Source: Microtetraspora sp. NBRC 16547
Lineage (GTDB): Bacteria > Actinomycetota > Actinomycetes > Streptosporangiales > Streptosporangiaceae
Length of the DNA stretch: 64,000 nucleotides
Assembly: GCF_030268965.1 (NCBI RefSeq)
Contig: NZ_BSSE01000009.1
Coordinates: forward strand, 124,001 to 188,000
Direction of reading: 5' to 3'
Below the pieces are notes generated by a model, which was not told the origin of the DNA, searched no databases, and saw only the letters and a list, made by a program, of their open reading frames with translations. A program made the translations under genes and the position numbers. This document shows, piece after piece, positions 1-64,000 of this stretch (position 1 is the first letter of the stretch; the number at the start of each line of letters is the position of its first letter).

Positions 1-1072
1 GATACTCCGCCGTGGGCCGGCCGGGCCGTACGCCGGGGACGAAGCCGCCGTATCGCTTCATGCTGTCGGCCACCTCCATCGGGTCGAAGGTGATCGACAC
101 GTAGAAGTAGGTGAATCCCACGATCAGCAGGAGGTACGTCGTCACGTAGATCGGATGGTCGCCCGAGACGAGATATCGCGCGATCCACTCGGATACCGGC
201 CCGGCGCCGCCGGTCAACTGGGTCGCCAGCTGCGGGAGGAAGAGCATCGACGAGGTGAAGATGACGGGCACGATCCCGGCCTGGTTGACCTTCAGCGGGA
301 GGTAGGTCGAGGTGCCGCCGTACATCCTGCGCCCGACCATCCGCTTGGCGTACTGGACCGGGATCCGCCGCTGTGCCTGCTCCATGAACACCACCGCCGC
401 CACCAGGAAGACACCTGCGATCAGCATCACGGACAGCGCGAAGGGGTTGAGCAGGAAGATGTTCGACACGTACGAGGGGAACGCGGCCACCACCTGGGTG
501 AAGATCAGGATGGACATGCCGTTCCCGATGCCCCTGTCGGTGATCAGCTCGCCCAGCCACATGATCACGGCGGTCCCCGCCACCATGGTGGCCACGATCA
601 CCACGAGCATCAGCGGGCCCTGGTCGTGCAGCAGGCGACGGTGGCAGGTCGGGAAGATGCCGCCTGAGCGGGCCAGGGACACGACCGTGGCCGCCTGGAG
701 GAGCGCCAGCGCCATTGTCAGGTAACGGGTGTACTGGGTGATCTTCGCCTGGCTCTGCCGTCCTTCTTTCTTGAGCGCCTCCAGGCGCGGGATCACCACG
801 GCGAGCAACTGCATGACGATGCCCGCGGTGATGTACGGCACGATCCCGAGGGCGAACACCGACAGTTTCAGCATCGCCCCGCCGCTGAACAGCTGCAGCA
901 TGTCGACGATCCCGCCCCGGTTGCCGTTGAGGCACTCCCGCACCGCGAGGACGTTCACACCGGGTGCGGGGAGGATCTGCCCGAACCGGAACAACACGAT
1001 CAGCGCGAGGGTGAAAAGGATCTTCTTCCGGATGTCGGGCACCCGGAAGGCACGGATGAGCACGGTCAGCAT
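1..1072 (-). CDS. secY: Preprotein translocase subunit SecY, stand-alone paralogue (3' end beyond window)
   Basis: Channel-forming subunit of the Sec translocon in the cytoplasmic membrane. About 357 codons are visible, and the frame runs off the left edge before the last part of a roughly 430-residue SecY. The N terminus reads MLTVLIRAFRVPDIRKKILF, the usual SecY start, followed by several membrane helices. Conserved stretches include GIVPYITAGIVMQLL, GITDRG-like ITDRGIGNGMSILI, and near the edge FYVSITFDPMEVADSMKRYG. The start is the ATG at 1072; an in-frame ATG at 1108 would add an Arg/Pro-rich tail. Upstream lies a divergent ABC exporter instead of rplO, so this is not the normal spc-operon copy and is probably a second secY. 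The family call is firm; the paralogue status is inference. Confidence 0.93.
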   Translation of the reverse strand, partial: MLTVLIRAFRVPDIRKKILFTLALIVLFRFGQILPAPGVNVLAVRECLNGNRGGIVDMLQLFSGGAMLKLSVFALGIVPYITAGIVMQLLAVVIPRLEALKKEGRQSQAKITQYTRYLTMALALLQAATVVSLARSGGIFPTCHRRLLHDQGPLMLVVIVATMVAGTAVIMWLGELITDRGIGNGMSILIFTQVVAAFPSYVSNIFLLNPFALSVMLIAGVFLVAAVVFMEQAQRRIPVQYAKRMVGRRMYGGTSTYLPLKVNQAGIVPVIFTSSMLFLPQLATQLTGGAGPVSEWIARYLVSGDHPIYVTTYLLLIVGFTYFYVSITFDPMEVADSMKRYGGFVPGVRPGRPTAEY

Positions 1073-1255
1073 GCGCCGAGTGTGGTCGCGGGGACGGGGG
1101 CGGGGCATCCGCTCACCGGAGGCTTCGTCCTACGCGGATCCGCGTACGTGAGGAGACGGCACGGGGCACGGCAGCACGGCCATCCTCCGAACGGGGGATG
1201 CCGGACGACGTGATGGGCGATGCCGCGCGACTCGCCTCGGCGTGAACCTTGAGGC

Positions 1256-1969
1256 ATGGAAGCCATCGAGGTGACAGACCTTCGCAAGACGTACGGAAGC
1301 ACACGCGCCGTGGACGGGGTGACGTTCACGGTCCGGGCCGGTGAGACGTTCGGCCTGGTCGGCCACAACGGCGCCGGCAAGACGACGACCGTCGAGTGCC
1401 TGATCGGGCTCAAGCGACCCGACGCGGGCACGGTGCGGGTGCTCGGTGAGGACCCGGCACGCAGGCGGCAGGCCCTGGCCCAGCGGATCGGGGCGCAACT
1501 GCAGGAGAGCTCGCTGCCCGAGCGGATCAAGGTTGCCGAGGCGCTGCGCATGTTCGGCACCTTCTACCGCAAGGGGGCCGACTGGCGGCAGGTGATGGAG
1601 CGCTGGAGCCTGCAGCCGCTGGCGAGGAAGGCGTTCGGCGACCTGTCCGGTGGGCAGAAGCAGCGGCTGATGCTCGCGCTCGCCCTGGTCGGCGACCCCG
1701 AGGTGGTCGTGCTCGACGAGCTGACCACGGGTCTGGACCCGATCGCCCGCCGCGAGACCTGGCGACTGGTCGGTGACCTGAAGGCGGTAGGCACCACCGT
1801 CGTACTGGTCAGCCACTACTTCGACGAGACCGAGGCGCTCTGCGACAGGGTCGCCGTCTTCGCCCGCGGCCGCGTGGTGGCCATGGGCACGCCTGACGAC
1901 ATCGTCGCCCGGACCGGGACCGCCTCGCTGGAAGAGGCCTACTTCGCCCTGGAGGGTGCAGACCGATGA
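1256..1969 (+). CDS. ABC transporter ATP-binding protein (multidrug/DrrA type)
   Basis: Cytoplasmic ATPase of an ABC-2 type exporter, 237 residues, the usual length for the family. Walker A (GHNGAGKTT) lies near residue 37, the signature LSGGQ at about 130, and Walker B reads VVVLDELTTGLDP, with Leu in place of the common Pro after the catalytic Glu. The switch His is in LVSHYFDETE. The stop overlaps the start of the permease gene by four bases (ATGA), so the two are translationally coupled. A histidine kinase and response regulator follow directly, suggesting an exporter controlled by its own two-component system, as in many actinobacterial antibiotic-resistance loci. The substrate cannot be read from the sequence. 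Confidence 0.92.
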   Translation: MEAIEVTDLRKTYGSTRAVDGVTFTVRAGETFGLVGHNGAGKTTTVECLIGLKRPDAGTVRVLGEDPARRRQALAQRIGAQLQESSLPERIKVAEALRMFGTFYRKGADWRQVMERWSLQPLARKAFGDLSGGQKQRLMLALALVGDPEVVVLDELTTGLDPIARRETWRLVGDLKAVGTTVVLVSHYFDETEALCDRVAVFARGRVVAMGTPDDIVARTGTASLEEAYFALEGADR

Positions 1970-2655
1970 AAGCGTTCACCGCTCTGGCGGCCACCGAGCT
2001 CAGACTGCTGTTCCGCGACCCCGCTTCGCTGTTCTTCATGATGGCCTTCCCGCTCATGCTGCTGGTGCTCAAGCGCGGCGACAGCGGCGCGGTCCCCGGG
2101 TACGTCGCGATGATCGTCGCCATCGGGGGGATGGGCGCGTTGCCGGGCATCGTGGCGTCCTATCGCGAGCGCAAGGTGCTCAAGCGGCTGGCCGCCACGC
2201 CGATCTCTCCCGTCCTGTTGCTCGGCGCCCAATTGGTTGCGCAGGTCGCCGCGGGCCTGGCGGGATCGGTGCTACTGGTGGTCGCGGCGATCACGGTGTT
2301 CGGCGCGGAGGCGCCCGGCAACGTCCTCATGCTGGCCGTCGCCTTCCTGCTCTGCTCGGTGATGGTCTGCTCACTCGGCTTCGTGATCGCCGCCGTCGTA
2401 CGAAACACCAGAGGCGCGAGCCTGATCGGCATGCTGGTCATGTTCCCGATGATCTTCTTGGCGGGCGCGGCCGTGCCCAGGACGGCCCTGCCCGACTCGC
2501 TGCGCCGGATCGGCGACTTCCTGCCTCTGACCCCGGGCGTGGAAGCCCTCGGCGACGCCTGGTCCGGCACCGCCGCGGTCTTCCCCCTGCTGATCCTGGC
2601 CGGGATAATCGTGGCGGCCACGGCGGTCGCCGCCGCGCTCTTCCGATGGGAGTGA
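1966..2655 (+). CDS. ABC-2 type transporter permease
   Basis: Membrane partner of the preceding ATPase, 229 residues with about six hydrophobic segments (for example FFMMAFPLMLLVL, LAGSVLLVVAAITVF and LIGMLVMFPMIFLAGAA). The FLAGAA-PRTALP element before the last helix pair is typical of DrrB/ABC-2 permeases. It starts with an ATG embedded in the ATGA overlap and ends five bases before the GTG of the kinase gene, so ATPase, permease, kinase and regulator read as one operon. It presumably exports a lipophilic compound; no substrate is implied by the sequence alone. Confidence 0.88.
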   Translation: MKAFTALAATELRLLFRDPASLFFMMAFPLMLLVLKRGDSGAVPGYVAMIVAIGGMGALPGIVASYRERKVLKRLAATPISPVLLLGAQLVAQVAAGLAGSVLLVVAAITVFGAEAPGNVLMLAVAFLLCSVMVCSLGFVIAAVVRNTRGASLIGMLVMFPMIFLAGAAVPRTALPDSLRRIGDFLPLTPGVEALGDAWSGTAAVFPLLILAGIIVAATAVAAALFRWE

Positions 2656-2659
2656 GAAC

Positions 2660-3745
2660 GTGAACGTCTGGGAGGCGCGCTGGTTGCGCGCCTTCCATCT
2701 GCTCTATTACGCCTGCCTGGCGCTCGGACTGATCCTTTCGTTCGGTGAGAACACGGCCCCCGACCCGCTGACGGTGGGGATCCTCGCGTTGCTGGCCGGC
2801 TGGCACGGCTTCTTCGTCGTACGGCGGCCGCATCTGCTTGGGCGGCTCAACCCGATGGCGGTCCACCTGGTGGTGATCTGCGCGCTCTACGTCGCACTGG
2901 TGGCGCGGGATCGGTCCTTCGATGTGGTCATCTTCGGGCTGATGCCCCAGCCGTACCTGATGCTGGTCAGTCCCTGGTCCTACGTGGGGGCGGTGGCGAC
3001 GGTTCTCAGCACGTTCGCCGCCAGAGGCCATCTGGCCGAGCCCAACGCCTTCTGGCAGCTCGTCGGGAGTTCCGGTCTGGTGGTGGCGATCGGGGCGTTC
3101 GTGGACTACGTGTCCAAGCAGAGCGCGCAGAACAGAATGCTCGGGACCCTGGAGGAGCGGGCGAGACTGGCCAGGGAGATCCACGACACGCTCGCGCAGG
3201 GGTTGAGCGGGATCATCACCCAGCTGGAGGCGGCCGAGCAGGCGATGCCCGATCCGCACGCCGTACAGAAGAGGATCGCGCTGGCCAAGGAGCTGGCGCG
3301 CGAGAACCTGCAGGAGGCGCGGCGCTCGGTCGACGCGCTGCGGCCGGGCCCGCTCGCCGACGCGGGGCTCGACGCGGCACTCGCGGATGTGGCCGGACGG
3401 TGGTCGCGGACGTCAGGGGTGACGGCGACCGTGTCCGTGGAAGGCACCCCCCGGCCGCTGCCCGGCGAGGTGGGAACAACCCTGCTGCGGGCGGCGCAGG
3501 AAGGGCTGTCGAACGCGGCCAAGCACGCTCGGGCGGGCCGGGTGGCGATCACGCTGACCTACATGGACGGCGAAGTGGCGCTGGACGTGTTCGACGACGG
3601 AGCGGGCTTCGACCCCGCGGCGCGGAGAGCGGGTTACGGGCTGGCGGCCATGCGTGAGCGGGCCGGCGGCGTGGGGGGCACGCTGACGGTGGAGTCCTCC
3701 CCGGGAGAAGGGACGGCGTTATGCCTGCGCATCCCCTCAGATTGA
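2660..3745 (+). CDS. Sensor histidine kinase (NarL/DesK type, HisKA_3)
   Basis: Membrane sensor kinase of 361 residues starting at GTG 2660. About five hydrophobic segments fill the first 145 residues with very short loops, so it probably senses within or at the membrane. The dimerisation/phosphoacceptor helix is LAREIHDTLAQGLSG with His near residue 175. The ATPase domain has an N box (AAQEGLSNAAKHA), a DDGAGFDP G1 box and a GYGLAAMRERA G2 region. It overlaps the response regulator gene. Codons for roughly residues 237-281 are duplicated at 4382-4517. With the upstream exporter this is probably a stress- or drug-responsive system. Confidence 0.92.
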   Translation: MNVWEARWLRAFHLLYYACLALGLILSFGENTAPDPLTVGILALLAGWHGFFVVRRPHLLGRLNPMAVHLVVICALYVALVARDRSFDVVIFGLMPQPYLMLVSPWSYVGAVATVLSTFAARGHLAEPNAFWQLVGSSGLVVAIGAFVDYVSKQSAQNRMLGTLEERARLAREIHDTLAQGLSGIITQLEAAEQAMPDPHAVQKRIALAKELARENLQEARRSVDALRPGPLADAGLDAALADVAGRWSRTSGVTATVSVEGTPRPLPGEVGTTLLRAAQEGLSNAAKHARAGRVAITLTYMDGEVALDVFDDGAGFDPAARRAGYGLAAMRERAGGVGGTLTVESSPGEGTALCLRIPSD

Positions 3746-4341
3746 TGATCGTTGATGATCATCCGGTGGTCCGCGACGGGCTGCGCGGCATGTTCGACCA
3801 TGTGGCGGACATCGAGGTGGTGGCGGAGGCGTCCGACGGGTTCGAGGCGTTGGTCATGGCCAGGCGGGCGCGGCCGCACGTAGTGCTGATGGATCTCCGC
3901 ATGCCCGGCCTGGACGGTGTCGGCGCGATCCAGCGGCTCCGGGTGGACCATCCGGAGATCAAAGTGATCGTGTTGACCACGTACGACACGGACGCGGACG
4001 TGACGCGGGCCATGGCCGCCGGGGTGGCGGGCTACCTGCTGAAGGACGCGCCACGGGAGGAACTGCACAGGGCGGTCCGTACGGCCGCTGCCGGCGGAGC
4101 GGTCCTGGCTCCGTCGATCGCGTCCGCCCTCATCGAGAGGCCCTCGACCCAGGGGCCGAGCCGACGCGAGCTGGAGGTGCTGCGCCTGGTGGCGCGGGGC
4201 TCGGCGAACAAGGAGATCGCCAGAGCCCTGCTGATCAGCGAGACGACGGTGAAGACGCATCTGAAGCACGTCTTCGCCAAGCTCGGTGTCGACAGCAGGG
4301 CCGCGGCGGTCGTCGTGGCCATGGAGCGCGGACTCATTTAG
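3721..4341 (+). CDS. Response regulator, NarL/LuxR family
   Basis: Partner of the overlapping histidine kinase, 206 residues. The receiver domain carries the acidic pair in IVDDHP (residues 12-13), the phospho-acceptor Asp near residue 58 in VVLMDLRMPGLDG, the Thr in VLTTYDTDAD and the Lys in LLKDAPREEL. A LuxR-type helix-turn-helix occupies about residues 145-200 (RRELEVLRLVARGSANKEIA, then SETTVKTHLKHVFAKL). It could start at ATG 3721, giving a normal N terminus, or at ATG 3745, which overlaps the kinase stop as ATGA. It most likely activates its own operon, including the ABC exporter at 1256-2655. Confidence 0.93.
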   Translation: MPAHPLRLMIVDDHPVVRDGLRGMFDHVADIEVVAEASDGFEALVMARRARPHVVLMDLRMPGLDGVGAIQRLRVDHPEIKVIVLTTYDTDADVTRAMAAGVAGYLLKDAPREELHRAVRTAAAGGAVLAPSIASALIERPSTQGPSRRELEVLRLVARGSANKEIARALLISETTVKTHLKHVFAKLGVDSRAAAVVVAMERGLI

Positions 4342-4381
4342 GCTCGCCTCCCGACCAGCAGCAACAAGCCGACGGCGGCGA

Positions 4382-4517
4382 GCTCGACGCGGCACTCGCG
4401 GATGTGGCCGGACGGTGGTCGCGGACGTCGGGGGTGACGGCGACCGTGTCCGTGGAAGGCACATCCCGGCCGCTGTCCGGCGAGGTGGGAACAACCCTGT
4501 TGCGGGCGGCGCAGGAA
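4382..4517 (+). pseudogene. Duplicated 136-bp fragment of the upstream histidine kinase gene
   Basis: This segment repeats 3367-3502 of the kinase gene without gaps, with five mismatches by my alignment (about 96% identity). It covers the codons for the linker and the beginning of the ATPase domain and stops abruptly on both sides. It begins about 40 bases after the response regulator stop and ends 75 bases before the likely start of the GNAT gene. Its frame happens to be open into that gene, so an annotation pipeline could wrongly extend the GNAT N terminus through it. It has no start signal or complete domain and is a recombination remnant. Confidence 0.85.
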
Positions 4518-4592
4518 ACGATCGCGCCGATTACTGACTGCCGGCGGGAAATTCGGGTGCGGAGGGTCGGTGGGGTGGTGTGTGATCGGGGG

Positions 4593-5462
4593 ATGGTGAT
4601 CGAGATGGGTAGGCCGGGCGTCGACGGGCTCGGTGACGTGGTGCGGGTGTTGGCGGAGTGGCAGTACGACGGAGGGCCCGTGCAGTTGCATCCGGGGGAT
4701 GTGGGGTGGTTCTGGCGGTTCGGTGCGGAGCGGACGGCGGAGGCTACGCGGACCTGGAGCCGGGCTGGGGAGGTTCTGGCGGTCGGGCTGCTGGACGGCG
4801 CGGATTTGCTGCGGCTGGCCTTCGCGCCGGAGGCGTTGCGGGACGAGGAACTGGCGCGGCAGGTGGTCGAGGACGTGTCGGCGCCTGAGCGCAGTGTGCT
4901 CCCCGAGGGCAAGGTTTACGTCGAGGCGCCGACGGGTGCGCTGGTCCAGGATCTGCTGTTCAAGGACGGCTGGGAGAGTGGCGAAGCGTGGACACTACTT
5001 CGGCGTGACCTCGGCGCGCCTGTGCCGGATCCCGGCGTTCGCGTCGAGGTGATCGAGCCGGAACAGGCGCAGGAGTGGGCCGCGGTCCTGCGGGCGTCGT
5101 TCGACGGGTCGACGTTCACCGACCAGCACTGGCACACGATGGCGGCAGGTGCGCCGTTTGTCGACGCGCGGTGCCTGGTCGTTCGCAATGAGCAGGGCGA
5201 GGCGGTAGGGGTCGTGACGGTGTGGTCGGCGGGTGAAGGCAAGCTGGGGCTGATCGAGCCGATGGGAGTGCACCCGGCATACCGCGGTCACGGTTACGGC
5301 CGAGCGATCACGGTCGCCGCAGCGCGCGCACTCCAGGAGCTGGGTTCGTCCAGCGTGGTCGTATGCTGCCCGAGCTCCAACGTCGGCGCCGTCGCCACCT
5401 ACCAGTCGGCCGGCCTCGAGCAGTTGCCCGAGAGACGGGACCTGTACCGCAACGCTTCTTGA
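4593..5462 (+). CDS. GNAT-family acetyltransferase (tandem GNAT)
   Basis: Predicted acetyl-CoA-dependent N-acetyltransferase, 289 residues from ATG 4593. The frame is open further upstream, but that part is the duplicated kinase fragment, so the ATG after GATCGGGGG is preferred. The N-terminal half is a degenerate GNAT-like region. The C-terminal half has the canonical acetyl-CoA motif VHPAYRGHGYGRAITVAAAR followed by VVCCPSSNVGAVATYQSAGL, in which Asn and the final Tyr are typical of the fold. The acceptor substrate is unknown. It has no operon partner; the next gene starts about 210 bases downstream. Confidence 0.8.
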   Translation: MVIEMGRPGVDGLGDVVRVLAEWQYDGGPVQLHPGDVGWFWRFGAERTAEATRTWSRAGEVLAVGLLDGADLLRLAFAPEALRDEELARQVVEDVSAPERSVLPEGKVYVEAPTGALVQDLLFKDGWESGEAWTLLRRDLGAPVPDPGVRVEVIEPEQAQEWAAVLRASFDGSTFTDQHWHTMAAGAPFVDARCLVVRNEQGEAVGVVTVWSAGEGKLGLIEPMGVHPAYRGHGYGRAITVAAARALQELGSSSVVVCCPSSNVGAVATYQSAGLEQLPERRDLYRNAS

Positions 5463-5637
5463 TGAACGCCAGCGGGTCGAAGTCGTTGTCTGCCTCGGCA
5501 GGCGTCTCGTTGGTGGGCTCCTGGCGGTCGCCGGGGCGCAGGCCGTAACCGGTGGCGAGGTAACCGGTGAGCAGAGCGGTGCCGCCGAAGGCCCGCGAGT
5601 GCCGCGTGCCGTACCGCCGGCATTCGACTACCATATT

Positions 5638-5651
5638 CCATGGATCTATGG
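5638..5651. promoter_or_regulatory. Palindrome upstream of the ArsR-rhodanese gene, candidate operator
   Basis: CCATGGATCTATGG matches its own reverse complement at 12 of 14 positions and lies 23 bases before the chosen ArsR-fusion start, inside a relatively AT-rich patch (ATATTCCATGGATCTATGG). A winged-helix ArsR protein encoded immediately downstream would be expected to bind such a site and repress its own operon. Binding is inferred, not seen. Confidence 0.45.
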
Positions 5652-5674
5652 ATAAGTGGGAAGTGGGGGAGGCC

Positions 5675-6343
5675 ATGCCGGACACAGCTGCGAAGGCCGA
5701 GTTGTACGATGCGTTCGCGGCCAGCGGGAAGGCGCTGGCCAATGGAAAGCGTCTGGAACTGCTCGACCTGCTCGCCCAGGGCGAGCGCACGGTCGACGCG
5801 CTGGCGAAGGCGGCCGGGCTGAACCTCACGACGGCATCGGCGCATCTGCAGACACTCAAACAGGCCGGGTTCGTCGCCACCCGCCGCGAAGGCACGCGTG
5901 TCCACTACCGGCTCGCGGGCGACGACGTGGCCCAGCTGCTCGCCCTGCTACGCAAGGTCGCCGACCGCCACCAGTCCGCCGTCCCGGCCGCCCGGGACGC
6001 ATACCTCGGCCACGACGGCGGCCGCGAGGTCAGCCGTGAAGAGCTGCGCGCCCGCGTGGAAGCGGGGGAGGCCATGCTCCTGGATGTGCGTCCGGTGGAG
6101 GAATACCTGGCCGGCCACATCCCCGGAGCCGTCTCCATCCCCGTCGGCGAGCTCGCCGACCGCATCGGCGAGATCCCCGAGGACACCGAGATCGTCGTCT
6201 ACTGCCGAGGCGAGTACTGCGTGCTCGCCTACGACGCCGTCCGCCTGCTGAGAGACCGCGGCCGACGCGCGATCCGCCTCAACGACGGCATGCTGGAGTG
6301 GCGGCTGGCGGCCCTCCCCGTGGCCATCGAGGAACCGGCATGA
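5675..6343 (+). CDS. ArsR-family regulator fused to a rhodanese domain
   Basis: Fusion of 222 residues. Residues about 10-90 form an ArsR winged helix (ALANGKRLELLDLLAQGERT, then LNLTTASAHLQTLKQAGFV). Residues about 118-215 form a rhodanese domain (LLDVRPVEEYLAGHIPGAVS) with active-site loop YCRGEYC, where the first Cys is the sulfane-carrying position. The start at ATG 5675 is supported by GGGGGAGG seven bases upstream; ATG 5648 is in frame but lacks this. The stop overlaps the start of the desulfurase gene (ATGA). ArsR-rhodanese proteins are a known actinobacterial architecture; sensing of sulfane sulfur by the rhodanese Cys is my inference from the fusion and its partner gene. Confidence 0.9.
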   Translation: MPDTAAKAELYDAFAASGKALANGKRLELLDLLAQGERTVDALAKAAGLNLTTASAHLQTLKQAGFVATRREGTRVHYRLAGDDVAQLLALLRKVADRHQSAVPAARDAYLGHDGGREVSREELRARVEAGEAMLLDVRPVEEYLAGHIPGAVSIPVGELADRIGEIPEDTEIVVYCRGEYCVLAYDAVRLLRDRGRRAIRLNDGMLEWRLAALPVAIEEPA

Positions 6344-7830
6344 CGCACAACACGCCGCCGCATCCCGGGCTGACCGGCGAACCGGTCTACCTGGACTACA
6401 ACGCCACCACACCGGTCGATCCCCGCGTCGCCGAGGCGATGCTGCCGCACCTGACGCATTTCTTCGGCAACCCCTCCAGCGACCACCCCTACAGCGTCGA
6501 GCCCCGCTCCGCCCTGGCCCACGCCCGCGCCCAAGTGGCCGCGCTGATCGGGGCACGCGCGGACGAGATCGTGTTCACCGCCTCCGGCTCCGAGGCCGAT
6601 CTGCTCGCGCTTCGCGGTGCGGTCCTGGCCTCCGGCCGGCGCCGTCCACACGTGATCGCCCAGGTCACCGAGCACCCGGCCGTGCTCGAAGCCTGCCGCG
6701 CCCTGCAACGGCTGCACGATGCCCGCGTGACGCTGCTGCCCGTCGACGGCGACGGCCTGGTCGACCCGGCCGCGCTCACCGAAGCCCTCGACGAGGACAC
6801 CGTGCTGGTGTCGGTCATGGCCGCGAACAACGAGACCGGCGCCCTGCAGCCCATCGGCGAACTCGCCGCCCGCGCCCGCGCGCACGGGGCGCTGTTCCAT
6901 TGCGACGCCGCTCAGGCAGCCGGGAAGATCCCCCTCGACGTCACGGCATTGGGGGTGGATCTCCTCACCCTCGTGGGGCACAAGATGTACGCCCCGAAGG
7001 GAGTCGCCGCCCTGTATGTGCGCGACGGCGTACGCCTGGAGCCGGTCGTCTACGGCGGTGGCCAGGAACGCGGGCTCCGGGCCGGGACCGAGAACGTCGC
7101 CTGCGCCGTCGCCCTCGGCGCCGCCGCCCAACTGGCCGCCGACGAACTCGCCGACGGCGCCGCGGTCCGGATCGAAGCGCTGCGCGACGACCTGCACCGC
7201 CGGCTGGCCGACGGACTGCCCGGCCGCGTACGGCTCAACGGGCCGCGGAAGGAACGCCTGCCGAACACGCTCAACATCAGCATCGACGGCGCCGCCGGAC
7301 ATCAACTCCTCGCTGCCGCCCCCGCCGTCGCGGCGTCCACCGGCTCGGCCTGCCACAGCGGCGCCCACACCCCGTCACCTGTGCTGACCGCCATGGGCCT
7401 GGACGCCGGCCGAGCGCTCGGGGCACTGCGGCTGTCCCTGGGCCGCTGGACCACAAGCGACGACATCGCGAAAGCAGCCACCGCACTGATCGACGCGGCC
7501 TCGACCCGTGCGGCGGCCACCGCGAGCGCTCACAACTCCACCCCGCACGAAGCCGACATCACCGTCGACGGCACCGGCCTTCTCTGCGTCGCCCTTCTGC
7601 TGAAGCTGCGCGATCGCATCCAGGGCGCCGCGCCCGGGACCGTGGTGCACATCATCGCCACCGACCCGGTGGCCCCGCTCGACCTGCCCGCCTGGTGCCA
7701 CATGACCGGCCACCACTACCTCGGCCCCGTCACCGGCGACGATCGTCCGATTTACGCCGTCCGTCTCGCCTCGTCAGAACGGCGGACTCGGCCCGACCGG
7801 CCGTGGCATCGGTACGAGTCCGGCCAATGA
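6340..7830 (+). CDS. Cysteine desulfurase fused to a C-terminal TusA-like domain
   Basis: A 496-residue PLP enzyme. Residues 1 to about 390 are a NifS/IscS-type desulfurase: start VYLDYNATTPVDP, His in VTEHPAVLE, PLP lysine in LVGHKMYAPKG, and persulfide-forming Cys in STGSACHSG. Residues about 405-475 resemble TusA (ITVDGTGLLCVALLLKLRD, ATDPVAPLDLPAWCHMTGHH) with its acceptor Cys near residue 416; the CP dipeptide usual in TusA is CV here. The fusion should pass persulfide sulfur directly from desulfurase to carrier. It is coupled by ATGA overlap to the ArsR-rhodanese gene, so cysteine sulfur release, relay and sulfur-responsive control appear to lie in one bicistron. The final acceptor is unknown. 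Confidence 0.88.
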   Translation: MTHNTPPHPGLTGEPVYLDYNATTPVDPRVAEAMLPHLTHFFGNPSSDHPYSVEPRSALAHARAQVAALIGARADEIVFTASGSEADLLALRGAVLASGRRRPHVIAQVTEHPAVLEACRALQRLHDARVTLLPVDGDGLVDPAALTEALDEDTVLVSVMAANNETGALQPIGELAARARAHGALFHCDAAQAAGKIPLDVTALGVDLLTLVGHKMYAPKGVAALYVRDGVRLEPVVYGGGQERGLRAGTENVACAVALGAAAQLAADELADGAAVRIEALRDDLHRRLADGLPGRVRLNGPRKERLPNTLNISIDGAAGHQLLAAAPAVAASTGSACHSGAHTPSPVLTAMGLDAGRALGALRLSLGRWTTSDDIAKAATALIDAASTRAAATASAHNSTPHEADITVDGTGLLCVALLLKLRDRIQGAAPGTVVHIIATDPVAPLDLPAWCHMTGHHYLGPVTGDDRPIYAVRLASSERRTRPDRPWHRYESGQ

Positions 7831-8082
7831 CCAGGGGCCGGTTTGCCCGCCGAAGGTACTCGCGCGGATCCGGGCCACGGTTCGGATGTGCCGACCAGGA
7901 CCCCACGTCTGCCCCTATGCGGGCGCCCGCTTGTCCCAGGCTCTGCGCAACTGCGCCCCGCCTTCCTTCGGCCCACCGCTGGCGAATCGCCGATCTTGGT
8001 CTACCGGGAGGTCGGGGCGCTCTCCTGGCTGTCTTGGTGGGCCAGGACCGCATGCCGGTTGGGCAGTAGGCCCCGGGTCGGG

Positions 8083-8217
8083 CTAGGTGAGGTCGAGGTC
8101 GATGACCCGGTAGAAGGCGTTGCCGGTATCAGCGACCTCCCAGACTGCCAGAAGCACGTGGTAGCCCTTGCGGTCGTGAGGCAGGCTGACCTGGTGGACG
8201 GTCGGGTTGTCCGGCAT
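8083..8217 (-). pseudogene. C-terminal remnant of an AA10 lytic polysaccharide monooxygenase
   Basis: This 44-codon frame ends in a segment like the C-terminal strand region of bacterial AA10 (chitin/cellulose-active) monooxygenases: VHQVSLPHDRKGYHVLLAVW followed by EVADTGNAFYRVIDLDL. Family proteins are about 170 residues or longer and start with a signal peptide and a copper-binding His. None of that is present: the frame loses similarity upstream near the TetR stop at 8256. The recognition rests on remembered family endings (LAVWEVADTANAFY-like), so it needs a profile search. Probably a deletion remnant. Confidence 0.55.
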
Positions 8218-8255
8218 GAGGTCGTCACTCGCCCGGTACGGCTCGTCCCGCGTCC

Positions 8256-8846
8256 TCACGGCCAGGCGCGGAGCGCGATCTCGGCGACTTGATCAAGTTC
8301 GGCGCGAGTGACACCGTCGCGTGCGGCCTGGGCGAGCCCGGTGAGAGCGGACATGGTGTAGCGGCCGAGAGCGCGCGGGTCGATGTCGGCGGGGAGGCGG
8401 CCGGCGGTGATGTCGGCGCGGATCTTGGCCGCGAACGCGTCGACCTTGCTGTCGCGCATCCGCCTGAGGTGCTCGATGATCTCAGTGCTGGTGGTGCCGG
8501 CGTCCCCGCTGACGATGAGGCACCCGGTCGGGAGGTCGCGGCGGGTATAGCGTTCCGGCGCCTCGGCGAACACGCGAGCCGCGGCGCCCTTGGCGGTGGG
8601 TTCGTCGGCGAGGGCACGGTCGATGAATCCGCCGTACTTCTCGTCGTAGACCCGCAGCGCCTCCGTGAACAGTTGCTGCTTGTCGCCGAAGGCGCTGTAG
8701 AGGCTGGGGGCGCCGATCCCGAGCTCCTCGGTGAGGTCCCGCACCGAGGTGGCCTCATAGCCGCGTCGCCAGAACAGCCGGATGGCCTTGTCCAGTGCCG
8801 CGTCCCGGTCGAACGAGCGGGGACGTCCCCGTGCCGCTGTCACCAT
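8256..8846 (-). CDS. TetR-family transcriptional regulator
   Basis: Repressor of 196 residues. The N-terminal helix-turn-helix reads GYEATSVRDLTEELGIGAPS followed by LYSAFGDKQQLF, canonical for TetR. The remaining helical domain would bind a ligand; its GCLIVSG segment is typical of the TetR_C_6-like branch. It is divergent from the SDR-MFS pair at 8925-10681, and the 78-base spacer contains two repeated AT-rich half-sites. It therefore most likely represses itself and the efflux/oxidoreductase operon. The inducer is unknown. Confidence 0.92.
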   Translation of the reverse strand: MVTAARGRPRSFDRDAALDKAIRLFWRRGYEATSVRDLTEELGIGAPSLYSAFGDKQQLFTEALRVYDEKYGGFIDRALADEPTAKGAAARVFAEAPERYTRRDLPTGCLIVSGDAGTTSTEIIEHLRRMRDSKVDAFAAKIRADITAGRLPADIDPRALGRYTMSALTGLAQAARDGVTRAELDQVAEIALRAWP

Positions 8847-8858
8847 GACCCAATTTTA

Positions 8859-8911
8859 TAGCGATCGATAGAAAAGGTGTTATGTTCATTTCTGTAACGC
8901 TCGCTAGAAAA
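8859..8911. promoter_or_regulatory. Divergent promoter with two repeated motifs, candidate TetR operators
   Basis: TAGCGATCGATAGAAAA (8859-8875) and TAACGCTCGCTAGAAAA (8895-8911) are direct repeats 36 bases apart, differing at three positions. The first contains a near-palindromic core TAGCGATCGATA (10 of 12 positions). They flank the likely start points of the tetR and SDR genes, the expected position for autorepressing TetR sites. The region is AT-rich compared with its surroundings. Confidence 0.6.
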
Positions 8912-8924
8912 AGGGAGTCCTGTC

Positions 8925-9488
8925 ATGTGTTCGTTGGCGGGGAAGACCGCGTTGGTGACCGGCGCGGGGAGGGGGATCGGTCGAGCGATCGCGCTGCGGT
9001 TGGCGCGCGACGGTGCCCGGGTGGGGGTGCACTACGGCAGCAGCGCCGATGGTGCGGCCCAGACGGTCGCCGCGATCACGGATGCGGGCGGGGACGCGTT
9101 CGCGATCCAGCACGGTCTGTCGCGGCTGTGGGACGGGGGACGGATCGTCAACATCTCGACCCGGTTCACCCACGGTGCCCGGAACCCGGAGCTGGCGGCG
9201 TACGCGATGTCGAAGACCGCGCTCGACTCGCTCACGGCGACGCTGGCCAAGGAGCTCGGCTCGCGCGGGATCACCGTGAACGCGGTCGGGCCGGGCGCGA
9301 CCGACACGGACATGAACGCCGCCCGGCTGTCGACCGAGGAAAGCCGTGCCGCGATCGCCGTGCTGTCGCCGCTGAACCGGGCGGCCCAGCCTGCCGACAT
9401 CGCCGACATCGTGGCGTTCCTGGCGTCCGATTACGCCCGCTGGGTGACGGGGCAGCGGATCGATGGCAGTGGCGGGTCGATGCTCTGA
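8925..9488 (+). CDS. Short-chain dehydrogenase/reductase with internal in-frame deletion
   Basis: SDR-family protein of only 187 residues, against about 250 for the family. The NAD(P)-binding start is intact (KTALVTGAGRGIGRAIAL). The catalytic pair is present (YAMSK), as are the downstream NAVGPGATDTDM and C-terminal DGSGG. However, about 60 residues are missing between FAIQ (about residue 63) and GGRIVNIST: the region that should contain the acidic cofactor-specificity loop and the NNAG motif. The reading frame is preserved, so a protein may still be made, but activity is doubtful. The stop overlaps the MFS start (TGATG). Confidence 0.82.
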   Translation: MCSLAGKTALVTGAGRGIGRAIALRLARDGARVGVHYGSSADGAAQTVAAITDAGGDAFAIQHGLSRLWDGGRIVNISTRFTHGARNPELAAYAMSKTALDSLTATLAKELGSRGITVNAVGPGATDTDMNAARLSTEESRAAIAVLSPLNRAAQPADIADIVAFLASDYARWVTGQRIDGSGGSML

Positions 9489-10681
9489 TGCCGATCGCCG
9501 TCATAATCGTCGGTTTCGCGATCTTCGCGCAGGGCACCAGCGAGCTGATGCTCGCCGGGCTGCTGCCCGAGATCGCCTCCGACCTGGGCATCACCATTCC
9601 GCAGGCAGGCCTGCTGATCTCCGGGTTCGCGCTCGGCATGCTGGTCGGCGCGCCGGTGCTCGCGGTCGTCACACTACGTTGGCCGCGTCGCCGCGCCATG
9701 CTGGCGTTCCTTGCGATCTTCATCCTTGCTCACGTGACGGGGGCGGTGACCGCGAGCTATGCCGTGTTGTTCGCCAGCCGGTTCGTCGGCGCCTTCGTCT
9801 ACGCCGGCTTCTGGGCGGTCGGCGGCAGCACCGCGATGGCGCTGGTGCCGGAGAATCGGCGGGGCCGGGCGATGAGCGTCGTCGCCGGAGGACTGACCGT
9901 CGCCACGGTGATCGGCCTCCCGGCGGGGACCTGGATCGGACAACATCTGGGATGGCGGGGAGCGTTCTGGGCCGTCGTCGTGCTGTCCGTGCTGGCCATC
10001 GCCGCCGTCCTCGTCAAGGTTCCCGACCTACGGCCCGACCGGCCGCCGCGGGTCCGCGACGAACTACGCGGACTCGCCACGCCACGGCTGTGGCTGTCGT
10101 ACGCGATGACGGCGGGCTCGACCGCCGCGCTGCTGGGCACCTTCTCCTACCTCGGCGCCATGCTGATCGAGGTCACAGGGCTGGACGCGCGCTGGGTGCC
10201 GGCGGTGCTGCTCACCTATGGTGTCGGAGCCCTGATCGGGATCGCGATCGGAGGACGCGCCGCCGACGCCCGGCCGTTGGGGGTGCTGGCTGTCGGCTTC
10301 ACGGGAGTGCTGGCGACGTCGATCCTCATGGCGTTGACCGCGCGCCACGTCGTCCCTGTGGTGATCGTGGTGTTCCTGCTCGGGCTCGCCGGGTTCGGCA
10401 CCAACCCGGCTCTCAATTCGCGCGTCTTCGGGATCGCCCCAGCGGCGCCGACCCTGGCGGTGGCCGGGAACGCCGCCGCCTTCAACGTGGGCATCAGCGT
10501 CGGTCCGTGGCTCGGCGGGATCGCTCTCACGGCGGGGCTCGGCTACCCCGCCGTGCCCTGGATCGGCGCCTGTTTCGCCGTACTGGCCCTGGCGCTCCTC
10601 GGCGTCGAGGCGATGGGCCGGATCGGTCCGCGTCGGTCCATGGCGCGTCGTGAAGATCCACGATGCTCCGCCATCGCCTGA
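9488..10681 (+). CDS. MFS transporter (DHA1, Cmx/CmlR-like drug exporter)
   Basis: A 397-residue, twelve-helix major facilitator. It starts MPIAVIIVGFAIFAQGTSEL, where the conserved G-T-E/S segment resembles the AraJ/Cml branch. It has the helix 2-3 loop and FASRFVGAFVYAGFWAVGG in helix 4, and the antiporter-like GLPAGTWIGQHLGWRGAFW motif C region in helix 5. It shares an operon with the upstream SDR, and the divergent TetR repressor probably controls both. Export of a small hydrophobic drug or metabolite is the family expectation; the substrate is unknown. Confidence 0.88.
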   Translation: MPIAVIIVGFAIFAQGTSELMLAGLLPEIASDLGITIPQAGLLISGFALGMLVGAPVLAVVTLRWPRRRAMLAFLAIFILAHVTGAVTASYAVLFASRFVGAFVYAGFWAVGGSTAMALVPENRRGRAMSVVAGGLTVATVIGLPAGTWIGQHLGWRGAFWAVVVLSVLAIAAVLVKVPDLRPDRPPRVRDELRGLATPRLWLSYAMTAGSTAALLGTFSYLGAMLIEVTGLDARWVPAVLLTYGVGALIGIAIGGRAADARPLGVLAVGFTGVLATSILMALTARHVVPVVIVVFLLGLAGFGTNPALNSRVFGIAPAAPTLAVAGNAAAFNVGISVGPWLGGIALTAGLGYPAVPWIGACFAVLALALLGVEAMGRIGPRRSMARREDPRCSAIA

Positions 10682-11145
10682 TCGCGTGTCCGCGGGCGGT
10701 TTCCATCGCCGTCGTCGGGGCGCGGCTCCACGTGATGTCGGTGACGACGCGTGAGAGCGGCACCCCGCCACGGCCCTGATCGCACGGCCGGGCCGCGGGG
10801 TCACTTCCTGATCGGCGGGCCGGTCGAAGGCCTGGTGATCGCCGATGGCCGCTCACCGAGCGGCTGTGCGTCTGATCGGCCCGACTGACTTCGCCGCCGC
10901 TACCGACCACTACCGCGGCCATCCCGTCGACGGTCTTCGGTTGCTCGGTCTCACAGCATGAGAACCCTTCGGTCCGGGTGTTGGCGCGTGGGCTGGCGCG
11001 TGGGCGCAAGGTGCCCCAAAACGGGCAGCGTCAGCGTTGCGACCGAGGCATTCGCTGACCGCTACTGCGCAGGCGCCCCACCGTCGCCCGTCGCCAACTC
11101 GTGGAGTCAGCAGCGATGACGCCGACACCAGAGACCCCGAGCGAC
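10682..11145. other. Intergenic stretch without recognisable gene
   Basis: About 460 bases between the MFS gene and the repeat/promoter region of the DUF222-HNH gene. Open frames here on either strand show biased, Arg-rich composition and no family resemblance. I see no tRNA or strong terminator stem. Confidence 0.5.
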
Positions 11146-11190
11146 ACCAGGGATGCAGGTACCAGGGACGCAGGCACCAGGGACGCAGAC
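11146..11190. repeat. Three tandem copies of a 15-bp repeat
   Basis: The unit ACCAGGGACGCAGGC occurs three times head to tail with one or two changes per copy. It lies about 160 bases upstream of the DUF222-HNH start, just before the SOS-like site. The unit is a multiple of three, so it would read as TRDAG repeats if translated, but no convincing gene covers it. Confidence 0.8.
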
Positions 11191-11285
11191 CTTGGCGCGC
11201 CCTCTCCGGTCACGAATGCCCACCAAGCGGAATGCCATCCACGATGCTCACAAATAGTACAAGCGCGACTACTCGGAGTTGAATA

Positions 11286-11301
11286 TCGAACGTGTGAACG
11301 A
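11286..11301. promoter_or_regulatory. SOS-box-like (LexA) site upstream of the DUF222-HNH gene
   Basis: TCGAACGTGTGAACGA matches the actinobacterial LexA consensus TCGAAC-N4-GTTCGA at ten of twelve defined positions: the left half is perfect and the right half has two changes. It is flanked by ATAT on both sides, so 11283-11304 also forms an ATATCG...CGATAT inverted repeat. It ends 50 bases before the proposed start codon. DNA-damage control of mycobacterial 13E12 repeat genes is known; its extension to this gene is inference. Confidence 0.5.
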
Positions 11302-11351
11302 TATCCTCGCAGAGGGTCCGATCACCAGAGCGGGAGGGGAGGTGCGAAGAG

Positions 11352-13577
11352 ATGATGCTTTCGGGTGGCGTGCTGCTGTCGCGCCGGCCGGAGGACGCAC
11401 CTCCGTCCCGCTCGTCGGACGCGCCTTCCGCATCCCCGCCGCGGCGGCGCGGGTTCAGGCGGCATACGCCGTTCATCGGATCCGGTCGTTTCTCCGGTGA
11501 CTCCTACGGGGCGGTGCTCCTCGATCGTGCCCGCAGTGCCGGGCTCCTTGATCGTGCCCGCGGCTTCGGTGGCCACGGAGGAGCCCCTAATCCCGCCCCA
11601 CACAACCCGGCGCGCCCCGAGGGGCGAGCTGCGCGACGCGGTGAGCCGGACGACACGGCGTGCTCTGACGGGCGAGGTGAGCGACGCGGCGAGTCGGAGA
11701 CGACGCAGTCGTGGGCTCGGCGGCTGCTCGGCCTCCCGGACGCGGCAGTAGACCAGAAGCCTGATGGCGGTGGATGGCCTTCGGGTCCGGGGCGATCGCC
11801 GATCACGCCCGTCTTTATAGGGCCCGCTTGTTCTGGCGAGCGGGCGACCGAGCCAGGGGAGAAGGCCGACGGCGGGGGTGAGTCGCAGCGTCCCGGTGGC
11901 GATGGCGGTTCTCTTTCCGGTCGGGACGAGCTGCGGCCCGGGTACGACCGTGGTGACCTGTCTGCCTGGGATGGGATCTGGCAGGGTCGCCGTCCCACTC
12001 ACGAGTCGCCCGCCAACCGTCCCCTGCGGGCTGGTCGGGATGGCCGGGGCGCTGATGACCGGGGCGCTGGCCAGGGCTTCGAAGGTGATGGCCCGGCCGC
12101 TGGTGGTGACCGCCGGGGCGCTGGTCGGAATGGCCAGGACGCTGTTGGCCGGGGTGCTACCACCGACCGCCGAGACACTGATGGACGCAACGCCGGCGGT
12201 GACGGCCAGAACGCCACAGGTCCGGATGCTGCTGGTGGTGATAGCCGGATAGGGGACTGGCCCGATCTGAACCTGGCCGGACGCGATGTCATGGAGTTGC
12301 TGGCTCGTGCCGAGCGGTTGGCCGCGGCTGCGGGGGAGGTGCCAGGCGAGACCGAGGCTGGCGCTGGGGTTAGCGCCGGAGCCGAGACCGGGGTTGGCGC
12401 GGGGGCCGGTGCCGCGCCTGGCGCCGCGCCTGGCGCTGGGGCCGGTGCCGGGGCTGGGGTTGAGGTTGAGGTGGCGATGGCGGAGATCGTGGCGTTGGCC
12501 CGGGCGATCGATCTGGCCGAAGCCGCGATCGCGACCCGCCTCCGCCTGGCCGAGGCCGGGAAGGGCCACCACCTGTTCGGGCGGCGGTCGATCGGGGCGT
12601 GGCTGGCGGCGGCCACCGGCTCACGCACCGCCCGCGCCGGAGAACGCGTCACGCTGGCGCGGCAGCTGCCGCGTCTGCCGCACACCGCCGGTCTGTTTGC
12701 CTCCGGCCGTCTGTCGTTCGGGTATGCGGCGACGATCGCGTCCGCCACCCGGCACCTGGATGACGCCGAGACCGAGCTGGCCGAGCCGATCCTGCTGGAG
12801 TTGGCGCGGGCGTCGGCGTCCACGGTGGAGGACGTGGCCCGCGCCGGTCAGACCATCATCGAGACGATCGACCCGGAGGGGAGGCTGGCGCGGGCGGCGG
12901 CCAAGACCGAACGCCAGCACCTGACGATCGCCGAGACCGCGGATGGGATGGGTCGCGTCAGCGGGCTGCTGGACCCGGAGTTGAAGATGCAGTTGAAGAC
13001 GTGGCTGGAGCCTCTGGCCGTCAAGACCGACGGCACTGACATGCGCAGCCACGCCCGCCGCATGGCCGACGCCCTGGCCATCCGCCTATCAGAGGGCGGG
13101 CGGCGCACCGTGATGCACGTATCAGTCACCGAGCAAACCCTGACCGGCCAATCGGAAGAGCCGGCCTTGCTGGAGGACGGCACCGCTATCCCGGCCGTGG
13201 ACGCGCGCCGGATGGCCTACACGGCTGAACTACGGCGGGTGCTCCGCGACGCGGACGGGATCGTGAGGGACTTCGGGCGGGCGCGCCGGCTGGCTTCGGC
13301 TGATCAGCGGGAAGCGATCCTGGCCAGATACCGGACCTGCTGCCGCGTAGGCTGCGACGTCCCCGCCTACCTGGCCGAGATCGACCACATCGAGCCGTGG
13401 TACCCGACCGGCCGCACGGATTTGGACAACCTCGCGCCGTTGTGCGCGGCGGACAACAAGTGGAAGTCCCGTCACCCCGATCGCGTAGAGGTGATCGATC
13501 AGGGGGACGGGACGGTGTCGATGCGGTTCCACCGGTACTCCAAGTTCCGTCCCCGACGCTGGACCGATAGACGGTGA
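11352..13577 (+). CDS. DUF222 / HNH endonuclease-domain protein (13E12 repeat family)
   Basis: A 741-residue protein. Residues from about 310 to 600 form the DUF222 helical domain (ALARAIDLAEAAIATRLRL, HLFGRRSIGAWLAA, SFGYAATIASA). Residues about 640-730 form an HNH nuclease domain with paired Cys (CCRVGC), core EIDHIEPW and DNLAPLC, then a late Asn. The first 300 residues are Arg/Gly/Asp-rich and low in complexity, with an Ala-Gly repeat near residues 335-375; this part may be poorly structured or, alternatively, untranslated leader with the true start at ATG 12291 (MELLARAERL). ATG 11352 is favoured by GGGAGG upstream and by the promoter-proximal SOS-like box. The family's role is uncertain; mobile-element or damage-linked nuclease functions have been suggested. 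Confidence 0.8.
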   Translation: MMLSGGVLLSRRPEDAPPSRSSDAPSASPPRRRGFRRHTPFIGSGRFSGDSYGAVLLDRARSAGLLDRARGFGGHGGAPNPAPHNPARPEGRAARRGEPDDTACSDGRGERRGESETTQSWARRLLGLPDAAVDQKPDGGGWPSGPGRSPITPVFIGPACSGERATEPGEKADGGGESQRPGGDGGSLSGRDELRPGYDRGDLSAWDGIWQGRRPTHESPANRPLRAGRDGRGADDRGAGQGFEGDGPAAGGDRRGAGRNGQDAVGRGATTDRRDTDGRNAGGDGQNATGPDAAGGDSRIGDWPDLNLAGRDVMELLARAERLAAAAGEVPGETEAGAGVSAGAETGVGAGAGAAPGAAPGAGAGAGAGVEVEVAMAEIVALARAIDLAEAAIATRLRLAEAGKGHHLFGRRSIGAWLAAATGSRTARAGERVTLARQLPRLPHTAGLFASGRLSFGYAATIASATRHLDDAETELAEPILLELARASASTVEDVARAGQTIIETIDPEGRLARAAAKTERQHLTIAETADGMGRVSGLLDPELKMQLKTWLEPLAVKTDGTDMRSHARRMADALAIRLSEGGRRTVMHVSVTEQTLTGQSEEPALLEDGTAIPAVDARRMAYTAELRRVLRDADGIVRDFGRARRLASADQREAILARYRTCCRVGCDVPAYLAEIDHIEPWYPTGRTDLDNLAPLCAADNKWKSRHPDRVEVIDQGDGTVSMRFHRYSKFRPRRWTDRR

Positions 13578-13657
13578 CCAACGATCACTGAACAGCGACA
13601 GGCGATCCGCGAGCCGCGATCGACGATCATAGCGCCGGCGGCAGTGCCGACCGTGGT

Positions 13658-13927
13658 CTATGAGCGCGTGAAGTGGTGGAGTTCGCGGTCAGGGAGCCAA
13701 AGGTCGATGACCGTGACAGATCCTTCGGTCCGCGTCAATACGATTTCGCGGATGTCGGCCGCGAAGAAATGGGAATCGCGGAAAGCGTCGGGACCGAAGC
13801 CGCGCGCGGCCAACATCGGCGTGAGCTGGTCCCGGTCGGTCACCTCGACCGCGTAGCCGGACAGCTTCGTGTCACCCGGCGAGGTGGCGGAGCCGTCAGG
13901 AAACCGCAGCGCGCTGCAAATATGCAA
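13658..13927 (-). CDS. Possible small or truncated protein, unrecognised
   Basis: An open frame of up to 89 codons (first in-frame TTG at 13927) divergent from the following tetR. The C-terminal two thirds looks protein-like, with alternating polar and hydrophobic residues (GYAVEVTDRDQLTPMLAARG, EIVLTRTEGSVTVIDLWLP) and ordinary actinobacterial codon use. There is no ATG/GTG or ribosome site at the front, and the upstream codons merge into promoter-like AT-rich DNA. I read it as either a short leaderless gene or the 3' part of a deleted gene. I do not recognise the family. Confidence 0.35.
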   Translation of the reverse strand: MHICSALRFPDGSATSPGDTKLSGYAVEVTDRDQLTPMLAARGFGPDAFRDSHFFAADIREIVLTRTEGSVTVIDLWLPDRELHHFTRS

Positions 13928-13928
13928 T

Positions 13929-13953
13929 GGACTTAAAGTTTGCACTAGAGTCC
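13929..13953. promoter_or_regulatory. Promoter/operator region of the tetR gene at 13958
   Basis: An AT-rich patch with 5-base inverted arms GGACT...AGTCC separated by 15 bases, immediately before the ATG at 13958. No Shine-Dalgarno lies between it and the start, so the mRNA is probably leaderless with a TAGAGT-like -10. The arms suggest autoregulation by the encoded TetR protein. Confidence 0.4.
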
Positions 13954-13957
13954 ACGT

Positions 13958-14596
13958 ATGCGGGAAGGACTGCGGGAGCGTAAGAAGCAGCAGACCCGGC
14001 AGCGCATCTCCGAGGTGGCCATCGGCCTGTTCGTGGAGCGCGGCTTCGACCGGGTCACGATCGCCGAGGTTGCGGCGGCGGCGGACGTCTCGGTCAACAC
14101 CGTCTACAACTACTTCGAGTCCAAGGAGGACCTGGTCCTGCCGCCGGAGGAGGCGTCCCCGCAGCGGCTGGCCGACATCGTGCGGGAGCGGCCCCCGGGC
14201 CGGTCCGCGGCGGGCGCGGTGCTGGCACGGCTGCGCCAGGAGATACACGACCGCGAGCGCAGGGTTGGGCTGAGCGCGGGATTCGGGCGCGTCCTGCAGA
14301 TGATGCGGGCCGCCCCCACGCTGACCGCCCGCCTGGAGGACCTTGGCCGTCAGATGACCGACGCGCTGGCGGTCGTGCTGGCCGAGGAGACCGGCGCTGC
14401 CGAGGGCGATCCGCTGCCGCGTCTGGTCGCCTGGCACATCGGCTGCCTGCACGCGCTCGTGTACGCCGAGATCGGCCGGCGTACGACGGCGGGCGAGAGT
14501 CCCGACGCGATCGCCGTCGCCGTGCTGGACCTGCTGGACGTCGCCGAGGATCTGCTCGGCGAGCGCGTCCTCACCTACGCCGTACGAAAGGGATGA
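13958..14596 (+). CDS. TetR-family transcriptional regulator
   Basis: A 212-residue regulator. The N terminus reads MREGLRERKKQQTRQRISEV, then GFDRVTIAEVAAAADVSVNT and VYNYFESKEDL, a textbook TetR DNA-binding domain. The C-terminal half (VAWHIGCLHALVYAEI) would be the ligand and dimer domain. It overlaps the following DUF6204-like gene by four bases (ATGA), so both are expressed together. Target genes beyond its own operon are not evident. The lack of a ribosome-binding site suggests a leaderless message. Confidence 0.92.
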   Translation: MREGLRERKKQQTRQRISEVAIGLFVERGFDRVTIAEVAAAADVSVNTVYNYFESKEDLVLPPEEASPQRLADIVRERPPGRSAAGAVLARLRQEIHDRERRVGLSAGFGRVLQMMRAAPTLTARLEDLGRQMTDALAVVLAEETGAAEGDPLPRLVAWHIGCLHALVYAEIGRRTTAGESPDAIAVAVLDLLDVAEDLLGERVLTYAVRKG

Positions 14597-14898
14597 CCGT
14601 GTTCAGGGTGACGATCAGGGGGAAGTTCGCGGGGCTCGACGACGCTGGCCGGGCCGCCGTGATGGCGGCGGGCGGCGCGGCCTACAGCGAGGCGGGGACG
14701 TTCACCCACGACGCGAGCGTGTCCGTCTTCACCTTCCGCTGCCAGGTGCCCGCCGGTCCGGACGACGGCGAGGACGAGGCGGCTCTGGGCGCGATGGTCG
14801 CCCTGGACGCGCACGGGCACCCGTACGAGATCCTGAAGATCGCGGTGACGGACATGCGCGACATCAAGATCCGCCACCGATCCCGGAGGCCCTCGTAA
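14593..14898 (+). CDS. Small conserved protein, DUF6204-like
   Basis: A 101-residue protein beginning MTVFRVTIRGKFAGLDDAGR, which fits the actinobacterial DUF6204 family (short proteins of about 100-120 residues with FRVTVRG-like starts and alternating beta strands). It has no signal peptide or membrane segment. It is translationally coupled to the upstream TetR gene by ATGA overlap, a pairing that suggests the regulator controls or senses the same condition. The function is unknown; the family name rests on memory of the N-terminal pattern. Confidence 0.7.
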   Translation: MTVFRVTIRGKFAGLDDAGRAAVMAAGGAAYSEAGTFTHDASVSVFTFRCQVPAGPDDGEDEAALGAMVALDAHGHPYEILKIAVTDMRDIKIRHRSRRPS

Positions 14899-14920
14899 AC
14901 CAGGAAGGTGGTACGCGCCC

Positions 14921-15034
14921 ATGGGTCGGGGGCGCGCCCGCCATGGAGGGCGAGTCGTCCGAGATGAGGAAGGAGATCGCCGCGCCGATCTCCTCCGGTA
15001 CGGCGACGCGGCCCGTCGCGGAGAAAGGGAACAT
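14921..15034 (-). pseudogene. C-terminal remnant of a short-chain dehydrogenase gene
   Basis: This frame reads SATGRVAVPEEIGAAISFLI followed by SDDSPSMAGA, matching the C-terminal SDR pattern (P-GR-EPEEIA-AV-FL-SD-AS-TGA). All upstream SDR parts (glycine-rich motif, NNAG, YxxxK) are missing, and the frame degenerates after the TGA-like GA segment instead of reaching a normal DGG end. Gene stubs of this kind recur in the window. Confidence 0.6.
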
Positions 15035-15099
15035 GCCCTCCCCGAGGTGGGTGCTTGAACCGGGTGACCCGGTCGGTGCCGGCGAATAAACGGTTGAAC

Positions 15100-15115
15100 G
15101 AGTGAGTACTCGCTC
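15100..15115. promoter_or_regulatory. TetR operator-like palindrome
   Basis: GAGTGAGTACTCGCTC is a 16-base palindrome with a single mismatched pair (14 of 16 positions), centred on AGTACT. It ends three bases before the first possible start codon of the tetR at 15119, the classic place for TetR autorepression, and sites of the type TGAGYGAGTACTCRCTCA are common in actinobacterial tetR promoters. Confidence 0.65.
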
Positions 15116-15118
15116 ATT

Positions 15119-15754
15119 ATGCTCACCCGCATGACGAAAAGGCGAAGGGTGCCGGCCATGGCACCCGAAGACCGCCGCGCCGCGCTCATCGCCGCCACGC
15201 TCCCTCTGCTCCGCGAGTACGGCACCGCGATCAGCACCCGCCAGATCGCCGAGGCCGCGGGTGTGGCCGAGGGCACGATCTTCGGCGTCTTCCCCGACAA
15301 AGCCTCGCTGCTGCGGGCGGCGCTGATGAGCGCGTTCGACCCGCAGCCCGCGGTGGACGCGCTGGCGGCCCTCGGCGCGCAGACCGAGCTGCGCGCGCGG
15401 CTGAGTGAGGCGGTCACGACGCTGCGGACCGCGATGTGCGCCAACGCCAACCTCATCACCGCGCCCAGAGAGCTGATGGCCGACGACGCCGAGTTCCGCG
15501 AGCGGATGATGGACGGCCGGCGTCGGATGCTGGCCGGGCTCGCCGCCCTGATCGAGCCGGACCGCGACCGGCTGCGCCGCTCCCCGGAGGCCACGGCACA
15601 GCTGCTGCTCATGCTGATAGTGGCGAGCGCGCACCGCGGCTTCGGCCAGGGCGGCGAGTTCGGAGAGATGGACGACGAGGAGATCGTCTCCGACCTGCTT
15701 GACGGGCTGCTCGTGCGGCCTTCCCCCACCCCTTCCACAGAAAGCCTCTCTTGA
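15119..15754 (+). CDS. TetR-family regulator of the ABC exporter operon
   Basis: A 211-residue regulator with helix-turn-helix ISTRQIAEAAGVAEGTIFGV and FPDKASLLRAAL. Start options are ATG 15119 (leaderless, adjacent to the operator) or ATG 15131 (MTKRRRVPAM). The stop overlaps the ATG of the first ABC half-transporter (TGATG), so the repressor and both exporter halves are in one operon. The palindrome just upstream implies autoregulation. This layout (tetR followed by two ABC exporter halves) is common in actinomycetes and usually means ligand-induced efflux. Confidence 0.93.
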   Translation: MLTRMTKRRRVPAMAPEDRRAALIAATLPLLREYGTAISTRQIAEAAGVAEGTIFGVFPDKASLLRAALMSAFDPQPAVDALAALGAQTELRARLSEAVTTLRTAMCANANLITAPRELMADDAEFRERMMDGRRRMLAGLAALIEPDRDRLRRSPEATAQLLLMLIVASAHRGFGQGGEFGEMDDEEIVSDLLDGLLVRPSPTPSTESLS

Positions 15755-17490
15755 TGCTGCTCCGTCTCCTGCGGGTCCAGCTCAGGCCGTACGGGAAAGA
15801 GATCACGCTCGTCGTCCTCTTCCAGTTCGTGCAGACGCTGGCCACGCTCTATCTCCCCACACTCAACGCCGACATCATCGACGACGGCGTGGTCAAGGGC
15901 GACACAGGAACCATCATGCGCATCGGGCTGGTGATGCTCGGTGTGACGCTCATCCAGATCGCCTGCTCGATCGTGGCCGTGTACTACGGCGCCCGGACCT
16001 CGATGGCCCTGGGCAGGGACCTGCGGGCCGCGATCTTCCGCCGGGTGCAGGACTTCTCCGCCCAGGAGGTCAACAGGTTCGGCCCGCCGTCCCTGATCAC
16101 CAGAACCACCAACGACGTGCAGCAGATCCAGCTGCTCGTGCTGATGACCTTCACGATGATGGTGGCCGCCCCGATCATGTGCGTCGGCGGCATCGTGCTG
16201 GCGCTGCGCCAGGACGTGGCGCTGTCGTCGCTGCTGCTCATCGTGCTGCCCGTGATGATCGTCATCGTGGGCGTGATCGTGACGCTGATGCGCCCGCTCT
16301 TCCGCATGATGCAGGAGCGCATCGACCGGATCAACCAGGTGCTGCGCGAGCAGATCACCGGCATCCGGGTCATCAGGGCCTTCGTCCGCGACCGGCATGA
16401 GCGCGAACGCTTCGGCGTGGCCAACGGCCAGCTGACCGACGTGTCGCTGCGGGTCGGGCGGCTGATGGCGCTGATGTTCCCCACGGTCATGCTGGTGGTG
16501 AACCTGTCCAGCGTCGCCGTGGTGTGGTTCGGCGGCCACCGCATCGCCGACGGGGCCATGCAGGTGGGCGCGCTGACCGCGGTCATCTCCTACCTGATGC
16601 AGATCCTCATGTCGGTGATGATGGCGATGTTCATGTTCATGATGATCCCGCGAGCCGAGGTCTGTGCCGAGCGCATCGAGGAGGTGCTCGACACCGAGCC
16701 GACCGTCCACCCGCCGGTGAACCCCGTCACCCCGGAAAGACGCCTTGGCGAGCTGGAGTTGCGGTCCGTGGACTTCCGCTACCCGGGCGCTGAGGAGCCG
16801 GTGCTGTGCGGCGTGAGCTTCACGGCGCGGCCAGGCCGTACCACCGCGATCATCGGCAGCACGGGCAGCGGTAAGACGACGCTGCTCAATCTCATCCCCC
16901 GCCTGTTCGACGCGACCGTCGGCGAGGTGCTGGTGGACGGCGTCAACGTGCGCGACCTCGACCCGGCCGTGCTCTCCCGAGCGGTCGGCCTGGTCCCGCA
17001 GTCGCCTTACCTCTTTTCCGGCACCGTCGCCTCCAACCTGAGGTACGGCAGGCCGGACGCGACCGACGAGGAGCTGTGGCAGGCCCTGGAGGTGGCCCAG
17101 GCCCGCGAGTTCGTCGAGGCGCTGCCCGGCGGCCTGGACGAGCCGATCTCCCAGGGCGGCACGAACGTCTCCGGCGGCCAGCGCCAGCGCCTGGCCATCG
17201 CCAGGACACTGGTGCACCGGCCCGAGATCTACCTGTTCGACGACTCCTTCTCCGCCCTCGACTACGCCACCGACGCCCGGCTGCGCGCCGCGCTGGCCGA
17301 GGAGATCACAGACGCCACGATCGTCATCGTGGCCCAGCGGGTGAACACGATCCGCGACGCCGACCGCATCCTCGTGCTCGAGGACGGCCGCGTGGTCGGC
17401 AGCGGCAAGCACGCTGAGCTCATGACCACCTGCCCGACGTATCGAGAGATCGTGCTGTCCCAGCTCACCGAACAGGAGGCCGCGGCATGA
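15754..17490 (+). CDS. ABC exporter half-transporter, subunit 1 (degenerate-site partner)
   Basis: Fused membrane and ATPase domains, 578 residues. Six membrane helices occupy about residues 15-300. Nucleotide-binding domain: Walker A GSTGSGKTT, Q loop VPQSPYLFSG, canonical signature VSGGQRQRL, Walker B IYLFDDSFSALD. Asp replaces the catalytic Glu after Walker B, and the switch His is replaced (VAQRVNT), so its own catalytic site is degenerate while it supplies the good signature motif. This is the hallmark of a heterodimeric exporter of the TmrAB/BmrCD type; the partner follows at 17555. It sits inside the cytoplasmic membrane and exports an unknown substrate. Confidence 0.92.
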   Translation: MLLRLLRVQLRPYGKEITLVVLFQFVQTLATLYLPTLNADIIDDGVVKGDTGTIMRIGLVMLGVTLIQIACSIVAVYYGARTSMALGRDLRAAIFRRVQDFSAQEVNRFGPPSLITRTTNDVQQIQLLVLMTFTMMVAAPIMCVGGIVLALRQDVALSSLLLIVLPVMIVIVGVIVTLMRPLFRMMQERIDRINQVLREQITGIRVIRAFVRDRHERERFGVANGQLTDVSLRVGRLMALMFPTVMLVVNLSSVAVVWFGGHRIADGAMQVGALTAVISYLMQILMSVMMAMFMFMMIPRAEVCAERIEEVLDTEPTVHPPVNPVTPERRLGELELRSVDFRYPGAEEPVLCGVSFTARPGRTTAIIGSTGSGKTTLLNLIPRLFDATVGEVLVDGVNVRDLDPAVLSRAVGLVPQSPYLFSGTVASNLRYGRPDATDEELWQALEVAQAREFVEALPGGLDEPISQGGTNVSGGQRQRLAIARTLVHRPEIYLFDDSFSALDYATDARLRAALAEEITDATIVIVAQRVNTIRDADRILVLEDGRVVGSGKHAELMTTCPTYREIVLSQLTEQEAAA

Positions 17491-17558
17491 CCGAGCTTGT
17501 CGAGGTCATAGATAGGCACAGCACCTTGGTCATGAGACCGACGAAGGAGGACTCGTGA
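17487..17558 (+). CDS. 23-codon mini-ORF linking the two ABC exporter genes
   Basis: A short frame starting at an ATG inside the stop of subunit 1 (ATGA, 17487-17490) and ending TGA at 17556-17558, overlapping the GTG start of subunit 2 (GTGA). It begins [12 protein letters not shown] and ends KEDS. The AAGGAGG ribosome site of subunit 2 lies within it. Such a fully spanning frame could carry ribosomes across the 64-base gap and keep the two subunits at equal ratio. It may be only a coupling device or an accident; no known peptide is recognised. Confidence 0.35.
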
Positions 17559-19507
17559 CCACCCAGGCACCCCCGCGCCGCCCCCAGCCCGGTTTCGGCC
17601 CGGGCAGGATGATGGCCGGGCCCGCCGAGAAGGCCCTCGACTTCGGCGGTTCGCTCCGCCGCCTGCTGCGGCTGCTGCACCCCGAGCGCGCGCTGCTGGC
17701 CGTCGTCCTGGCCCTCGGTACGGCCAGCGTCGCGTTGACCGTGACGGGTCCCAAGATCCTCGGCCACGCGACGGACCTGATCTTCTCCGGCATCATCGGG
17801 GCCCGGCTGCCCGCGGGGATCACCAAGGAGCAGGCCGTGGCGGGGCTGCGCGCCAAGGGCCAGGACACGTTCGCCGACATGGTCTCGTCGATGAGCGTGG
17901 TGCCCGGCCACGGCATCGACTTCACCGCGCTGGCCCAGGTGCTGGGCTGGGTGCTGGCGATCTACCTGCTGGCGGCGCTGCTCGGCATCGTGCAGTTCCG
18001 GCTGACCACAACGGTCGTGCAGCGGGCGGCGTTCCGGCTGCGCGAGCGGATCGAGGCCAAGCTGGCCCGGCTGCCGCTGAGCTACTTCGACGGCCAGCCG
18101 CGCGGCGAGATCCTCAGCCGCGCCACCAACGACACCGACAACATCGCCCAGACGTTGCAGCAGACGATGAGCCAGCTCATCTCGGCGCTGCTGACGGTCG
18201 TGGGGGTGCTGGTGATGATGTTCTGGATCTCGCCGGTCCTGGCGCTCATCGCGCTGGTCTCGGTGCCACTGTCGGTCTACGTCACCACGGTCATCGGCAA
18301 GCGTTCGCAGCCGCAGTTCATCAAGCAGTGGTCGTCGACGGGCAAGCTCAACGGCCACATTGAGGAGATGTACGGCGGGCACACGCTGGTCAAGGTGTTC
18401 GGCCGGCAGAAGGAGGCCGCCGAGACCTTCGCCGAGCACAACGAGGCGCTGTTCACCTCCAGCTTCCGCGCCCAGTTCATCTCCGGGATCATCCAGCCGG
18501 CGATGATGTTCATCGGCAACCTGAACTACGTGCTGGTCGCGGTGGTGGGTGGGTTCAAGGTGGCCTCGGGCTCGATCTCGCTGGGTGACGTGCAGGCGTT
18601 CATCCAGTACTCGCGGCAGTTCAGCCAGCCGCTGACCCAGGTGGCCGGCATGGCGAACCTGGTTCAGTCGGGCGTCGCGTCGGCCGAGCGGGTCTTCGAG
18701 CTGCTGGAGACTCCGGAGCAGTCCCCGGAGTCCGACGAGCCCGCGCGGCCCGCGCAGGTCAGGGGCCGTGTGGCGTTCGAGAACGTGTCCTTCCGCTACG
18801 CGCCGGACCGTCCGCTGATCGAGAACCTGTCGCTGACCGTGGAGCCCGGCCAGACTGTGGCCATCGTCGGTCCCACGGGAGCGGGCAAGACGACCCTGGT
18901 CAACCTCATCATGCGCTTCTACGAGGTGACCGGCGGCCGTATCACGCTCGACGGCGTCGACATCGCCGAGATGTCCAGGGAGGAGCTGCGCGCCAACATC
19001 GGCATGGTGCTGCAGGACACCTGGCTGTTCGGCGGGACCATCGCGGAGAACATCGGCTACGGGGCGGAAGGCGCCACGCGCGAACGGATCGAAGCCGCCG
19101 CGGAGGCCGCCCACGTGGACCGCATCGCGCACACGCTGCCCGACGGCTACGACACGATGATCGACGGGGAGGGCGCGACGGTCAGCGCGGGCGAGAAGCA
19201 GCTGATCACGATCGCCCGGGCGTTCCTGTCCGAGCCCGCGATCCTGATCCTGGACGAGGCGACCAGCTCGGTCGACACCCGGACCGAGGTGCTCATCCAG
19301 CGGGCGATGAGCTCGCTGCGAGAGGGGCGCACCAGCTTCGTGATCGCCCATCGGCTGTCCACGATCCGCGACGCCAGCCTGATCCTGGTCATGGAGAACG
19401 GGCAGATCGTCGAGCAGGGCACGCACGAGTCGCTACTGGCCGCGGGCGGCGCCTACGCCCGGTTGTACTCGGCGCAGTTCGCCGAGGCCGTCGCGGAGGT
19501 GGATTAG
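17555..19507 (+). CDS. ABC exporter half-transporter, subunit 2 (catalytic-site partner)
   Basis: A 650-residue fused exporter starting at GTG 17555 after AAGGAGG. A cytoplasmic Pro-rich N terminus of about 40 residues precedes six membrane helices. Nucleotide-binding domain: Walker [11 protein letters not shown] loop [10 protein letters not shown], signature [13 protein letters not shown] (SAGEK instead of SGGQ), Walker [13 protein letters not shown] with the catalytic Glu, and switch His in VIAHRLST. The degenerate signature plus intact catalytic Glu complements subunit 1, so the dimer has one active and one inactive ATP site. It is expressed from the tetR promoter upstream. The substrate is unknown. 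Confidence 0.92.
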
Positions 19508-19518
19508 AGTCCGAACCT

Positions 19519-19541
19519 CGCCACGCGGGGGGATCGTGGCG
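19519..19541 (+). terminator. Stem-loop after the ABC exporter operon
   Basis: CGCCACG and CGTGGCG form a perfect 7-bp stem around a nine-base loop, 12 bases after the exporter stop. There is no U tract, as usual for high-GC actinobacterial terminators. Confidence 0.5.
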
Positions 19542-19595
19542 GGCACTCGGGAGGGTTCCCGGCTACGGTGACCTGTTAAGCAGAAAGGAGGAACG

Positions 19596-19946
19596 ATGCG
19601 GAGCAGACTGACCGCCGCGTTGCTCCTTCTGCTGCCCATCTTCTTCCTGGCGTACGCGACCCCGACGGCCGCGCACGCCGCGGCCCACCGGGCGGGATCC
19701 GCCTACACGGCGCTCCAGTGGACCGAGCTTGCCGGTCCCGTGGTGGGCCAGCAGCACAGGACGTCCCGCCTGCAGGCGCGCTCGGGCCCGTTCGCCGGGT
19801 CCGGAGGCATAGCCGTGCTTCCCGAGGCCGTGCCGTACCGCCGTCTCCTCATTACAGGAGAGGGCGGGCCGGCGGGCCTCGGCCTGCCCGTGCCTCTGAG
19901 CACGTCGATCGCCCCGGCGCGAGCGCCGCCCTCCACAGCGCAGTGA
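19596..19946 (+). CDS. Small secreted or membrane-anchored protein of unknown function
   Basis: A 116-residue protein with a clear signal peptide (MRSRLTAALLLLLPIFFLAY, then Ala-rich TAAHAAAH), preceded by a very strong ribosome site AAAGGAGGA. The mature part is low in complexity and has no Cys or recognised motif. It lies 37 bases before the SecDF gene, and the good ribosome site together with the signal peptide supports a real gene. It might be an export-linked peptide or a lysis/spore-type small protein; I do not recognise a family. Confidence 0.6.
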   Translation: MRSRLTAALLLLLPIFFLAYATPTAAHAAAHRAGSAYTALQWTELAGPVVGQQHRTSRLQARSGPFAGSGGIAVLPEAVPYRRLLITGEGGPAGLGLPVPLSTSIAPARAPPSTAQ

Positions 19947-19982
19947 CACGTTTCTCATAACGACAAGCCTGTGGAGGCTCGA

Positions 19983-22229
19983 ATGTCACGTGCGCCCTTG
20001 TGGCGTGCGCTGGCGGCGCTTGCCGTCATCGCGACCTCGCTGCTGCTGGCCCTGACCATGGCTCCCCGCCTCGGTCTCGACCTGCGCGGCGGGACCCAGC
20101 TCGTCTTCGAGACGAGAGACTCTCCCACGGTCAAGGCGGACTCCGAAGCCGCCGACCGTGCTCTCGACGTGCTCCGGCGCCGGGCGGACGCCCTCGGAGT
20201 CGTCGATCCCACCCTGGTCCGCTCCGGCGAGAATCGGATCATCGTCGAGCTGCCCGGCGTGCTCGACCCGCGCGAGGCGGCCAAGGTCATCGGCAAGACC
20301 GCGCAGCTCAATTTCCACCCGGTGCTCGGAGCCGCCGAGGCTGATGACAAGGACGCCGTCGCGGACGAGAGCGGCCAGAAGCTGAAGCTCGGCCCGGTGG
20401 CCATCAGCGGGGCCGACGTCACGGACGCCGCGGCAGGCACCGATCCCCAGATGGGGCTCGGCTGGTTCGTCACCATCGACTTCAAGGAGGCGGATCCCTG
20501 GCGCGAGCTGACCGGGAAGGCGGCCTGCGAGCCGGTCGGCGACCCCAAGCGCAGGGTCGCCATCGTGCTCGACAACGAGATCATCTCCTCACCTCAGGTG
20601 AACGACACGGTGGGCTGTAACGTCGGCATCTCCGGCGGAACCACCCAGATCAGCGGATCGTTCACCGCCGAGGAGGCGCAGAACCTGGCGGTGCTGATCA
20701 AGGGCGGTTCGCTCCCGGTGCCGCTGGAGTTGGTCGAGCAGCGCACGGTCGGCCCGACGCTCGGTGCCGAGGCGATCGAAGCGAGCGCCAAGGCGGGACT
20801 CCTTGGTGTGCTCCTCACCGCGGTGTTCATCGGCGTCATCTACCGTCTGGTGGGTGTGCTCGCCGCGGTCGCCCTCGGCTGCTACGCCCTGATCTCGTAC
20901 GCGGGGCTGGTGGCGCTCGGGGCCACGCTCACCCTGCCGGGCCTGGCCGGTTTCGTGCTGGCGATCGGCATGGCGATCGACGCCAACGTGCTGGTCTTCG
21001 AACGCGCCAGGGAGGAGTACGACGAATCGCGCCAGAGGGGCCTGCGGGCCGCGCTCGACCGGGGATACAAGAACGCCTGGAGCGCGATCGCCGACTCCAA
21101 CATCACCACCCTGCTCGCCGCCGGCCTGCTGTTCTGGCTGGCGTCAGGACCTGTCAAGGGCTTCGGGGTGACGCTGGGCATCGGCGTGATCGCCTCGATG
21201 TTCTCGGCGATGGTGATCACCCGGGTGCTCACCCATTTCGTGATCGGCCGGATCAGCCCGAAGGTGTCCGGTCTCGGCTCGGTCGGCCGGGTCAGGTCCT
21301 GGCTGACCCGGCGGAACCCGGACCTGATGTCGCGTGGGCGGCTCTGGCTCCTCATCTCGGGCGGGCTGGTAGTAGCGGTGGCCGTGGGATTGTTCGCCCG
21401 TGGGCTGAACTACGGAGTGGAGTTCACCGGCGGAAGGATCATGGAGTTCGCCACCAGCCGGACCGTCGACGCCGGGGCGGCCAGGCAGGCCGTGTCGGAG
21501 GCCGGGTTCCCATCGGCCGTCGTGCAGATGTCGAACGACGCGATCTCCGTGCGGACCGGGCAGATCAGCGCCGACGACGCGGTCCGTATCGAGCAGGCGC
21601 TCGACAAGCAGGTGGGCGATGTCACCAAGCAGCGTGACGAGCTGATCGGGCCCAGCATGGGCGAGGAACTGCGGAGAAACGCGCTCATCGCGCTCGGCGT
21701 CGCGCTGGTGGCTCAGCTCATCTACCTGGCGGTCCGATTCCGATGGACGTTCGGCGCCGCCGCCGTGATCGCGCTGTTCGTGGACACGTCCGCCGTCGTC
21801 GGCGCGTTCGCTTGGCTGGGCAAACCCATCGACGGCATCTTCCTGGCCGCCCTGCTCACGATCGTCGGCTACTCGGTGAACGACAAGGTCATCGTCTTCG
21901 ACCGGGTCCGGGAACTGTGGCCGGCGAACCGTAAGGCGCCGTTCCACCGCGTCATGAACACCGCGATCCTGCAGACCGTGCCGCGCACGGTGAACACCGG
22001 CGGTAGCACGATGTTCGTCGTGGCGGCGCTGGCGGTGCTCGGCGGCGACTCCCTGCGGGACTTCGCGATCGCCCTGCTCATCGGCATCTTCGTGGGCACG
22101 CTGTCGTCGACGTTCCTGGCCGGGCCGGCGGCGATCGAGCTGGAGAGGTTCAGCAAGCAGCCGCCGCCCCAGCAGACGAGCAAGCGGAGTGCGCCCCGCG
22201 CCCGTGAGGGATCGGGCGCGGTGCTCTGA
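19983..22229 (+). CDS. secDF: Fused protein translocase SecDF
   Basis: A 748-residue fusion of SecD and SecF, the proton-driven membrane subunits that complete Sec export. SecD half: GLDLRGGTQLVFET near the N terminus, a periplasmic P1 region, then six helices with the conserved GMAIDANVLVFERAREE motif. SecF half from about residue 440: LNYGVEFTGGRIMEF, VNDKVIVFDRVRELWP and NTGGSTMFVV. The start is ATG 19983 after GTGGAGG; a GTG 12 bases earlier is possible. Actinobacteria usually have separate secD and secF near yajC/ruvB, and some carry an extra fused copy; this is probably that copy. A strong stem-loop terminator follows. Confidence 0.93.
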   Translation: MSRAPLWRALAALAVIATSLLLALTMAPRLGLDLRGGTQLVFETRDSPTVKADSEAADRALDVLRRRADALGVVDPTLVRSGENRIIVELPGVLDPREAAKVIGKTAQLNFHPVLGAAEADDKDAVADESGQKLKLGPVAISGADVTDAAAGTDPQMGLGWFVTIDFKEADPWRELTGKAACEPVGDPKRRVAIVLDNEIISSPQVNDTVGCNVGISGGTTQISGSFTAEEAQNLAVLIKGGSLPVPLELVEQRTVGPTLGAEAIEASAKAGLLGVLLTAVFIGVIYRLVGVLAAVALGCYALISYAGLVALGATLTLPGLAGFVLAIGMAIDANVLVFERAREEYDESRQRGLRAALDRGYKNAWSAIADSNITTLLAAGLLFWLASGPVKGFGVTLGIGVIASMFSAMVITRVLTHFVIGRISPKVSGLGSVGRVRSWLTRRNPDLMSRGRLWLLISGGLVVAVAVGLFARGLNYGVEFTGGRIMEFATSRTVDAGAARQAVSEAGFPSAVVQMSNDAISVRTGQISADDAVRIEQALDKQVGDVTKQRDELIGPSMGEELRRNALIALGVALVAQLIYLAVRFRWTFGAAAVIALFVDTSAVVGAFAWLGKPIDGIFLAALLTIVGYSVNDKVIVFDRVRELWPANRKAPFHRVMNTAILQTVPRTVNTGGSTMFVVAALAVLGGDSLRDFAIALLIGIFVGTLSSTFLAGPAAIELERFSKQPPPQQTSKRSAPRAREGSGAVL

Positions 22230-22256
22230 GCCTCGCGCTCTGAGTTCGATCACAAA

Positions 22257-22298
22257 GGCCCCGCCGGTGCGCTGAAGGGGAGGCGCGCCGGCGGGGCC
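22257..22298 (+). terminator. Strong stem-loop terminator after secDF
   Basis: A 16-bp stem (GGCCCCGCCGGTGCGC against GCGCGCCGGCGGGGCC, one G-U/mismatch pair) encloses a ten-base loop, 27 bases after the secDF stop. Confidence 0.8.
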
Positions 22299-22408
22299 GA
22301 TTCGTGCCGGCGCATGCCGCCCTTTCGTGCCTCCCTTCCACTCGTCGCCGGGCGTAGGTGAGAAGAGATAGCAAATGGGTAGAAGCCGCTCGGCCCGCAT
22401 GCGGGCCG

Positions 22409-22444
22409 TGTAGTCGCATGGCTGCGTGTAGTCGCATGGCTGCG
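22409..22444. repeat. Perfect 18-bp tandem duplication upstream of pspA
   Basis: TGTAGTCGCATGGCTGCG occurs twice head to tail, 19 bases before the pspA start and next to a CCCGCATGCGGG palindrome (22395-22406). The position is that of the promoter or 5' untranslated region; whether the repeat matters for expression is unknown. Confidence 0.85.
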
Positions 22445-22462
22445 AGTAGGAGGGAGACGGGG

Positions 22463-23236
22463 ATGAGTCTGACCCGCCGCATCGCGGCCCTGTTTCGTAC
22501 CAAGGCGCACAAAGCGCTGGACAGCGCGGAAGATCCTGGGGAGATGCTCGACTACTCCTACTCGCAACAGCTGGAGCTGTTGAACAAGGTTCGCCGTGGC
22601 GTGGCCGACGTGGCCACCAGCCGCAAGCGGGTCGAGCTGCAGCTGAACCAGGTGCGGGAGTCCGCCGCCAAGCTGGAAGCGCAGGCGCAGCAGGCGCTGT
22701 CCGCGGGTAGGGAAGAGATCGCACGCGAGGCGTTGACCCGCCGCGCGGCCGCGCTGTCCCAGCTGAGCGACCTGCAGGACCAGCGCACCTCGCTCCAGGC
22801 CGAGGAGGAGCGGCTCACGCTGGCGAGCCGGCGTCTGCAGGCCAAGGTGGAGGCGTTCCGCACGCACAAAGAGGCGATCAAAGCGAGCTACACCGCGGCG
22901 GAGGCGCGTACCCGGATCAGCGAGTCCGTCACCGGCATCTCGGAGGAGATGGGAGACGTCGGGCTGGCCATCCAGCGCGCCGAAGACAAGACCGCTCAGC
23001 TGGAGGCCCGTGCCGGGGCCCTGGACGAACTCCTCGCCTCCGGTGTCCTGGAGGACGCCACGCTACCCGCCGGGCGTGACGACCTGCAGACGCAGCTGGC
23101 GGGGATCTCCGCGGAAGGCGACATCGATGAGCAGATCGCCCGGATGAAGCGGCAACTGGAGGCGGCGCCCGCCCCGTCGGCCTCCTCCGCCAAATCGACC
23201 ACCGATGAGCAGGCGGACGGTAGGGGCAGCCCCTGA
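22463..23236 (+). CDS. pspA: PspA/IM30 family envelope-stress protein
   Basis: A 257-residue, almost entirely helical coiled-coil protein beginning MSLTRRIAALFRTKAHKALD, with the amphipathic N-terminal helix that binds membranes. It contains the family segments EDPGEMLDYSYSQQLELLNK and VADVATSRKRVELQLNQ and the long Glu/Ala/Lys coiled coil, then an acidic Ser-rich tail. Members of this ESCRT-III-like family assemble on stressed cytoplasmic membranes. The start at ATG 22463 follows GTAGGAGGGAG. It has no pspB/C neighbours, in line with actinobacterial lineages, and is convergent with the universal stress gene. Confidence 0.92.
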   Translation: MSLTRRIAALFRTKAHKALDSAEDPGEMLDYSYSQQLELLNKVRRGVADVATSRKRVELQLNQVRESAAKLEAQAQQALSAGREEIAREALTRRAAALSQLSDLQDQRTSLQAEEERLTLASRRLQAKVEAFRTHKEAIKASYTAAEARTRISESVTGISEEMGDVGLAIQRAEDKTAQLEARAGALDELLASGVLEDATLPAGRDDLQTQLAGISAEGDIDEQIARMKRQLEAAPAPSASSAKSTTDEQADGRGSP

Positions 23237-23355
23237 CCAGGGAGCCGAGGAGGGCGTCATGTTGAGCATCCCGCGAGCTTGTCAACGCCGTTGAGGTGCG
23301 TCGGCTTAAGAATGCTGTGCTGGGTGGCGCCTCGTCTGGTGATTTGAGCTCGTAG

Positions 23356-24231
23356 TCAGGCGGTTTGTCGGGGGCGGCCGCGGACCACGGCCACAGGTCC
23401 TTTCGCATGGTGGAGGACGGCGTGGCTGATCGAGCCGAGGCGGAGCCCGGGGAAACCGCCGCGCCCTCTGGCACCGACGACGAGGAGTTCCGCGTCGCCG
23501 GAAGCATCGGCCAGAACCGGCGCGGGCGCGCCTTCGACCACCTGCTCGGTGACCGGAACGTCGGGATATTCGGCCTTCCATCCCGCCAGGGACTCCGACA
23601 GGAGTCTGGCACCTTCCTGTTCGACCGCCGCCGTGTCGTAGCGGGCGGCGCGCATCTCCGGTGGGTAAGCCGGGTGGGCCCAGGCGTGGACAGCGTGCAG
23701 GCCGACCGAGCGCAGGGACGCCTCCTCGAACGCGAAACCCACGGCGTCGATGGAGGCCTCAGAACCGTCGATGCCGACGACGATCCCCGATCGGCCGGGT
23801 CGGGTGCCGGGGTCCCGGGGCACGATGACGACGGGACACGAGGCGTGTTCCGCCGCTTGGCGGCTCACCGAGCCGAGCAGCAGTCGGGGGAAGCCCCCGG
23901 TTCCGTGTGGGCCCAGCACCAGCAGGGCGGCGTCGGCCGCCTCCTGAAGGAGCGTGGCGGGGATGGGGCCGATGCCGAGCCGGCAACTGACGTCGACGGA
24001 TGCGAAGGTCCGGGCGCGTTCCTCGGCGATCTCAAGGACCCCCAGTCCCGCGGCCTCCGGCCGTGGGGCCTCCAAGCCGGGTTCCCGGATCGCGATGCTG
24101 TACTCCCAGTGGACTGCGATGTGCACGATGCGCAACGGCAGGCGTCTCCGCCCGGCTTCGGCGGCGGCCCAGTCCACAGCGCGTAGAGCTTCTGCAGATC
24201 CGTCCACGCCGACCACGATGGGTTCGCTCAT
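23356..24231 (-). CDS. Universal stress protein with tandem UspA domains
   Basis: A 291-residue protein of two UspA domains. Domain 1 starts PIVVGVDGSAEALRAVDWA and ends GPHGTGGFPRLLLGSVSRQA; domain 2 starts GIVVGIDGSEASIDAVGFA and ends GARGRGGFPGLRLGSISHAV. Both keep the ATP-binding G-2X-G-9X-G(S/T) pattern, as in mycobacterial and streptomycete tandem Usps. Cytoplasmic, no signal peptide. The start MSEPIVVG at 24231 is preferred because the open frame further upstream has no family similarity. It is monocistronic and convergent with pspA. The family is linked to stasis, hypoxia and stress survival. Confidence 0.92.
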   Translation of the reverse strand: MSEPIVVGVDGSAEALRAVDWAAAEAGRRRLPLRIVHIAVHWEYSIAIREPGLEAPRPEAAGLGVLEIAEERARTFASVDVSCRLGIGPIPATLLQEAADAALLVLGPHGTGGFPRLLLGSVSRQAAEHASCPVVIVPRDPGTRPGRSGIVVGIDGSEASIDAVGFAFEEASLRSVGLHAVHAWAHPAYPPEMRAARYDTAAVEQEGARLLSESLAGWKAEYPDVPVTEQVVEGAPAPVLADASGDAELLVVGARGRGGFPGLRLGSISHAVLHHAKGPVAVVRGRPRQTA

Positions 24232-24498
24232 GGTGTGTCCTCCCGTCTCGGCCACCAGATGTGATCGAGGCCCGACCTCGGAGCCCGCAGCCGGCCCCCT
24301 CTGCCATCGTGCGTCACCTGGGCTCGAGCGCGCATGACTCGTTCCCCAACCACATCCCTCCGGGCACCGACCGGCCGAGCAAACGGATGTAGCGCGCGAA
24401 TCCCAAAATTGTGTAAAGAATGGGGATGGGAATAATCTTGTCCATCCCACGCTGGGGGCACAAGCACGTTGGTCATGCCAAGGGCCGGTGGCCCGTCG

Positions 24499-25674
24499 AT
24501 GAGCATCGAAGAAGTCGACCTCGCGCTGCGCGGCCGTGCCGAGGAACGTGACAGGATCTCGGACGACCTGCTGGACCTCGACTCGCACCCGGGTTACCGG
24601 CTGCTCAAGGGTGCGCGGCTGACCGGGGAGACCCGGCGCCGCTGGGACGAGGCACAGGCCCGAGCGGTGACCTTGTGGTGGCTGTTCGACGCCTACCGGG
24701 GGGTGCTCGATCGCGCGCAGGAGCTCAGGGCCGGCAAGCCCGACCTGGCCGCGCTGACCGGGCTGCTCGCCGGCCCGTCGGTGGAGCTGAAGCCGGAGAA
24801 CGTGCCCGTCGAGAAGCGGTCGCTGCTGCGGGCCGCAGGCGAGTGGATCACGCTGGACACGGTGGTGGCGCGGATGGACGCCGCCTACCGCGATGTCGCC
24901 GAGATGGTCGCGGCCGCGGACGACGCCTGGAGTGCGCTGCTCCCGCGGCTCGACGAGGCCGATGTTGCCCGCCGCTCGGCTCAGGACCTGCTGCGCGACC
25001 TGGACGGCGACGATCCGGATCTGGAGCGCGTCGGCGCCGGGATCGACCGGATTCGCGCGGCGGTCACCGCCGACCCGCTCGGCTCTGCCGCCCCCGATGG
25101 CAAGATCGGTGGCGAGCTCGACGGATTGCTCGCCGACCTCACCGCCCGTCGCGGGCTGCTGGAGCAGGCCGCGCGGATCCGGGCGGAGTACGGCGACCGG
25201 GCCCACCGCCTCGGCGAGCGCATCGCGCAGGTCGCCGAGGCCGAGAACGAGGCCCGCTCGATCCGGGACACGGTACTCGTCAAGATCGCGTCACCCGCGC
25301 TGCCGGCGCTGCCGGACCAGGCCGCCGCGCTGCGGGACCGGCTGGACGCGCTGGATACGGCCGGCGACCGCTGGCTGGAGCTGGTCGAGCGGCTGACCGG
25401 GCTGGAACGGGCCGTGGACGAGGCGCTGGAGCGAGCGCGGACCGCGACCGAATCGATGGCGGGCCTCATCGGCCGCCGTGACGAGCTGCGTGGCCGGCTG
25501 GAGGCTTACCACGCCAAGGTGGTCCGGCTCGGGCAGGCCGAGGATGCCGCGCTCGGTGAGATGTACGGCGAGGCCCGCGCCCTGCTCTGGACGGCACCGT
25601 GCGATCTACGGCAGGCTACCGTCGCGATCGCCGCCTACCAGCGGGCGATCAGCCGGATCGGAGTGGCGGGATGA
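24499..25674 (+). CDS. Coiled-coil protein, first gene of the PknG operon
   Basis: A 391-residue cytoplasmic protein with no membrane segment. Composition and heptads (LARRGLLEQAARIRAEYGDR, QAAALRDRLDALDTAG, DELRGRLEAYHAKVVRL) indicate long alpha-helical coiled coils. The start is taken at ATG 24499 (MSIEEVDLALRG); ATG 24475 would add eight residues. Its stop overlaps the pknG start (ATGA), so it is coupled to the kinase. It has no catalytic motif that I recognise. The operon position suggests a scaffold or partner of PknG; that is inference. Confidence 0.82.
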   Translation: MSIEEVDLALRGRAEERDRISDDLLDLDSHPGYRLLKGARLTGETRRRWDEAQARAVTLWWLFDAYRGVLDRAQELRAGKPDLAALTGLLAGPSVELKPENVPVEKRSLLRAAGEWITLDTVVARMDAAYRDVAEMVAAADDAWSALLPRLDEADVARRSAQDLLRDLDGDDPDLERVGAGIDRIRAAVTADPLGSAAPDGKIGGELDGLLADLTARRGLLEQAARIRAEYGDRAHRLGERIAQVAEAENEARSIRDTVLVKIASPALPALPDQAAALRDRLDALDTAGDRWLELVERLTGLERAVDEALERARTATESMAGLIGRRDELRGRLEAYHAKVVRLGQAEDAALGEMYGEARALLWTAPCDLRQATVAIAAYQRAISRIGVAG

Positions 25675-27872
25675 TCAGATGCGCCCAGCCAGGGTGCGGC
25701 GGCACGGTGGAGGACGGTTACTGCGACGCCTGCGGCCTGGCCCCACAGCCGGAGCCGGCCCCGCCCTCGGCGCCGTTGACCAGACCATCCATCCCGCTGG
25801 ACATGTCGGGTACAGCCCGCGCCGGCACGAGCCGGTCGAGCAGCCGGTCGAGCCGGGGCCAGCTCGGGATGGGCCTGGTCGAGGTGCCGGCCGTGCCGTA
25901 CCGGGACCCGGCCGGGGTGGTGCTGGCCGACGCCCAGGTGCCGGAGGACCGGCGCTTCTGCGGCAATCCCGACTGCGGCAAGCCGGTGGGCCGCCGCAGA
26001 GGTGACCAGCCGGGGCGGCCGGAGGGGTTCTGCCCGCACTGCGGCTGGCGGTTCTCGTTCACGCCCAAGCTCGCCGAGGGCGACCTCGTCGGCGGGCAGT
26101 ACGAGGTCAAGGGCTGTCTGGCGCACGGTGGTCTCGGCTGGATCTACCTGGCGGCCGACCGGCACCTGGAAGGCCGGTGGGTGGTCCTGAAGGGGCTGCT
26201 CGACACCGGGGACGTGGAGGCGCTGGCCGCGGCGGAGGCCGAGCGGCATTTCCTCACCGCGATGGACCATCCGAACATCGTCAAGATCTTCAACTTCGTC
26301 ACCCACCCCGACCCCGGCACCGGGACGATGGTGGGCTACATCGTGATGGAGTACATCGGCGGCGTGCCGCTCCAGGAGATGCTGCGCGCGCGGCTGACGG
26401 AAAGCGACAACCGCCAGGCGCTCCCGGTCGCCCAGGTCATCGCCTACGGGCTGGAGATCCTCAAGGCCTTCGGCTACCTGCACGACCAGGGCCTGCTGTA
26501 CTGCGATCTGAAGCCGGGCAACGTCATCCAGGTGGAGGAGCAGCTCAAGCTCATCGATCTCGGCGCCGTGCGGCGGATCGACGACGCGGACAGCGCGCTC
26601 TACGGGACGGTCGGGTACCAGGCACCGGAGATCGCCTTCGACGGGCCGTCAGTCTGTTCCGACCTCTACACGGTGGGGCGCACGCTCGCGGTGCTGAGCT
26701 TCCCGTTCAGCCCCGTCAGCGGCGGGTCCGCCGCTCCACTGCCGGCGATCGACCAGACGTACGAGTCCTACCGCCGGTTCCTGGAGCGGGCAACCGACTC
26801 CGAGCCCGCCCGGCGGTTCCAGGGCACGGCGGAGATGTCCGACCAGCTCGTCGGCGTGCTCAGGGAGGTGCGCGCCGCCGAGGAGGGCGTTCCCCACCCC
26901 GCGCAGTCCGGACTGTTCGGCCCGGAGCGCCGGGCCGTCGGAACCGAGCTCGCCCCGGCTGCCACGGGGCAGGTCTTCGGCCCGCTCGACCGCCTCGCGT
27001 CCGCGTCCGCGTTGCCCGCCCCCCTGGTGGACCCGCTCGACCTCGCCGCCGGCCTGCTCGCGGGCCTCACTTCGGGAAACCCCGCCGAGCTGGTGACGCT
27101 GCTCGAATCCGCCCCGTCCACCCCGGAGACCACGCTCGCGCTGATCAGGGTGCTCAGTGAACTCGGCCGTCCGGTCCCGGACCAGCTGTTCGCGGACGCC
27201 GCCGGGCAGCTGCCGGGAGACTGGCGGATCTGGTGGTATCGGGGGGTCGGGCAGCTGGCCTCGGGGGACCCGGAGGAAGCAGCGCGCATCTTCGACGGGC
27301 TCTATTCGTGGCTCCCCGGCGAGGCCGCGCCCAGGCTGGCTCTCGCGTTCGCCCTCGAAGCCGGCGGAGCGGGCCAGGAGGCGGCTCGCCACTATGCGGC
27401 CATCTGGCAGACAGACCGGTCATACGTGAGCGCCGGCTTCGGCCTGGCCAGGCTCCGGCTGGCGGAGGGCGACCGCGCCGGGGCGGCCGCCGGCCTGGAC
27501 GAGGTGCCCGCGACCTCCATCCACCGCACCGCCGCGCAGGCGGCCGCGGTGGCGGCGGCCGTGCGAGGACATGACCCCGCCGAAGGCGAGCTCGTCGCCG
27601 CGGGCGAGCGGCTGCGGAGTCTGAAGCTCGACGCCCGGGACCGCGACGGGCTGCTCTCGGAGGTGCTGCGGAGCGCCCTCGGCCGGGTCACCACCGGTCA
27701 GGCCACCTCATCAGGGCAGGCGACGCTGCTGGGCACACCGCTGCATGAGCAGGGTGTGCGCGCCGAACTGGAGCGCGTCTACCGGGCGCTGGCCAGATCG
27801 GCGCGATCCGTGGAGGAGCGGCACGACTTCGTCGATTTGGCCAACACCGTACGCCCGAGGACGCTGTGGTGA
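25671..27872 (+). CDS. pknG: Serine/threonine protein kinase PknG
   Basis: A 733-residue soluble kinase with the PknG layout. An extra N-terminal zinc ribbon (Cys residues in CAQPGCGG and YCDACG) precedes the family's rubredoxin-like knuckles (FCGNPDCGK, FCPHCGWRFSF). Kinase domain about 150-400: Gly loop LAHGGLGWIYLA, Lys in WVVLKGLL, catalytic LLYCDLKPGNVI (Cys replaces the Arg of HRD, as in PknG) and IDLGAVR in place of DFG. The C-terminal 300 residues are TPR-like helices. In mycobacteria PknG phosphorylates the FHA protein GarA in response to amino acids sensed by GlnH/GlnX; both sensor genes lie at the end of this operon. The start is in an ATGA overlap. Confidence 0.93.
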   Translation: MIRCAQPGCGGTVEDGYCDACGLAPQPEPAPPSAPLTRPSIPLDMSGTARAGTSRSSSRSSRGQLGMGLVEVPAVPYRDPAGVVLADAQVPEDRRFCGNPDCGKPVGRRRGDQPGRPEGFCPHCGWRFSFTPKLAEGDLVGGQYEVKGCLAHGGLGWIYLAADRHLEGRWVVLKGLLDTGDVEALAAAEAERHFLTAMDHPNIVKIFNFVTHPDPGTGTMVGYIVMEYIGGVPLQEMLRARLTESDNRQALPVAQVIAYGLEILKAFGYLHDQGLLYCDLKPGNVIQVEEQLKLIDLGAVRRIDDADSALYGTVGYQAPEIAFDGPSVCSDLYTVGRTLAVLSFPFSPVSGGSAAPLPAIDQTYESYRRFLERATDSEPARRFQGTAEMSDQLVGVLREVRAAEEGVPHPAQSGLFGPERRAVGTELAPAATGQVFGPLDRLASASALPAPLVDPLDLAAGLLAGLTSGNPAELVTLLESAPSTPETTLALIRVLSELGRPVPDQLFADAAGQLPGDWRIWWYRGVGQLASGDPEEAARIFDGLYSWLPGEAAPRLALAFALEAGGAGQEAARHYAAIWQTDRSYVSAGFGLARLRLAEGDRAGAAAGLDEVPATSIHRTAAQAAAVAAAVRGHDPAEGELVAAGERLRSLKLDARDRDGLLSEVLRSALGRVTTGQATSSGQATLLGTPLHEQGVRAELERVYRALARSARSVEERHDFVDLANTVRPRTLW

Positions 27873-28804
27873 GCGGCGCCTGTCCCGCCTGCGGGACGCT
27901 CGTCCTGGTGGGCGAGGCATTCTGCGAGCAGTGCGGCCACGCGCTGGGAGTCGCCGGCTGCACCGCCTGCGGCGCTCCGGCGGTCGGGGCCGACGGATAC
28001 TGCGAGAACTGCGGCATGCTCCAGCCCTCCGGCCGCGACCACGTCGAGATCGAGCTGGAGATCGCGGCCGGGGTGAGCGACCGTGGCCTGCGGCACAGCC
28101 GCAACGAGGACGCCATGGCGCTGACGGCGGCGGGCACGGTGGCGGGCACGGCGGCGGGCACGGCGGCGGGCACGGTGGCCGTAGGAGTGGTCTGTGACGG
28201 GGTGTCCACCTCGCTGCGCCCGGAGGAGGCCTCCCAGACCGCCGTCGACACTGCCGTGGCCGCCCTGGCGAAGCAGCTGGGGGAGGGGGCCGACCCCGAG
28301 ACCGCGACCCGGGAGGCGGTACGGCTCGCCGCCGAAGCCGTCTTCGCCTTGGCCGAGCAGGGCGAGGACGCGCCCGCCTGCACTTACGTGTCGGCGGTGG
28401 TCGGCGGACGGCAGGTCACGGTCGGCTGGGTGGGCGACAGCCGGGCCTACTGGCTCGGATCCGGATCCGAGGTGCTGACCGGTGACGACGCCACCCCGGG
28501 AACGCACATGCTGACCGCCTGGCTGGGCGCGGACGCGGGCGAGGTCGTGCCGCACATCCGCACGTTCACCCCGGACGGGCCGGGCGTGGTCCTGCTGTGC
28601 AGCGACGGCCTGTGGAATTACTACCCCGAGCCGGCGACGCTCGCGGCCGTCGCCCTGAACGCCACCCCCCGCGCGGCGGCACAGCGGCTCGTGCGGCTCG
28701 CGCTGGAGGCCGGAGGACACGACAACATCACCGTCGTGGTGATCCCTTTCGGACCCGGGGATCAGGCCGAGGCCACCGTGGTCTTCCCGAAGGAGCAGCA
28801 GTGA
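27869..28804 (+). CDS. PP2C-type protein phosphatase with double zinc ribbon
   Basis: A 311-residue metal-dependent Ser/Thr phosphatase. Residues 1-55 carry two zinc ribbons (CPACG...FCEQCG and CTACG...YCENCG). PP2C motifs follow in order: GLRHSRNEDAM, VVCDGVS (the usual DGMGG is shortened to DGVS), VGWVGDSRAYWL, LLCSDGLWNYY and GGHDNITVVVI. All metal-binding Asp positions are present. A Gly-Thr-Val/Ala tract encoded by four 12-bp repeats sits between motifs 1 and 2. The start GTG 27869 overlaps the pknG stop (GTGA) and its stop overlaps the VWA start. It is the obvious antagonist of PknG, dephosphorylating the same targets; this pairing is inferred. Confidence 0.92.
   Translation: MSGACPACGTLVLVGEAFCEQCGHALGVAGCTACGAPAVGADGYCENCGMLQPSGRDHVEIELEIAAGVSDRGLRHSRNEDAMALTAAGTVAGTAAGTAAGTVAVGVVCDGVSTSLRPEEASQTAVDTAVAALAKQLGEGADPETATREAVRLAAEAVFALAEQGEDAPACTYVSAVVGGRQVTVGWVGDSRAYWLGSGSEVLTGDDATPGTHMLTAWLGADAGEVVPHIRTFTPDGPGVVLLCSDGLWNYYPEPATLAAVALNATPRAAAQRLVRLALEAGGHDNITVVVIPFGPGDQAEATVVFPKEQQ
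28129..28176 (+). repeat. Four 12-bp tandem repeats inside the PP2C gene
   Basis: The unit GGCGGGCACGG(C/T) occurs four times in frame, encoding AGT(V/A) repeats in a loop between phosphatase motifs 1 and 2. Being a multiple of three, copy-number change would lengthen or shorten the loop without a frameshift. Confidence 0.85.
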
Positions 28805-30090
28805 CCGACTTCACCATGCGCGTAGACCAGAACAAATACCTTCCTGCGGGAAGCGGGGAGGTGCACGCGATCGTCACGGTCGAGGCGAGCGGCCCGATCG
28901 AGCGTGCCCCCACGGCCGAGGCCGCCGAGATCATCATCGTCGACACCTCCGGCTCGATGTCGTACGACAAGATCGCCGAGGCGAGGAAGGCCGCGCGGGC
29001 CGCCATCGACACCCTCCGCGACGGCGTGCACTTCGCGGTCGTCGCCGGCAACCACGAAGCCCAGATCGTCTTCCCCGACCGGGCGGCGCTGGTGCCGGCG
29101 ACCCCGGAGAGCAGGAACGCCGCGAGGGAGGCCGTCACCCGGCTGGTGGCCGACGGGGGGACGGCGATGGGCCGGTGGCTGCGTCGCGCCGCCGATCTGT
29201 TCAGCGATTTCCAGCAGGCGTACCCCGGCGCGATCAAGCATGCCATCCTGCTGACCGACGGAAAGAACGAGCACGAGAAGGCGCCGGAGTTCGCCGCGAA
29301 CCTGGCGTACTGTACGGGGAAGTTCGTCTGCGACTGCCGCGGTGTGGGCGTCGACTGGGTGGTCGCCGAGCTTCGCGAGATCGCCTCCACCTTGCTCGGC
29401 AGCGTGATGGACATCCGCCGGCCCGAGGACCTGGAGGCCGACTTCCGGGCGATGACCCAGGCGGCGATGGGCAAGACGGTCGCGGACGTGGCGCTGCGTC
29501 TGTGGACGCCGCGCGCGGCGAAGCTGAACTTCGTCAAGCAGGTCTCGCCGACGTTGGAGGACCTGACCGGCCGCCGCACCGAGGTGGACGCGCTGACCGG
29601 CGACTACCCCACCGGAGCCTGGGGTGGTGAATCCCGCGAGTACCACATCAACGTGCGGGTGCCGGCCGGGAACGTCGGCCAGGAGATGCGCGCCGGCCTG
29701 GTGCGGCTGGTTCTGCCCGGGACCGGGGAGGTGCTGGCCAAGGGGAACATCCTGGCGCAGTGGAGCGACGACCCCGTCCAGTCGACCCGCATCAATCCCC
29801 GGGTGGCCCACTACACCGGCCAGCAGGAACTCGCCTCGCTCATCCAGGAGGGCCTGCAGGCCCGCAACGACGGCGACCTGGACACCGCGACCGCACGGCT
29901 CGGCAAGGCACGCGGCATCGCGGAGAAGGCCGGCAACGAGGAGACCGCCAAGCTGCTCGACAAGGTGATCGAGGTCGACCCTGACACGGGAACCGCCCGC
30001 CTCCGGCGGGACGTCGACAAGGCGGACGAGATCGCGCTCGACACCCGGTCGGTCCGCACCGTCCGGATGCGCAAGGACCCGGAGGCCTGA
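28801..30090 (+). CDS. VWA-domain protein of the PknG operon
   Basis: A 429-residue cytoplasmic protein. The von Willebrand A domain (about residues 40-220) keeps all MIDAS metal-site elements: DTSGSMS, the Thr in DGGTAMG and the Asp in LLTDGKNEHE. A Cys cluster (YCTGKFVCDCRG) lies inside the VWA fold. The C-terminal half holds beta-rich and helical segments (QQELASLIQEGLQARNDGDL) that may bind partners. It starts at GTG 28801, overlapping the phosphatase stop (GTGA), and is followed three bases later by the FHA gene. It is presumably a metal-dependent adaptor in the kinase/phosphatase complex; no enzymatic role is seen. Confidence 0.88.
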   Translation: MTDFTMRVDQNKYLPAGSGEVHAIVTVEASGPIERAPTAEAAEIIIVDTSGSMSYDKIAEARKAARAAIDTLRDGVHFAVVAGNHEAQIVFPDRAALVPATPESRNAAREAVTRLVADGGTAMGRWLRRAADLFSDFQQAYPGAIKHAILLTDGKNEHEKAPEFAANLAYCTGKFVCDCRGVGVDWVVAELREIASTLLGSVMDIRRPEDLEADFRAMTQAAMGKTVADVALRLWTPRAAKLNFVKQVSPTLEDLTGRRTEVDALTGDYPTGAWGGESREYHINVRVPAGNVGQEMRAGLVRLVLPGTGEVLAKGNILAQWSDDPVQSTRINPRVAHYTGQQELASLIQEGLQARNDGDLDTATARLGKARGIAEKAGNEETAKLLDKVIEVDPDTGTARLRRDVDKADEIALDTRSVRTVRMRKDPEA

Positions 30091-30092
30091 GC

Positions 30093-30773
30093 ATGGCGAT
30101 CTGCCCGGTAGGGCACGACTCCGCGGACGAGGAGTACTGCGACGTCTGCGGCGCGCTGCTGGCGGGCACCCCGCCCGGCCCGGCTGCTTCGGCTCCGGCC
30201 GTCCCGCCCGGCGCCCACCAGATGGACGACTGCCCCGACTGCGGGGCACCTCGTGGCGGCCGATTCTGCGAGAGCTGCGGGTACGACTTCGTGCTCGGCG
30301 GCGGGAACCGGGGGACGCCGCCCTCCACGCAGCCCTCCACGCCCTCCATGCCCTCCATGCCGGCCATTCCGGCCTCCGGCTGGGTCGCGGTGATCGAGGC
30401 GGACCGTGGCCACTACGAGGCGATGATCGCGCAGGGCGGCCCCGACGCGGCCCGCGTCACGTTCCCGCCGTACTGCCCGGAGCGGCGGGTACCTCTGGTC
30501 GGGACCGAGGTCAGGATCGGGCGGCGCAGCCAGTCGCGGGGGCTGGCCCCCGAAATCGACCTGGCCGGGCCGCCCGAGGATCCGGGCGTCTCCCACCTGC
30601 ACGCGGTGCTGCTCGCACAGGCCGACGGGACGTGGCAGCTCGTCGACCCGGGATCCGCAAACGGAACTCTGCTCAACGGCAAGACGGTGGAGCACAACGC
30701 GCTGATCCCGCTCGGCGACGGGGATCGCGTCCACGTCGGCGCATGGACCAGCATCACGGTGCGGAAGGGCTGA
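30093..30773 (+). CDS. FHA-domain protein with double zinc ribbon
   Basis: A 226-residue protein. The N terminus has two zinc ribbons (CPVGHDSADEEYCDVCG and CPDCGAPRGGRFCESCG), then a Pro/Ser/Thr linker with PSTPSMPSMP repeats. The C-terminal FHA domain shows EVRIGRRSQ, GVSHLHAVLL and DPGSANGTLLNG, the phosphothreonine-binding residues of the fold. In mycobacteria the PknG substrate is the FHA protein GarA, whose N-terminal ETTS motif is phosphorylated; that motif is absent here, although the linker is Thr-rich. It may be the operon's phospho-reader or a PknG substrate. It sits two bases after the VWA stop and one base before the GlnX-like gene. Confidence 0.9.
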   Translation: MAICPVGHDSADEEYCDVCGALLAGTPPGPAASAPAVPPGAHQMDDCPDCGAPRGGRFCESCGYDFVLGGGNRGTPPSTQPSTPSMPSMPAIPASGWVAVIEADRGHYEAMIAQGGPDAARVTFPPYCPERRVPLVGTEVRIGRRSQSRGLAPEIDLAGPPEDPGVSHLHAVLLAQADGTWQLVDPGSANGTLLNGKTVEHNALIPLGDGDRVHVGAWTSITVRKG

Positions 30774-30774
30774 G

Positions 30775-32232
30775 ATGGCCGTTGTCACCCCCACCACCAC
30801 CGGCCCCGCGTCCGTGCCCGTTCCTCCGTCCGCGCCTGTAGCCGCGCCTACGCCCACCCCTTCGCCGCCGCGCGCCCTGCGGCTGCGAACGGTTCCCGGC
30901 CGGATCCGCGCCGGGGCCGGTGCCGCCGTCCTCGCCGTCGGCCTGCTGTTCGCGCTGATGGGTGTGGCTCTGGGGCACGCCGGGGACGGACTGCGGGCGA
31001 TCGGGCACACAGCGGGCCCGCAGGTGGTGGCCACCGCCGACCTGTACTTCGCGCTGAGCGACATGGACGCTCAGGTAGCCACTGTGCTGCTGGCCGGGGA
31101 AGAGAGCGGGCCCGGCCGCCAGGCGGCGCTGGACCGCTACGATCAGCGCCGCGCGCAGGCCGACAGCGCCGTGCTGCAGGCCGCCGACCTGGCTCGCGGC
31201 GACCCGACGGGGCAGCTGACCGTGCGCGCCGTACTCGACGGGCTCGGCCGCTACGAGCGGCTCGCGTCGCGCGCCCTGCTCCTGGACGAGCAGTCCCGGC
31301 ATGGCGCCGGACCCCCCTCGCGGCCGGCTCTCGACGTCTATCGCCAGGCCACCGACCTGATGCGGTTGGACCTGCTGCCCAAGGCGTACAACCTCACGCT
31401 CGACAGCGGGACCGTCGTCAGGCACGCTTACGCGGACGAGTCGTCCGCCGTGCTGGCGGGCCGGTTCTGGGTGGCGCTCGGTGGGGCGCTCGCGCTGGCC
31501 GTCCTGGTCGCGTTGCAGGTCTTCCTGGCCCGTAGGTTCCGCCGTGCGATCAACCCGGCGCTGCTGGCGGCCACCGTCGTCGTCGGTGTGCTGACCATCG
31601 CGGGAGTGCTCGTCCTGCAGCGGGTGTCCGACGATCTGCGGACGGCCAAGGAGGATGGCTTCGACTCGGTTCTCGTGCTGTCTCGGGCACGCGCGATCGG
31701 AAACAGTCTGCACGGTGACGAGAGCAGGTATCTGCTCGACCCGCAGCGGGCGGACACCTACGAGCAGGTATACCTCGACAAGTCACAGTCGGTGCTCTAC
31801 GTCCCCGGCGGGAACCTGGACAAGTACTACGCCGCGGTGGACAACAGCGTCGCCGCCTTCCCCGGCAAGGCGGACTTCCTCGGCTTCTACGGCTCGGAGG
31901 CCGACCGAATCACCCTGCCCGGCCAGCGTGAGGCACTGGCCAAGGTGCTCACGCTTTACCGGCAGTTCCAGCACGATGACCGGCAGATGCGGCAGTTCGC
32001 CACAACGGGCAAGAACAGGGACGCCGTGCGGCAGGCCATGGGCGCCTCGTTCGGGGCCTACGACGGCGCTCTGGTCGAGTTGACCAAGCTGCACCGACTG
32101 GCGTTCGACGCCGCCGTGGCGGCGGGCGACCGCGCACTCGGCGGCTGGAACCTTCTGCTGCCAGGGGCGGCGCTCGCCGCCGCCCTACTGATCCTGGTCG
32201 GAGTCCGGCCCCGGCTCGCCGAGTACCGGTGA
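30775..32232 (+). CDS. GlnX-like membrane sensor
   Basis: A 485-residue membrane protein with four predicted helices at about residues 45-67, 230-252, 261-283 and 455-475. They separate two extracytoplasmic helical domains of roughly 160 and 170 residues (each rich in Asp, Tyr and Leu heptads). Pro/Ala-rich cytoplasmic N terminus. This topology and its place beside a GlnH-like binding protein match mycobacterial GlnX, which relays the amino-acid-bound state of GlnH across the membrane to PknG. Sequence similarity itself is judged from pattern and context rather than alignment. Confidence 0.83.
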   Translation: MAVVTPTTTGPASVPVPPSAPVAAPTPTPSPPRALRLRTVPGRIRAGAGAAVLAVGLLFALMGVALGHAGDGLRAIGHTAGPQVVATADLYFALSDMDAQVATVLLAGEESGPGRQAALDRYDQRRAQADSAVLQAADLARGDPTGQLTVRAVLDGLGRYERLASRALLLDEQSRHGAGPPSRPALDVYRQATDLMRLDLLPKAYNLTLDSGTVVRHAYADESSAVLAGRFWVALGGALALAVLVALQVFLARRFRRAINPALLAATVVVGVLTIAGVLVLQRVSDDLRTAKEDGFDSVLVLSRARAIGNSLHGDESRYLLDPQRADTYEQVYLDKSQSVLYVPGGNLDKYYAAVDNSVAAFPGKADFLGFYGSEADRITLPGQREALAKVLTLYRQFQHDDRQMRQFATTGKNRDAVRQAMGASFGAYDGALVELTKLHRLAFDAAVAAGDRALGGWNLLLPGAALAAALLILVGVRPRLAEYR

Positions 32233-32245
32233 AGGGAAGATGTTC

Positions 32246-33070
32246 ATGGTCGCGCTGACCAGGAGGGGCCGATTGCGGCGCATCACCGCCTCGGTGCTGC
32301 TAGGGGCCGTAGCGCTGCTGTCGGCGACGGCCTGCGGCGCCGGCTCGTCGATCCTCGACAAGGATGTCCTGGTCATCGGGGTGAAGCCGGACCAGCCCGG
32401 GTTGGGGATGAAGAAGGCGGAGGGTGAGTTCGCCGGCTTCGACGTCGATGTGGCCGCCTACATCGCCCGCAAGCTGGGGAAGAACGCCAGGTTCGTCGCG
32501 GTGCCCTCGTCCGAGCGGGAGAAGGCGCTCATGGACGGCTCGATCGATCTGGTCGTCGCCACCTATTCGATCACCCCGGAACGCAAGACGAAGGTGGCCT
32601 TCGGCGGGCCGTACTACGTCGCACACCAGGACACTCTCGTACGGGCCCGGGAGAGCGCGGTCACCGGCGTGCGGGACCTGAAGGGGCGCAAGTTGTGCCA
32701 GGTGACCGGTTCGAACTCCTGGCGCCGGGTGAAGGAGGAACGGAAGATCGCCGTGGAACTGGTCGAGGCCGCCTCCTACAGCGAGTGCATGTCCGATCTG
32801 AAGGCGGGGAAGGTGGACGCGGTATCCACCGACGACCTCATCCTGGCCGGCTTCGCCACCTCGGATCTGAAGATCGTCAACGCGCCGTTCACCGACGAGC
32901 GGTACGGCGTGGGCATCAAGGCCGGGGACTTGGACGGCTGCGAGGCGGTCAACAAGGCCATCACCGAGATGTACCTGGACGGAACCGCCAAGAAGCTGCT
33001 GCAGGAGTGGTTCGGGAAGTCCGGCCTGGCGCTCACTTTCACCGTCCCGCAGTTCGAAGGCTGCGGTTGA
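32246..33070 (+). CDS. GlnH-like amino-acid-binding lipoprotein
   Basis: A 274-residue extracytoplasmic solute-binding protein of the glutamate/polar amino acid family. It has an Arg-rich signal peptide with lipobox-like SATAC, so it is probably lipid-anchored. Family signatures are FAGFDVDVAAYIARKLG, ALMDGSIDLVVATYSITPER and the terminal FTVPQFEGCG. ATG 32246 has better spacing to GAAGGGAAG than ATG 32240. No ABC permease or ATPase is adjacent, so it acts as a sensor rather than in transport, as does mycobacterial GlnH, which binds Asp/Glu/Asn. It overlaps the 3' end of the convergent next gene by 32 bases. Confidence 0.9.
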   Translation: MVALTRRGRLRRITASVLLGAVALLSATACGAGSSILDKDVLVIGVKPDQPGLGMKKAEGEFAGFDVDVAAYIARKLGKNARFVAVPSSEREKALMDGSIDLVVATYSITPERKTKVAFGGPYYVAHQDTLVRARESAVTGVRDLKGRKLCQVTGSNSWRRVKEERKIAVELVEAASYSECMSDLKAGKVDAVSTDDLILAGFATSDLKIVNAPFTDERYGVGIKAGDLDGCEAVNKAITEMYLDGTAKKLLQEWFGKSGLALTFTVPQFEGCG

Positions 33071-33749
33071 CCGCGGCGACGTACCGGTAGAAGGCCTTGG
33101 TGCGGTTGGCCGGGTTCTCGATCCAGGCGCGGCCCAGCTTCCCCCCGGCGAAGAACTGTTCGCGCTGGCCGCGACTGATCTCCAGCTGTACGCCCATGCC
33201 TCTGCGGTTCTTGTTGGCGATGTTACGCGTGCTCACACCCGCGATCTTGCCGGGCACCGAGGTCGCGACGGTGAACCCCGCCGCACGCAGTTCGGCGCTG
33301 ACCTTACTGACAAGTCCCTTGTCGCGGCCGCCGACGTACGTCGTCGCCTTGGCGCCTGCGGCGGCGTGCCAGGAGACGGTGTAGTCGACCGCCGCCACCA
33401 GCTTGAGGGCCGTGGGCTCGTCGAAGCGGGTGGAGGTGATGTGGAGCTCCCTGTTGCCGGACGACTTGAGCCCCTCGAAGGAGTAGAAGGCGTAGCTGCC
33501 CCCTGCGGCCGCGTCGGCCAGCTGGGTGGTGGGCGGCTCGATCGCACCGCCGTGGATGGCGATGTGCGCCACTCGCGACCCACGTGGAAAGCGCTGTACG
33601 CGGCGGTAGTCCTTCCCTTCGGCCTGGTGGGCCGCGAGCTCCCGGAAGTTGGGATACGTATCGGCCCTGCTGGCCGAGGCGGCTTGGGCGGTATTGCAGA
33701 ACGTGAGCACGAGTACGTTCGCCGCGACGACGAACAGCGCCTTCTTCAT
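33039..33749 (-). CDS. Secreted poly-gamma-glutamate hydrolase family protein
   Basis: A 236-residue protein with a signal peptide (MKKALFVVAANVLVLTF, cleaved after AQA). The body matches the PghP/YjqB (DUF867) zinc peptidase family: HIAIHGGAIEPPT, FYSFEGLKSSGN, HITSTRFDEP and VSWHAAAG contribute the metal-binding His/Glu set, followed by TYVGGRDKGL. Such enzymes cleave gamma-glutamyl bonds; the release of glutamate would be interesting beside the GlnH/GlnX sensor operon, but that link is speculation. The start at 33749 has GAAAGG upstream. The last 32 bases are antisense to the glnH-like gene. Confidence 0.85.
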   Translation of the reverse strand: MKKALFVVAANVLVLTFCNTAQAASASRADTYPNFRELAAHQAEGKDYRRVQRFPRGSRVAHIAIHGGAIEPPTTQLADAAAGGSYAFYSFEGLKSSGNRELHITSTRFDEPTALKLVAAVDYTVSWHAAAGAKATTYVGGRDKGLVSKVSAELRAAGFTVATSVPGKIAGVSTRNIANKNRRGMGVQLEISRGQREQFFAGGKLGRAWIENPANRTKAFYRYVAAVNRSLRTAGR

Positions 33750-34075
33750 TGGGTAAACCTTTCGAAGATCACGGATTGCCCGAGAATACAAGACATGATC
33801 ACGCGATCATCGCGGGGATCTGTTCACGGAGGACCCGGGCGAAGCGGTCGCGCCGGATCGACGGCCTGCAGACGGCGTGCAGACGGCGTGCGGGCGGCGT
33901 GCGGGCGGCGGGCGGCCTGCACGCGGAGGGCGTCAGCGGTGACGCGCCGGCCCCCAAGGCCCCCATCCGGACGGCGCGTCACGCCACAACGGGGCGAACG
34001 TTGCCCGACGCAGGACTAAACTTGGATTGTTCGTTATCTTGCATCATTCGTGTTTATGAAGGTAGGTTTGGCAGC
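33750..34075. other. Intergenic region with repeats and the furA promoter
   Basis: About 325 bases between divergent genes. It contains a cluster of 11-bp repeats at 33868-33911 and an AT-rich stretch (about 34015-34070) just before furA that must hold its promoter. The open frame that extends furA upstream through this region has no family similarity. Confidence 0.55.
33868..33911. repeat. Four tandem 11-bp repeats
   Basis: GCAGACGGCGT twice, then GCGGGCGGCGT and GCGGGCGGCGG, head to tail without spacers, in the intergenic region before furA. The unit length is not a multiple of three and no gene covers it. Confidence 0.8.
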
Positions 34076-34513
34076 ATGAGCGCACCCAGGACCCCGACCA
34101 CCGGCGACGAGCTGCGCGGTGTCGGCCTGCGGGTGACGGCCGCCCGCGTCGCACTGCTCGAGACCGTCCGGGACGGTGACCACCTCGACGTCGAGGCGAT
34201 CGCCTCCGGTGTGCGCGATCGCGTGGGCCATGTCTCCCTTCAGGCCGTGTATGAGGCCCTCCACGCGCTCACCGCGGCGGGACTCCTTCGCCGCATCGAA
34301 CCGGCCGGCAGCCCGGCCCGGTTCGAGGGACGCGTCGGGGACAACCACCACCACGTCGTGTGCCGGTCGTGCGGTGTCGTCGCTGACGTCGACTGCGCGG
34401 CCGGCGAGGCGCCCTGCCTGACCGCGTCCGACGACCGCGGCTTCTCGATCGACGAGGCCGAGGTCGTCTACTGGGGCATGTGCCCCGACTGTTCCACCGC
34501 CCGCAGTTCCTGA
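34076..34513 (+). CDS. furA: Fur-family regulator (FurA/CatR type)
   Basis: A 145-residue peroxide-sensing type Fur repressor. Winged-helix region GLRVTAARVALLETVRDGDH; metal/redox site HHHVVCRSCGVVADVDC with a CxxC pair, and a second CPDC near the C terminus. The start ATG 34076 (MSAPRTPTT) follows GGTAGG; an open frame further upstream is not conserved. It lies 50 bases before katG, the invariant actinobacterial furA-katG arrangement in which FurA represses both genes until oxidised. A perfect 16-bp tandem repeat covers its stop codon. Confidence 0.93.
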   Translation: MSAPRTPTTGDELRGVGLRVTAARVALLETVRDGDHLDVEAIASGVRDRVGHVSLQAVYEALHALTAAGLLRRIEPAGSPARFEGRVGDNHHHVVCRSCGVVADVDCAAGEAPCLTASDDRGFSIDEAEVVYWGMCPDCSTARSS

Positions 34514-34538
34514 ACACCGTGATTCCTGAACACCGTGA
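34507..34538. repeat. Perfect 16-bp tandem repeat across the furA stop
   Basis: TTCCTGAACACCGTGA is duplicated head to tail, spanning the last furA codons and the furA-katG spacer. It could affect mRNA processing between the two genes or be a neutral slippage product. Confidence 0.85.
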
Positions 34539-34547
34539 TCCGCCTAG

Positions 34548-36794
<2,247 letters not shown>

Positions 36795-36798
36795 TCAT

Positions 36799-36836
36799 GA
36801 CGTCCAGGTCGGCCCGCGCCGGCCGACCTGGACGTC
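36799..36836. terminator. Bidirectional stem-loop terminator between katG and adh
   Basis: GACGTCCAGGTCGGCC and GGCCGACCTGGACGTC form a perfect 16-bp stem with a six-base loop, five bases after the katG stop and 43 bases beyond the convergent adh stop, so it can serve both genes. Confidence 0.88.
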
Positions 36837-36879
36837 CCGCTCCTTTGCTGGTGGTGGGGCGGAGACGGGGCAGCTCACC

Positions 36880-37890
36880 TCACAGCTCGAAGACCAGCCG
36901 GGCAGGGATCTGGCCGGAGAGGATTTCCTCGACGGCCTGGTTGATCTCTTCCAGGTCGCGGGTCTCGTACTTGACCGTCGTGCGACCGGCCGCGTGCAGC
37001 CGGAAAACCTCGGCGAGGTCGGCGCGGGTGCCGACGATGGACCCGATCACGCTGATGCCGCCGAGCACCGTCTCGAAGATGGGCAGGGGCATCACGTTGT
37101 CCTGGGGCAAGGAGACCAGCACGAGGCGCCCGCCCCGGCGCAGGGACGCATGCGCCTGCTGCAGGACCCGGGGGTCGGCCGCCAGGACGACGGCCACGTC
37201 GGCGCCGCCGAGGTCGCGGATCGCGGCGACCGGGTCGGTGGTCTTGGCGTTGACGACGTGGGTGGCGCCGAGCTCGCGGGCGAGGCGGAGCTTGTCGTCG
37301 GTGACGTCGATCGCGATGGTGTCGGCACCGAAGATCTGTGCGTACTGCTGGGCCAGGTGCCCCAGTCCGCCGATGCCGAAGATCGCCGCGCGTTCTGTGG
37401 GGCGTAGCCCGGAGACCTTGACGGCCTTGTAGGTGGTCACACCGGCGCAGGTCAGGGGAGCGGCGTCGAACGGGCTGACGCCCGAAGGCACGGGGACCAC
37501 GTGGCTCGCGTAGGCCGCGACGTACTCGGCGTGGCAGCCGTTGAAGCTGTAGCCGGTGTTCAGTTGCGACTCGCAGAGGGTTTCCCGTCCGCTCAGGCAG
37601 TAGTCGCAGCTGCCGCATGCGTAGCCCAGCCAGGGGACCGCTACCCGCTCGCCGACGGTGCGGCCGGTGACGGCGGCTCCGACCTGCTCGATCACGCCGA
37701 CGCCCTCGTGGCCGGGTGTGAACGGCAATGCCGGCTTGATCGGCCAGTCGCCGTGTGCGGCGTGGATGTCGGTGTGGCACAGCCCGCTGGCCTCGACCCG
37801 GACCAGCACCTGGCCGGGCTGGAGCTCAGGGATCTGAAGATCGCGGATCTCGATCGGGCGGTCGAACCCGGTGACCAGTGACGCACGCAT
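36880..37890 (-). CDS. Zinc-dependent alcohol dehydrogenase (AdhP type)
   Basis: A 336-residue medium-chain dehydrogenase of the microbial AdhP/AdhA type. Catalytic zinc ligands lie in SGLCHTDIHAAHGD and the GHEGVGVIE box; structural zinc Cys cluster CGSCDYCLSGRETLC; Rossmann motif GIGGLGHLAQQYA. It oxidises primary alcohols or reduces aldehydes with NAD. The start is ATG 37890, preceded by GAGGAGG; the frame is open upstream through the 23-bp repeats but that part is not conserved. It is monocistronic and faces katG. Confidence 0.93.
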   Translation of the reverse strand: MRASLVTGFDRPIEIRDLQIPELQPGQVLVRVEASGLCHTDIHAAHGDWPIKPALPFTPGHEGVGVIEQVGAAVTGRTVGERVAVPWLGYACGSCDYCLSGRETLCESQLNTGYSFNGCHAEYVAAYASHVVPVPSGVSPFDAAPLTCAGVTTYKAVKVSGLRPTERAAIFGIGGLGHLAQQYAQIFGADTIAIDVTDDKLRLARELGATHVVNAKTTDPVAAIRDLGGADVAVVLAADPRVLQQAHASLRRGGRLVLVSLPQDNVMPLPIFETVLGGISVIGSIVGTRADLAEVFRLHAAGRTTVKYETRDLEEINQAVEEILSGQIPARLVFEL

Positions 37891-37947
37891 TGCCAGCCTC
37901 CTCGCATTGGACTTCCAGCGTCCAGCCTGCGATGCCCCCGCGGGGAG

Positions 37948-38006
37948 GGTCGAACGGGCCACGACCGGCGGGTCGAACGGGCCACGACCGGCGGGTCGAA
38001 GGGCCA
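37948..38006. repeat. 23-bp tandem repeat, two and a half copies
   Basis: GGTCGAACGGGCCACGACCG plus GCG is present twice exactly, then a third copy diverges after GGTCGAA. It lies in the promoter region of the adh gene, which reads leftwards from 37890. Confidence 0.85.
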
Positions 38007-38071
38007 TCCGGATCCGCGGCCCAAGGTCCCGCACCGCCCGCCGAATGGGTCAACGCTTGAGCGGCTATGGG

Positions 38072-38106
38072 CCGACCCCTCGAGCCACTCTGCGTCGAGG
38101 GGTTGG
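38072..38106. repeat. Inverted repeat (hairpin) upstream of the sugar operon
   Basis: CCGACCCCTCGA and TCGAGGGGTTGG pair at 11 of 12 positions around an 11-base loop. No gene ends next to it, so it may be an operator or an old terminator. Confidence 0.5.
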
Positions 38107-38344
38107 CCAGCGGGGTCTGAAATGAGCACGTGTGGTGTGAATTCGGTAATTCGGTGCACGTCTGCGCCCTGTGTACAAGCCGGGCGGGCTGAAGAAGCGC
38201 GCGGCCCCGTCGAAAAGCATTGACCATCCAGCCATATGTAAGTAACTTCCGAACAATGCTGTGACTTTGCATGGCATTTACCTTCATGCGAAGGGCTGGA
38301 CGACAGATGCGTGCACCGAGGCGCAGCGCGCCGAAACGCCCACT

Positions 38345-38491
38345 GCGGCAGAGGGGAACCTGAAGGTCGCCCTGGTCTGCCTCCTCGCCGACGCCCCCGT
38401 GGAAGAGGCGCGGATCGCACTACAGGCCGCAGACGGCAGGGTCCGCGCTGCGCTCGCCGAACTGGTTACGAGCCGAAAGGAAGTTCCATGA
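38345..38491 (+). pseudogene. C-terminal stub of a MurQ-like N-acetylmuramic acid 6-phosphate etherase
   Basis: About 45 codons read NLKVALVCLLADAPVEEARI followed by ALQAADGRVRAALAEL, the pattern of the C-terminal three-helix (UBA-like) domain of MurQ/GKRP proteins (KVA-V-LL...AR-L-AA-GR-R-AL). The two SIS domains that make up the other 250 residues are absent; the open frame back to GTG 38261 is not similar. The stop overlaps the start of the sugar-binding lipoprotein (ATGA), so murQ was probably once the first gene of this operon and has been deleted except for its coupled 3' end. Confidence 0.55.
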
Positions 38492-39780
38492 GGAGAAGGT
38501 GGATCGCGGGGGCGATCGGGGTACTCGCGGTGGCGCTGGCGGCGTGCGCGCCCGGTGGCGGCGCGTCCGACCAGGGCGACAAGGCGGGCACTGACAAGGT
38601 CACGCTGAGTCTGTGGTCGTGGCGTGTGGAGGACGTCAAGGCGTACGAGAAGATCCTCGCCAAGTTCGAGGAGTCGCACCCGAAGATTCACGTCGAGTTC
38701 AAGCCGTTCCAGGCCACCGAGTACAACAACATCCTGGCGACGGGCCTGTCCAGCAGCGGCGGTCCCGACGTCGCCCAGCTCCGGGCGTACGGCGGGCTCC
38801 AGCCGCTGGTCGAGGCGGACCAGCTCCTCCCGCTGGACGGCAAGGTGGAGGCGCTGTCCGGCTTCGACGCCAAACTGCTGGAAGGCGCCAAGGGTCACAC
38901 CGACGGCAAGATCTACGGTGTGCCGTTCGCCTATCAGACGCTCCAGGTGCTCTACAACAAGAAGCTGTTCAGCGACAACGGCATCCAGCCCCCCGCCACC
39001 TGGGACGAAATGATCGCGGCGGCCAAGAAGCTGAAGTCGGCCGGGATCACGCCGTTCGCCGTCGCGGCCGGGCCCGATTCCACCTGGACGCTGCCGATCG
39101 TCCACGAGATCTTCGGCAACGCCCGCTACGGCAGCACCGCGTTCCGGGACGCGCTGGTCGGCGGCGAGAAGAAATTCACCGACCCCGACTTCACGGCCTC
39201 GATCAAGCTGATCAAGGACCTGGAGCCGTACTTCCCCAAGGACGTGGTGGCCGTCAAGATCCCCGACGTCCAGGCGCTGTTCGCCACCGGGAAGGCCGCG
39301 ATGTACCCGACGGGCAGCTTCGACCTGGCGCCCGTGCTCGCGGCCAACCCGAGCCTGGAGGTCGGCGTCTTCCAGGCGCCGCCGCCGCCCGGCTCACCGG
39401 TGACCACGCCCGTCACGCCGGGCTGGGCCGACGGCTCGTTCGGCGTCAACGCCAAGTCGGCCCACCAGGCCGAGGCGCTCGAACTGGTCAACTGGATGGC
39501 GACGCCGGAGTTCGGGCAGCTCTACGCGACCGAGCTGAAGCAGCTGTCCGCGGTCCCCGGGGTCACGCCGTCGGACCCGCTGCTGGCCGAGATGGCCAAG
39601 AACTACGCCGGCAACGGCGCGCCGTACATGCTGCTCGTCAACTTCCGGTACGGCCAGCCGAACGGTGACGCGGTCTTCCGGGACGAGGTGCAGAAGATGC
39701 TCGCGGGTCAGACCGACCCCGAGGCGGTCGCCGAGAGCGTGCAGAAGGGTGTCGAGCAGTGGTTCAAGCCGGGGAACTGA
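38488..39780 (+). CDS. Sugar ABC transporter substrate-binding lipoprotein
   Basis: A 430-residue family 1 extracellular solute-binding protein. Signal peptide with lipobox ALAAC and lipidated Cys near residue 20. Typical segments: VTLSLWSWRVEDVKAYEKIL, GLSSSGGPDVAQLRAYGGL, YGVPFAYQTLQVLYNKKLF and PATWDEMIAAAKKLKSAG. The start ATG 38488 follows GAAAGG and overlaps the murQ-like stub. It heads an intact uptake system with two permeases but no ATPase gene, as is usual in actinomycetes where a shared MsiK-type ATPase serves. With an RpiR regulator and the murQ stub, amino-sugar or MurNAc uptake is plausible but unproven. Confidence 0.92.
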   Translation: MRRRWIAGAIGVLAVALAACAPGGGASDQGDKAGTDKVTLSLWSWRVEDVKAYEKILAKFEESHPKIHVEFKPFQATEYNNILATGLSSSGGPDVAQLRAYGGLQPLVEADQLLPLDGKVEALSGFDAKLLEGAKGHTDGKIYGVPFAYQTLQVLYNKKLFSDNGIQPPATWDEMIAAAKKLKSAGITPFAVAAGPDSTWTLPIVHEIFGNARYGSTAFRDALVGGEKKFTDPDFTASIKLIKDLEPYFPKDVVAVKIPDVQALFATGKAAMYPTGSFDLAPVLAANPSLEVGVFQAPPPPGSPVTTPVTPGWADGSFGVNAKSAHQAEALELVNWMATPEFGQLYATELKQLSAVPGVTPSDPLLAEMAKNYAGNGAPYMLLVNFRYGQPNGDAVFRDEVQKMLAGQTDPEAVAESVQKGVEQWFKPGN

Positions 39781-40727
39781 GCGCTCCTCGACGTCGCGCG
39801 GCACGTACCGGCGCCGGTCGCCGGTACGTGCCGCGGTGGCGGGTGCTGGCCGTCTTCCTGCTCCCCGCGCTCCTGCTCTACTCGGTCTTCATGATCTATC
39901 CGCTGGTCAGCGCGCTCGACTACAGCTTCTTCAAGTGGCGCGGGATCCGGCAGATGGGGTTCGCCGGGCTCGACAACTACCGGGACCTGCTCAGCATCTA
40001 CCCGTACGACCAGCAACTGTGGCGGGCGTTCGCGCACAACGCGCTGTTCTTCGTCGGGACCATGGTGATCCAGAACACGGTCGGGCTGCTCTTCGCCCTC
40101 CTGCTGTTCCAGTACGGCCGCGGCAGGCGGTTCCTGCAGGCCGCGTTCACCACCCCGTACCTGGTGGACCCGCTGGTCGTCGGCTACCTGTGGAGCCTGC
40201 TGCTCAACCCGACGTTCGGCCCGGTCAACGCGCTGCTTGAGGCGGTCGGGCTGGACTCGTGGGCGTTGCCCTGGCTGGGCGACACACGTACGGCGCTGCC
40301 GATCGTCATCCTGGTCAACGCGTGGCAGTGGGTGGGCTTCCCCATGCTGCTGTTCTCCGCCGCGCTCGCCGGAATCCCGGCCGAGTACCACGAGGCGGCC
40401 CGGGTCGACGGGGCCTCGGCCTGGCAGGCGTTCCGGCGGGTGACGCTGCCGCTGCTCACTCCGGCGATCGGCGTGGTGAGCGTGCTGACGTTCATCGGCA
40501 ACTTCAACGCCTTCGGGCTGGTCTACGCGATGGCCGGGTCGACCGGATCCCCGGCGGGTTCGACCGACGTGCTCGGTCTGCTGTTCTACCGGGTCGCGTT
40601 CGTGGAGGGCGGCGTGGAGGCGATCGGGCGGTCGTCGGCGCTCGCCGTGCTGATGTTCGTGTTCATCTTCGGGGTGTCGCTGCTGGCGACCTCGTACTTC
40701 CGCCGCCGCGAAAGGAGGCTGGTGTGA
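39759..40727 (+). CDS. Sugar ABC transporter permease (MalF type)
   Basis: A 322-residue permease with six membrane helices (VLAVFLLPALLLYSVFMIYP first). The cytoplasmic EAA loop reads YHEAARVDGASAWQAFRRVT LPLL-like, docking the ATPase. Start taken at GTG 39759, overlapping the end of the binding-protein gene by 22 bases; a downstream start is hard to place because the first helix follows closely. Its stop overlaps the GTG of the second permease (GTGA). It works in the cytoplasmic membrane as half of the sugar channel. Confidence 0.9.
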   Translation: MVQAGELSAPRRRAARTGAGRRYVPRWRVLAVFLLPALLLYSVFMIYPLVSALDYSFFKWRGIRQMGFAGLDNYRDLLSIYPYDQQLWRAFAHNALFFVGTMVIQNTVGLLFALLLFQYGRGRRFLQAAFTTPYLVDPLVVGYLWSLLLNPTFGPVNALLEAVGLDSWALPWLGDTRTALPIVILVNAWQWVGFPMLLFSAALAGIPAEYHEAARVDGASAWQAFRRVTLPLLTPAIGVVSVLTFIGNFNAFGLVYAMAGSTGSPAGSTDVLGLLFYRVAFVEGGVEAIGRSSALAVLMFVFIFGVSLLATSYFRRRERRLV

Positions 40728-41554
40728 CGTCCGCGCGCCGGGCTCCGGGGCGGGTCGCCGTCCACCTGCTGCTGTGGGGGTACGCGGTCGTCGCGCTGCT
40801 GCCGCTGGTCGTCATGCTGTTCAATTCGCTGCGGCCGACCAGTGAGATCTTCACCGCGCCACTGGGGCTGCCGACGTCCCCCACGCTGGACAGTTACCTC
40901 CGGGTGTGGACGGACGCGTCGTTCAGCACGTACTTCCTGAACTCGCTGATCGTCACCTGCGGCGCGGTGCTGCTCGGCACGGTGGTCTCCGCGCTGGCGG
41001 CCTACCCGCTGGCCCGCTACGACTTCTTCGGCAACCGCGTGCTCGGGGCGTACTTCCTGGCCGGGCTGATGCTGCCGATCCGGCTGGGCCTGGTGCCGAT
41101 CTTCTACCTCATGGACTCCATGGGGTTGATCGACTCGCTGCTCGGGCTCACGCTGCTGTACGCCGCGTCCGGGGTGCCGTTCTGCATCTTCGTGCTGTCG
41201 GCGTTCTACCGTTCCCTGCCCGGTGAGCTGGACGAGGCGGCTCGGCTCGACGGGGCCGGCGAGTTCCGGATCTTCGGGCAGATCATGCTGCCGCTGGTGC
41301 GGCCCGCGCTGGCGTCGGTGATGTTGTTCCAGTTCGTGCCGCTGTGGCATGAGTTCCTCTACCCGCTGGTGCTGCTGCGCTCCGACGAGAAGTTCACGAT
41401 CCCGCGCGGGTTGTCGCAGTTCTTCGGCGAGTACACGACCGACTGGTCGGCGCTGTTCGCCGGGCTGGTCCTCGCTACGGCGCCGCTCTTCGTGCTCTTC
41501 GTCCTCGCGACCAAGCAGATCATCGCGGGGCTGACCGCCGGTATGAGCAAGTAG
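40724..41554 (+). CDS. Sugar ABC transporter permease (MalG type)
   Basis: A 276-residue second permease. Six helices, starting VAVHLLLWGYAVVALLPLVV; N-terminal FNSLRPTSEIF and the EAA motif LDEAARLDGAGEFRIFGQIM are typical of MalG-like carbohydrate permeases. GTG 40724 is supported by AAAGGAGG six bases upstream and overlaps the stop of the first permease. It forms the channel with the 39759-40727 product. The next gene, an RpiR regulator, starts within about 50 bases on the same strand. Confidence 0.92.
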   Translation: MTSARRAPGRVAVHLLLWGYAVVALLPLVVMLFNSLRPTSEIFTAPLGLPTSPTLDSYLRVWTDASFSTYFLNSLIVTCGAVLLGTVVSALAAYPLARYDFFGNRVLGAYFLAGLMLPIRLGLVPIFYLMDSMGLIDSLLGLTLLYAASGVPFCIFVLSAFYRSLPGELDEAARLDGAGEFRIFGQIMLPLVRPALASVMLFQFVPLWHEFLYPLVLLRSDEKFTIPRGLSQFFGEYTTDWSALFAGLVLATAPLFVLFVLATKQIIAGLTAGMSK

Positions 41555-41557
41555 GAA

Positions 41558-42496
41558 ATGACCTGCACCATTTGCGCTGTACATGTTAGAGACTTCGACG
41601 GAGGCGGCGTGGACCCCGGCGGCGACTACTCGAGCGGCATCCTGGTGCGGTTGCGCGGCGCGATCCCGTCTCTGCGGCCCTCCGAGCAACGGGTCGCGCA
41701 CGCGGTGCTGGCCGATCCCCAAGGCGTCGCCGACCGGCCGATCGGCGTGCTCGCCCGAGAATGCGGCACCTCGGAGACCACGGTGCTGCGGTTCTGCCGG
41801 GCCATGGGGCTGCGCGGCTACCGCGAGCTGCGCCTCGCGCTCGCCCGCGAGGCGACCCTGGAGGCTTCGCGTGCCGGCGGCGCCCGCCCGCTCGACGGCG
41901 ACATCAGCGCCGACGACCCGCTGGAGGAGATCGTCGCCAAGATCGGCTACAGCGACTCCCGCGCGGTGGCGGAGACCGCCGAGCACCTCGACGTCGCCGC
42001 CCTGGAGCGCGCGGTCAACGCGATCGTCGAGGCCCGCCGGGTGGATCTCTACGGCGCCGGGGCGAGCGGCTTCGTCGCGGCCGACCTGCACCAGAAACTG
42101 CACCGGATCGGCCTGATGGCGTCCGCCTGGCGGGACTTCCACAGCGCGCTCACCTCGGCAGCGCTGCTGCGCACGGGCGATGTCGCGATCGGCATCTCGC
42201 ACACCGGCACCACAGTCGACGTCCTGGATGCGCTGCAGCTCGCCGCCGACCATGGGGCGACCACGATCGCGATCACGAACTTCCACCCCTCGCCGATCAC
42301 CGAGCTGGCCGACATCGTGCTGAAGACCGCGGCCCGCGAGACCCCGTTCCGCTTCGGCGCGATGGGCAGCAGGATCGCCCAGCTCACCGTCATCGACTGC
42401 CTCTTCGTCGGGGTGGCCGCCCAGCGCACGTACGACGAGACCCTCACCGCACTGGAGGACACCTACCGCGCGATCAGCAGCCGCCGGCGCAAGTGA
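41558..42496 (+). CDS. MurR/RpiR-family regulator with SIS domain
   Basis: A 312-residue regulator. An N-terminal RpiR helix-turn-helix (SLRPSEQRVAHAVLADPQGV, CGTSETTVLRFCRAMGLRGY) is followed by a SIS sugar-phosphate isomerase domain (RVDLYGAGASGFVAADLHQK, GDVAIGISHTGTTVDVLDAL). The SIS fold binds a phosphosugar effector. Start could be ATG 41558 or GTG 41609, the latter having GGAGG just upstream. Co-directional with the sugar ABC genes, it most likely controls them; MurR in E. coli responds to MurNAc-6-phosphate, which fits the murQ stub. Confidence 0.9.
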   Translation: MTCTICAVHVRDFDGGGVDPGGDYSSGILVRLRGAIPSLRPSEQRVAHAVLADPQGVADRPIGVLARECGTSETTVLRFCRAMGLRGYRELRLALAREATLEASRAGGARPLDGDISADDPLEEIVAKIGYSDSRAVAETAEHLDVAALERAVNAIVEARRVDLYGAGASGFVAADLHQKLHRIGLMASAWRDFHSALTSAALLRTGDVAIGISHTGTTVDVLDALQLAADHGATTIAITNFHPSPITELADIVLKTAARETPFRFGAMGSRIAQLTVIDCLFVGVAAQRTYDETLTALEDTYRAISSRRRK

Positions 42497-42530
42497 GTGC
42501 GGCCGGCCGCGATCCGAATCCCGAACAGGC

Positions 42531-43799
42531 CTAGTACGGCAGGTAGTAGGTGAGCAGATCGGCGGTGAGCGGTGGGAAGAGTGCCTGGAACAGCTCCTCC
42601 TCCCTCCTGGCGTAGACGTCCGGCCGGATCCGGGTCAGCCCCTCGATGCCGTGCGGGCCGAACAGCAGGGCGGGCAGGTAGTCGGGCGCCACTCCGGCGC
42701 CTCCCACGATTCCGGGACTCTGCATCGCGCCGCCGGCGACGACCTCGCCGAGGCCGTCCGCGTGGACCGGGATCCGGTAGTGGGCGCCGAAGGTGGAGAT
42801 GACGATGTCGCGGCCGGTGCGATCCATCCCGGCTGTGGTGAGGCGGTGCCAGAGCAGCGGCCGCAGCCGACCGAGGAGCGCCGCGACGTCCGGGATGCGG
42901 ACGTAGTACTGCTCCGCCTGCTTACGCGGTTCGTAGTCGAGGAACTCCTGCCAGGCGGTGGCGGTCACTGTGCCGGCCCGATGGACGACCCGCACCTCGC
43001 TGTCGGGTACCAGGGCGGCGACGCCACGGAGCAGATCCCGCGCCGCCGCCTCGTCGCGTGCGGCGGCCTCGGCCAGGAGCACCCCGTCGTCGGGGGGCGT
43101 GGTGCGTCCGACGGCGACGACGGCGTCGGCCTGCTCGAGGACCCAGAGGTTGCTCGCCTCGTGGGCCAGCAGCCATCGCCAGCATGCCGCCGAGTGCGGC
43201 ATGGCCACGTCGAACCGGCTCTGGGTCGCGTCCTGCAGGGCCGCCATGGCGGGGATCTCGGAGGGCCGGGCGGCGCGGAGTGCGGGTGTTCCCTCGCCGG
43301 GCGGTGGTGTGCGCACGGTCTGCGCCGGCGGTATGTCGATGGCGTACTCGTAGCCGAACAGCCGGTAGAAGTACGGGATCCCGATCATCGCCTGCATGAC
43401 GTGGCCGCGGGCGGCGGAGCGGTCGTGGGCCCATCGCATGAGCGCCCGTACGAGTCCGCGTCCTTCGTACTCGCGGTCGGTGGCAACCAGTTCGACCTGC
43501 CCGGCGGGCAGGTGGACGCTGCCGATGCGCACCTCTTCGTCGAGGAGCGTCGCGGTGGAGACGACCCGGTCGCCGTCGACGACCACGGCGCAGGCGGACC
43601 AGCCGGCGTCGGGGTCTGTGACGACCAGCCGGTGGTCGAGCGCGTCGGCCGGTTCACCGCGTTCGGCGAGGAGCGTGCCGATCTGGTCGAGGTCTGCGGG
43701 CTGTGCCTGTCGCAGCACGAGGCCGTCGGCCAGTGAGATGGGTGCGGGGAAGCCTGTGGTCGCGGTCACGGGGGGACTATCGCATCGTCTGGGCCGCAT
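42531..43799 (-). CDS. GNAT-family acetyltransferase, large two-domain type
   Basis: A protein of about 422 residues from ATG 43799 (GTG 43769, VTATTGFPAP, is an alternative). The N-terminal GNAT domain has the acetyl-CoA loop VELVATDREYEGRGLVRALM RWAHD-like and FYRLFGYEYAIDIPPAQTVR, in the style of Eis-like multi-domain acetyltransferases. The rest contains a second degenerate domain and a C-terminal region (GMDRTGRDIVISTFGAHYRI). Substrate unknown. It follows the lysR gene on the same strand by 11 bases and could be co-transcribed. It is convergent with the RpiR gene. Confidence 0.8.
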   Translation of the reverse strand: MRPRRCDSPPVTATTGFPAPISLADGLVLRQAQPADLDQIGTLLAERGEPADALDHRLVVTDPDAGWSACAVVVDGDRVVSTATLLDEEVRIGSVHLPAGQVELVATDREYEGRGLVRALMRWAHDRSAARGHVMQAMIGIPYFYRLFGYEYAIDIPPAQTVRTPPPGEGTPALRAARPSEIPAMAALQDATQSRFDVAMPHSAACWRWLLAHEASNLWVLEQADAVVAVGRTTPPDDGVLLAEAAARDEAAARDLLRGVAALVPDSEVRVVHRAGTVTATAWQEFLDYEPRKQAEQYYVRIPDVAALLGRLRPLLWHRLTTAGMDRTGRDIVISTFGAHYRIPVHADGLGEVVAGGAMQSPGIVGGAGVAPDYLPALLFGPHGIEGLTRIRPDVYARREEELFQALFPPLTADLLTYYLPY

Positions 43800-43810
43800 C
43801 GTCCATGGTC

Positions 43811-44704
43811 TTAGAGCTCCGCTCCCTTTCCGCGGATGAGCTCGCGCAGCGCGAGGAGTTGCGGACGCCGGTCGTCCGACCGCCACTGCATCTCCAGGGG
43901 AAGCGTCGCCCGCTCCTGCAGCGGAACCGCGACGACGTTCTCGGACAGGTGGCCGGTCGTCGATCCCGGCACGAGGGAGAACGCCCGCCCCTGCGACAGG
44001 AGGTAGAGCCGGGAGCCGACGATCCTGGGCGGGCTCACGAGCACGTGCGGTTCGAGCCCGCGGTCGGCGCACATCGCGAGGACGAAGTCGTAGTACTTCG
44101 GATGCTGCTCTCTCGGCCACAGGAGCAGGGGAACGTCCGCGAGGTCGCGGAGGGCGACGCCCGGCAGCCTGGCCGCCGGATGTTCGCGGCTGATCGCGAC
44201 GAAGACCGGCTCGTCGGCGATCGTCTCCTTGCGGAAGCCGGGCATGTCGTCGAGGAACCGTCCCAGGCCGATGTCGGCGAGCTCGGCCGCGAGAGCCGAT
44301 GAGACGGCGCCGGTCTCGACGGCCATGTCATCGATCTTGAGGGTGGGAAGGTCGATCTCCGCCTGGCTCAGGACGGCTGGGAGCAGGCGGTTCACGACGC
44401 TTGGGGACGCCACGAGGCGAGCGGTGTTCAACCTCGATTCCTCATGGAGCAGGACCTTCCCGATGAGGGAGCCCGCCCGGTCGAGGAGCAGGCGGCCCTC
44501 GGACGCCATGACCCTGCCCGCCGGGGTCAGGGTGACCGTGCGGCGGCTGCGGTCGAGGAGGGCGAGACCGACGGCCCGTTCCAGTCGGGCGACCTCCTGG
44601 CTCACCGTGGGCTGGGAGATGTGCAGCTTCTCCGCGGCACGCCCGAAGTGGAGGCAGTCGGCGACGGCGAGAAAGACTTCGACCTGCCTGAGAGTGAACT
44701 TCAT
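43811..44704 (-). CDS. LysR-family transcriptional regulator
   Basis: A 297-residue LysR regulator. The DNA-binding N terminus reads MKFTLRQVEVFLAVADCLHF, then GRAAEKLHISQPTVSQEVAR LERAVG-like; the C terminus is a type 2 periplasmic-binding-like effector domain. It is divergent from psuG, the standard position for a LysR activator, and a LysR-type palindrome overlaps its own start codon. It probably controls psuG in response to a pseudouridine-related or sugar-phosphate signal; the effector is unknown. Confidence 0.92.
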   Translation of the reverse strand: MKFTLRQVEVFLAVADCLHFGRAAEKLHISQPTVSQEVARLERAVGLALLDRSRRTVTLTPAGRVMASEGRLLLDRAGSLIGKVLLHEESRLNTARLVASPSVVNRLLPAVLSQAEIDLPTLKIDDMAVETGAVSSALAAELADIGLGRFLDDMPGFRKETIADEPVFVAISREHPAARLPGVALRDLADVPLLLWPREQHPKYYDFVLAMCADRGLEPHVLVSPPRIVGSRLYLLSQGRAFSLVPGSTTGHLSENVVAVPLQERATLPLEMQWRSDDRRPQLLALRELIRGKGAEL

Positions 44705-44717
44705 AGCGTGAAGCTAT
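44703..44717. promoter_or_regulatory. LysR box between lysR and psuG
   Basis: ATAGCGTGAAGCTAT has perfect 5-base arms around a 5-base centre and contains the T-N11-A LysR signature (T44704, A44716). It overlaps the lysR start codon, fitting autoregulation and divergent control of psuG. Confidence 0.6.
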
Positions 44718-44822
44718 CGCAGCCCGAGTTTTTCATTCTGGTTCTTGAGTGCACGCCTCCCTAGCCTGTGAAGCCCGTGCTCACGCCACGCTCTGTGGGC
44801 GACTCGAAGAAGGTCTGAACGT

Positions 44823-45755
44823 ATGTCACGTCTTGCGATCCACGTCTCCGATGAGATCACGCGCGCGGTGGAGACCGGCGCGCCGGTCGTCGCGCTCGAA
44901 TCCACGATCTTCACCCACGGCCTTCCTCGGCCCCGGAACCTGACGGTCGCCCTCGAAGCGGAGGAGCGGATCCGGGCGGAGGGAGCGGTCCCCGCGACGG
45001 TCGGCGTCTACGACGGCGTCCCCACGGTCGGGCTGACCGCCGAGCAGATCGCGGCGCTGTCGGAGGCCGACGACATCGACAAGGTGAGCCTCCGCGACCT
45101 GCCCGTGGTAGCCGGGCTCGGGCGGCACGGCGGGACGACCGTCGCGGCGACCGCCTACCTCGCGAACCGGGTCGGCGTGCGGGTCTTCGCGACCGGCGGG
45201 CTCGGCGGCGTCCACCGCGGCGCCTCCGAGACGTTCGACGAGTCCGCGGATCTGACGACGCTCGCCGTGACGCCCATCACGATCATCAGCGCGGGCGTGA
45301 AGTCGATCCTCGACATCGGGGCGACCCTGGAGCGGTTCGAAACGCTGAACATCCCCGTCATCGGGTACGGGACGCGCCGCTACCCCGGCTTCTACATCTC
45401 GGACTCCGGATATGAGCTGCATTATTCGGTGAACTCTCCCGAGGAGGCCGCGAGGATCATCTCCGCCCGCGACGAACTGGGGCTGCGGCAGGCGGTCCTG
45501 CTCGCCAACCCCGTCGACGAGTCGCGGCAACTGCCGCCGGACGTGCTCGACGACGTGCTGCGACGCGCGTGGGCGGAGGCCGACAGGCAGGGGATCAACG
45601 GCAACGCCGCGACGCCGTTCCTGCTCGAATTCATTCAGCGGGACACCGGCGGCCGCAGCCTGGAGGTCAACGTGGACGTCTACCGCGGCAACGTCACCCT
45701 CGGCGCCAGGGTCGCGGCGGCGCTGTCCGCGGAGACGGCGCGGGACCGGACCTAG
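44823..45755 (+). CDS. psuG: Pseudouridine-5'-phosphate glycosidase
   Basis: A 310-residue enzyme that splits pseudouridine 5'-phosphate into uracil and ribose 5-phosphate. Family blocks are all present: VVALESTIFTHGLPRPRN, DKVSLRDLPVV, GGTTVAATAYLA, FATGGLGGVHRG, SILDIGATLERFETLNIPVI and the C-terminal NGNAATPFLLEFI. The usual partner psuK (pseudouridine kinase) is not adjacent, so the substrate kinase must be elsewhere or absent. The divergent LysR is the probable regulator. Cytoplasmic. Confidence 0.95.
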   Translation: MSRLAIHVSDEITRAVETGAPVVALESTIFTHGLPRPRNLTVALEAEERIRAEGAVPATVGVYDGVPTVGLTAEQIAALSEADDIDKVSLRDLPVVAGLGRHGGTTVAATAYLANRVGVRVFATGGLGGVHRGASETFDESADLTTLAVTPITIISAGVKSILDIGATLERFETLNIPVIGYGTRRYPGFYISDSGYELHYSVNSPEEAARIISARDELGLRQAVLLANPVDESRQLPPDVLDDVLRRAWAEADRQGINGNAATPFLLEFIQRDTGGRSLEVNVDVYRGNVTLGARVAAALSAETARDRT

Positions 45756-45862
45756 GTGACCGGTGCTTTTCTGACGATCTCGCGGTGAACGAGTGTGCGG
45801 CCCCGGTTCGGGAGTCATTCACGCCGCGGTTCGGCGGCGGGTACGAGGGTGGGCGCCGGTCG

Positions 45863-46375
45863 TCACGTTCCCGCTGCCAGAGCTTCGTGGTCACGAACCT
45901 CGCCAGGGTGGATGCCCGCGGTCGAGCGGGCATTCGACGATGGCGCCAAGGGCCTGCTCCGGCGATCGTCGGCACGGGCCAGCAGATATCCGAGTACCGA
46001 CAGACCCGACGCGACACCGGCCACGAACAGGTTCACCGGCACTCCGGCGACACGCGGTATCTGCCCGGGCTCGTCCTCGGCCTCGGATCCCGGCAGCGCG
46101 ACCGCGATGTAGAAGGGCGCATAGGTGAGGATCGGATGCAGTGCAGCGACCTTCAGCGCGAGATCCCGTTCTCGACGTGTTCCCGGTCGCCACAGCAGCC
46201 ACAGCGCGGCGATTGACCAGCCCACGTCGGTCGCGACGGCCGACGCCGCGTGGAAGCGGGCGTGCGGCGTCCAGCGGGGGTTGAAGACGTGCGTGCGGTT
46301 CAGGTCCGCCAGGGCATGGCTGATCCCAGTGCCCAGGACGGCGGCTGTCACGAGCAGCTGACCGACTCTCGCCAT
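45863..46375 (-). CDS. Small membrane protein, DUF6640-like
   Basis: A 170-residue protein with about four hydrophobic segments (MARVGQLLVTAAVLGTG, VGWSIAALWLLWRPG, ILTYAPFYIAVALPG, NLFVAGVASGLSVLGYLLAR). The motif DLNRTHVFNPRWTPHARFHA after the first helix fits the DUF6640 family as I remember it. The start at 46375 has CCGGAGGACAC upstream. It has no operon partner. Function unknown; possibly a DoxX-like small membrane protein. Confidence 0.7.
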   Translation of the reverse strand: MARVGQLLVTAAVLGTGISHALADLNRTHVFNPRWTPHARFHAASAVATDVGWSIAALWLLWRPGTRRERDLALKVAALHPILTYAPFYIAVALPGSEAEDEPGQIPRVAGVPVNLFVAGVASGLSVLGYLLARADDRRSRPLAPSSNARSTAGIHPGEVRDHEALAAGT

Positions 46376-46584
46376 TGTGTCCTCCGGGAGTGCCTGGCCA
46401 GACGGCGTTCGGCGAAGCAGTGGCGGGCCCCTGCGGTCCGCCCTCCGCTGTGGCCTCCCCTCATGTTGGCCGATTACGCCGCCCGGACGGCAAACTCTCC
46501 GCGGTCCCTGGGTGGGGAACCCCCGGCCGTACACGACCACGTCGGGAGCGCCCTGGTCGGCCGCACGCCTGGAGGCCTGCGGGG

Positions 46585-47058
46585 TCAGGAGCAGGCGGCC
46601 AGGAGCTTCTTGCTGGCCAGGTTGACCTTCTTGCTGATTTCGCTCGCCGTGGCGGAGCCGACGTCGAGCTGGGAGAACGCGTCGACCATCTCGGACAGGG
46701 CCGCCTTGAGACCACCGTCGGCCCGCTCGGAGAGCTTCTTGAGTGTGTCGGCGTGGCCCGAGATCGCCTTGTTCATGCTCTCGTGGTCGGTGGGCGCCGC
46801 CATCACCTTGGCCATGAAGTCGCCCGTCGCGGCGACCGCCTCGGCACAGATCGCCGGGTTGCCCGGGCCGCCCGCGACACCTTTCGTACCGTCGTCGGTG
46901 CCACTGTCGTCGGCGCCGCCTGCGACCTTGCTGACGCCGGCCGGCTTGCCTTCTCCGCTCTTGCCGCCGCCGCCGCCGTCGGTGGTGTTGCAGGCCGCGG
47001 TGAGGGAGACGAGCACGATCGCCGCGACGGCTGTGAGGGTCTTCCGGAGGTTGCTCAT
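46585..47058 (-). CDS. Secreted lipoprotein of unknown function
   Basis: A 157-residue lipoprotein. Signal peptide MSNLRKTLTAVAAIVLVSL ends in lipobox LTAAC, then a Gly/Ser/Asp-rich linker of about 40 residues and a helical C-terminal domain (AICAEAVAATGDFMAKVMAA ... ISKKVNLASKKLLAACS). The two late Cys residues could form a disulfide. Good ribosome site (AAGGACC) before ATG 47058. It is likely attached to the outer face of the membrane. I do not recognise the family. Confidence 0.75.
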   Translation of the reverse strand: MSNLRKTLTAVAAIVLVSLTAACNTTDGGGGGKSGEGKPAGVSKVAGGADDSGTDDGTKGVAGGPGNPAICAEAVAATGDFMAKVMAAPTDHESMNKAISGHADTLKKLSERADGGLKAALSEMVDAFSQLDVGSATASEISKKVNLASKKLLAACS

Positions 47059-47421
47059 TGGTGGTCCTTCCGATGTTTCGTCACTGAGAAGGAGCTTTCA
47101 CGCGCTCCCTTGAGGCTCGCTTTCAAAGGCCTGTCACCCAGTGAACACGGCGGACGGGCCGAGGTCGGGGAAAATCGCTGGAGTCAGACCGGTGGACGCA
47201 GGTGCCACGGTCCTCAAGCCTGGCCCGCCAGTGGCTGAGAGTGATCCGTGTCAGCACGGATATCGGCAGCTCATGCGTGCGCCCCGGGCCTCTCGCCGGA
47301 GACGACGGGAGGGGCCGCCGGACGGGGCTTCAAGCACCTCTACATTCCGGGGTGCTGCCAGACGAGCGGTACGGTCGGCGGCACCCCGGGAACTGTCGGT
47401 GCCGAGTGCTTGGGTGGGGGC
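47059..47421. other. Intergenic region without recognised features
   Basis: About 360 bases between divergent genes. It must contain the promoters of the lipoprotein gene and the LLM oxidoreductase; the frame upstream of 47422 is open but not family-like. No repeats or stems stood out. Confidence 0.5.
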
Positions 47422-48231
47422 ATGCGTTACGGCATCGACGTCGCGATCCTCGGTGACCTTGCAGATCCGGCACGCCTGGTCACCCTCGCCCGGGAGGCCG
47501 AGGCCGCCGGGTGGGACGCCGTGCTGGTGTGGGACCATCTGGCCTTCGCCTGGGGCATGCCGTCGGCCGACCCATGGGTGGCGCTGGCCGCCGTGGCCCA
47601 GGCGACCTCGCGAATCAGGCTGGGCACGGCGGTGACGGCCGTGGCCCGGCACCGCCCGGAGAGGCTGGCCCAGACCGTGGCGACGCTCGACAGGCTGAGC
47701 GGCGGCCGCGCGATCCTGGGCGCCGGGCTGGGCGGCGTGACGCGGGAGTTCACCGCCTTCGGCTCAGCGCGTCCCGGCGGGGTCGTGCTCGACGAGGCAC
47801 TCGACGTGATGAGCTCGCTCTGGTCCGGTGACGAGGTGCACCACCGGGGCGCTTGTTACACCGTCGACGGGGTGCGGCTCGCGCCGCTGCCCATCCAGCG
47901 GCCCCGGGTCCCGGTGTGGGTCGGCGGCACGGCGCCGGGCGCCCTTCGGCGTGCCGCACGCTGGGACGGCTGGATCGTCGCCGGAGATGACCAGGAGGGC
48001 CGCATGACGCTTTCGCCCGACTCCCTGGCCGCTCAGGTCACCGAGCTGCGCCGGCACCGGGCTACCGCGGGTGACCTCGACGTGGCGGTCATCGGGGTGA
48101 GCGAGCCCGGCTCAGCGGTGCGGGCCTATGCCGAGGCGGGCGCCACGTGGTGGCTGGAGCACCTCCACAGCTACCGGGGCTCAGTGGAACGGCTGATGCA
48201 GCGCGTCAAGGCGGGCCCACCCGCGCCGTAG
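47422..48231 (+). CDS. LLM-class flavin-dependent oxidoreductase
   Basis: A 269-residue luciferase-like monooxygenase fold protein, short for the class. Typical blocks are MRYGIDVAILGDLADPARLV, WDAVLVWDHLAFAWG, TSRIRLGTAVTAVARHRPER and GRAILGAGLGGVTREFTAFG, with IQRPRVPVWVGGTAPGALRR later. It uses F420 or FMN, which sequence alone cannot separate; in actinomycetes F420 is common. The start ATG 47422 follows GGTGGGGG; the longer open frame upstream is not conserved. It stands alone, convergent with the MFS gene. Substrate unknown. Confidence 0.88.
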   Translation: MRYGIDVAILGDLADPARLVTLAREAEAAGWDAVLVWDHLAFAWGMPSADPWVALAAVAQATSRIRLGTAVTAVARHRPERLAQTVATLDRLSGGRAILGAGLGGVTREFTAFGSARPGGVVLDEALDVMSSLWSGDEVHHRGACYTVDGVRLAPLPIQRPRVPVWVGGTAPGALRRAARWDGWIVAGDDQEGRMTLSPDSLAAQVTELRRHRATAGDLDVAVIGVSEPGSAVRAYAEAGATWWLEHLHSYRGSVERLMQRVKAGPPAP

Positions 48232-48294
48232 CGCCGCGTCCAGGATGCTCGCCGGTGGCGCCGGAACCGGACACGTCCTGCTGTCGACCGGGTC

Positions 48295-49845
48295 TCAGTG
48301 GTGGTCCGCGGCGCTGCCCTGCCGTTGTCCCTTGAGGAGGAACCAGGCGGCCAGGGCGGTGGCCAGGAGGACCACCGCGCCGGCGGCAGCCGTACTGGCC
48401 AGGCCCGCGGTGAAGGCGTCCTGGGCGGCGGTCAGGAGGGCGTGGCCGTCGGCTCCGCCGAGTGAGGCGGCGGCCTCCGCCGCGCCCCCTATGGAGGCGT
48501 GCGCGGCCTCGGCGATTGCGGGCGAGATGCCGGGCGGGGTGGTGAAGCCCTGGTAGACGCCGTTCACGATGGAGCCGAGGACGGCGATGCCGAGCGCCGC
48601 GCCGAGCTCGTAGGCGGTCTCGGCGACGGCGGAGGCGGCGCCCGCCTGCTCCTTCGGGACGCTGGAGACGATCACGTCGGCGGTGGTGGTGAAGGCGAGG
48701 CCCGCGCCGACGCCGACCAGGAGCAGCGTGGTGAGCAGCAGCCCGTAGCCGGTGCTCGGTTCGAGCCTGGTCAGCAGGAGCAGGGCGACGCCGATGCCGG
48801 CGAGTCCGCCGGAGATGACGGCGCGGACCGAGGTCCGGCGGACCGCCGCTCCGGCCAGCAGTCCGGTGAGTACGGCGCCCGCGGTGGCGGGCAGCTCGGC
48901 GATGCCCGCCTGGAGCGGCGAGAGGCCCTGGACGAGCTGGAGGAACTGGGAGAGGAAGAAGACCAGCCCGGTCAGGCCCAGTACGGCAAAGAGGTCACAG
49001 GCGACGACCGCGGAGAAGCCGCGGTGGCGGAAGAGGCGGACGTCGATCAGTGGTGCGGCGAGGCTCTTCTGCCGGCGGACGAACCAGACCAGGGCGGCGG
49101 CACCGACCGCGCCGGCCACGCCGACCTGCGTCGACCAGCCGTGCGACGCGGCGTTCTTGATCGCGTACACCACACCGATCATGCCGACGAGCGAGAGACC
49201 GACGCTGGGCAGGTCCCACGGTCCGGGTGCGGGGTTCTTCGACTCGGGCAGCAGCTTCGCGCCGACCAGGACCAGGAGGGCCATCACCGGCAGGTTGATG
49301 AGGAAGACCGAACCCCACCAGAAGTGCTCCAGCAGGAATCCGCCCGCCAGCGGACCGAGGGCCGCCCCGGCCGAGGCGCTGGAACCCCAGATGCCGATGG
49401 CGAGGGAGCGCTCACGTGGGTCGGAGAAGATGTTGCGGATCAGCGCGAGGGTGGAGGGCATCAGCGTCGCTCCGGCCACGCCCAGCAGGGCGCGGGCGGC
49501 GATCAGCAGTTCGGGGCTGGTGGCGTAGGCGTTGAGCAGCGAGGCGGCGCCGAAGGCGGTGGCGCCGGCCAGCAGGAGCTTCTTGCGGCCGATGCGGTCA
49601 CCGAGGCTGCCCATGGAGACGAGTAGGCCGGCGATGACGAACGAGTAGACGTCGCCGATCCACAGCAACTGGACGCCGGACGGCTTGAGGGCCTCGCTGA
49701 TGAACGGGGTGGCCAGGGCGAGGACCGTCGCGTCGACGGCGACCAGGAGTACGGCGAGTACGAGCACGCCGAGCGCGGCCCAGCGGCCGGGGTGCTTGTC
49801 GTACCGCTCGGTCGGCTCCGGTGTCGGCCGCGAAACGGTGGTCAT
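48295..49845 (-). CDS. MFS transporter, DHA2 (EmrB/QacA) family, 14 helices
   Basis: A 516-residue drug:proton antiporter-type transporter. Helix 1 motif D1 AVLLVAVDATVLALATPFI, motif A GSLGDRIGRKKLLLAGATAF, motif B ARALLGVAGATLMPSTLALI, and motif C WGSSASAGAALGPLAGGFLL define the 14-helix DHA2 family. It resides in the cytoplasmic membrane. The upstream tetR gene (49894-50448) lies on the same strand 48 bases away, so tetR and pump are probably co-transcribed from the palindromic promoter at 50468. Likely drug or toxin efflux. Confidence 0.93.
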   Translation of the reverse strand: MTTVSRPTPEPTERYDKHPGRWAALGVLVLAVLLVAVDATVLALATPFISEALKPSGVQLLWIGDVYSFVIAGLLVSMGSLGDRIGRKKLLLAGATAFGAASLLNAYATSPELLIAARALLGVAGATLMPSTLALIRNIFSDPRERSLAIGIWGSSASAGAALGPLAGGFLLEHFWWGSVFLINLPVMALLVLVGAKLLPESKNPAPGPWDLPSVGLSLVGMIGVVYAIKNAASHGWSTQVGVAGAVGAAALVWFVRRQKSLAAPLIDVRLFRHRGFSAVVACDLFAVLGLTGLVFFLSQFLQLVQGLSPLQAGIAELPATAGAVLTGLLAGAAVRRTSVRAVISGGLAGIGVALLLLTRLEPSTGYGLLLTTLLLVGVGAGLAFTTTADVIVSSVPKEQAGAASAVAETAYELGAALGIAVLGSIVNGVYQGFTTPPGISPAIAEAAHASIGGAAEAAASLGGADGHALLTAAQDAFTAGLASTAAAGAVVLLATALAAWFLLKGQRQGSAADHH

Positions 49846-49893
49846 GGTGCGGTTTGTCCTTCGACAGGGTGGGGGTCGTGAGCGCCGCCGCGA

Positions 49894-50448
49894 TCAGGGC
49901 TGCGGGGTGCGGCGTTCGAGGCCGCCCAGCATCAACCCGGTGATCATCGCGGTGTAGTCGCGGGGTGCGGTCTTGCCGAGCTGGATGGTCCAGGCGGCGG
50001 CGGAGATGAGCCCGTAGAGGGCTTCGATGAGCCAGACCGGGGAGAGGTCGATGCGGAACTCGCCGGACTCCTGGCCGCGCTTGAACAGCGCGGCGATCCG
50101 GACGTCGATCAGCTGCCAGCCCTCGTTGAGCTCCTCGCCCTCGAAGAGCTGGTTCTCGGTGGACAGGAAGGCGAGGAAGCTCGCGACCGGGCGGCTGGCC
50201 TCGACCAGCCGTACCAGCGCCTCGGTGGCACTGCCGTCGTCCAGCCGGGCCTGGTCCACGACCTCCTGGAGCTGGCGCATGCCGAGTTCCTCAAGGGCGC
50301 GGATGAGCGCGTCCCGCCCGGCGAAGTGCCGGTGCAGGGTGGCGCGGCTGATCCCGGCGGCCTTGGCGATCTCGTCCTGGGTGGCGGTCGCCTTGCGCGA
50401 GAGCAGGTCCGCCGCGCAGCGGAGTACGTGGTCACGATCGAACGCCAT
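49894..50448 (-). CDS. TetR-family repressor of the DHA2 pump
   Basis: A 184-residue regulator from ATG 50448 (MAFDRDHVLRCAADLLSRKA). Helix-turn-helix: ATQDEIAKAAGISRATLHRH FAGRDAL-like. The C-terminal domain is helical. A longer start at 50475 is possible but would run through the operator. It precedes the MFS gene on the same strand, and the strong palindrome at 50468-50485 is placed to repress this operon and possibly the divergent acyl-CoA ligase. Confidence 0.92.
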   Translation of the reverse strand: MAFDRDHVLRCAADLLSRKATATQDEIAKAAGISRATLHRHFAGRDALIRALEELGMRQLQEVVDQARLDDGSATEALVRLVEASRPVASFLAFLSTENQLFEGEELNEGWQLIDVRIAALFKRGQESGEFRIDLSPVWLIEALYGLISAAAWTIQLGKTAPRDYTAMITGLMLGGLERRTPQP

Positions 50449-50467
50449 GAGACAAATATACCTCATG

Positions 50468-50485
50468 TGAGACATTGATGTCTCA
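50468..50485. promoter_or_regulatory. Perfect palindrome, candidate TetR operator
   Basis: TGAGACATTGATGTCTCA has two perfect 8-base arms around TG. A further half-site TGAGACA occurs at 50448-50454, across the tetR start codon. Position 20 bases upstream of tetR and in AT-rich DNA makes it a convincing autoregulatory operator. Confidence 0.75.
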
Positions 50486-50645
50486 ATTCAACGTGTTTTG
50501 GCGCGGTGGGGGGCGATCAAGGGAGGGCGGCGGGCGCCGCGCGCGGCCTGTGCGGCGGCTTCCGGCCCGTACAGATCTCCTCAAAAGTGGCGTAAGTCAC
50601 TACGCTCTATCGAAGTTTCGTCTGTTGCGCCGGTTGGAGAACTTC

Positions 50646-52253
50646 ATGTCTTTCGCTGGACTCTCGGCTCCCTCGGAAGCGGCGGTGGACGTCGCCCTCG
50701 CCCGCAGACAGTCTCTCGCTGACCTGCTGCGCCGCTCCGCCAGACGCCATCCCCGCCGGCTCGCCGTCTCGGACGGGAGGACCAGCCGTACCTTCGCCGA
50801 GCTGGACGAGGACGCCTCCCGGGTGGCCGCCGCGCTGATCGCGAGAGGTGTGCGGCCGGGTGAGCGGGTCGCGGTGCTCTCGCGCAACAGCGTGGAATAC
50901 GTGCAGACGATCTTCGGGGTCGCCCGCGCCGGAGCGGTCCTCGTGCCGATCAACTTCATGCTCGGGGCCGACGAGGTCGGCTACGTGCTCGCGCACTCGT
51001 CCGCCGTCGCACTGATCGCGCAGGACGCGCTCCTTCCCGTGGCGCGGGACGCGGTCAAGGCGGCCGACCGCCTCCGGATCCGCGTCGTGTACGGGGACGC
51101 CGACGAGTGGGAGCCGTTCAGCACGCTGCTCGCTCACGAGGCCGCCGAGGATCCGGCCGTCCTCATCGGCGCCGACGACCCCGCCCAGGTCCTCTACACC
51201 TCCGGAACGGAATCGCGTCCGAAGGGCGCGGTGCTGTCCCACGCCGCACTGATCGCGCAGTACAGCAGTTGCGTCATCGACGGCGGCATGGATCGCCACG
51301 ATGTCGAGCTGCACGCCATGCCGCTGTTCCACTGCGCGCAGCAGCACTGCTTCCTGGTGCCGGACATCCAACTTGGAGCGGTCAGCCATATCCTGCCCGG
51401 CCCCGACCCCGCCGCCGTGCTGGAGGCGATGGAGCGCCACCGGGTGACGAAGTTCTTCGCTCCGCCGACCGTGTGGATCTCCCTCCTGCGCCACCCGGAC
51501 TTCGACCGGCGCGATCTCTCCTCCCTCAGGAAGGGCTACTACGGCGCGGCCATCATGCCGGTCGAGGTGCTCAGGGAGATCGGCGAGCGGCTGCCCGGCG
51601 TGCGCCTGTGGAACTTCTACGGCCAGACCGAGATGGCCCCGGTCGCGGTCATGCTTCAACCGGAGGACCAGATCCGCAAGGCGGGCTCGGCCGGCCAGGC
51701 CGCCCTGAACGTCGAGACCCGGGTCGTGGACATTGACGGCAACGACGTGCCCCCGGGGGAGGTCGGGGAGATCGTCCACCGGAGCCCGCATGCCATCCTC
51801 GGTTACCTGGACGACCCGGAGAAGACCGCCGAGGCCTTCCGCGGCGGCTGGTTCCACTCCGGCGATCTGGGGGTGATGGACGAGGAGGGGTACCTCACGG
51901 TCGTCGACCGGATCAAGGACATGATCAAGACCGGCGGTGAGAACGTCGCCAGCCGGGAGGTCGAGGAGGTCATCTACGAGCACCCCGCCGTCGCCGAGGT
52001 CGCGGTCGTCGGGGTCAGGCACCCCAGCTGGATCGAGGCGGTCGTCGCGATCGTGGTGGCCAAGCTGGGCACGGCCGTCACCGAGGAGGAACTGCGGGCC
52101 CACACGCGGTCGCGGCTGGCCGCCTTCAAGGTGCCCAAGGCGATCGCGTTCGTCGACGCGCTCCCGAAGAACCCGAGCGGCAAGATCCTTAAGCGCGAGC
52201 TGCGGGACCTGCACGCCGGCCTCGCCGGCCGGATCCCGGGCGCCGGCCGCTGA
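50646..52253 (+). CDS. Acyl-CoA synthetase / AMP-dependent ligase
   Basis: A 535-residue adenylate-forming enzyme (FadD-like) that activates a carboxylic acid as acyl-AMP and then acyl-CoA. Motifs: P-loop YTSGTESRPKGAVLSH (GTES instead of GTTG), NFYGQTEMAPVA, GWFHSGDLGVMDEEGYLTVV, DRIKDMIKTGGENV, and the catalytic Lys in PKNPSGKILKREL. Start ATG 50646 after TTGGAGAAC; the open frame back towards 50475 is not conserved. Acyl specificity is unknown. An enoyl-CoA hydratase lies 1.5 kb downstream, suggesting fatty or aromatic acid degradation in this neighbourhood. Confidence 0.93.
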   Translation: MSFAGLSAPSEAAVDVALARRQSLADLLRRSARRHPRRLAVSDGRTSRTFAELDEDASRVAAALIARGVRPGERVAVLSRNSVEYVQTIFGVARAGAVLVPINFMLGADEVGYVLAHSSAVALIAQDALLPVARDAVKAADRLRIRVVYGDADEWEPFSTLLAHEAAEDPAVLIGADDPAQVLYTSGTESRPKGAVLSHAALIAQYSSCVIDGGMDRHDVELHAMPLFHCAQQHCFLVPDIQLGAVSHILPGPDPAAVLEAMERHRVTKFFAPPTVWISLLRHPDFDRRDLSSLRKGYYGAAIMPVEVLREIGERLPGVRLWNFYGQTEMAPVAVMLQPEDQIRKAGSAGQAALNVETRVVDIDGNDVPPGEVGEIVHRSPHAILGYLDDPEKTAEAFRGGWFHSGDLGVMDEEGYLTVVDRIKDMIKTGGENVASREVEEVIYEHPAVAEVAVVGVRHPSWIEAVVAIVVAKLGTAVTEEELRAHTRSRLAAFKVPKAIAFVDALPKNPSGKILKRELRDLHAGLAGRIPGAGR

Positions 52254-52343
52254 CTCCGGCCGCCGCCCCGAGCTCCTACGCCTGGTTCGTCACGGCACGC
52301 TCTTACGGCGGCGGCGTGACCGCCTCCGAACTGAGCGCTGTGG

Positions 52344-53036
52344 TCAGCCGGGGGCTGGAGTCCGTGTGAGCTTCCAGAGCCAGCCGATGTGGCGTAGTCC
52401 GAGTCGTTCGGCCACACGCTGGGAGGAATGGTTGTCCGCGCTCGTGCTGTAGAACAGGTGGGGACACTCCGTGGAGAGCAGGTCGGCCCAGGCCGCGGTG
52501 GTCGCTGCCGCGTAGCCGCGGCCACGGAACGCGGGGGAGGTCCAGGTGCCCGCCTCGGCACCCGCGGACGTTCTACGCGGGGTGTGGCAGATGGAGACCA
52601 CCTGATCTCCCTCGATGATCATCGACCACGGCGCTCCTTCGCCACCGCCGACGAGTTCCTCCCACTCCTCCGGCTCCCAGTTGCCGGGCCGCATGGCGCG
52701 GACGCGCTGAGCATCCGTCGGACTGCCCGATCGGAGCACCGCGACAGGGATCTCGAGCCGGACGGGCGAGGATATCAGGTAACTCGGCCCTCCGGTCGCC
52801 GTCAACCGACCTGACCCGGCCTCATCCAAGAGCGCGTGGCACTGCTCCAGAACGGCCGGAGCCCGGCCGGGGTTTGTCGGGCTGGTATCGGCGACAAGGT
52901 CGAGCACCTGACCGGCGAGGCTGTCGGACACGGTGTCAGCAACTGCCGCGCTGATGCCGTCAGCGGCTACGGCGAGAACCAGCTCTTCAGATCCGCGAAG
53001 TCGGCCATGGTCGTCGACATCCCACAGAACGTTCAT
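52344..53036 (-). CDS. GNAT-family acetyltransferase
   Basis: A protein of about 230 residues from ATG 53036 (MNVLWDVDDHGRLRGSEELV); GTG 53087 would add 17 residues but runs into the MazG-like remnant. The C-terminal acetyl-CoA domain shows AGTWTSPAFRGRGYAAATTA AWA-like, then FYSTSADNHSSQRVAERLGL, in which Asn and Ser are typical of the GNAT fold. The N-terminal half matches actinobacterial proteins described only as GNAT N-acetyltransferases. Substrate unknown; monocistronic and convergent with the acyl-CoA ligase. Confidence 0.82.
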   Translation of the reverse strand: MNVLWDVDDHGRLRGSEELVLAVAADGISAAVADTVSDSLAGQVLDLVADTSPTNPGRAPAVLEQCHALLDEAGSGRLTATGGPSYLISSPVRLEIPVAVLRSGSPTDAQRVRAMRPGNWEPEEWEELVGGGEGAPWSMIIEGDQVVSICHTPRRTSAGAEAGTWTSPAFRGRGYAAATTAAWADLLSTECPHLFYSTSADNHSSQRVAERLGLRHIGWLWKLTRTPAPG

Positions 53037-53067
53037 CTCGATCTGCAGAAGATCGAGATCCCGGAGA

Positions 53068-53178
53068 TCATCGGAAGCTTTGATCACGGTCGTCCCGCCT
53101 CGAGGGGACGTCTGTGGTGTTGAACCCTTCAGCGAGCTGGTTCTCCCACGCCCGCTTCTGGACTTCTCGCAGATGCAC
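53068..53178 (-). pseudogene. N-terminal stub of a MazG-like nucleotide pyrophosphohydrolase
   Basis: From a GTG at 53178 the frame reads VHLREVQKRAWENQLAEGFN then TTDVP, resembling the conserved N terminus of MazG-like NTP pyrophosphatases (LREAQRRAWENKLAKGFNTTDVPLEF). Similarity stops after TDVP and a TGA follows eleven codons later, so the EExxE metal-binding part is gone. This is a gene cut short by deletion; the adjacent GNAT gene begins 30 bases downstream on the same strand. Confidence 0.55.
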
Positions 53179-53526
53179 GCGTTTCTCCGGTGGCCTTGGA
53201 GCTGTTGACTCGAGCCGCGAGCCTATCGGCTCGTACCTGCTCGAGACGGCCGGCAGCACCCACCCCGGCTTCTGCCCCGCCTCCCGTCGCCCGGCAGCGG
53301 CCTGACCACAGCCGCGGCCCGGCGGCGCCGCAGCGCGTTCGCGGTGCCGTCGCACAACGGCGCGGCGGGGCGGCTCCCCGTGAGGGGCGCTCGCCAAGAG
53401 CCCTTCACGTGCGCGCCGGGCAGGACTTCCGACGGATGGGAGGTCCTGCCCGCTCACGACCTCGGGCGGGCGGGACCGCCATCGCCTCTTTCCGCCCACA
53501 GGGAATCGACAGCAGGGGAAACAAGA
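53179..53526. other. Intergenic region, no intact gene seen
   Basis: About 350 bases between two gene stubs. Open frames are Arg/Ala/Pro-rich on both strands without family resemblance. Probably decayed sequence between deletion end-points. Confidence 0.5.
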
Positions 53527-53586
53527 ATGTTGCTGGAGAACAAGAACGTCGTCATCTACGGCGCCGGTGGCAGGATCGGGGGCGGA
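53527..53586 (+). pseudogene. N-terminal stub of a short-chain dehydrogenase
   Basis: An ATG at 53527, preceded by AGGGGAAACAAG, starts MLLENKNVVIYGAGGRIGGG, the first strand and glycine-rich cofactor loop of an SDR. Similarity ends after 20 codons, the frame then reading unrelated sequence. A gene start with a ribosome site but without a body indicates 3' deletion. Confidence 0.6.
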
Positions 53587-53792
53587 TGTTTCCCAGCTGA
53601 ACGACCGACAACGAAGACGGTATCGCCCCCGAGGACCGCGAGCGTGTGTAGCGCCCCGCAGCGGGCGGGATGGTCCGCAGCCGTCGTAGTTCACGGTCGG
53701 TCGCTGTATCGAGCTGATCTTCCTAGACAAAAATTTCCATACTACGTTATAAGGTCACTCCGTTGCTCCACTGTAGGACTGCGGAGGTAGTG

Positions 53793-54599
53793 ATGGCTGA
53801 TGTCCGTGTCGAAGTCGAGGGCACGACCACCACGATCTGGCTGGACCGTCCCGACCGGCGCAATGCCGTCGACGGCCCGATGGCCGCCGAGCTGCGGGCG
53901 GCGTTCGAGGAGTTCGAGGCCGATCCGGGTCAGCGCGTGGCGGTGCTCGCCGGTTCCGGCGGGACGTTCTGCGCCGGAGCCGATTTGACCGCGGTGGGCG
54001 ACCCGGCCCGCCGTAACGAGCTCGACCCAGCCGGCGGCGGCAGCGGCCCCATGGGACCGACCCGACTTCAGCTCGGCAAGCCTCTCATCGCTGCGATCAG
54101 CGGCTACGCCGTCGCGGGCGGACTTGAGCTGGCCCTGCTCGCCGACCTGCGAATCGTGGAGCGCGACGCGGTGCTGGGCGTCTTCTGCCGGCGTTGGGGG
54201 GTGCCGCTCATCGACGGCGGCACCGTCCGCCTGCCTCGAATCATCGGCCTGGGCAGGGCGCTCGACCTGATCTTGACCGGCCGTCCGGTGAAGGCCGACG
54301 AGGCGCTCGCGATGGGACTGGCCAACCGGGTCGTCGAACCCGGTCAGGCGGTCGACGCCGCCCAGGAGCTCGCCGACCAGATCGCGGCCTTCCCGTTCGA
54401 GTGCGTGCTGACCGACCGCGCCTCGGCCTACGCAGGCCTCGATCTGACCGTCGCCGAGGCGCTGCAGGCCGAGGGAGCCGCGGGCGTCCCCATCGTGGAG
54501 CGCGAGGGCGTGGCCGGCGCCGCCCGCTTCGCCGCCGGCGCGGGTCGGCACGGAAGTTTCACCCGGAGAGGAGACCACCATGAGTCCCACCACCCGTGA
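53793..54599 (+). CDS. Enoyl-CoA hydratase/isomerase (crotonase) family protein
   Basis: A 268-residue crotonase. Typical parts: TTIWLDRPDRRNAVDGPMAA, oxyanion-hole segments GSGGTFCAGADL and AISGYAVAGGLELALLADLR, then RRWGVPLIDGGTVRLPRIIG. Start ATG 53793 after GCGGAGGTAG. The C terminus extends beyond FAAGAGRHG into a short His-rich tail. Upstream lies an AT-rich promoter with TATAAG near 53748. It catalyses hydration of an enoyl-CoA in beta-oxidation or a related pathway. It overlaps the start of a truncated gene at 54580. Confidence 0.92.
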   Translation: MADVRVEVEGTTTTIWLDRPDRRNAVDGPMAAELRAAFEEFEADPGQRVAVLAGSGGTFCAGADLTAVGDPARRNELDPAGGGSGPMGPTRLQLGKPLIAAISGYAVAGGLELALLADLRIVERDAVLGVFCRRWGVPLIDGGTVRLPRIIGLGRALDLILTGRPVKADEALAMGLANRVVEPGQAVDAAQELADQIAAFPFECVLTDRASAYAGLDLTVAEALQAEGAAGVPIVEREGVAGAARFAAGAGRHGSFTRRGDHHESHHP

Positions 54600-54608
54600 G
54601 CTGATCGT

Positions 54609-56089
<1,481 letters not shown>

Positions 56090-56129
56090 GCGGCCCTGCC
56101 GCTGTGGGCCGCTTCGGCTTGGCTGGTAC

Positions 56130-56145
56130 ATACCCCCGGGGGTAT
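56130..56145. promoter_or_regulatory. CstR-type operator 2 (upstream of rhodanese-DUF2892)
   Basis: ATACCCCCGGGGGTAT, a perfect 16-base palindrome and the best copy of the set, 27 bases before the rhodanese gene start. Its G/C tract flanked by AT resembles operators of CsoR-family proteins. Confidence 0.82.
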
Positions 56146-56172
56146 ATCACGTTGGTGAAAGGAATAAGACCG

Positions 56173-56766
56173 ATGGCTACCACTCCTCTCTCTTCGGATG
56201 TCGATGTCACGACGGCGCGTGCCATGATCGCGTCGAACCCGGATGTGCTTCTCGTCGATGTGCGTACGCCGGGGGAGTTCGACTCGGCGCACATCGACGG
56301 CGCGATCAACCTGCCCCTCGATCAGATCGGTTCTCGGTTGCGGCGGATCGTCGCGGACGCCGGGGGGACGATGGTGCTGATCTGCCAGTCGGGAAACCGG
56401 GCCGGCCAGGCGCGGGAGAAGCTCTGTGGGGCCGGGCTGGCCGATGCCGTCGTGCTCAACGGCGGGATGAACGCATGGATCGCCGCCGGCGCCCCCGTGG
56501 TGCGCGGCAAGCAGAAGTGGAGCCTGGAGCGCCAGGTCCGGCTGGTCGCGGGCGGCATCGTGCTCACGTCGATCGTGGCCGACCTGTGGCTGCCGGGGGC
56601 GCGGTTCGTGGGGGCCTTCGTGGGTGGGGGTCTGGTGTTCGCGTCACTGACCGACACCTGCGCCATGGGCATGATGCTCGCCCGGCTGCCCTACAACCGG
56701 GGCCGGGATGTGAACGTGGACGAGGCGATGGCGTGCATTCGCCGGCCCGCGCGTTCCAGGGCCTGA
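56173..56766 (+). CDS. Rhodanese fused to DUF2892 membrane domain
   Basis: A 197-residue protein. A rhodanese domain (about residues 10-110, LLVDVRTPGEFDSAHIDGAI) with active-site loop ICQSGNRAGQA carries sulfane sulfur on its Cys. Two C-terminal helices (LVAGGIVLTSIVADLW, FVGAFVGGGLVFASLTDTCA) form the DUF2892 anchor, as in E. coli YgaP, placing the sulfurtransferase at the inner face of the membrane. Start ATG 56173 after AAAGGA. Under CstR-type operator 2. It probably relays persulfide to thioredoxin or sulfite. Confidence 0.92.
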   Translation: MATTPLSSDVDVTTARAMIASNPDVLLVDVRTPGEFDSAHIDGAINLPLDQIGSRLRRIVADAGGTMVLICQSGNRAGQAREKLCGAGLADAVVLNGGMNAWIAAGAPVVRGKQKWSLERQVRLVAGGIVLTSIVADLWLPGARFVGAFVGGGLVFASLTDTCAMGMMLARLPYNRGRDVNVDEAMACIRRPARSRA

Positions 56767-56810
56767 TCGAGGCTTCCCGCTGTCGTAAACGACGGGGACG
56801 TCTGTCTGCC

Positions 56811-56830
56811 ATATACCCCCCCGGGTATAT
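56811..56830. promoter_or_regulatory. CstR-type operator 3 (upstream of TauE/SafE)
   Basis: ATATACCCCCCCGGGTATAT, with perfect 8-base arms ATATACCC and GGGTATAT around CCCC, 14 bases before the exporter start. The centre is two bases longer than in the other copies if arms are aligned at ATACCC. Confidence 0.8.
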
Positions 56831-56844
56831 AGGAAAGGAGTGTC

Positions 56845-57735
56845 ATGATCGTCTTGACCTTGGCCGCCGCCGTGGTGGTCGGGCTGACGCTCGGCCTGTT
56901 CGGCGGCGGCGGGTCGATCCTGACCGTGCCGCTGCTGGTCTATTTCGCGGGTGTCCCGGCCAAGTCGGCGATCGCGATGTCCCTGTTCGTCGTGGCGGTG
57001 ACCAGCGCGGTCAGTGCTGTCGGGCATGCCCGGGCGGGGCGCATCCGCTGGAAGACCGGTCTGATCTTCGGCTTGGCGGGCATGGTCGGCGCCTACGGTG
57101 GCGGGTTGATCGGGCCGCGGTTGCCCGAGGCTTTGCTGCTGGCCGCGTTCGCGTTGATGATGGTGGCCACCGCGACCGCCATGATCCGCGGCCGCAAGTC
57201 GCCGGAGCGGCGTCCGGCACACAGTGAGTTGCCGGTCCTGCACGTGGCGGTCGAGGGCGTCGTCGTGGGTTTGGTCACCGGGCTGGTCGGAGCGGGCGGC
57301 GGATTCCTGGTGGTGCCGGCGCTGGTGCTGCTGGGTGGCATGCCGATGAGTGTCGCGGTGGGCACGTCGCTGGTCGTCATCGCGATGAAGTCGCTCGCCG
57401 GGCTCGCCGGCTACATGCAGACGGTCCAGGTCGACTGGGGGATCGCGCTTCCGGTGACTGTGGCCGCGGTCGTCGGGGGGGTGATCGGTGGCCGGCTCGC
57501 GGGGCGGGTTCAGGCGGACCGGTTGCGTCAGGCTTTCGGCTGGTTCGTTCTGGTGATGGGTGGGTTCGTGCTGGTTCAGCAGGCGCCGCCGGCGTTGTTC
57601 CACACGGTGTGGGGCGTCGCCGTGCTGGTCGCGATCGGCGTGGTCGTCGTGGCCCTCGTGGCGTACCTACTTCTACGCAAGGGGCGTCGGCGAGGCGTGC
57701 GAGCCCGCGGACTGCCGGACCTGACCAACGGGTGA
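56845..57735 (+). CDS. TauE/SafE-family sulfite/sulfonate exporter
   Basis: A 296-residue membrane protein of two repeated halves: MIVLTLAAAVVVGLTLGLFGGGGSIL-type first half and GVVVGLVTGLVGAGGGFLVV in the second, the duplicated GxxGGGG(G)xxxxP motifs of TauE/SafE carriers. About eight helices and a basic C terminus. Start ATG 56845 after AAAGGAGTG. In CstR regulons the homologue (TauE) exports sulfite or thiosulfate formed from persulfide oxidation. The thioredoxin gene follows after 34 bases, so both share operator 3. Confidence 0.92.
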   Translation: MIVLTLAAAVVVGLTLGLFGGGGSILTVPLLVYFAGVPAKSAIAMSLFVVAVTSAVSAVGHARAGRIRWKTGLIFGLAGMVGAYGGGLIGPRLPEALLLAAFALMMVATATAMIRGRKSPERRPAHSELPVLHVAVEGVVVGLVTGLVGAGGGFLVVPALVLLGGMPMSVAVGTSLVVIAMKSLAGLAGYMQTVQVDWGIALPVTVAAVVGGVIGGRLAGRVQADRLRQAFGWFVLVMGGFVLVQQAPPALFHTVWGVAVLVAIGVVVVALVAYLLLRKGRRRGVRARGLPDLTNG

Positions 57736-57769
57736 GACAAACACACCCGGAGACAGAGAGGAATGCGTC

Positions 57770-58135
57770 ATGGTCACAGAACTGACCAAGGGCAACTGGA
57801 ACGCGACGGTCGACTCGGACGGCATCGTGTTCGTGGACTTCTGGGCCGCGTGGTGTGGCCCGTGCCGTCGGTTCGCCCCGATCTTCGAGGCGGTCGCCGC
57901 CCGGAATCCCGACATCGTGTTCGGCAAGGTCGACACGGAGGCGGAGCGGGAGCTGGCGGGCGCGTTCCGTATCACCTCGATCCCGACCCTGGTGGCGATC
58001 CGTGACGGCATCGTGCTCTTCGCCCAGCCGGGAGCCCTGTCCGAAGCGGCGCTCGACGACCTCGTCGCCAAAGTCAGGGCGGCCGACATGGCGGAGATCC
58101 GCCGTCATGTGACCGGACGGCCCGCCGTGCGCTGA
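57770..58135 (+). CDS. trx: Thioredoxin
   Basis: A 121-residue thioredoxin with the canonical WCGPC active site in VFVDFWAAWCGPCRRFAPIF and the cis-Pro in RITSIPTLVAIRDG. Cytoplasmic; start ATG 57770 after AGAGAGGA. In the cluster it is probably the reductant that releases sulfide from protein and low-molecular persulfides or regenerates the rhodanese Cys. It has no own operator and is read from the TauE/SafE promoter. A hairpin terminator follows. Confidence 0.95.
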   Translation: MVTELTKGNWNATVDSDGIVFVDFWAAWCGPCRRFAPIFEAVAARNPDIVFGKVDTEAERELAGAFRITSIPTLVAIRDGIVLFAQPGALSEAALDDLVAKVRAADMAEIRRHVTGRPAVR

Positions 58136-58144
58136 CCGGCCGGA

Positions 58145-58166
58145 GGCCCCGCGATCGGGCGGGGCC
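58145..58166 (+). terminator. Stem-loop terminator after the thioredoxin gene
   Basis: GGCCCCGC and GCGGGGCC, a perfect 8-bp G/C stem with a six-base loop, 9 bases after the thioredoxin stop and before operator 4. Confidence 0.65.
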
Positions 58167-58186
58167 CGAAGTCCTGTCGCCGCAAC

Positions 58187-58202
58187 ATACCCCCAGGGGT
58201 AT
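58187..58202. promoter_or_regulatory. CstR-type operator 4 (upstream of persulfide dioxygenase)
   Basis: ATACCCCCAGGGGTAT, differing from operator 2 at one central base, 35 bases before the persulfide dioxygenase start. It completes the four-copy set spanning 55.8-58.2 kb. Confidence 0.82.
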
Positions 58203-58237
58203 TTTCTGAAATCTCGTTGAACCACAGGAGGATGGAC

Positions 58238-59623
58238 ATGATCTTCACGCAGTACTACCTGGACTGCCTGTCGCAGGCCTCGTACCTGATCGGGGACGAG
58301 ACGAGCGGTCGTGCCGTGATCGTGGACCCCAGGCGTGACGTGTCGGAATACATCGCGGACGCCGAGGCGCGCGGGCTGAAGATCGAGGAGGTGATCAACA
58401 CGCACTTCCACGCCGACTTCATCGCGGGCCACCTCGAGATGGCCGCGCGCACCGGCGCCTGGATCGGTTACGGGCATCGCGCCGAGGCCGAGTACCCGAT
58501 CCGGAAGCTCACCGAGGGCGAGCGGATCGAGCTGGGCGAGGTCGTGCTGGAGATCCTCGAGACGCCCGGCCACACGCCGGAGTCGATCAGCGTCCTGGTG
58601 TACGAGCACGCCTCGGACGCCGTGCCGTACGGCGTGCTGACGGGTGACGCGCTGTTCATCGGCGATGTGGGACGGCCGGACCTGCTCGCCTCGCTCGGCA
58701 TGACGGCCGACCAGCTCGGCCGGATGCTGTACGACAGCGTCCAGCGCAAGCTGATGGCCCTTCCGGACGAGGTCCGGGTGTTCCCCGCGCATGGTGCGGG
58801 CTCGGCCTGCGGCAAGAACCTCTCCACCGAACGGCAGTCGACGATCGGCCACCAGCGGCTGACCAACTACGCGTGCGCGCCCATGAGCGAGGAGGAGTTC
58901 CTGTCCATCGTCACCGAGGGGCAGCCTCCCGCGCCCGGCTATTTCGTGTTCGACGCGGTGCTCAACCGCAAGAACCACGAGTTGTTCGACGTCGACGCGC
59001 ACGCCCGGCCCCTGTCGGCGGAGGAGTTCCTGGCCAGGCGGGCCGCGGGCGCGGTCGTCGTCGACGCCAGGGACGCGCAGGAGTTCGCGCTCGGCCATCT
59101 GCGCGGCTCGCTCAACATCCCCGCGGACGGCCGCTTCGCGGAGTGGGCCGGCACGGTCGTCAAGCCCGGAAGTGAGATCATCGTCATCACCCCGCAGGGT
59201 CGGGAGGACGAGATCGTCACCCGTCTCGCCAGGATCGGCCTCGACACGGTCACCGGATATCTGGTCGAGCCTGAGACCGCCTTCCTCGCCGTTCCCGGTG
59301 AGATCGCCCAGGCGAGTCGCGTCACCGTCGATGAGCTGCGCGAGGCGTTCGAAGGGGCGGAGGCCCCGGCGGTCATTGATGTGCGCAACGCGGGGGAGGT
59401 CGCGAACGGCGCCATCGAGACCGCGGTGAACATCCCGCTCGCCGAGCTCCCCGCACGGCTCTCCGAGATCCCGGCCGACCGTCCTGTCGTGGTCCACTGC
59501 AAGGGCGGCGCGCGCTCGGCCATCGCGGCCAGCCTGCTCAGGCACCAGGGGCGGGACCGGGTGTCCGACCTGCTCGGCGGTTACGATGCCTGGCAGCGCG
59601 CCGTCACGCCCGCCGAGGCATAG
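58238..59623 (+). CDS. Persulfide dioxygenase with two rhodanese domains (CstB-like)
   Basis: A 461-residue three-domain enzyme. Residues 1-240 are an ETHE1-type metallo-beta-lactamase fold: THFHADFIAGH, ETPGHTPESI, TGDALFIGDVGRPD and FPAHGAGSACG hold the iron site. Residues about 265-350 form a rhodanese domain without a catalytic Cys (VITPQGRED at the loop). Residues about 370-455 form an active rhodanese (VVHCKGGARSA). This is the layout of staphylococcal CstB, which oxidises persulfide to sulfite and combines it to thiosulfate. Start ATG 58238 with GGAGG six bases away. Own operator (4). Confidence 0.93.
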   Translation: MIFTQYYLDCLSQASYLIGDETSGRAVIVDPRRDVSEYIADAEARGLKIEEVINTHFHADFIAGHLEMAARTGAWIGYGHRAEAEYPIRKLTEGERIELGEVVLEILETPGHTPESISVLVYEHASDAVPYGVLTGDALFIGDVGRPDLLASLGMTADQLGRMLYDSVQRKLMALPDEVRVFPAHGAGSACGKNLSTERQSTIGHQRLTNYACAPMSEEEFLSIVTEGQPPAPGYFVFDAVLNRKNHELFDVDAHARPLSAEEFLARRAAGAVVVDARDAQEFALGHLRGSLNIPADGRFAEWAGTVVKPGSEIIVITPQGREDEIVTRLARIGLDTVTGYLVEPETAFLAVPGEIAQASRVTVDELREAFEGAEAPAVIDVRNAGEVANGAIETAVNIPLAELPARLSEIPADRPVVVHCKGGARSAIAASLLRHQGRDRVSDLLGGYDAWQRAVTPAEA

Positions 59624-59635
59624 CTCGCAAGACAC

Positions 59636-59664
59636 GGATACCCGCCCGCTCGGGGCGGGTATCC
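59636..59664 (+). terminator. Stem-loop terminator after the sulfur cluster
   Basis: GGATACCCGCCC and GGGCGGGTATCC, a perfect 12-bp stem with a five-base loop, 12 bases after the persulfide dioxygenase stop. Confidence 0.8.
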
Positions 59665-59739
59665 ACGTCAACGGCCGGACCCGTCACACCTATGGGCGCG
59701 TGGTGGAACACACCTCATCGACTCGTCGACCGCCGGGTG

Positions 59740-61149
59740 TCACTTGACGATCTCCAGGACCGCCATCATGCCCGCGTCCTCGTGATTGAGAATGTGGCAG
59801 TGCAGGACGGTCTTCCCGGTGTAGTTCAGGAAGTGGATCCGGATGACGATCCGTCCCCTGGGGAGAATGCTCGCGGTGTCCTGCCAGCCATGGCCGTGAT
59901 GCGGCTGGCCGTTGATGCTCATCAGCTGAAAATCGTTGGTGTGGACGTGGAAGGAGTGTTCCTCGTCGCTGTCATTGCGGACGGTCCACTCCTCGACCGT
60001 GTTCAGCTTGGACCGGATGTCCACCCGGTTCATGTCGAACTGCTTGCCGTTGATGTAGAACTCGGTCCCCGCTTTGTTCTCGGAGAACACGATGGTGCGC
60101 CGCGCGGCGACGGCGGCGTGGCTCAGGTCCTCTGTCGGCGCGAAGACGGTCGTGGGCAGCGCTGGCGGGTGTACCGACTCTCCTTCGGAGACCAGGGTGG
60201 CCAGGGTCGCCTGCGGGAACTTGTTGCCGGCGGGCCCGGTGCTGTACGGGAGCGTCTGCAACTGGGTGCGGCCGGGCGGGCCGCCTCGTACGAGCACGTC
60301 GAACCTGGCACCGGCCGCGAGGAGGAGCGAGTCAGCGGCCCAGATCCGGTCGACGGGGTTGGCGTCGTGGGCGATCACCTGGAACGGCTGGCCCTGCAGG
60401 CGGACCCGGTAGTAGATGTTGGCGCTGACATTGGCCAGCCGCCAGAGCTGGATCTCGCCCGGCCGGATGCGGATGGTCGGGTTCAGCTGGCCGTTGACCG
60501 TGCGGTTGGTCGGTGCGCTGATGTGCAGATCCTCGGTCTTGATCGCGTCGCCCTGGACCTGGAAGTCCTTGAAGGCGATGACGTGCTCTTCGATGTGACG
60601 CAAGCCCGGCGGCAGATACTGCTTCAACCCGTCGACGACGATGATGCCCGACATTCCCCCGGCGACCTGCGGCGCCGAGATCGGATGCGCGTGTGAGTGG
60701 TACCAGTAGGTGCCGGGTTTGAGGTTGCCCGGGAATCGGTAGGCGTAGTGGAACGTCTGGCCGGGATCGATGTGGATGAAGACGTTGTCGGAGTGGCCGC
60801 TCGGCGACACGTGTAGCCCGTGCACGTGCAGATTGGTGTAGGGCCCCAGCCGGTTCTCCATCGCCAGCTCCAGTCGGTCTCCCGGCCGGATCCGCAGCGT
60901 GGGCGGCATGTAGTGGCCGTTGTAGGTCAGGGCCGACAACGTGCGCCCGGCCACCTCCACCCGCCGCCGCTCAACGACAAGCCGCGCCCGCAGAATCCCG
61001 TTGTGGCTCACCAGTTGCGGCGGGTCACGCAACGGAACCCCTTCTGACGCCGATGGCGGTGAAGGGCCGCCGACGTGGCCGCTCGCCGCGATGGTGACGG
61101 CGAGAACCACGGCTGCGGCGAGGACGTTCAGGTTCCGTCGAACTCGCAT
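59740..61149 (-). CDS. Secreted multicopper oxidase
   Basis: A 469-residue three-domain cupredoxin oxidase with an N-terminal signal peptide (MRVRRNLNVLAAAVVLAVTI). All four copper-binding blocks are present: TNLHVHGLHVSPSG, GTYWYHSHAHP, EHSFHVHTNDFQ and HCHILNHEDAGMM. It acts outside the membrane and oxidises phenolics, metals or copper(I). ATG 61149 follows GGAGGGGTG. It is convergent with the persulfide gene and divergent from the dehydrogenase at 61465. Whether it is linked to the sulfur cluster or to copper resistance is unclear. Confidence 0.93.
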   Translation of the reverse strand: MRVRRNLNVLAAAVVLAVTIAASGHVGGPSPPSASEGVPLRDPPQLVSHNGILRARLVVERRRVEVAGRTLSALTYNGHYMPPTLRIRPGDRLELAMENRLGPYTNLHVHGLHVSPSGHSDNVFIHIDPGQTFHYAYRFPGNLKPGTYWYHSHAHPISAPQVAGGMSGIIVVDGLKQYLPPGLRHIEEHVIAFKDFQVQGDAIKTEDLHISAPTNRTVNGQLNPTIRIRPGEIQLWRLANVSANIYYRVRLQGQPFQVIAHDANPVDRIWAADSLLLAAGARFDVLVRGGPPGRTQLQTLPYSTGPAGNKFPQATLATLVSEGESVHPPALPTTVFAPTEDLSHAAVAARRTIVFSENKAGTEFYINGKQFDMNRVDIRSKLNTVEEWTVRNDSDEEHSFHVHTNDFQLMSINGQPHHGHGWQDTASILPRGRIVIRIHFLNYTGKTVLHCHILNHEDAGMMAVLEIVK

Positions 61150-61464
61150 CACACCCCTCCGATGTGAATGCCGTTCGTCAAGCTCCCCGATCCAGATTCA
61201 CCTGACCCGGCCATCGTACGCGGCGCTCTTCCAGGGCTTTCCATCTGCGCCACCCGAAGTCCGTTCAGCGGCAGTTGAACGGCATTTCCTCGCCCAAAAA
61301 GGCGTCGTGGCACCGGAGCACTCGTAGGCGGTGAGCGAGTGGGTATGGCGGTGAGTGACGACCAAGGAGTCGTGACTACGGGGCGTAGGCCGGGGATCAG
61401 TGTGCGGCTGGGCCGCCGGGTGAAGCGATGGGGTTCGGATGACGAAAAGCAGCGGACGGCCGGT
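61150..61464. other. Divergent intergenic region with one inverted repeat
   Basis: About 315 bases. Perfect 7-base arms CCGTTCA (61261-61267) and TGAACGG (61276-61282) around eight bases are a candidate operator for either flanking gene. The open frame that extends the dehydrogenase upstream is not conserved. Confidence 0.45.
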
Positions 61465-62637
61465 ATGAAGGCCGTCGTCTTCGCCGGCACCCGCTCGGTC
61501 GCGGTCGAGGACGTCCCCGACGCGGTGCTGGAGGAGCCCGACGACGTCGTCGTCCGGATCAGCTCGAGCGCGATCTGCGGGACCGATCTGCACATGTACG
61601 ACGGGCGCACGGGAGCCACCCAGGGGCTGGTCCTGGGGCATGAGCCTCTCGGGGTCGTCGAGCAGGTCGGTTCCGCGGTCGAAATGGTCAAGCCGGGGGA
61701 CCGGGTGGTGATTCCGACCCACGTGTATTGCGGAGTGTGCGTCAACTGCGCGCGGGGACTGTCGGCGGCCTGCCTGCGGGTGCGCCCCGGCGGCTTCGGC
61801 GCGGCGTACGGTTACGCGGGTATGGGGCCCTATCGCGGCGCGCAGGCCGAGCTGCTGCGGGTGCCGTTCGCCGACGCCAACTGCGTCCCAGTGCCCGGGG
61901 AACCGGGCGACGATCGTGAAGACGATCTGGTGTTGCTGGCTGATGCGTTCGTGACCGGTTGGCACGCGACCGTGTTGGGGGAGGTGACCGCGGGCGCGAC
62001 GGTCGCGGTGTTCGGCGCGGGGACCATCGGCCTGCTCGCGGCCTACAGTTCCTTGCTGAAGGGGGCCGCCGAGGTCTACGTCGTCGACGCGGTACCCGAA
62101 CGGCTGGACAAGGCCGGCGAAATCGGTGCCGTTCCCGTCGATTATCGGCAGGGGGATCCGGTCGACCAGATCCGCGAGCTACGCCGGGCCGGTGGCCTGG
62201 CGCCCGGTGAGGCGGCGATGAGCGGGGTCCAGGTGGGCATCGACGCGGTGGGATTCCAGGCTCACGACCGCCTGACCCCCGGAGCGGAGAACCCGACGCA
62301 GGTCGTCAGCGATCTCGCCCGGCTGATCAACCCGACCGGGCATCTGGGCATCATCGGTGTCTACGCCGAGAAGGACCTCCATCCGGCCCCGAGCGGGCAC
62401 GCCGACGGCCGCCTGACGGTGCCGTGGGCGAGCTTCTTCTCCAAGGGGGTTTCGGTGAGGTTCGGTCGCACGCACGACCGTCGCTACACGGTGCTGCTGC
62501 GTGATCTCGTGCTGTCCGGACGAGCCCGTCCCAGTGTGGTGGTCACCCATCATGGCCGGCTCGATGACGCGCCTGGGTTGTACCGGGCCTTCGACCAGCG
62601 CGCCGGCGGAGTCATCAAGGCCATCCTGCGGCCGTGA
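61465..62637 (+). CDS. Zinc-dependent alcohol/formaldehyde dehydrogenase-like oxidoreductase
   Basis: A 390-residue medium-chain dehydrogenase of the FdhA-like (glutathione-independent formaldehyde dehydrogenase) branch. MKAVVFAGTRSVAVEDVPDA start; catalytic zinc region SAICGTDLHMYDGRTG and LGHEPLGVVEQVG; Cys cluster CGVCVNCARGLSAAC; Rossmann GAGTIGLLAAYSS. It ends GGVIKAILRP. Start at ATG 61465 because the upstream extension is not family-like. Substrate may be an aldehyde; its place between a multicopper oxidase and sulfite oxidase gives no firm pathway. Confidence 0.9.
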   Translation: MKAVVFAGTRSVAVEDVPDAVLEEPDDVVVRISSSAICGTDLHMYDGRTGATQGLVLGHEPLGVVEQVGSAVEMVKPGDRVVIPTHVYCGVCVNCARGLSAACLRVRPGGFGAAYGYAGMGPYRGAQAELLRVPFADANCVPVPGEPGDDREDDLVLLADAFVTGWHATVLGEVTAGATVAVFGAGTIGLLAAYSSLLKGAAEVYVVDAVPERLDKAGEIGAVPVDYRQGDPVDQIRELRRAGGLAPGEAAMSGVQVGIDAVGFQAHDRLTPGAENPTQVVSDLARLINPTGHLGIIGVYAEKDLHPAPSGHADGRLTVPWASFFSKGVSVRFGRTHDRRYTVLLRDLVLSGRARPSVVVTHHGRLDDAPGLYRAFDQRAGGVIKAILRP

Positions 62638-62713
62638 CCGCGCACCGGGGGTGCGAACGCGCTGGTGGAGCCGGGGATCCCGACGCCTACCAGGTGCGAT
62701 GTCGCGACCGGGG

Positions 62714-63805
62714 TCAGCGGCGGCAGATGAGGTGGAGCCGCCCCCAGGAGGTGTTGGCGTAGCCCTTGGGATTCCATAGCGTCGCCGGTGATTCGGGCTG
62801 TGTGGTGCCCGCGCAGTCCCAGGCGCGGGCGACGATCTCCACCTCGCCCTCGGACAGGACGACGGTGGTGCGCCAGTGCTGCCAGGCCCAGGGACCTGCC
62901 GGTGCGTCCAATTTCGCCTGAGTCCAGGTATGTCCGGCGTCCAGGGAGACGTCCACTCGCGCGACGCTGCGGCCGTCGCCCGCGAGCGCGTAGCCGGTGA
63001 TCTCGGTCGGTCCGGGAGGCACCCGAGAGCCGTGCTCGGGGCGCAGGATGTCGCAGGTGAGGGCGACCGGCCCGAGAGAGATGCCGGCCCCCGGACCGCA
63101 CTGGGACGGGTCGGCGTCGGGAGGCAGCATGCGGTACGCGACGGCCTGGAAGTAGCCGTCTGAGGGGTCGGCCTTGGCGGTGATGCGCTCGAGCCATTTC
63201 ACGCTGCGGGCACCGATCCAGCCCGGCACGATCACGCGCAGCGGGGCGCCGTGGACGGCGGGCAGGGGATGGCCGTTCATCGCCCATGCCAGCAGAACCT
63301 CGCCGGCGGTGGCCTTGGCCACAGGGATGGAGCCGACGTAGGGCTGGGGCGGGTCCGCTTCCTGCGCCACGTCCGGCGCAGAGAAGGAGACGTGCGCGGC
63401 CTCGGGGCGCAGGCCCGCCTCGGCAAGCACGTCCGCGAGGCCCACTCCGATCCAGGAAGCCGTGGAGATGGCACCGGACCTCCAGGGATCCTCGCCCGGA
63501 ATGTCACGAATCTCGATCAGCTCGGCACGGCGGTTGCCCGCGCATTGCAGCGTCGCGATCACCTCACGCTCCGGGAAGCGGGAGCGCAACTCCTCCAGCG
63601 ACAGGCGCAACGGCCGCTCGACCAGCCCGTCCACCTCCAGTCGCCAGGTGGCCGTGTCTGTCAGGGGGATGGGACCGTGGTTGCGGCTGTAGAAAGCGTC
63701 CAGCGGCGTGGTCAGCCGCTCCGCCAGGGCGTATGTGGGCGGCTCTGCGTTGAACGGCTCCTCCTCGTGAACGAGCATGTCATCCCTTTTGTCCCACTTC
63801 GTCAT
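62714..63805 (-). CDS. Molybdopterin-dependent sulfite oxidase-family enzyme
   Basis: A 363-residue protein of the SUOX/YedY superfamily. Moco-binding domain: FYSRNHGPIPLTDTATWRLE, with the Mo-ligating Cys in VIATLQCAGNRRAEL; then HGAPLRVIVPGWIGARSVKW LERI-like; C-terminal dimerisation domain ends WNPKGYANTSWGRLHLI. No Tat signal is seen, so it may be cytoplasmic or exported with a partner. Oxidation of sulfite to sulfate would complete the pathway of the persulfide dioxygenase cluster 3 kb upstream; the link is inference from family and distance. Start ATG 63805. Confidence 0.92.
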   Translation of the reverse strand: MTKWDKRDDMLVHEEEPFNAEPPTYALAERLTTPLDAFYSRNHGPIPLTDTATWRLEVDGLVERPLRLSLEELRSRFPEREVIATLQCAGNRRAELIEIRDIPGEDPWRSGAISTASWIGVGLADVLAEAGLRPEAAHVSFSAPDVAQEADPPQPYVGSIPVAKATAGEVLLAWAMNGHPLPAVHGAPLRVIVPGWIGARSVKWLERITAKADPSDGYFQAVAYRMLPPDADPSQCGPGAGISLGPVALTCDILRPEHGSRVPPGPTEITGYALAGDGRSVARVDVSLDAGHTWTQAKLDAPAGPWAWQHWRTTVVLSEGEVEIVARAWDCAGTTQPESPATLWNPKGYANTSWGRLHLICRR

Positions 63806-63914
63806 GCTTTCCGGGTACCCCGGAGAGAGGGCCGTGATGCGTGACCGGCGCTCGCGCGAAGCCAGTGTGAGAAGCCGCGAGAGCCGGCGGCCGGGTGCCG
63901 ACCGGCACTTGCGA

Positions 63915-63950
63915 GCAGGTGGAGGCCCCCTCTGCCGGGCCTCCACCTGC
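63915..63950. terminator. Strong stem-loop terminator near the right edge
   Basis: GCAGGTGGAGGCCC and GGGCCTCCACCTGC form a perfect 14-bp stem around an eight-base loop. It lies just downstream of a probable gene end entering from the right edge on the minus strand. Confidence 0.75.
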
Positions 63951-63962
63951 TTCCCCGGGCAA

Positions 63963-64000
63963 TCACTCGGGGGTGTCTCGACCGTTCTCCTCAACATGGC
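63963..64000 (-). CDS. Possible 3' end of a gene entering from the right
   Basis: A minus-strand frame from the right edge reads HVEENGRDTPE and stops at TGA 63963-63965, with the strong hairpin terminator 13 bases further on. The position suggests the C terminus of a gene upstream of the sulfite oxidase. Only twelve residues are visible, so identity cannot be judged. Confidence 0.35.
   Translation of the reverse strand, partial: HVEENGRDTPE

What the first reader, a model, noticed from the sequence alone, without database searches (positions are those of the whole stretch)
62714..63805. Sulfite oxidase close to the persulfide cluster
Persulfide dioxygenase makes sulfite, TauE/SafE may export it, and a Moco sulfite oxidase 3 kb away could oxidise it to sulfate. 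No CstR-type operator was found before the oxidase, so control would be separate.
Basis: inference. Interest (0 to 1): 0.35.

Follow-up and report, generated by a model that had tools for sequence, protein, structure and literature searches.

The report
Stand-alone sulfite oxidase near persulfide genes
The gene is an ordinary bacterial sulfite oxidase that happens to lie beside a persulfide-detoxifying gene cluster in this soil bacterium; the closeness is not kept in its nearest relatives, although in some distant relatives the same kind of enzyme does sit inside such a cluster.

Summary
Window 62714-63805 (-) encodes a 363-aa haem-free Moco sulfite oxidase (SOX) of plant/animal type, 3.1 kb from the persulfide dioxygenase (PDO). 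No CstR-type operator precedes it; the genome's four perfect operators all lie in the persulfide cluster. The reading 'last step of this cluster' is partly supported. Two other genes and strong hairpins separate the units. In three same-genus genomes SOX and PDO lie on different contigs. Of 80 named SOX loci (up to 10 kb flanks), 2 hold a PDO-like gene and 0 an operator. So the adjacency here is probably coincidental. Both exceptions are informative: in Actinomadura livida PDO and SOX are head to head; in Mycobacterium-type loci SOX ends a (GntR-)rhodanese-TauE-SOX unit divergent from PDO, with an SQR-like gene nearby, and one such locus has a CstR operator. This SOX clade can thus belong to persulfide-to-sulfate oxidation, and the proposed chemistry is plausible without co-regulation here. 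Best reading: a separately transcribed, probably cytosolic sulfite oxidase clearing sulfite from any source, PDO included. New member of a known kind.

The parts
62714..63805 (-). Sulfite oxidase (SOX), 363 aa, Mo domain plus dimerisation domain, no haem domain, no evident N-terminal export extension
63915..63950 (-). 14-bp hairpin upstream of SOX, between it and a GNAT-like ORF; no T tail
   Evidence: z -4.25
61456..62637 (+). Zn-dependent alcohol dehydrogenase (formaldehyde-dehydrogenase-like, below the NCBIfam cut-off), convergent with SOX
59740..61152 (-). Multicopper oxidase, between PDO and SOX, no CstR-type operator
59636..59664 (+). 12-bp hairpin just after PDO, end of the persulfide cluster
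   Evidence: z -4.53
58217..59623 (+). Persulfide dioxygenase with rhodanese domains (longest ORF; start more likely ATG 58238)
57770..58135 (+). Thioredoxin
56845..57735 (+). TauE/SafE sulfite exporter family
56173..56766 (+). Rhodanese with a YgaP-like membrane segment (the latter just below Pfam's cut-off)
55820..56089 (+). CstR-like CsoR-family repressor: C35 and C64 kept, position of the CsoR copper-ligand His is Gly
   Evidence: searched from 55823, one codon after the ATG
55795..55810 (.). CstR-type operator ATACCCCCTCGGGTAT
56130..56145 (.). CstR-type operator ATACCCCCGGGGGTAT
56813..56828 (.). CstR-type operator ATACCCCCCCGGGTAT
58187..58202 (.). CstR-type operator ATACCCCCAGGGGTAT before PDO

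Best explanation
The gene is a stand-alone, probably cytosolic, haem-free molybdenum sulfite oxidase of the plant/animal type. It oxidises cytosolic sulfite to sulfate at the Moco centre (Cys88 ligand) and passes electrons to O2 or to an unidentified carrier. It is transcribed on its own, outside the CstR regulon. It clears sulfite from any source, including whatever PDO makes that TauE does not export. Its place 3 kb from the persulfide cluster is probably coincidental in this strain. Shown: domain family, active-site residues, lack of an operator, neighbourhood not conserved. Inferred: substrate, location, electron acceptor, separate transcription, physiological source of sulfite.
For: Two Pfam domains over nearly the full length. 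Best solved matches are the sulfite oxidases 2a9d/1sox and 1ogp, ahead of 2blf (SorA) and 4pw3. Positions equivalent to chicken R138, H140, C185, R190, W204 and Y322 are kept in 14 of 14 homologues (residue roles recalled). 4 of 14 homologous ORFs open at the conserved start, leaving no room for an export signal. MoaC for Moco synthesis is in the genome. Four perfect operators in the genome, all in the cluster. 0 of 13 relative SOX stretches but 6 of 7 relative PDO stretches carry the operator at <=1 mismatch. Of 13 other SOX-bearing genomes, 8 lack this PDO at E<=1e-70 and 5 (G001, G002, G003, G151, G208) have it on a contig other than that of SOX. No neighbour family was found in three or more of 14 SOX loci outside one genus. 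In 80 named loci: PDO-like in 2, CstR-like in 0, operator in 0.
Against: In L169, L181, L182 and L184 (Mycobacterium type) and L098 (Actinomadura livida) a homologue is directly clustered with PDO, and with TauE in all but L098. Two hits in 80 loci is more than my rough chance expectation of about 0.1. So some functional link in the clade looks real, and the window could be a loose case of it. Two of eight counted positions differ from chicken sulfite oxidase: R450 is Lys and K200 is Pro. No enzyme or expression data exist here.
Confidence: 0.7

Rival explanations
1. One reading: SOX is the dedicated last step of the persulfide pathway here (persulfide to sulfite by PDO, sulfite to sulfate by SOX, TauE as overflow), kept close for that reason but controlled separately.
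For: SOX is predicted cytosolic, where PDO makes sulfite (inference). Direct PDO-SOX or TauE-SOX clustering in L098, L169, L181, L182 and L184. In L184 the stretch has a CstR homologue (65% identical over 78 aa), a window-type PDO (56%) and a perfect operator in the intergenic region that separates the rhodanese-PDO pair from rhodanese-TauE-SOX.
Against: No operator at SOX; MCO (-) and ADH (+) lie between; hairpins after PDO and before SOX; PDO on another contig in 3 of 3 same-genus genomes; 8 of 13 other SOX-bearing genomes lack this PDO at E<=1e-70.
Confidence: 0.25
2. SOX-family enzyme with another substrate (for example another oxyanion or sulfoxide), since position R450 is Lys here and that position is a specificity position (recalled).
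For: K347 in place of Arg and P103 in place of chicken K200. NCBIfam SorA, SorT and SoxC equivalog models all score below their cut-offs.
Against: K and R alternate among 14 homologues (8 K, 6 R), so positive charge is kept; six other counted positions are invariant; clustering with PDO and TauE in some relatives points to sulfite.
Confidence: 0.07

Closest known systems
Plant/animal sulfite oxidase catalytic core (1sox/2a9d chicken, 1ogp plant; organisms recalled)
   Same: Mo domain plus dimerisation domain aligned over residues 10-359 of 363; six of eight counted active-site positions identical to chicken
   Different: Lacks the part of 1sox before residue 107 (cytochrome b5 domain, recalled); R450 position is Lys and K200 position is Pro here
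Bacterial SorA / SorT sulfite dehydrogenases
   Same: Same domain family, E 1e-66 and 1.1e-53 to the NCBIfam models
   Different: Far below curated cut-offs (225.3 vs 600 and 182.5 vs 570 bits); immediate neighbours read include no evident cytochrome (judged by eye beyond the genes scanned); no export signal apparent
Streptomyces coelicolor CsoR-PDO-rhodanese-TauE sulfane sulfur circuit (PMC7533328, passages seen)
   Same: Same four gene kinds and operator ATACC-N6-GGTAT before the genes, as in the window's cluster
   Different: Sulfite oxidase is not mentioned as part of the circuit in the passages seen; the window's cluster adds a thioredoxin

Membership tests
Sulfite oxidase family (plant/animal-type catalytic core) | Oxidored_molyb and Mo-co_dimer domains | tested here: met
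   both over cut-off
Sulfite oxidase family (plant/animal-type catalytic core) | Moco Cys ligand and substrate-pocket residues (chicken R138, C185, R190, W204, Y322) | tested here: met
   residue roles recalled, chicken numbers counted along the alignment
Sulfite oxidase family (plant/animal-type catalytic core) | Third pocket arginine (chicken R450) | tested here: inconclusive
   Lys here; K in 8 and R in 6 of 14 homologues
Sulfite oxidase family (plant/animal-type catalytic core) | Oxidises sulfite | not testable with these tools
   needs an enzyme assay
SorA/SorT bacterial sulfite dehydrogenase | Score over the NCBIfam equivalog cut-off | tested here: not met
CstR regulon | ATACCC-N4-GGGTAT operator before the gene | tested here: not met
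   SOX: none at <=2 mismatches; the looser published form at <=1 mismatch also gives no site at SOX
CstR (persulfide sensor of the CsoR family), for the neighbouring repressor | Two sensing Cys without the copper-ligand His | tested here: met
   alignment to 4adz CsoR, His aligned to Gly, two Cys aligned; ligand roles recalled. The NCBIfam matches of this protein (RicR, FrmR) are below cut-off, so no library names it CstR

The most novel reading that the evidence does not exclude
In part of the Actinomycetota a cytosolic, haem-free sulfite oxidase is the built-in last step of persulfide detoxification. Mycobacterium-type loci assemble SQR, PDO, rhodanese, TauE and SOX, wired by a CstR operator in one arrangement and by a candidate GntR-family operator ATGTACGTACAT, for which I saw no paper (listing only). 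The window's SOX is a related copy that does the same job without the wiring.
Probability: 0.35. Interest if true: 0.45.

Novelty: new member of a known kind. Interest (0 to 1): 0.25.

Why it matters
A review seen in passages (PMC9774590) describes the prevailing bacterial sulfite-oxidising enzymes as periplasmic and cytochrome-dependent, with a cytoplasmic route by a different enzyme, SoeABC; the published Streptomyces circuit ends with probable sulfite export. A cytosolic sulfite oxidase of this fold tied to PDO would close the pathway to sulfate inside the cell. The window itself does not show that tie, but relatives make it testable.

Tried and rejected
Copper control of the cluster was considered because a multicopper oxidase is adjacent. 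Rejected: the repressor lacks the copper-ligand His and the oxidase has no operator. Conserved SOX partner genes: clustering of ORFs around 14 loci gave groups in three or more loci only within one genus, plus weak or single pairs. Around 81 loci (only ORFs with GC3 >= 0.72 within 6 kb kept) the largest groups were in 16, 14 and 9 loci and look like a transporter, an ABC ATPase and an alcohol dehydrogenase (named by eye); smaller groups (7 loci or fewer) were not identified. No partner was accepted. The ADH beside SOX: ADH-like hits in 7 of 80 named loci, at varying places and 29-44% identity; taken as background. The L164 TauE fragment (80 aa) lies in no ORF that Pfam recognises among the two tested; not counted as clustering. 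Structure prediction was not run: a close solved homologue made it unnecessary. Substrate change by R450K: set aside because K and R alternate. The named loci cannot test this, since one of the two scan patterns itself asked for K or R there.

Chance estimate for PDO near SOX is my own arithmetic, not a call. PDO-like matches at E<=1e-25 occur in 126 of 296 genomes. The 80 loci hold about 1.46 Mb (some contigs are short, the smallest about 3 kb, so flanks are often less than 10 kb). With genomes of 5-8 Mb this gives roughly 0.1 expected against 2 seen. The three further unnamed loci with SOX next to TauE came from a search aimed at them, so they are not in that count; they are 3 of 11 TauE-bearing genomes among 248 searched. 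For 6 of those 11 only about 1.5 kb of flank was looked at.

Full report
What is there. The finding's coordinates hold one intact gene on the minus strand, 62714-63805, 363 aa. It has the molybdopterin domain and the dimerisation domain of sulfite oxidases. The closest solved sequences are sulfite oxidases 2a9d (E 2.1e-85), 1sox (E 4.8e-84) and 1ogp (E 9e-74), ahead of 2blf (SorA, E 1.4e-55), 6y0k (E 4.1e-48) and 4pw3 (E 1.2e-34) (that 1sox/2a9d are chicken, 1ogp a plant enzyme and 4pw3 SorT is recalled). NCBIfam models SorA, SorT and SoxC match but stay far below their cut-offs. The genome has six PF00174 matches; this one has the best score.

Active site. In the alignment with 1sox, residues equivalent to chicken R138, H140, C185, R190, W204 and Y322 are R41, H43, C88, R93, W108 and Y224 (I counted the chicken numbers along the alignment, and catalytic roles are recalled). 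They are the same in 14 of 14 homologues. Two counted positions differ from chicken: R450 is K347 here (K in 8, R in 6 of 14) and K200 is P103 (P in 13, A in 1). No haem domain is present. In four homologues (L044, L047, L048, L073) the reading frame opens at the conserved start, so no export signal fits there. No signal-peptide program was run. MoaC is present in the genome, and so is a sulfite/nitrite-reductase-type protein.

Surroundings. PDO ends at 59623 and is followed by a 12-bp hairpin. Then come a multicopper oxidase (-), a Zn alcohol dehydrogenase (+) and SOX (-). Upstream of SOX, at and beyond the window's edge, are by my reading of the sequence a GNAT-type acetyltransferase ORF and an amino-acid-permease-like ORF on the same strand; a 14-bp hairpin lies between the GNAT-like ORF and SOX. 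Neither hairpin is followed by a T tail. The scan of 61100-64000 found no sigma-70-like promoter and one terminator-like site, at 61455-61476 and not at SOX.

Operators. The cluster's repressor is a CsoR-family protein in which the position of the copper-ligand His is Gly, fitting a persulfide sensor. The published S. coelicolor operator is ATACC-N6-GGTAT, and there the CsoR-like protein binds the promoters of four genes: its own, PDO, rhodanese and the sulfite transporter (PMC7533328, abstract and passages). In this genome ATACCC-N4-GGGTAT has four perfect sites, all in the cluster, and one further site with one mismatch on another contig; the reversed control pattern gave one. The looser published form, at up to one mismatch, gave 35 places against 18 for the control pattern; two perfect looser sites lie on other contigs and none of the 35 is at SOX.

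Is the closeness conserved? In the call over 60 genomes, full-length SOX orthologues (59% identity or more) occur in 7, this genome included. In a class-wide sample 8 of 296 genomes have SOX at E<=1e-70 and 40 of 296 have PDO at that level; three have both, this genome included. The three same-genus genomes G001-G003 have PDO on another contig than SOX; their SOX contig lengths equal those of titled Microtetraspora niveoalba, M. fusca and M. glauca contigs, so I take the genus to be Microtetraspora. G012, G034 and G004 have no full-length match to this PDO. In G151 and G208 the two genes are on different contigs. The remaining five (G096, G106, G122, G163, G329) lack PDO at E<=1e-70; at E<=1e-25 G096 has a weak match whose place was not listed. 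Of 13 SOX stretches from these genomes, 0 carry the operator at one mismatch; of 7 PDO stretches 6 do. No neighbour family occurs in three or more of the 14 loci outside one genus, though weak pairs exist, among them the ADH (44% identical) near SOX in L075. Between this genome and M. glauca one acyl-carrier-like gene near SOX is shared; around PDO, nothing outside the persulfide cluster was found shared with the three same-genus stretches above 40% identity.

Wider test. Of 80 named SOX loci (some the same as those above; flanks up to 10 kb, less on short contigs), PDO-like genes occur in 2, TauE-like in 2, CstR-like in 0, thioredoxin of this type in 0 and operators in 0. The 7 PDO stretches used as control gave PDO in 7, rhodanese in 7, TauE in 5, CstR in 5 and thioredoxin in 2. 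M. malaysiensis (L092), not among G001-G003, also shows no PDO near SOX. The two exceptions are close arrangements. In L098 (Actinomadura livida) a PDO-like gene (38% identical to the window's) and SOX are divergent, with 135 bp between the starts. In L169 (titled Mycobacterium sp. MAG) a flavoprotein resembling sulfide:quinone reductase and a PDO-like gene (30%) run one way, and GntR-rhodanese-TauE-SOX the other, with 47 bp between TauE and SOX (the SQR label is mine, Pfam gives Pyr_redox_2).

Follow-up. G454 and G466 repeat the L169 arrangement (L181, L182; the two gave identical scores, so they count as one case). G359 (L184) has, in one stretch, a CstR homologue (65% over 78 aa), SQR-like, GntR, a window-type PDO (56%) and rhodanese, then divergently rhodanese-TauE-SOX. 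The intergenic region holds ATACCCGCGGGGGTAT at 8476 and the palindrome ATGTACGTACAT at 8528. The operator lies nearer the rhodanese-PDO side, so whether it also controls SOX is open. G546 (L185) has the same arrangement and sites, but no SOX in the 19 kb looked at, and G501 (L183) has TauE, an SQR-like match and CstR but neither PDO nor SOX in 18 kb. ATGTACGTACAT occurs exactly 7 times in 5 of these 6 stretches, beside the GntR gene or in front of rhodanese-TauE. In the 79 other named SOX loci (1.44 Mb) only one site with one mismatch was found, and in the window none at up to two mismatches. That GntR binds it is inference.

Judgement. A hand-over of sulfite from PDO to SOX is plausible and has genomic precedent in distant relatives, but it is not shown by the proximity in this window, which is not kept even within the genus. 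I therefore call SOX a stand-alone, probably cytosolic sulfite oxidase whose position here is probably coincidental.

Literature. Of nine paper searches, five bear on the combination. In their listings, with the starts of abstracts, I saw no paper presented as describing a PDO-TauE-sulfite oxidase cluster in actinobacteria; the lists were cut, and papers listed that hold both enzyme names, such as PMC5823870 and PMC9995734, were not opened. Passages were seen of PMC7533328, PMC9774590, PMC8557817 (a different, membrane-bound candidate in Rhodococcus), PMC6527743 (ECF sigma factors beside sulfite-oxidising enzyme genes in Proteobacteria) and PMC4760952 (SorT with its cytochrome SorU). No whole paper was read.

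Noticed in passing
L184:5568 and 8528, L169:7844, L181:5980, L182:5074, L185:10236 and 13196: Exact palindrome ATGTACGTACAT beside a GntR/UTRA regulator gene or before rhodanese-TauE(-SOX) in Mycobacterium-type sulfide clusters; 7 sites in 5 loci. Candidate operator of a GntR-type sulfur regulator.
   Followed up: partly
L184 and L185: Two neighbouring persulfide modules in one stretch: a window-type PDO and a second PDO about 55% identical to that of L169 (cut by the stretch's edge in L184), with CstR and GntR regulators both present.
   Followed up: partly
L081 (G003:C6:533101-535281): The persulfide cluster of G003 has an extra, more distant PDO-like gene (36% identity) and extra operator sites near it.
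   Followed up: no
L007:10204-15993 (beyond the window's right edge): Long ORF (-) of 1929 aa that looks like part of a non-ribosomal peptide synthetase followed in frame by a transporter-like stretch (seen by eye); an acyl-carrier-like gene nearby is shared with G003.
   Followed up: no
window 59636-59664: The hairpin after PDO contains GGATACCC/GGGTATCC arms like halves of the CstR-type operator, but as a 12-bp stem.
   Followed up: no
G000:C11:205923-205938: One further operator-like site with a single mismatch (CTACCCCGACGGGTAT) outside the cluster.
   Followed up: no
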